Source: Scedosporium boydii
Lineage: Eukaryota; Ascomycota; Sordariomycetes; Microascales; Microascaceae
DNA length: 21,467 nt
Assembly: GCA_002221725.1 (NCBI GenBank)
Contig: NJFT01000373.1
Location: forward strand, 1-21,467
Direction: 5' to 3'
The stretch's first letter is position 1. Every line of letters begins with the position of its first letter. This document shows positions 1 through 21,467 of this stretch, piece by piece. The notes beneath the pieces were generated by a model. That model did no database searches, was not told the origin of the DNA, and saw only the letters and a program-made list of their open reading frames with translations. A program made the position numbers and the translations under genes.

Positions 1-760
1 AAAAAGACATTTCTGGCAGCGTAGTTAGTATGGTCGAGTTGGCCGACGAGACAACCGATGCTGGGTAGGAGTACGAAACAGTCTAACTGTCGGCATTGCT
101 CCTGGGATCCTGGGATACGAGGTGAAGATTATATGTGCCTCCCCAAAGGAATTCCACGAGCCCATCCTCCCGAAGGTGGCCGGGTCATTGTGGTGGACAC
201 CAGGTCGCGGAGAACCGCGGCTCCTTGTATCACAATGGCGACAAGCTTGGAGGAGGTATTAAAGATTGGGCGGAGCCGCTCTCCTTGTAGGAGACCTTGC
301 CAATATTCCTACCTCGCTGCATGCATCCAAACTCCTCGACTGTCTCCTCAAAGGGAACACTTTGCTGATGTGCAGGGGATTGGGGTTACCCTGGTGGATA
401 AGCCCCATGACCCTAACGTGGATCTCTCTCGTCATCTCATCTGTGGTCATCTTCCGTGACAAGTCTTGTGCACGAGACGAGCAGTTGCGGTCGATCGTGT
501 CCCTCATACTGATCTCGATGACGATATCGTTCTCCTCGATGCATCACCAGGATTCGTGGAGCATGTCTTCAGTCAGCGAATTGGGCCACACACCCACACC
601 TCGCCCGCCTGTTGCCCGGACGGGTTCGGGGGCAAAGTTGGTCAATCGAGACGGGAACATGGCCCATGCCGTATTGTTCGACAAGGAAATCCCCCTTGGC
701 CTCGGTACCCACAGTGACGTAGATCTCGGTGCCAATATATCTGAGAGGCAGCCAGCCCAA
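1..760 (-). pseudogene. Highly reducing polyketide synthase fragment (enoylreductase + ketoreductase relic)
   Basis: Pieces of a type I reducing polyketide synthase can be read on the minus strand, in the normal domain order but in changing frames. From about 760 to 545 there is the second half of an enoylreductase, with YIGTEIYVTVGTEAKGDFL, then RATGGRG and NSLTEDMLHESW in another frame. A third frame (about 540-390) gives VIEISMRDTIDRN and VMGLIHQG. A further shift gives FEETVEEFGCMQRGRNIGKV, the end of that domain. The ketoreductase follows without its first half: VIQGAAVLRD, then GGTYNLHLVSQDP, then LDCFVLLPSIG and TNYAARN at the window edge. The ketoreductase nucleotide-binding glycine motif is missing, and the usual SS of the serine motif reads PS. 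At least four frame changes plus stops show it is dead. It continues past position 1, so the rest of the gene is not visible. Fragments of this kind are usually left by cluster decay or recombination. Confidence 0.82.
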
Positions 761-876
761 CTCCTCCCCAAGGCACTCGGCCAGTTTACGTCCGGTGCAG
801 TGTGTAGTTCAGTTCAGTTGCATTTTATCGAGTTGTATTTTGTCTATTATCCTATTATACAATCACTTAGGAAGTG

Positions 877-2060
877 CTATAATTTATAACGGTAGAAGCC
901 ATGCCCACTCTTCACACCTAAGCGGCCACTCCGGAGCAAGCTTTGGAGATACTCTCTCGGCTCGCTGGGGATGTTCCCCCGCGCGTCGGCATAGTGCTGT
1001 TCGATATCTAGAACAACATCCAAGCCCACAACATCCATCAACTCGAACGGACCTTTGGGTGTCTTCAGCACTCCCTTGAAGATGGCGTCAATCTCCTTGG
1101 GTGTCGCGACGCCTTCAGAGGCCGCGAGGAGGGCTTCCCTCTTGATCGCGGCCCAAATACTAAGAGCTGTTAGCCGTAGCTTTTGGGAGAGACAAACTGA
1201 CTCCGAGGGCAAGAGAAGGATAGTTGACAACCCACCGGTTGTAGAGGTAACCCATCGAGGGGGTCTTCACATGGAAAGGCAAGAAGCCGTGGGCTTTGCT
1301 TCTATCCAGTACGAGGGTGATACATGATGGGTCTGTTGTCTCATGGCCCATTACCTCGAGTTCTAGGCGGGTTGTCAGCCTGGAAAGTTGCCGCGTTATA
1401 TTCCAAACTTCTAGATTTCGCTTACCTGGTGTTTCTGGAGGCCAGTCTAACCGGGGTTTGTCCTCTCCGCTTAGCGACGTGGTTCATATTCCACCGGGCC
1501 GTTCCAAGTACTTACATGAATGAGCACTGAGAAACCGCCGTTCATTCTTCAAGGTCAAGGTTTCCAAAATCTCCGAACAGGTGTAGCTGCTAGAATTCGA
1601 GGCAATGATGACTTCGTCGGCGGCAAGAGAATCGAGCTCCGCGATGACCTTTCTCTTGAGCTGAAGTTGTTCGGGAACGCACTACCCAAGTCAGTACTAC
1701 CCAACATTAAGATTTTCTTTTTCCACCTTTTCCTCACCTCCACAACTAGCCATGCTGTTTGGAGAGCAGCACTCAAGTCGTCCGGGAAATGAGTGACGAT
1801 CTCGCCCCATCGGCGAGGTTTGCGAGAAGCCGCAGATCGGAATCCTTCTATGACTTTATGACTGCCCTCAAGTTGGCTGGCTTGAGCATCCACCAAATGA
1901 ACATCATGCCCCGTGCTAGACCACTACGAGTAAGTGTATGAGAATCTAAACGGATTTCCTGTAACAGCTTCGGTGTTCGTACCATGTACGCCAGACGGCA
2001 ACCTTGTGTGCCGGCGCCGACGATGGCGACAGAGGTTCGGGGGCCAGCTCCGAGCGCCAT
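877..2060 (-). CDS. 3-hydroxyacyl-CoA dehydrogenase family protein (six exons)
   Basis: Exons, from the start: 1983-2060, 1738-1923, 1516-1681, 1426-1446, 1236-1362, 877-1159, giving 286 residues in one open frame. It should oxidise a 3-hydroxyacyl-CoA or a related 3-hydroxy acid with NAD. The N-terminal Rossmann fold has GAGTQG at about residues 15-20 and an acidic residue after strand 2 (VHLVDAQ), favouring NAD over NADP. ASNSSS lies near 115-120. H142 and E153 fit the catalytic His-Glu pair. The C-terminal helical domain carries IWAAIKREALLAASEG and DVVGLDVVLDIE and ends in GVKSGHGFYRY. Length suits the single-function short form. Introns are 53-76 bp; intron 2 has a CTGAC branch site just before its TAG. 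Exon 4 is only 21 nt but is needed to keep frame and the conserved WPPETP. The start is the first Met before the glycine motif. Two TCGGATCCGA palindromes lie 176 and 287 bp upstream. The substrate cannot be told; carnitine-like or lambda-crystallin-like relatives are possible. Confidence 0.9.
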
Positions 2061-2235
2061 GTTGCCTGAGAGAATGAGAGAAGGGGGAAAGTAATGAAAG
2101 CCAGAATATCCTCGATGAATGTTGAGTAAGTAAATAACGAAATAACGATGAAAGAAGCTTAAGTACTAACACAATAACACGATGCAAAGAAGTCAGGCGG
2201 CCTTGTAACATCTCCTGGTGTTTTCTTGGCCTTTA

Positions 2236-2245
2236 TCGGATCCGA
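2236..2245. promoter_or_regulatory. TCGGATCCGA palindrome, copy 1
   Basis: A perfect 10-bp palindrome made of inverted CGG triplets two bases apart (CGG-AT-CCG). It lies 176 bp upstream of the dehydrogenase start codon. Zn(II)2Cys6 dimers bind paired CGG triplets, and a gene for such a protein is next door. The flank reads TATCGGATCCGACTT, shared with the copy at 9813. Binding is inferred. Confidence 0.6.
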
Positions 2246-2346
2246 CTTCTGTGGATCTTCCGCTGAACTGCACTACGTCTCGTGGCTTGGTTCGCATTCC
2301 TTGGCAATTTCCCTCCCCACACTTCAAGTTTGGGGAAAAACGCCCG

Positions 2347-2356
2347 TCGGATCCGA
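2347..2356. promoter_or_regulatory. TCGGATCCGA palindrome, copy 2
   Basis: A second exact copy, 111 bp from the first and 287 bp upstream of the dehydrogenase start codon. Paired sites in one promoter fit cooperative binding by a Zn(II)2Cys6 regulator, but that is inference. Confidence 0.6.
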
Positions 2357-2846
2357 TCACTCGGTAAGCGCCCAAGACATTTCCAGCTTGGTACAGGTAA
2401 CACTATAAACACCGGGGCGTTTTTCCCATCAGCCCGTGAGAGACACGTCAGAAAACTTCTTCCGCACTGCGGAAACCCGAAGGTGGTATTGGATGTAATG
2501 TCACATACCCGGGACGCCGTTCGAGCGGGGAGCCACGACTAGGATGTGTTATGCGTTGTAGTGCATCTACTTCTCATCTTAAGCGAGACGTGAATATATG
2601 TAAGATAGCACCGATCCCACGTAGTAGCTTGTGGACCCGAGGGTCGTGTGCAGCATTTGGGCTGGTACGTGGCTCACTGGACTGCAGCTAGCCGCAGCTG
2701 AGCTTCGCGCTTCGCCATGTGCGATATTAAGCTTATATTGTGTTGCTTTACGTGGATACCTTGGGTATGGTACCGTGATAAAGCAGAAGATACCTTATGT
2801 TACATAGATATTTACATATATGTAGTAATTGACAATAGCTCTACAG

Positions 2847-5098
2847 TCAAATGCGGTCTGGCATAGTAGAAGAGAACTTGACTCTGGCAGCCTGCACAGA
2901 TTTCGAGCTCTGGGGCAGGTGACTCAAAGTGAGCTCCAGCGTCGACAAAAGGCTCCGATATGTTTCCTCGGCGATTTTCCCGACGCCAAAGTCGCGATCG
3001 ATAGCTTTGCGCATCAGTTGCACACCCGCCACAACATGGTGAGGATACGGGTCGATCGACAGCAGAGGGACGATGCGAGTCGGACTGCCGACGAGCGCCA
3101 TCTCCGAATCGGAGTCTCGTTTCAGAATCACCGTCGTGTGGAGGCCAAAAGCCAGAGTGTTCATCACTGTGATTTCCGTATTGCTGCTTATCTCTGCTAG
3201 ATCCGCGAGCAGATCGTGGCGATCTGTGGCCTCGATGACGTCGACGAGCATGAGTATGCTGAGATGATAATGAAGCATGAGGGAAACTATACTTTGATTA
3301 ATTTCATTAATTTCCGACGCCATAATCGACTAGACTTTTGTGTGTGTGTGTATATATATACCACTTACACCAGCGTAGTTTCGTCTGTTGACCGAGAAAT
3401 TGCAACCGTTTGTGGCATTCGTCGAGCGGCTGACGATAGATGGCGTTGAACTCCCTAATTGAGTCGAGGACAGCGGTGAACGCCCGGCGCACCTCAGACT
3501 CGCTGTGACCATCTCTGACGGCCTCCTTGAAGATGGCCGTCAACTTCCACCCAAGGAGCTTCCAAGAAGCTCCGGCGGCGATGATCTGGTTCGCCCTCTC
3601 GTCGTTGATCTCAACGTTTTCTCGACGCCAACTGTCCGCGGTTTCCCTAAACACCTTGGAACACGTCCTGACTAGCCGCCAGGGGAGCTCGTGCTCGAAG
3701 CCGAACAGGCCCGAAGAGAGCAGCGGCCTGCAGTTCAGGGTTAGCGATGCAGAGGTGTCGAAGGTCAGCGCCGCCCAGTACGCGGTGCTCTCGGCATTGA
3801 TGAATCCGGACGTATCCATCGCGTCTTCCGTCGTGGCGGGCATCCTCCTCTGGGTTTCCAGCAACGGAGAAACTTTGGAGCCGTTGAATTGGAGGTATCT
3901 TTGCCTCGCTCTCAGGGTTTGCACCTGCTGCAGCGCTGCGTGAACACAAGCTTGGCCTGAAATGCCGTCCGCCTCCTCATCCTCTGAAATGCCGGATGGG
4001 ATGGGTGTCAAGGCAAAGAGAAACAAAGACAGCATGGATCGGTAGGACGGCCGATTGATGATTCGAAGCATGTCCCTCCGAGCATATCTCCAAAGCGCTC
4101 GTACCACAGCACAGTGATCGAACCCTGGTGGGGCGCTGGGAGAGGTGACGGGTAGCCATCTTGCTGAGAAGGCGGCAATGGTGCTCTGCAGGGAATACTC
4201 GCACTTCTGATCCTGCTTGCTTTTCTCCTGCTCGTCCGTGTCGCCGGCCGCAAGGTGCTGGTCGTTGAGGGCGGACTCGGCCATCCATTGATCGAGATGG
4301 CGGCACAAGTCAGAGATGCTCACATATTTGTGGGCGAGATGGTCTTGGCCGAACCTAATAACATTGTTGGCCTCAAAACACAATTTCCCGAACCGTGTGC
4401 AAGGGAGAGACGTTTAGGTTTGCTTACGAAAATGGACAGCTGTATCTGCCCATCCATGACCCGAAAACGGCCTCGAACCATTCTCTGTAGAGTGTTTGGA
4501 GCCGATTGGAATCTACTTCGCTGAGGACACCGGCACCAGTATCCCGAGGCGTGACGATTAAGCAGGTTGGCGATGGCGGAACAAGTGGTGACGGCGACGG
4601 GTCCGAAGCTAATACTAACGTCGCCTCGCTCTCTACTTCGATGCTGCTTCTGCCGGAGACAGCGTGGAGCCAGGCTCGCGAATGTGTCTCCACTGTAACA
4701 TCAACATCCGCGCCACTGCTCCTCTGAATTGACGATGTATCACTTGGGGAATGGGATGCGACTCCACGGCGTCTCTTGCCTCGTGCTCCGCTCGACACGC
4801 CTGTTTTGACGCCTTGCAACCACTATATACACCCAGAGCCAGCCAGGAAACAGGCAGCCAAGTCAGCTGTATTACTTGAAACGTTCGTGATGAGCCTTAT
4901 CGTGGGAGGTTTTCCCTTCATAGTTCATACCCTGAATGTGCATGGTCGGTTCCGGTTGCGGCATCGGGTGCAGGGCTCAGACGACTGGCTGCTGCTGCCG
5001 GGGTTGGGAGCCGAGCCGTCGCAAGCAACACGCGATCTGCGGCATTCGTCGCAACTGGAGAACTGGGTCCTGCGTGTTACGAGCCGCCCACTGGGCAT
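2847..5098 (-). CDS. Zn(II)2Cys6 fungal transcription factor (four exons)
   Basis: Exons, from the start: 4931-5098, 4428-4822, 3369-4354, 2847-3286, giving 662 residues. Exon 1 holds the whole binuclear zinc cluster, C16-x2-C19-x6-C26-x16-C43-x2-C46-x6-C53, so the protein should bind CGG-type sites in the nucleus. The C26-C43 loop is 16 residues, much longer than the usual 5-9, and is rich in Ser, Pro and Gly. A low-complexity Ser/Arg/Asp linker (about residues 60-140) follows. The remaining 500 or so residues are mainly helical and resemble the middle and C-terminal regions of fungal pathway regulators, with RYSCPFSFGQDHL at the exon 2/3 junction and LMLHYHLSILMLVDVIEATD at the start of exon 4. 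Splice choices are fixed by frame: the last intron ends at AGTATAG, since earlier AGs put the next exon out of frame. The start is the first Met after an in-frame stop. A CGGATCCG site 105 bp upstream suggests autoregulation. Its position between two genes with the same sites marks it as the likely local regulator. Confidence 0.9.
3339..3360. repeat. (GT)n(AT)n microsatellite inside an intron
   Basis: A run of about five GT units followed by about five TA units lies within the third intron of the transcription-factor gene (3287-3368). It may vary in length between strains but does not touch coding sequence. Confidence 0.8.
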
Positions 5099-6837
5099 TC
5101 TTCTTAGGGTTTCGCTGAAGGCGGATCTTGTGATCTTGTGTGGGGCTCAATTGACGAGAAGAAAAAAAGGGATGGGAGGATGAACAGATTCAGAATCAGA
5201 ATCGGATCCGGAGAAAGTTTACTCTACTGCGGAGGCTCTTCCGCAAATTGAGGGGGGCGGTTGAGTGGGCAAAAATATACGAGAAACTTTGGGGGTCAGC
5301 TTTCGAGCCTCTCGGAACCGACAGCAGCCACGTTTTTGTCCCTTGGAATGATTGCGGGCAGATATGTGCGGGGTAAAGCTTGATCCTAAGTTTCCTCCAG
5401 GTTTCCTTAGTCTGGGACTTTGGGGTAATGATCGACATGGGTGCCATCCACATCCATCCACGCTACGGCCTAGCTGCCCCCTACCGCTGCCCGCCGACGG
5501 CAGCCATGGCCCATCACCCCCGCAGTACCCCATGTTCACAGACATCAGCGCCCTGGAGCTCGCCCTAAGACGCTCCATGACCCCCCCTTCCAGGTCCTCT
5601 TCGCCGGGAAAAGTCCGACCCGTTAGCCCGTCCTACCAATCACCAACAACAGCATCCTGTGGGCAGCATGACTTCGCATCTCTTTGCAGAAGTGGTCGAC
5701 CCACCTCAAATGACTAGAGAAGGACCTTGAATCGGCACTAAAAAAGAGGTGTGGGTGGTGGCACTGGTGGAGAACAGATCAATGTCTTCCCCGCATCACT
5801 GTGGTGCAAACCGGGTGCCCGACCGATCGGGATCAAAAGCTGCATATCGAAGGGGTCTTCGGGCTAGTGCTGTTTACTCGGCATATTATTGAAGGGGACA
5901 GATATCCCAAGGAGTCTGGTGCCTTGAATGCTATTATCGGCGCTTCTTCTACTTGCGTGATATGGAGCCAGGCGCACGGGGACTTGGTATTTTAACATAG
6001 CCTTCCTGCATAAATCTACATGAAGATATCTGGGGGTGATGGGTAGAGGGCGGACAATGTGCTCTACTCCCTTTGCTCGGCCATGCGATGCGCTTAGACA
6101 ACAGCTCAAGACCTGTAGGTAGGGGCGACAGCTTTAAAGAGGTCTCATGCATGCATATCCGTTAATTATTCTCCTCGGAATGGAATATTCGTCACACCCA
6201 TATATCGTACAGTTCTTATAATGATATTATTTTGCGGAGACAAGAATACTGATGTCTTGTCAATCCAGGTCTTCCTCTGGGTCATGTTGGTCGTTAGATT
6301 ACTCGTTGAGAGTTCAGAAAACGGCGATGACTTCACTAGCTTCTATTTATAGCACCCTGAGGCGTGAGCTATGCTCCAAGACTTCTCCTTCCACTTTTCG
6401 ATGGTAGTCTGGTCCAGATGGCGAGACCGCATGGCAGGCATACGCGCGAGCTTCCAGCAGTGAATGAGAAGACAGCAAATCTTCTCTCGTGGCGGTGAGG
6501 ACGTGAAGTTGACATTGGCTTTACGTAAATGAGAAGTTGACCAGGCTGGGGCTGAAGCGTGGTACCAAAGATTCGTCCATCATGGGCTGTTGCCATTGGC
6601 TAAGTGCATGTCGCGCCTGGCCGAATTCGATATTCAGCCACCTCCCCATCCAGAGGAGCGAGCGAATTATCACAGCACCCGCGACCGCTTCCAGCCACCA
6701 GAAGGCAGTAACCAGTGGCCGGACTACGTCGAGGCTTCCTCGGGCCGAGATACCTGTCGCTATATGCTGTCCTTGGCAATATTCATCGATGAAAAATACG
6801 CTTCCAGTACCACACCTTTACAGTCGAATGGGTCAGA
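5099..6837. other. Intergenic region between two oppositely transcribed genes
   Basis: This 1.7 kb separates the start of the minus-strand regulator from the start of the plus-strand membrane-protein gene, so it holds both promoters. A CGGATCCG element sits close to the regulator. Open frames here are short, overlap each other on both strands and show no family motif. An unrecognised decayed gene cannot be excluded around 6370-6840, where several frames stay open. Confidence 0.5.
5202..5211. promoter_or_regulatory. CGGATCCG element upstream of the regulator (9 of 10 palindrome bases)
   Basis: TCGGATCCGG keeps the full CGG-AT-CCG core with one outer base changed. It lies 104 bp upstream of the transcription-factor start codon, where feedback control by the gene's own product would act. 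That the regulator binds it is inference. Confidence 0.55.
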
Positions 6838-8838
6838 ATGACGGCGACAAGAAGCCAGGACGAGAACGGAGCAGCAAATGCGCTACCTAGGGAGCCGCCA
6901 AAAAGGCGTTTTTGGATTCGCGGTGTCAGCTGCGTTATCGCACCTCCGGTTATCACTGGCTATTATATCTGGACCTATGCTCAGTTCATTCACGCCTCGA
7001 AAGCCGGTCGGGACGAGAACTCGCCAACTCCCGATGGGAGACATATCTGGTGGTCGTGGTTCATTCTTGGAGCTTTGGGGTTGAACATCTCCGAGTATGC
7101 TCTTGCAGGTGTTGAGGCGGGTATGCTCACGGTACCCAGGTTCGGGGCCTTGAATGTCGACCAGCTGCTTCTGCACCGGGATAGATCTTGGAGCAGGATA
7201 AGTGAGTGGCCGAACGCGGTGCTGTTGGTGTTTAGAAAATGGAATCGATTGCGACTGGCAACGTCGCCAGTGTGGCTCCCTCTCTTCGCAGTCAGCGTAT
7301 TATCCTGGGCATTTCCACTCACTGGTCTCACGATGGACACTAAAGATGCCTTCAAACCGGGACAAGTCCGAGGAGTGAATGTTGTCGGCGCTAACGAAGA
7401 GACCTTCAATCATCGAAATGCTACAGAGATGCTCGCTGCCGCCTACAGAATATGGGGCAAGCGAGAGGAGGAAGCTCTCCCAAGAAATGCGGTGTTTTAC
7501 TCTGAGCATAGGACTGGAGTCTTCAACATATCTGGAGGGAACACCCTTTCGCGGAGTGCCGAGGAGCCGATATTTCTTGCCCCGCAGGCCGAACTCCCAG
7601 TCCACGGTGAGAAAGCCTGGGGTCTGTTGTGCAAGTATCGCTGCGAGATGGTTACTGAGCTCGCCAGATTTGAACTCCTGAGCCGACGCATAAACTCCTC
7701 GGCGGAGAGCTCTTATCTCTACGGCCCCAAGGAGGGAGCCTGGGATGATCCAAAACTCAGCAAGTTTCGGTACCCGCCTCCTCACGTGTTCTATCGCATC
7801 GCCGACCACCCTAAAGCTACTATATCTGTACTCAGCTTAACAAGTGAAGGTGCCGTCCTAGAGATTGCCCTCAGCCAGGGAATTGAAGCCCTTCGGAGCG
7901 CCGAGCGCGGTTACACGACAGGGTCCTGGTGGGACGAGGATATCCTTGAGGCTGTGCTGTGGCAGGACCCCAGGAAGTGGTTATTCGAAGAATCGCTGTG
8001 GTATAGAAATACGATCATTGACTTAGAGGGAGAGTATTTTCTTCGAAAGAAAGTCGGGGGCACCCCCAACACCCCTCTTTGGGCCTACGGCGTGCAGTGC
8101 AAATCTTCTTCAGCGGTTGGCACCGCAACACTCGATGGTTTCTCGGGGACATTCCGCGATTTTCAACCTGGAGGAGTGCCTCTTTACCGTGTAGTGGAAG
8201 GGGGGTCGGTGAGAGTCACACAAAGTTTACCTCGTTTGGGAAACGCCGTTCCAGCCATGTTCCTCCCGGGGTTCGGCGCAGAGATAAACGAAACGCTGCA
8301 GTACGAACGCTATCGTAGGCTGATAGCCAAGGAAGATGAGCCAATATCAACTAACTTTACGTACTTTGAGGTACCTAACCCTGGGGATGTGCTGAGTGAC
8401 CTTTTCTTGGAATGGGAGGATACTCTTAGGGAAGTGGCGGGGCTACGTGGAGAGAGAGCATTCACCACCGACCAATCCACTATTACACTACTGTGGTCAC
8501 TGGCCGCCTCTGACCTCCAGAGTGTACTCGAAGCGGTATACAGAGCGAATGCTCTAGCACTCATGTATCACGATAGAGCCGCATTTGGTAATTCGTGGTT
8601 TCATGAGTGGCTGAGACCTGCGGAGCCCTGGGCGCAGCTGGTGCCCGTGGAAGGTTCGAAGGGCATGCCAGTCGTCCTCGTGTTAGTGATGTTGATACTT
8701 TGGGCGTTGGGATGCATGATTCTCGGTATCATTTACGGGTTTAGGGAGAGATGGGACGCATATTTCACCACACGGAGTATGTATTGGTATTGTGTTAAAC
8801 TCGCTGGAGTCGATCCAGTCGAGGTGTTCGGATCCTGA
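6838..8838 (+). CDS. Membrane protein of unknown function with a large, probably luminal or extracellular domain
   Basis: One uninterrupted frame of 666 residues; the family is not recognised. Hydrophobic segments at about 28-48, 70-93 and 143-165 come first, and a strong one at about 609-633 lies near the C terminus. Between them is a hydrophilic domain of about 440 residues. It has five N-glycosylation sequons (NAT at 194, NIS at 230, NSS at 286, NET at 484, NFT at 506) and many tryptophans. C265 and C269 could pair. The sequons suggest this domain faces the secretory lumen or cell exterior, with the short tail after 633 in the cytoplasm. An odd number of N-terminal segments, with a cytoplasmic N terminus (PPKRR just before segment 1), agrees with that. 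The first Met follows a short leaderless N terminus; no better start was seen. It is separated from the MFS gene by 1.65 kb and has no CGGATCCG site upstream, so it need not belong with that gene. Confidence 0.75.
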   Translation: MTATRSQDENGAANALPREPPKRRFWIRGVSCVIAPPVITGYYIWTYAQFIHASKAGRDENSPTPDGRHIWWSWFILGALGLNISEYALAGVEAGMLTVPRFGALNVDQLLLHRDRSWSRISEWPNAVLLVFRKWNRLRLATSPVWLPLFAVSVLSWAFPLTGLTMDTKDAFKPGQVRGVNVVGANEETFNHRNATEMLAAAYRIWGKREEEALPRNAVFYSEHRTGVFNISGGNTLSRSAEEPIFLAPQAELPVHGEKAWGLLCKYRCEMVTELARFELLSRRINSSAESSYLYGPKEGAWDDPKLSKFRYPPPHVFYRIADHPKATISVLSLTSEGAVLEIALSQGIEALRSAERGYTTGSWWDEDILEAVLWQDPRKWLFEESLWYRNTIIDLEGEYFLRKKVGGTPNTPLWAYGVQCKSSSAVGTATLDGFSGTFRDFQPGGVPLYRVVEGGSVRVTQSLPRLGNAVPAMFLPGFGAEINETLQYERYRRLIAKEDEPISTNFTYFEVPNPGDVLSDLFLEWEDTLREVAGLRGERAFTTDQSTITLLWSLAASDLQSVLEAVYRANALALMYHDRAAFGNSWFHEWLRPAEPWAQLVPVEGSKGMPVVLVLVMLILWALGCMILGIIYGFRERWDAYFTTRSMYWYCVKLAGVDPVEVFGS

Positions 8839-9333
8839 TGTGGTCATCTCGGGTACTTGCACGGCAGCCATTCGTTTGTGCTTTGCTATATAATCTACTA
8901 GCGATTTCAGTCACGATGAACTTCAGTCACTTCATGATTTATGAATCATGTCCTACCCCACATCGGTAGAAGGTCTGCGTGACCGTGCTTGCACTCGATG
9001 CTCAAAACGGTTAGTGTGCTAGTGTGGGCGAGCACGAAAAAAGAGGGTATTTGTCTCCTGAAAGAGGAAATGGGTTCAGTTAAGGTCGGAAATCTTCTTC
9101 TCGTGGCTGGGCTATAGCACTCGGGGCTTAGCTGCAAGCAGGGTTAGGGTTCCCTCATTCCGCTTTAGAGATCGAAGTTGGGCTCGACGGTCGTAAAAAA
9201 AACAAGGCCGTCCACCTCAAACGAAATGAGATGGCGAGTCCTAGTACGCCATATTTCTTTAGATCCCCTACCTCCGAGGCCCAGGACACGCCTGGCGGGG
9301 GACCTTTGTTAAAGACCTTCCCAATTGGGTTCT

Positions 9334-9360
9334 GAGTGAGACGAGTGAGACGAGCGAGGC
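9334..9360. repeat. Three 9-bp tandem units (GAGTGAGAC-like)
   Basis: GAGTGAGAC occurs twice in a row, followed by the imperfect unit GAGCGAGGC. No function is evident. Confidence 0.7.
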
Positions 9361-9513
9361 GCCAGGCGTGGAGGCCAACTTGTGGGGCAGCGAGTGGGTT
9401 GCTGCAACAATGGTATCGGCAGTGGAGAAGTAGTCGAAAGTAGTCGACTGCCCGCATTTTTGGTTGTCTAACCTGGCCTAGCCCTGGCCTGGGCTGACGG
9501 TCCAGATCAATCG

Positions 9514-9530
9514 GATGCGATGCGATGCGA
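9514..9530. repeat. Three GATGC tandem units
   Basis: GATGC is repeated three times directly, followed by GA. It is a short low-complexity tract in non-coding DNA. Confidence 0.7.
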
Positions 9531-9731
9531 CTTCAAGCTCTTCCACGTGGCGTACCGTACCGATCATGTCAAACTGGTCAGGCCGTCAGCCACGGAAGAA
9601 GGGTTCGCCCGAACTACCCCATCTGGGACCAGCCAAAGGAAGCCTTTTCCTCGATTGGGAAGTACTTCGTAAAATCAAGGCAATCCATGGGTTCTTGCCC
9701 TGAAATTCAGTCGTTGGAGTCGTCCAACAGA

Positions 9732-9741
9732 TCGGATCCGA
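9732..9741. promoter_or_regulatory. TCGGATCCGA palindrome, copy 3
   Basis: Exact copy, about 750 bp upstream of the MFS transporter start. It is followed within 20 bp by three GGATC motifs (CCGGATC, AGGATC, AGGATCC), which may be partial half-sites. Confidence 0.55.
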
Positions 9742-9812
9742 TGCCGGATCAGGATCAGGATCCCTGTTCATTGCGACCCACCTTGGATGTCGACGTCGTT
9801 GTGCTGGGATTA

Positions 9813-9822
9813 TCGGATCCGA
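9813..9822. promoter_or_regulatory. TCGGATCCGA palindrome, copy 4
   Basis: Exact copy, about 670 bp upstream of the MFS transporter start and 81 bp after copy 3. It shares the longer context ATCGGATCCGACTT with the copy at 2236. Confidence 0.55.
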
Positions 9823-10102
9823 CTTGCATATCCTGGGGCCGCCAAAAAACCAAAGAAGATGCCGACGATGTGTTAGTGTTGAGTTCGTGGTGTGATGAGT
9901 GATACAATTTAGAAGATAATGGGCTGGTTGATAATAATTCTGTTGAAGCTTACGCGGACCCGTGCTCCGTATGGTCGAGGGGGTAATCGGAAGCAGGAAT
10001 TTAAGGAGGAAGGGCCACTTTAACGTGAGTATCTCCAATCGAGTTTGCCCTGTTCTGTGCCCTGTGTGTGAGATGGAGCCGCACAATTTCTGCTGGATGA
10101 TA

Positions 10103-10112
10103 TCGGATCCGA
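10103..10112. promoter_or_regulatory. TCGGATCCGA palindrome, copy 5
   Basis: Exact copy, 380 bp upstream of the MFS transporter start and the closest of the three to that gene. The spacing is reasonable for an upstream activating site in a filamentous fungus. Confidence 0.6.
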
Positions 10113-10266
10113 GACCTCCCCTGCGGTGTTGGTGTCTGGCGCTTTCGCCACGGAAACCGCCGGATGTCTTTCCACCAAATTGCCGGTCTCGACGCCGAAC
10201 CCCACAACATCATCCCTTCAACGCGTAGAAATTTGCGGGGAAAAATATGGGGTAAGGGTTAAGGTT

Positions 10267-10306
10267 GTATGGGGTAGTATGGAGCAGCATGGGGTAGCAT
10301 GGGGAG
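10267..10306. repeat. Four 10-bp tandem units (GTATGGGGTA-like)
   Basis: Four imperfect 10-bp units (GTATGGGGTA, GTATGGAGCA, GCATGGGGTA, GCATGGGGAG) lie 190-225 bp upstream of the MFS start codon. They sit between the nearest palindrome and the gene, so they may be part of the promoter or 5' leader. Role unknown. Confidence 0.75.
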
Positions 10307-10491
10307 CCTTTCGAAGCATACTTAAGACCTTCGATATCCCGTTCATCCATCCCTTGGGATCGGCAGAGGGTTTCAAGCTCAATAATACAGAGGCACCGGG
10401 TCTCTTCCTAATACTACTTAAACTTGCCTTGCCCGATATCCTTCAGCTTTTTCCATCTCGAATCTACGTGCCAAATCGACCACCGATCATC

Positions 10492-12415
10492 ATGGCGTCG
10501 CATACGCCTTCCGACAAGAAATCTGACCCTGCGGAGACTACGCCTGACCACAACTCTGACGGCTATGGAAAGGGAGAAATTGCTTATATCGATGCAGCCG
10601 AAACGACGCTCGAGTCGTTCTCCCATCTCGATGAGAAGAAGATTCTGCGCAAGGTATGTTGGCGTTGTCGCAGCTCCCGATGGTTGTTTTGTTTGGCTTT
10701 GGTTCTCACAAGCTCGTCTAGATGGACCTTCGACTGATTCCATTACTCGCTCTTCTCTACCTGCTGTCTTTCCTCGACCGTAAGTCGAATAGAACACCCA
10801 CTTTACGGAAACGCCCTTTTGTCTGACAGAATCATTCCTCAGGTGGAAATATCGGAAACGCCAAGATCGAGGGCCTTCAGGAAGATCTCAACATGAAGCC
10901 CGATCAGTATAACTGGTGCCTCACCGTTTTTTTCTTTACCTACGCCGCCTTCGAAGTCCCTTCGAATCTACTTCTCAAGAAGCTCCGCCCGAGCATTTGG
11001 CTTCCTACTATCATGGTCGCATGGGGAGTCGTGATGACTCTGATGGGCATCGTGAAGAACTATCACGGGCTACTAATTGCACGCATCTTCCTCGGCGTCA
11101 CAGAGGCGGGATTGTTCCCCGGTGTTGCTGTCAGTTTGCCCCATCCTCATATCCCCTCCAATGAGTAAAACTGACGTTCATTCCCTCTTAGTACTATCTC
11201 ACCATGTGGTATTGCCGTCACGAGATCCAATTCCGCCAGGCCCTATTCTTCTCAGCCGCCTCCATCGCCGGTGCCTTCAGCGGTCTCCTCGCCTTCGCCA
11301 TCGCCAAGATGGACGGAATCGGTGGACTAGAGGGCTGGCGCTGGATCTTCATCCTCGAGGGCATTGCCACCGTCCTCGTCGCAGTCATGTCCTTCTTCGC
11401 CCTTCATGACTTCCCAGAGACGGCGAAATTCCTTACCGAGGAGGAGCGCGCGTTCGTCGTTTACCGGTTGAAATATCAGAGCCAGATCAGAGGCCAGGAA
11501 CAGGATGGCCACGTCCGCGTCCCTGAGGCCGACGAGTTCAAGTGGGCGTATGTGTGGAGTGCGTTCAAGGACTGGCAGCTTTGGGTTAATATCTTTGTCT
11601 ACTGGGGTGTAAGTGACCTACGGCTCACCTAACATTCATTCGTCCATGATACTAATAGGTCCCAGATTGTCTGCCCGCTCTACGGCATCAGCCTCTTCCT
11701 TCCAACCATCATCCGAAGCCTCGGATACACGAGCAGCAAATCCCAGCTTATGACTGTTCCTATTTACGTGACGGCCGCCATTCTAGCAGTGATAGTCGCC
11801 TGGACTTCGGACCGCGTTGGAAAGAGAAGTCCGTTCATCATTCCACTTCTGTGCGTCATGCTCGTTGGTTTCGCCATGTAAGTTATATCTGGAAGCGCGC
11901 TCTCTCATATAAACCCTTAAGCTCCAGGCTAATCATCTCTCCATCAGGTCCATCTCCACTAGCAATCCCAAGGTCGTCTACGGCGGTGTCTTTATCGCAG
12001 CTTGTGCCATCTACCCTGCCTTTCCCGGCTGCATCGCCTGGCTTTCGAACAACTTGGCTGGAAGCTACAAACGAAGTGTGGGAATGGCGCTTCAGATTGG
12101 TATTGGTAATCTTGGCGGTGTAAGTGCGATCTTAGATATAGACTTCGAGGAAACATCACTAACAGGGGGTTGTTTTAGGCCATGGCCTCCAACTTTTACC
12201 GGCAGAAGGATGCCCCTCGATACATTACCGGACACGGCTTGGAGCTTGGCTTCATCTGCGCCGGCATTCTTGCCTGCTTCATCCTCATCTTTGGATACAG
12301 TCGCAGTAACAAGAGTCGTGAGAGGCAAATGGCTGCGGGGGCCGCTGACCAGTATAGCGCTGCGGAGTTGTCGGCGAAGGGTGATAAGGCTGTGACCTGG
12401 AGATATATGTACTAA
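10492..12415 (+). CDS. MFS transporter, anion:cation symporter (Dal5/Tna1-like) family (seven exons)
   Basis: Exons: 10492-10653, 10722-10779, 10843-11129, 11192-11608, 11666-11877, 11948-12119, 12179-12415, giving 514 residues, the usual size for this family. It should sit in the plasma membrane with twelve spans and move a small organic anion or vitamin-like acid with protons. Family marks are YLLSFLDRGNIGNAKIEG (about 67-84, end of span 1), RIFLGVTEAGLFPGV (about 154-168, span 4) running into YYLTMWY, and GWRWIFILEG in span 6. WTSDRVGKRSPFI follows span 8. The N terminus is a 50-residue polar cytoplasmic tail. All introns are 56-70 bp with GTAAGT-like donors except GTATGT and GTCAGT; exon 2 is only 58 nt. 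The ATG context ATCATCATGGCG is favourable. Three TCGGATCCGA palindromes upstream tie it to the dehydrogenase and regulator. The substrate cannot be deduced. Confidence 0.92.
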
Positions 12416-14573
12416 TAGTTTCTTGAGAGTTTGGAGACTTATATTCATTGAACTGATCGAGACGGACGAAGGCACCGCCAACGATCGGGTCTTCAAGGAC
12501 TAACAGGTGCGGGATCCAAGCATGCCTTTAGCTCATAAACCACAGTTTTTGTGCGCCTCGATGTTCCTTTAGACTCCCCGGTAAACAGTTAATTATCGCC
12601 TTGATTTCTCAAGTTGAGTTATATCTTATCGCCCCTTCGTCGACTGGTTCGGGAGGAGCATCATTCCTGGTCTTGGTACTCTCTCTTTTCCTATGGCTTG
12701 GCAATGCGGTGCATCGTTGATATATGGCCCAACTATACTGCCGATATTGTTTAAATTCAACCTTACATGGCATAACAGCTCAAGGTGGGGAGAGTATCTT
12801 CCAAAGGCTACGTAGCCTATAGGCCTCCAGGTTCTTTCCCGCTGTTTGAGAGAGGCAACTTCCAATATACGGCTGCGAGGTATTTGGTTGCCTTATTCTA
12901 CTATCGCACCTAACTCCTCTTGGTGGCCGCACACCCATCGCCTACTTCTTAGCTGCAGAGACGATTTTGGGACGTCTAGGGATAGCATCGTTTCCCTCTT
13001 ACCTTCCAAACTCTACATCCTAAGAGCGTATTATGAATAAAATATTACCGATCTGTAGGGTGACCCGGAAATATTAGCGTTTATAATACCCCAACGACTA
13101 GGAGGTCTTTCGCTCATAAGTGTGGATTAATACCACGATTTTATGCCAAGGGTGTTCTGACCTCGTTTCTTCACATGGCGTACTTTGTCCTCGAACGACA
13201 TATTTAAGACGAGTGATGAGAGTTGGTGTATATCAACTACTTTATGATGGGTATTTCTATTTATATATTATTGTGAGTTTCTAATGTTGAGGACCCCAAA
13301 GCGACTATGGCTCCAGTTTTGGATCTTGCCAAGCGATACATGAGATCCCGGACAGACACACACAAAGAATCTGATTCCTTTGAGATCTTTGGGTAATGTA
13401 AAACGCCCAATATAACTATCTCTCTCTTTTCCGGGAATTTTATATTTAAATTTTTGTCTAATATATAGTGTCCACAGAACCACCGCCCTTGTATTCACGA
13501 ACACCTCCTAGACTATAGACCTCGAAAGGTTGGATTCGGAACAAGGACAACTGACGGTGACACCGGGGAAGTAGCCCTACTTCGTCATCAAGGATCGAGC
13601 CTCCGTTTTTTTCCGAGCATTTTACTTTGCAGACTATCTTATTCAGTGCCATCTCTGTGGCACCAATGATCTTTGGTATTTGACTCCAGGATGAACCGGG
13701 ACTTGGGTGCGAATACCTGAATATTGGATTATGGGCTTTGTTCTACCAACTGCTGGTCGGCGGTGGGTAGGGCCCGGCCGCGTATTTGGGTGGTCTCTGC
13801 TGCAGAACGAGCCCATGTACTTTTCTCGATAGTAATTTAAGTTGAGCCATGAGTCGATTCTTACTTCCCCTCTGCGCTTTGCCAAGTCTCTATTTCCGGA
13901 ATAGCTTCTTTCTCGCCCTAGTATTCAGTTAGGAATGCGGGCCAAGATGAGGAAGGATCTGGGCCAAGATAATACGCTTTGATGCTCGATCGCTCTGAGG
14001 AACCTTTGGCTTTCGTGACTCTAGAAACTTGCGGATGAAGAACGGCTCTTATGAGCGTAATAGCACGTCCCTGATGTAGGGCTTTTACTGGGTCTTATTG
14101 AGTTGTTTTGCTGCAACTATAGCTGTAATTAAATGGGGAACTAGCAGCTAGGAACCTATTAGCTGATCGAGTGTTCGTTGGCAGGGGCGTTCACTTGAAC
14201 GTTTAAACCGACTAATGTCTTCAATTTAAACTGGGCATTAGTGTGTCGTCCAGAATCCTTCGAGGCCTGAACTCGTCCTCCAAAGAGCAGCCTCATTCCG
14301 TATAACAGAATCTAAATTTATGGCCGCTCGGGCCATTCCAGTCTCGTTTCTGAGTTGTATAATACTAGGCAAGCGAGTATATTCTCGGGGCTAATACTAC
14401 CATGCTAGTTTCCATTGCATGCCAAGCGATGTTCTGAGATCTCTGTTGGCTTATAATAACTTCTATGCATAGGTCGGCATTTAGAATCCGACCGAATTCG
14501 GAAATATGCCTATTGCCACCAGAAACAACGCCAAGTTGACAGCCAGTCTGGTCGGAGCAGCGGCATGGTGACT
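12416..14573. other. Gene-free, partly AT-rich stretch
   Basis: About 2.2 kb with only short, motif-free open frames on either strand and several AT-rich tracts (for example around 13250-13470). A GGGCCAAGAT motif occurs twice near 13937 and 13960. No tRNA, rRNA or transposase remains were recognised. It may be old decayed sequence, but nothing identifies it. Confidence 0.5.
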
Positions 14574-14783
14574 TTATCGAGTGGCGGCCTCGATGGCCTT
14601 TTCAGTGCTTTTGTCGAGTGCTTCAACTACATCGACGCCGGCAGGAGATATGATTACAACTGCGAGATTCTTATCGCCAAGTTCTACATCCACGGAAACG
14701 CAAAGTTGCGATCCTTTGCATTCTACGTGATGACACGATAGTTGCATTGCGCATCCTTGACTGAGTTTGTCTTTGTTATTCAT
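14574..14783 (-). CDS. Possible small protein of 69 residues, hypothetical
   Basis: A short ATG-to-stop frame in an otherwise empty region. The translation looks more protein-like than other small frames nearby. It has four cysteines in the first 30 residues (C12, C17, C22, C28), then a strand-like stretch (SVDVELGDKNLAVVIIS), and ends in a charged amphipathic helix (VVEALDKSTEKAIEAATR). No signal peptide, known domain or intron was seen, and no partner gene overlaps. It could be a real small intracellular protein, the last exon of a decayed gene, or chance. The family is not recognised. Confidence 0.3.
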   Translation of the reverse strand: MNNKDKLSQGCAMQLSCHHVECKGSQLCVSVDVELGDKNLAVVIISPAGVDVVEALDKSTEKAIEAATR

Positions 14784-15259
14784 AGAGGGTCAAGGACGAA
14801 GCAAGGCAGTCGACACGAATCGAAGTTTAAATTTCGAAGATGATAAGGTGAAAAGGCGAAAGTAGTCGGCCCGGTTCCAAAACCATAGAGTTGCCCACTA
14901 GAAACAGAATAGCACTTTTTAGTATACTAAATTTAGTGCTTGCCCCTCAATTTAATAAAGGAACACTAGCTCTGATCAAGGGCAGAGTAATTCCCGAAAG
15001 TATGCTGCCAATTTGATCATCTTCTCTGACTTAAACTCCCGTGAGCTCTCGAAGCAGCTTGGCCGATACGGCTTTCCTAAAGAACCGTGGACTTAACTTG
15101 CGGCAAGATAGCTACTGTAACATAGCCCAACGTGCAATTTAATATCAACCAAGTTTCTATCCTCCATCGGGCTTACTAGGAGTCTATGCTATGCTACCTG
15201 CTGGGCTCTTGGAATCAGAATAGCAATGATCCAGACCAATTAGCCAAGCGGGTTTTCTC
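14784..15259. other. Intergenic region downstream of the AAA ATPase
   Basis: No gene seen. It contains the AT-rich inverted-repeat structure at 14911-14940 and the 3' flank of the AAA ATPase gene. Confidence 0.5.
14911..14940. repeat. AT-rich inverted repeat (hairpin-forming)
   Basis: A perfect 14-bp palindrome TTTAGTATACTAAA (14918-14931) is flanked by AGCACT on the left and its complement AGTGCT on the right, offset by two bases. It could be a small transposon terminus or a hairpin. No matching second end was found by eye. Confidence 0.5.
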
Positions 15260-17659
15260 TCATCTGCCAGAGGGTGATGCTTGATCACCCGAGTTGATAA
15301 ACTCGTCCACCTCTTTTCTTGCGTCATCATCCAAATTTCCTGTCGCGATATCTAAAACCTGCTTCAGGTTTGCCAAAGAGAGAGAATCTCTTTCCTCTGA
15401 CCCAGTGAAAAGTTTTAAGACGTGAATGACATTCTTAATAGTCCTCCCATCCATGTCCAGCTCGGCTAGCCCTGCAAAATCATCTCTAGAGAGAGCGTCT
15501 GAGCCCCATCCTCCCTTCTCTATCTCCCATCGCCATATGGCTTCCTTTTCGGAGGCGCTAAGTTTTCCGTACTCAATAGAAACGTGGATGCGGGAGTAAA
15601 ATGCTGGGTCAAAGTCTTTTCGGCGGTTGGTCGTGAGAATGACTATCCCAGATTGATATTCAAGCAGCCTAAGAAGCACTAAAGATCATAGTTAGAAACG
15701 CTGGCACTGACGACAACTCGACCACCCAAATTTCAAACAAACAAGCTTATACATACCTGAGACCATGGCATTCCTCTCCAGGCTGTCATCTGCTCTCTTG
15801 GCCATGAAGGCGTCTGCCTCGTCAAACAGCATGATGGCTCCCCACCGAGTGGTTCGATCGAAAGCCTTGAGCAGCCGGCTCTCGACTTCCCATGTTTCTG
15901 TTCCGAGATCGCTACCGCTTACACGGTATAGAGGGAGATGTAGAAGTTCCGCAACACACTCTACAGATGAGACGGGTCAAAGTCAAAAAAAGTGGTCCGC
16001 AACTAGCGATGGATGGATATCTGGCAATGAGCACATACCGGCCGTTAGAGTCTTTCCTGATCCCGAGAGGCCATATAGAAGAATCAAGAGTCCCCTTCCT
16101 TTATTCTCAATCTGGTAATCAAACTGCTCGGACAGGAAAGAGAACCCTGATGTAACCTGGAGGACTGATCGCATCCTATGGGACGATTGCCGGATATGCT
16201 CCGCTCGATCCTCCTCCCAGACGATTGATGTGAACCCATCGACCTGGAAATATCCTGCGTCCTTGGTGACAAGAGAGTACCCCGCAATCCTGGACGGAAA
16301 CGTCATGAGCTCGTCGGGTGTGAGAGACGTCACGTCGACATCTCGGAGGTGGTCGGGGGCTTCGATTGGGGCGTTTGCGTGGCTATTGCTACTTTCACTG
16401 TCACTGTCACTAGCACCGCCAGCATCAGACCTAGAGTTATAAGATTTCGATCGTGCGTTTGAAAGGGAGCTGGCGATGATGCGCTTCGCGAATATTCCGT
16501 GCTCATTGATGAAACCAACGGGATCAATCATAACGCGACCGGCGATCTGCTTGGCGGTCAATTTCCACGGATTTCTGAATCAACGCCGTGAAATGGGGGA
16601 AAATCCTACAGTTCTCTCCGGAGCGTCAAAGAATTCACATCCTTTTGTCTCCCACCTCACGCGCTGAATCCATATGGAACCGCAATATGTCATATGGGTG
16701 GGAGCACCGAGGCCCTTGGCGTTTCGGCACAGTTCAATAAACGCCTTTCCCCTCCTCACAAGGTCTTCGACCGTTTCGGCACGGTCGGCACAGTAGGCGA
16801 GAGGATAAGCTGGAAGCGCAGAAATTGCGACCTGACCGACAAAGGCCGGAAATTGAAACACTTCCTCAATGGCACCAAAACGCCCTCTTTCAAAGGTCAT
16901 ATGCAGCACCTTCAGACACCAGTTTACATTCCCGTCTGCGTCCTTCTTGTTAAAGAAGGAACGCAATACCCCACACAGCGTCTCGAATCGCCCGCCGGTG
17001 TCTTGCCGACGTAGTAGCACATGCTCACCGGGCTTGAAAATGGCCCATAGGTAGTCCATCGAAATTTGACCGGCCGATGTCAGTGACTCGATGCCATCAA
17101 TAGCTCGACCTAGGGACTCATGCAAAAAATTTTCGAGAGTATTAATCTCTGTTTTTAACCGCTTCTCTTCTGAGATGGGCAGGTCTGCAGCGGCGGCGGT
17201 GGCTGCAATTTCTTCGCGAAAATGATAGAGCTCGTGGTAAGGCGCCTTGACGACGATGGGGCTTGCATGGATATTCAGAGTGCTGAGATGGGGGCAAACC
17301 GCGCGAATGACGTTCTGGAGCAGATCGGACTGGATCTCCAGCTCCAGGACGGGCTTCTTGTCCTTGTGGACGTTTCGACGGAGGAGCAGGGAGTTGGGTC
17401 CGAATCGCTTGTTGACAGTGCTCCTCGGCGCAGCTATCTGATCCGTCAGGTGGCAGTCACCGGGTTCGCTGTCAGAGAGCCAGATTTGCGTAATGTCGCA
17501 AAGCCGGCCGTTGAAAGTCGGGCCATTGCTCGTTTCGGTGGGGTCGCTGTCGATGTTGCTACCTGTTTCACGCGGTCCACCGAGCCGCAAGTCCGCGTAC
17601 AAAGAGAAAAGAGCGGGGGAGGAGGTGGTCATTATTATAAATGAAGGCCTTCCTCCCAC
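15260..17659 (-). CDS. AAA ATPase of the fungal DUF7025 type (four exons)
   Basis: Exons, from the start: 16656-17659, 16039-16574, 15757-15960, 15260-15678, giving 720 residues. Residues 1-330 match the N-terminal region of large fungal AAA proteins: a helical stretch, then DYLWAIFKPGEHVLLRR (about 195) and a beta-rich part. A Ser/Asp-rich linker (SDSDSESSNS) lies near 385. The ATPase core is at the end: Walker A GLSGSGKT (503-510), Walker B AIMLFDEADAF (555-565, D560, E561), sensor 1 in ILTTN (N599) and a candidate arginine finger in AFYSRIH (R611). So it should hydrolyse ATP, probably as a ring, to remodel a protein partner; the partner is unknown. Intron 1 uses a weak donor, GTGGGA; it is the only choice found that keeps frame. 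The other donors are GTATGT. The Met at residue 10 (17632) is an equally good start. It shares a 462-bp divergent promoter with the 825-residue membrane-protein gene. Confidence 0.85.
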
Positions 17660-18121
17660 AGGGATGCCAGTAGGAAAATCGTACGCCTTTTGCTCTTTGG
17701 TGGAATTTAAAGTAGGCTGGAGTTATTTGAAAGAGAAGTCCCAGCGCGTTGGTTCAGGGTGAGAACCGGGCCGGGGCGAGGTAACCCGACCTGGCTTGAG
17801 GAACGATTCCGACCTGGAAATGCATAATTGGAGAAATGTGCGGCGCAGGCCATTTTCCACTTTCCAGGGTCAGGGAAATATAAATATGTGACCGTTTTTC
17901 ATTCGATAGGACGTGACGGGCGATAATTGGTCGCAATTGCTGCATCCTGAAGATCCGTGGAGGCTTGGGCAGGCTCTTGCCGCTCAATACGACCCCCAAT
18001 TGGAATTTATTAAAGCGTCTGACATGCCACATCTAACGGGCTGCCTCCCGCCGCAATAGGATACATTCCTGCACCCTCGCGCCACCTAAAAAACGTCGCA
18101 GCCCGATGTTACAAGTTACCA
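17660..18121. promoter_or_regulatory. Divergent promoter between the AAA ATPase and membrane-protein genes
   Basis: A 462-bp spacer separates the two start codons, so both 5' regions must fit in it. It contains no CGGATCCG element. An AT-rich patch lies at 17870-17890 (AAATATAAATATG). Shared control of the pair is possible but not shown. Confidence 0.5.
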
Positions 18122-20599
18122 TTGCCCAACCCCGATAACTATTCGACTCCCATGACTCAAAGGGATACGGCTGATCGCCTCGCGCGGCGAACTACTCTCC
18201 TCGATCCGGAGGAACCTATCGGAGCAGTGCCAAAACGGCGGACGCAAAGCGGGATCAAGGCTGATGCTGGCGGGGCGTCGGCTCCGCAGAGGACACAATG
18301 GAACCTGGACGCCGATCAGATCATCGAGAAGTTGAAAACGAACCAAACTTTCAAAACCAAGACCGATTTTAATGCAATGGGTCTTCCTATTTTTGGGGAC
18401 ATGACGCGCTACGGAGTAACAGAAGAGAAACAACTCGAGCTCTTCTCTGCTGAGGTACGGCGCCTCGTCAAGATTGTAAATTCCGCCGAGCCCATCAGTC
18501 TCGAAGGCGAAGACGACTGGTTCGGTCATACTGATGAGGACGGCTATGGGCGTTTGAATAAACTGTCCAGGCAGCTAGCCCTGGCTATCTCCATCTGCCT
18601 TCACGACGTGCAGCTTCAGATACTCAAACACAACGCCCACGAGACGCGGTTGGAGCACTTTATCAAGTCGCGAGAGATATTACTCAGGGAGTTCGGCCCC
18701 GATGCTCCTAAAGACCCAGCCGAAACCTGGAGTCAAATGCGACTCGAGCACGTTAACGACAAGGCGTTACATTGTCTCGTAAACTACCTAACCGGTACAG
18801 TGGTACAGGTGCTTATGCGGACAATGCACGGGAAGATGTGGGACGATAACTGCATTATTGGCATAGCGAAATGCGCCGCCAAGATCAAGGTGGTTGCTAT
18901 GGACTTGCCCTATGCGGCCGAGATATGTCTTTCGGGAAAACGGGAATGGCTGAGAAATATGGAAAGACTCATCAGCCAAGAGCCGAACCCAGCGACTAAC
19001 GAGGAGAAGAAGAGCGAAGGGAAGACGGCCGCCGAGAAAGAGGTAGCGGCCATGGGTAGGGTAGTTTCGGTTCGAGCAACCCGGTACTTTAAGGTCATGC
19101 ATGCGTTTGGCCCCGGTCTCCTTGTGATCTTATACGAGGTCGTGGTGGCACTAGGAACAGATCGCGAAGCAGCTCTCCCACCTCACGTCTTCGAATCATG
19201 TTCTATTGTCTATGATACCGGGTTCCGAGGCAAACGCTCTAGGCTATGCCAAGAAGGCAATGGGGCTATTGGCAGCTCAGGAAATCGCGAGGATGTCCAT
19301 TGTGCCAGTTTCACCTTTGACGTCTGTCTCAGAGTCTTCGAGAACTTGAAACAACGACAGGATCGGTGCCTAAAAACCGCTCGAGGAGCGGCGGCGAAGT
19401 CGACGACGCTTTTATACTGGAAGCGGACAGAGCTTCGTTCCGAGGCGGATGACCTCGCGGATGAAATGGATATTTTCAAGGGCGACCCCCAGGAAGGGCA
19501 ACTTGAGATTTCACTGATGCGAGACGCCATCACCGCCCTGATTCCCTTCTACATGGTCTGTGGCGGGTTCCCATCCGGGCTGGCCGGGTTGTCCCGACTT
19601 GCCATGTCCGCATCGGACTACGGTGATGCCATCGCCATGTGCTTTGAAAATCGGTTTCTGGCGTCTTTTTTGATTCGGACAAGCGAATACGAAGCTTTCA
19701 AAAAGAAAACCCTGGGCGACGACCCCAACGTAACCTCGGTTTCGACGTGTCCGCTCGCCGAGGAACGCGCCCTTGCCCACGGGCCCATGTCGTCAACAGC
19801 TCAGAGCAGAGCCATAATGGACAGTGACCGGCGGCTTCGACAGCAGCTCCTTCAGAAGAACAAGCTAAACAACGCAGGATTGGAAAAGATGGAGCGGTGG
19901 GTTATCGACAACGACTCCATCATCATCGAGTACCGAAAGTACTGCTGGGGCACACTGGCGAGCTGCGCTGTCCTCATCGTCGGTGGTCTCGCTATTGGTT
20001 TTAGCGTCAACGAGCGAATCCAGGGTGTAGATCCGTTCAACATCTCCGTCTTCTGCTGGGCCCTGGCCGGTTTCATCGTCATCTTCATGAAGTCCATCCG
20101 GGTCGAAAACTGGCCGTGGCGCGACTTCTTCCGTGGTCGTGTTGTGTGCCGGTCGGCTTCCGAGGTTTTGGCCGTTTCGCGCATGGAGGAGCAGCTCTTC
20201 CTGACCATTCTGCTCAGACTGGAGCCAACCACTTTCATGAATAAGAAGGGACCTTTCTGCGCCGTCTTTATGCGAACTAATCCCAATTTGCCCGCCTTCC
20301 ACATCGACGTGCCCTTCAAAACGGAATCACTCATAGCAGCGGGCCTTTTCTTCATCAAGGTCGAGAGCATAGACGGGCCGGCACTGGCGATCATTCGTGC
20401 AACGACCAAATCATCATACAACGCGGTCGAGCCGCAAAGCCTCTCTCAGGACAAATCGGATGTCAAATGCCAGGACTTTCGTGACCCTGCGAAATGGGGC
20501 AGGGGGGATGAGCAGCGAAACATGTACGGTCTCAGTACGAACGAGTTGTCTTGGTCTCGAGTATTCGGTATATTCTGGGAGGATGCTTATTATCAGTGA
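18122..20599 (+). CDS. Large two-span membrane protein of unknown function
   Basis: One uninterrupted frame of 825 residues; the family is not recognised. Residues 1-600 are mostly hydrophilic and probably helical, with a Lys/Glu-rich patch (ATNEEKKSEGKTAAEKE, about 291-307) and a moderately hydrophobic patch at 328-345. Two strong membrane segments lie at about 608-627 and 638-656 with a short loop between them, followed at once by the basic-aromatic stretch RVENWPWRDFFRGRVVCRS (660-678). The last 150 residues are soluble. A hairpin of this kind puts the large N-terminal part and the C-terminal part on the same side, most likely the cytoplasm. The ATG at 18122 opens the frame and MTQ at residue 11 is a possible later start. 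It is divergent from the AAA ATPase, so the two may be co-expressed and could act together, which is inference. Confidence 0.78.
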   Translation: MPNPDNYSTPMTQRDTADRLARRTTLLDPEEPIGAVPKRRTQSGIKADAGGASAPQRTQWNLDADQIIEKLKTNQTFKTKTDFNAMGLPIFGDMTRYGVTEEKQLELFSAEVRRLVKIVNSAEPISLEGEDDWFGHTDEDGYGRLNKLSRQLALAISICLHDVQLQILKHNAHETRLEHFIKSREILLREFGPDAPKDPAETWSQMRLEHVNDKALHCLVNYLTGTVVQVLMRTMHGKMWDDNCIIGIAKCAAKIKVVAMDLPYAAEICLSGKREWLRNMERLISQEPNPATNEEKKSEGKTAAEKEVAAMGRVVSVRATRYFKVMHAFGPGLLVILYEVVVALGTDREAALPPHVFESCSIVYDTGFRGKRSRLCQEGNGAIGSSGNREDVHCASFTFDVCLRVFENLKQRQDRCLKTARGAAAKSTTLLYWKRTELRSEADDLADEMDIFKGDPQEGQLEISLMRDAITALIPFYMVCGGFPSGLAGLSRLAMSASDYGDAIAMCFENRFLASFLIRTSEYEAFKKKTLGDDPNVTSVSTCPLAEERALAHGPMSSTAQSRAIMDSDRRLRQQLLQKNKLNNAGLEKMERWVIDNDSIIIEYRKYCWGTLASCAVLIVGGLAIGFSVNERIQGVDPFNISVFCWALAGFIVIFMKSIRVENWPWRDFFRGRVVCRSASEVLAVSRMEEQLFLTILLRLEPTTFMNKKGPFCAVFMRTNPNLPAFHIDVPFKTESLIAAGLFFIKVESIDGPALAIIRATTKSSYNAVEPQSLSQDKSDVKCQDFRDPAKWGRGDEQRNMYGLSTNELSWSRVFGIFWEDAYYQ

Positions 20600-21467
20600 A
20601 AACCTACAGGTGTATATACACACGGTATTGATATCCGAATGTTTAGCTCTTGGTCAACTTTCACGGAGTCGTATCTAAGTCCAAATAGGCGAGTCTAAGT
20701 AATAATAGGCAGCTGACAAACGTTAGCGCTCTGGTCCATGTGTAAATACTTCTACTCTTGACTTGGTTAATGAGTAATTTCGAAGAGATTCGGTGAAAGT
20801 CGGTGCGGAGGGTTGCACCCCTAGGTCGAATGACGCTATCAGTTAGAGCTGGGGAACCGTGTTGGTTTCACTCGGCTGGGATGGTGCTCCAGACGCTGGT
20901 GCTAAGCATGCTTCGTGTGCAGCAGTCCATTATAATCAGGCCGAGGTGAGCGGCGCGCCGCCAGCGAAACTTTGCTAGTCGCCTTGCCAGTATAGCTCCG
21001 TAGCTAGTTATTATGCGAATTATAATGTTGTCATTCAAGCTAACTCATCTTCCGTGCCAGTCCTTCCTAACATATTTTGATAGATACCGCCCAAAGCCAA
21101 CACAACCTCGTCGCCAGCGACAAACGTCCGCCGTGATTCGCTCAAAAGGTCTGACTTAGTCTCATGAGCTTAGGCCGTTTGTTCTGCCGCTCGAAATTGG
21201 GTCTAGTTTTGGATGCGTGGGATGGGTTCTGGGTTTCTGGGCTTCGGATGTAACCCTACTACCCCTTCTGTCTTGTTTTGCTGGAAAAAGAACAAGAGAA
21301 ATTTGCAGGGCGGCCTTGGCGTATACTTTATGGTACAAGCTCGACAGAAACAAGCCAGTGCATGCAAGTACCTGTTCGATCTCCCATTTTGTTCGTATTT
21401 TCCTATCCAAAAGACTTGACGTCGGCGATTGATTTTTTTTTATTTTTTATTTTTTTTCTTTTGGGGG
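20600..21467. other. Gene-free right end of the window
   Basis: No convincing coding sequence on either strand; open frames are short and without motifs. It contains the 3' flank of the membrane-protein gene and ends in a T-rich tract. Confidence 0.5.
21431..21462. repeat. T-rich low-complexity tract
   Basis: An almost pure T run with a few A and C interruptions ends the window, followed by GGGGG. It is prone to assembly and length error. Confidence 0.8.

Follow-up and report, generated by a model that had tools for sequence, protein, structure and literature searches.

Clustered TCGG-N2-CCGA palindromes as candidate operators of a Zn2Cys6 regulator and its neighbouring genes in Scedosporium boydii

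Six copies of a short palindrome lie upstream of three genes of Scedosporium boydii that encode a dehydrogenase, a Zn(II)2Cys6 regulator and an MFS transporter. These palindromes are probably the operators of the regulator that is encoded between them, in an autoregulated catabolic switch. The original prediction had interpreted the three genes as one regulon, and this interpretation is supported by our analysis of the window, which corresponds to the whole of contig C373 (21 kb, 0.05% of the genome).

Palindromes, genes and gene neighbourhood

The five exact copies of TCGGATCCGA and the TCGGATCCGG variant were all found again at the positions originally predicted, with the same distribution among promoters (Table 1). 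Core sites are present in the promoter of every member, two for the dehydrogenase, one for the regulator and three for the transporter, and the site of the regulator carries one mismatch to the 10-mer. The CGGATCCG core occurs six times in the window (positions 2237, 2348, 5203, 9733, 9814 and 10104), compared with a mean of 0.37 and a maximum of 2 in 100 dinucleotide shuffles of the window. As initially proposed, the palindromes are located outside coding sequence, since no exon of the spliced models contains any of the six. In one reading orientation, CGGATCCGAT is common to all six sites. The degenerate TCGGAACCGA is a possible second site of the regulator promoter.

Table 1. Coordinates of the palindromes and of the three associated genes in the window
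Feature	Position	Strand	Description
3-hydroxyacyl-CoA-dehydrogenase-like enzyme	877..2060	-	6 exons, 286 aa; hand-spliced; PF02737 and PF00725
TCGGATCCGA palindrome	2236..2245	.	176 bp 5' of dehydrogenase start codon
TCGGATCCGA palindrome	2347..2356	.	287 bp 5' of dehydrogenase start codon
Zn(II)2Cys6 regulator	2847..5098	-	4 exons, 662 aa; hand-spliced; DNA-binding domain nearest AlcR
TCGGATCCGG, one mismatch, CGGATCCG core intact	5202..5211	.	104 bp 5' of regulator start codon
Degenerate TCGGAACCGA (TCGG-N2-CCGA)	5312..5321	.	214 bp 5' of regulator start codon, hand-measured
TCGGATCCGA palindrome	9732..9741	.	751 bp 5' of transporter start codon
TCGGATCCGA palindrome	9813..9822	.	670 bp 5' of transporter start codon
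TCGGATCCGA palindrome	10103..10112	.	380 bp 5' of transporter start codon
MFS transporter	10492..12415	+	7 exons, 514 aa; hand-spliced

A coding origin of the 9732-10103 region was considered and rejected. A 207-aa stop-to-stop ORF across these sites has no Pfam match, and neither does a 140-aa stretch located 5' of the transporter start. The sites also fall below the coding threshold, in a weak test whose threshold catches 59% of known coding and 0.7% of intergenic positions. Transporter homologues of similar length align end to end with the protein starting at 10492.

The gene identities given in the original prediction hold by spliced models and Pfam analysis. The dehydrogenase has relatives in the PDB and homologues that are up to 94% identical. 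The best NCBIfam match of the transporter is a D-galactonate transporter, far below the cut-off, and annotations of some of its relatives indicate transport of tartrate or nicotinic acid. A second copy of the regulator was searched for in the genome and was not found. The regulator gene adjoins its presumed structural genes on the window map, with a single ORF of unknown family (6838-8838) between the regulator and the transporter. For other fungi, the neighbourhood was assessed through annotation tags and through gene models that are fused. All three genes are side by side in four annotations, and pairs of them are found in more. Locus tags adjoin for the regulator, the dehydrogenase and/or the transporter (e.g., QQS21_004404, 004405 and 004406), and among 120 listed regulator homologues (197 found), 25 are annotated as a single protein with regulator and dehydrogenase domains. 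Exceptions to this adjacency are Fusarium zealandicum, where the tags are 14 apart, and Exophiala oligosperma, where they are about 680 apart. Trichoderma atroviride IMI 206040 also has a homologue of the regulator. Viral and prokaryote sequence collections yielded no orthologous promoter.

Genomic concentration and specificity of the palindrome

All 73 exact copies of TCGGATCCGA in the 42.9-Mb genome were located. Five of them are on C373, where 0.034 would be expected at the rate of the other 68. The probability of finding at least five copies on this contig is 3.7e-10, or 7e-7 once the approximately 2000 windows of equal size are taken into account. A second exact copy is present at a distance of 290 bp or less for all five copies on C373, and within 500 bp for none of the 68 copies elsewhere. 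The genome-wide count suggested with the original prediction therefore shows that TCGGATCCGA is concentrated in these promoters.

Several genomic sites were tried as further members of the regulon and were not retained. The sites at C366:3082 and C368:18026, on two-site contigs, lie inside long ORFs (1463 and 635 aa, respectively) and therefore look like chance occurrences. The perfect 12-mer ATCGGATCCGAT has only two other copies in the genome, both inside stop-to-stop ORFs, of 1149 aa at C142:94757 and of 405 aa at C46:71352. Core pairs on contigs C34, C37, C139, C208, C306 and C317 have no exact TCGGATCCGA on the same contig. Finally, for the copy at C14:298238, which has a TCGGAACCGA partner, the nearest ORF of at least 140 aa ends about 690 bp away.

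The three upstream regions were also scanned without bias, and the top 10-mer was ATCGGATCCG (Bonferroni 1e-12). In the k-mer scan, CGGATCCG was present in all three regions (two, one and three copies; Bonferroni 6e-6). Of the seven TCGG-N2-CCGA occurrences in the window, six precede the three genes, namely the 5312 site and the five exact ones; the 5202 site misses the pattern by its last base. By comparison, inverted TCGG/CCGA arms with other spacings from 0 to 12 occur at most twice in the window and at most once upstream of the three genes. The enrichment is specific to the inverted TCGG-N2-CCGA arrangement. The density ratio of the TCGG half-site in the upstream regions is 1.30 with the palindromes and about 0.9, calculated by hand, without the 13 palindromic half-sites, which indicates that the palindrome and not the half-site is the unit.

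The regulator domain and known zinc-cluster sites

The regulator matches PF00172 with 24.5 bits, for a Pfam cut-off of 21, and of 27 homologues aligned, 25 have the full six-cysteine zinc cluster. The nearest solved domain, and top PDB match, is that of AlcR (E 3.7e-6 with the single sequence, 3.4e-10 with the 27-sequence profile). AlcR, from the ethanol regulon of Aspergillus nidulans, drives its own gene plus neighbouring genes. Both proteins have a long loop, of 16 residues, between the third and fourth cysteines, a length that ranges from 10 to 17 in the 25 homologues with a complete motif, and they share TRR-Q and CTF-WL flanks. The linker of the regulator is predicted to be disordered: in the model of the Lomentospora homologue, residues 46-150 contain no helix and pLDDT is below 50 over most of them. 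In a search for the coiled-coil helix by which Gal4-type proteins dimerise, expected directly after the zinc cluster, at most three of the four positions of a four-heptad hydrophobic repeat were found in the 25 homologues scored. A structure search with the regulator model gave no match at E<=0.001, the best one being a designed repeat protein (E 9e-3), with CBF3 entries at E 0.06-0.1. The site had been described as the classic target of this regulator class. Inverted CGG triplets are indeed present, but the label is only loosely apt because the domain is nearer to AlcR than to a textbook Gal4 dimer.

The half-site of AlcR is reported to be TGCGG (PMC12941744), whereas the repeated unit here is the TCGG-N2-CCGA palindrome. 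As a candidate operator, the AlcR half-site was rejected: the upstream regions, 3541 bp in total, contain 17 of the 86 WGCGG occurrences, and the resulting density ratio of 1.25 is not an enrichment. The site is therefore not classed as AlcR-type, and the likeness to AlcR concerns the protein domain only. The Leu3-type site GCCGGNNCCGGC, an everted CCG-N4-CGG, reportedly includes the string CGGNNCCG (PMC2930855), but Leu3 needs outer CCGG...CCGG, and CCGGNNCCGG is not seen at any of the 14 CGGNNCCG occurrences in the window; Leu3 also matches the regulator domain weakly (E 0.15). For the cluster-specific regulator GliZ, the site TCGGN3CCGA was proposed, described in that source as not experimentally proven (PMC4006717). 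It has the same arms as the site found here with a spacer of 3 instead of 2, and this N3 form occurs once in the window and never in the upstream regions, compared with six for N2. The Sef1 motif CGGnnCCGnnnnCGG is reported to include CGGnnCCG (PMC8557406); its extra CGG was seen, by eye and in both orientations, at one of the six sites (9732). TerR, the Zn2Cys6 regulator of the terrein cluster, is described as a monomer like AlcR that prefers a T before CGG and recognises CGG triplets repeated directly and separated by 5 bp; inverted CGG half-sites were reportedly not recognised (PMC4360782). Our literature search found no report of the CGG-N2-CCG geometry for AlcR-type zinc clusters, no paper on this gene cluster, as judged by titles and the beginnings of abstracts, and no paper mentioning the six locus tags searched.

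Proposed regulation and alternative explanations

We infer that the regulator would bind the unusually compact TCGG-AT-CCGA sites located 5' of the dehydrogenase and transporter genes. It probably controls itself as well, as it may bind its own promoter via the slightly imperfect site, resulting in autoregulation. It would activate rather than repress its targets. The inducer would be a small molecule. It is probably an organic acid that the transporter would import and the dehydrogenase would oxidise at a beta-hydroxyl. It is also possible, and we propose this tentatively, that an AlcR-type zinc cluster, with its long loop and no obvious dimerisation helix, does not read the TGCGG half-site of AlcR but recognises CGG-AT-CCG as an obligate palindrome whose spacer is two bases long, with two molecules about half a helical turn apart, and thereby controls an old, widespread and apparently unstudied module of organic-acid uptake and oxidation.

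Some observations count against the operator reading. AlcR reportedly uses another half-site (PMC12941744) and TerR, reportedly a monomer as AlcR is, did not recognise inverted CGG (PMC4360782). The transporter sites are distant from the start codon (380-751 bp), the imperfect site is the regulator's own, and with 68 exact copies elsewhere the motif may have additional targets or may also be used by a second factor. Such a factor, a Zn2Cys6 protein encoded elsewhere, could use the palindromes to co-regulate the cluster, the local regulator having another motif or acting on top. The copies outside the window and the different half-site of AlcR would fit this explanation. It is nevertheless improbable, as dense clusters of exact copies occur only at this locus and the genes with sites are the regulator itself and its recurrent neighbours in other fungi. 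A factor acting genome-wide should leave more multi-site promoters, but paired-pattern searches, covering gaps of 60-121 bp only, found no paired exact 10-mers elsewhere in the genome.

The three genes could also be the high-density core of a larger regulon, with single sites elsewhere marking trans targets. This reading overlaps with the best explanation, and we consider it rather unlikely in itself. Additional targets may exist among the 68 remaining copies, given that 28 are not under an ORF of at least 150 aa and that 8, for example on contigs C63 and C14, are accompanied by another TCGG-N2-CCGA at a distance of 500 bp or less. However, exact copies are not paired within this distance for any of the 68, the other perfect 12-mers are inside ORFs, and the total of 73 copies is less than twice the roughly 41 that a hand calculation predicts at equal base use. 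Functionless copies produced by chance or mutation, whether from CpG-rich palindromes, from a dispersed element or from a recent duplication at the locus, are very improbable. TCGGATCCGA is somewhat frequent genome-wide, about twice as common as its backwards-read control (73 vs 32), and stop-to-stop ORFs of at least 150 aa cover 40 of the other 68 copies. Against this stand the low probability of the clustering at the genome's own rate and the location of all six sites between gene models. The sites share 10 bp with visibly different flanks, and the 441 bases that contain three of them (9690-10130) have no match anywhere else in the genome. Membership in a dispersed repeat, named in the original prediction as a possible refutation, was not borne out for this segment, one of the three promoter regions. 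Chance or mutational clustering is strongly disfavoured.

Under the operator reading, a so far uncharacterised regulator, homologues of which occur in many ascomycetes, gains a predicted target site and target genes, and a hypothetical protein becomes a switch that can be tested. Should binding be confirmed, the reading of a CGG-N2-CCG palindrome by an AlcR-like domain would extend what is known of how fungal zinc-cluster proteins set site geometry, and a compact inducible system could be built from the regulator, its site and its inducer.

A palindrome with a two-base spacer upstream of three genes

The window holds six copies of the core CGGATCCG, against a mean of 0.37 and a maximum of 2 in 100 shuffles. 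Five copies extend to the exact 10-mer TCGGATCCGA; once the six sites are set in one orientation, CGGATCCGAT is common to them all. The positions and core count of the original prediction were thereby recovered exactly, the variant at 5202 included.

Coordinates of genes and palindrome sites
Feature	Position	Strand	Description
Dehydrogenase	2060..877	minus	286 aa; PF02737 + PF00725
Regulator	5098..2847	minus	662 aa; Zn_clus above cut-off
Transporter	10492..12415	plus	514 aa; MFS_1
ORF between regulator and transporter	6793-8838		stop to stop, 681 aa; 666 aa from 6838
Dehydrogenase promoter sites	2236, 2347		TCGGATCCGA; 176 and 287 bp before start
Regulator promoter site	5202		TCGGATCCGG; 104 bp before start
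Degenerate site	5312		TCGGAACCGA; upstream of regulator
Transporter promoter sites	9732, 9813, 10103		TCGGATCCGA; 751, 670 and 380 bp before start

Counts of all k-mers in the regions preceding the three genes (3541 bp in total, with that of the regulator cut at 6200) were compared with their dinucleotide expectation. ATCGGATCCG ranked first among 10-mers (Bonferroni 1e-12), with a count of 7 in which the fully palindromic 9732 site is counted twice. The first 8-mer, GGATCCGA, belongs to that palindrome motif as well; the second was the core itself (Bonferroni 6e-6), with the predicted two, one and three copies upstream of dehydrogenase, regulator and transporter. Among spacings 0-12, TCGG-N2-CCGA alone stood out, the spacing of the original prediction, with 7 copies in the window; 6 of these, at 5312 and at the five exact sites, precede one of the three genes. 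Everted or direct CGG repeats gave no comparable spacing peak. The top k-mers and the N2-specific peak together indicate that the repeated unit is a palindrome with a two-base spacer. Other short sequence features were seen in these regions: partial motif copies CGGATCAGGATCAGGATCC at 9745-9763, adjoining site 9732; a perfect 7-1-7 palindrome, TTCCGCACTGCGGAA, at 2460-2474, about 400 bp upstream of the dehydrogenase start, which contains AlcR-type TGCGG half-sites and has similar TTCCGC pieces at 2258 and 5239; and ATGGGG-type short repeats clustered around 10246-10311 in the transporter 5' region, ATGGGGTA being the next 8-mer in the scan after the palindrome family.

In the genome (42.9 Mb, 442 contigs, the window being one complete contig, C373, of 21,467 bases), pattern search located 73 exact copies of the 10-mer, and 32 of the backwards-read control. 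The rate of the other 68 copies predicts 0.034 in the window, where 5 are found (P(>=5)=3.7e-10; 7e-7 after correction for about 2000 windows of the same size), so the concentration anticipated earlier holds genome-wide. The DNA around the 68 was examined in stretches of 8-10 kb (18 copies), 4 kb (two) or 1.2 kb (48). All five window copies have a second exact copy within 290 bp; none of the 68 has one within 500 bp, and 40 of them lie under a stop-to-stop ORF of at least 150 aa. The contrast is tempered by an additional core within 500 bp of 2 of the 68, and an additional TCGG-N2-CCGA within that distance of 8, so single sites elsewhere are possible trans targets. When pairs of sites separated by 60-121 bp were sought, exact 10-mers were paired in this contig only; ten others (C34, C37, C54, C56, C117, C139, C208, C306, C317 and C322) held looser pairs, and there was no pair for the backwards control. 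On contig C63 near 177222, TCGGACCCGA and TCGGATCCGA stand 26 bp apart in apparently non-coding DNA, on which this regulator might act in trans. The proviso that the palindrome might belong to a dispersed repeat was not borne out for 9690-10130, the one promoter stretch searched, which has no second genomic copy.

Genes of the locus and their neighbourhood in other fungi

Domain matches to the three gene models, spliced by hand from the window, agree with the predicted dehydrogenase, Zn(II)2Cys6 regulator and MFS transporter. The solved structures closest to the dehydrogenase are a diketoreductase and L-3-hydroxyacyl-CoA dehydrogenases, and its 19 NCBIfam matches all fall well under their cut-offs. 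No second regulator copy was found in the genome; its best-matching named relatives among the matches listed are from Lomentospora and Cephalotrichum (69%), which suggests that the fungus stands close to the Microascaceae. A few of the transporter's relatives are named after a substrate, for instance tartrate or nicotinic acid. The intervening ORF (6838-8838), whose first ATG lies about 1.6 kb from site 5202, has no Pfam or NCBIfam match and, by eye, hydrophobic stretches. Beyond the transporter, a minus-strand gene at 15260-17722 has a DUF7025 domain and, in a later exon, an ATPase-like Walker A motif (GLSGSGKT, by eye); 13001-15000, without evident gene, has a GC content of 44-45%, against 48-55% in other 1-kb blocks.

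Of 197 regulator homologues found, 120 were listed, and 25 of these also carry 3HCDH domains; several are Fusarium strains or species, so the 25 are not independent events. They are either true fusions or merged gene models; in the four that were read, P0009, P0013, P0022 and P0053, the regulator precedes the dehydrogenase, the order in the window. Where both genes' locus tags were printed they were compared by eye, consecutive tags being taken as neighbours on the tags alone. Among the matches listed, regulator and dehydrogenase were one or two tags apart in 13 cases: Fusarium falciforme, decemcellulare, nematophilum, solani, lateritium and graminum, Conoideocrella, Cladophialophora carrionii, Cladophialophora chaetospira, Fonsecaea erecta, Emergomyces, Acidomyces and Malbranchea. 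The regulator (or fusion) was as close to the transporter in six: Lomentospora (006903/006902), Stachybotrys (04907/04908), Neonectria (g225/g226), F. pseudograminearum (05744/05745), F. oxysporum (009427/009428) and Conoideocrella (004404/004406), the last four accounting for all three genes. Counter-examples exist: the regulator-dehydrogenase tag distance is 14 in F. zealandicum and about 680 in Exophiala oligosperma, and in Talaromyces proteolyticus the printed contig sizes differ. In Aspergillus ochraceoroseus, granulosus, heterothallicus, pseudoustus and karnatakaensis the tags are far apart, yet the printed contig sizes agree. Dehydrogenase paralogues may lie behind some distant-tag cases; F. 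solani has a second dehydrogenase, MRS44_014732. Even so, this recurring neighbourhood supports a joint role of the genes independently of the palindromes. The transporter homologue of Fusarium circinatum, P0150, is annotated with additional GNAT-type acetyltransferase domains, a hint that one more gene may adjoin the set in Fusarium.

Known sites, mode of binding and a proposed switch

The Leu3 site, printed as GCCGGNNCCGGC (PMC2930855), and the Sef1 motif, printed as CGGnnCCGnnnnCGG (PMC8557406), both contain CGGNNCCG inside larger motifs. None of the six sites has the extra parts of the Leu3 motif, and one, 9732, has the Sef1-like extra CGG, four bases downstream, supplied by the partial motif copies that adjoin it. 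The GliZ site TCGGN3CCGA, described as proposed and unproven in PMC4006717, differs from the palindrome by one spacer base (N3 versus N2). An open-access literature search for the N2 site in five spellings matched the Leu3 and Sef1 papers plus three on algorithms; the site may be described elsewhere in print.

The solved domain nearest to the regulator's zinc cluster is that of AlcR. The gap between third and fourth cysteines is 10-17 residues in 25 of 27 homologues, the remaining two being without a complete motif, and 16 in the window protein. The Lomentospora homologue as modelled by AlphaFold (mean pLDDT 69; residues 52-146 under 50) shows no helix from the zinc cluster up to residue 151, although most of the cluster itself is also of low confidence. 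The palindrome might hold two independent regulator molecules, a reading favoured by the passages of PMC4360782 that report AlcR and TerR binding as monomers. However, the same source reports that TerR rejected inverted sites, and half-sites showed no enrichment in the upstream regions (partly hand-counted). These half-site counts instead favour recognition of the paired half-sites as one unit.

In the simplest account, the locus is probably an autoregulated catabolic switch. The analysis shows the sites, where they lie and how they are concentrated, the gene families and the recurring neighbourhood; binding, activation, autoregulation and the substrate are inferred. The transporter would take up an organic acid, which the dehydrogenase would oxidise; the regulator would sense a metabolite and, through the palindromes, drive all three genes, its own included.
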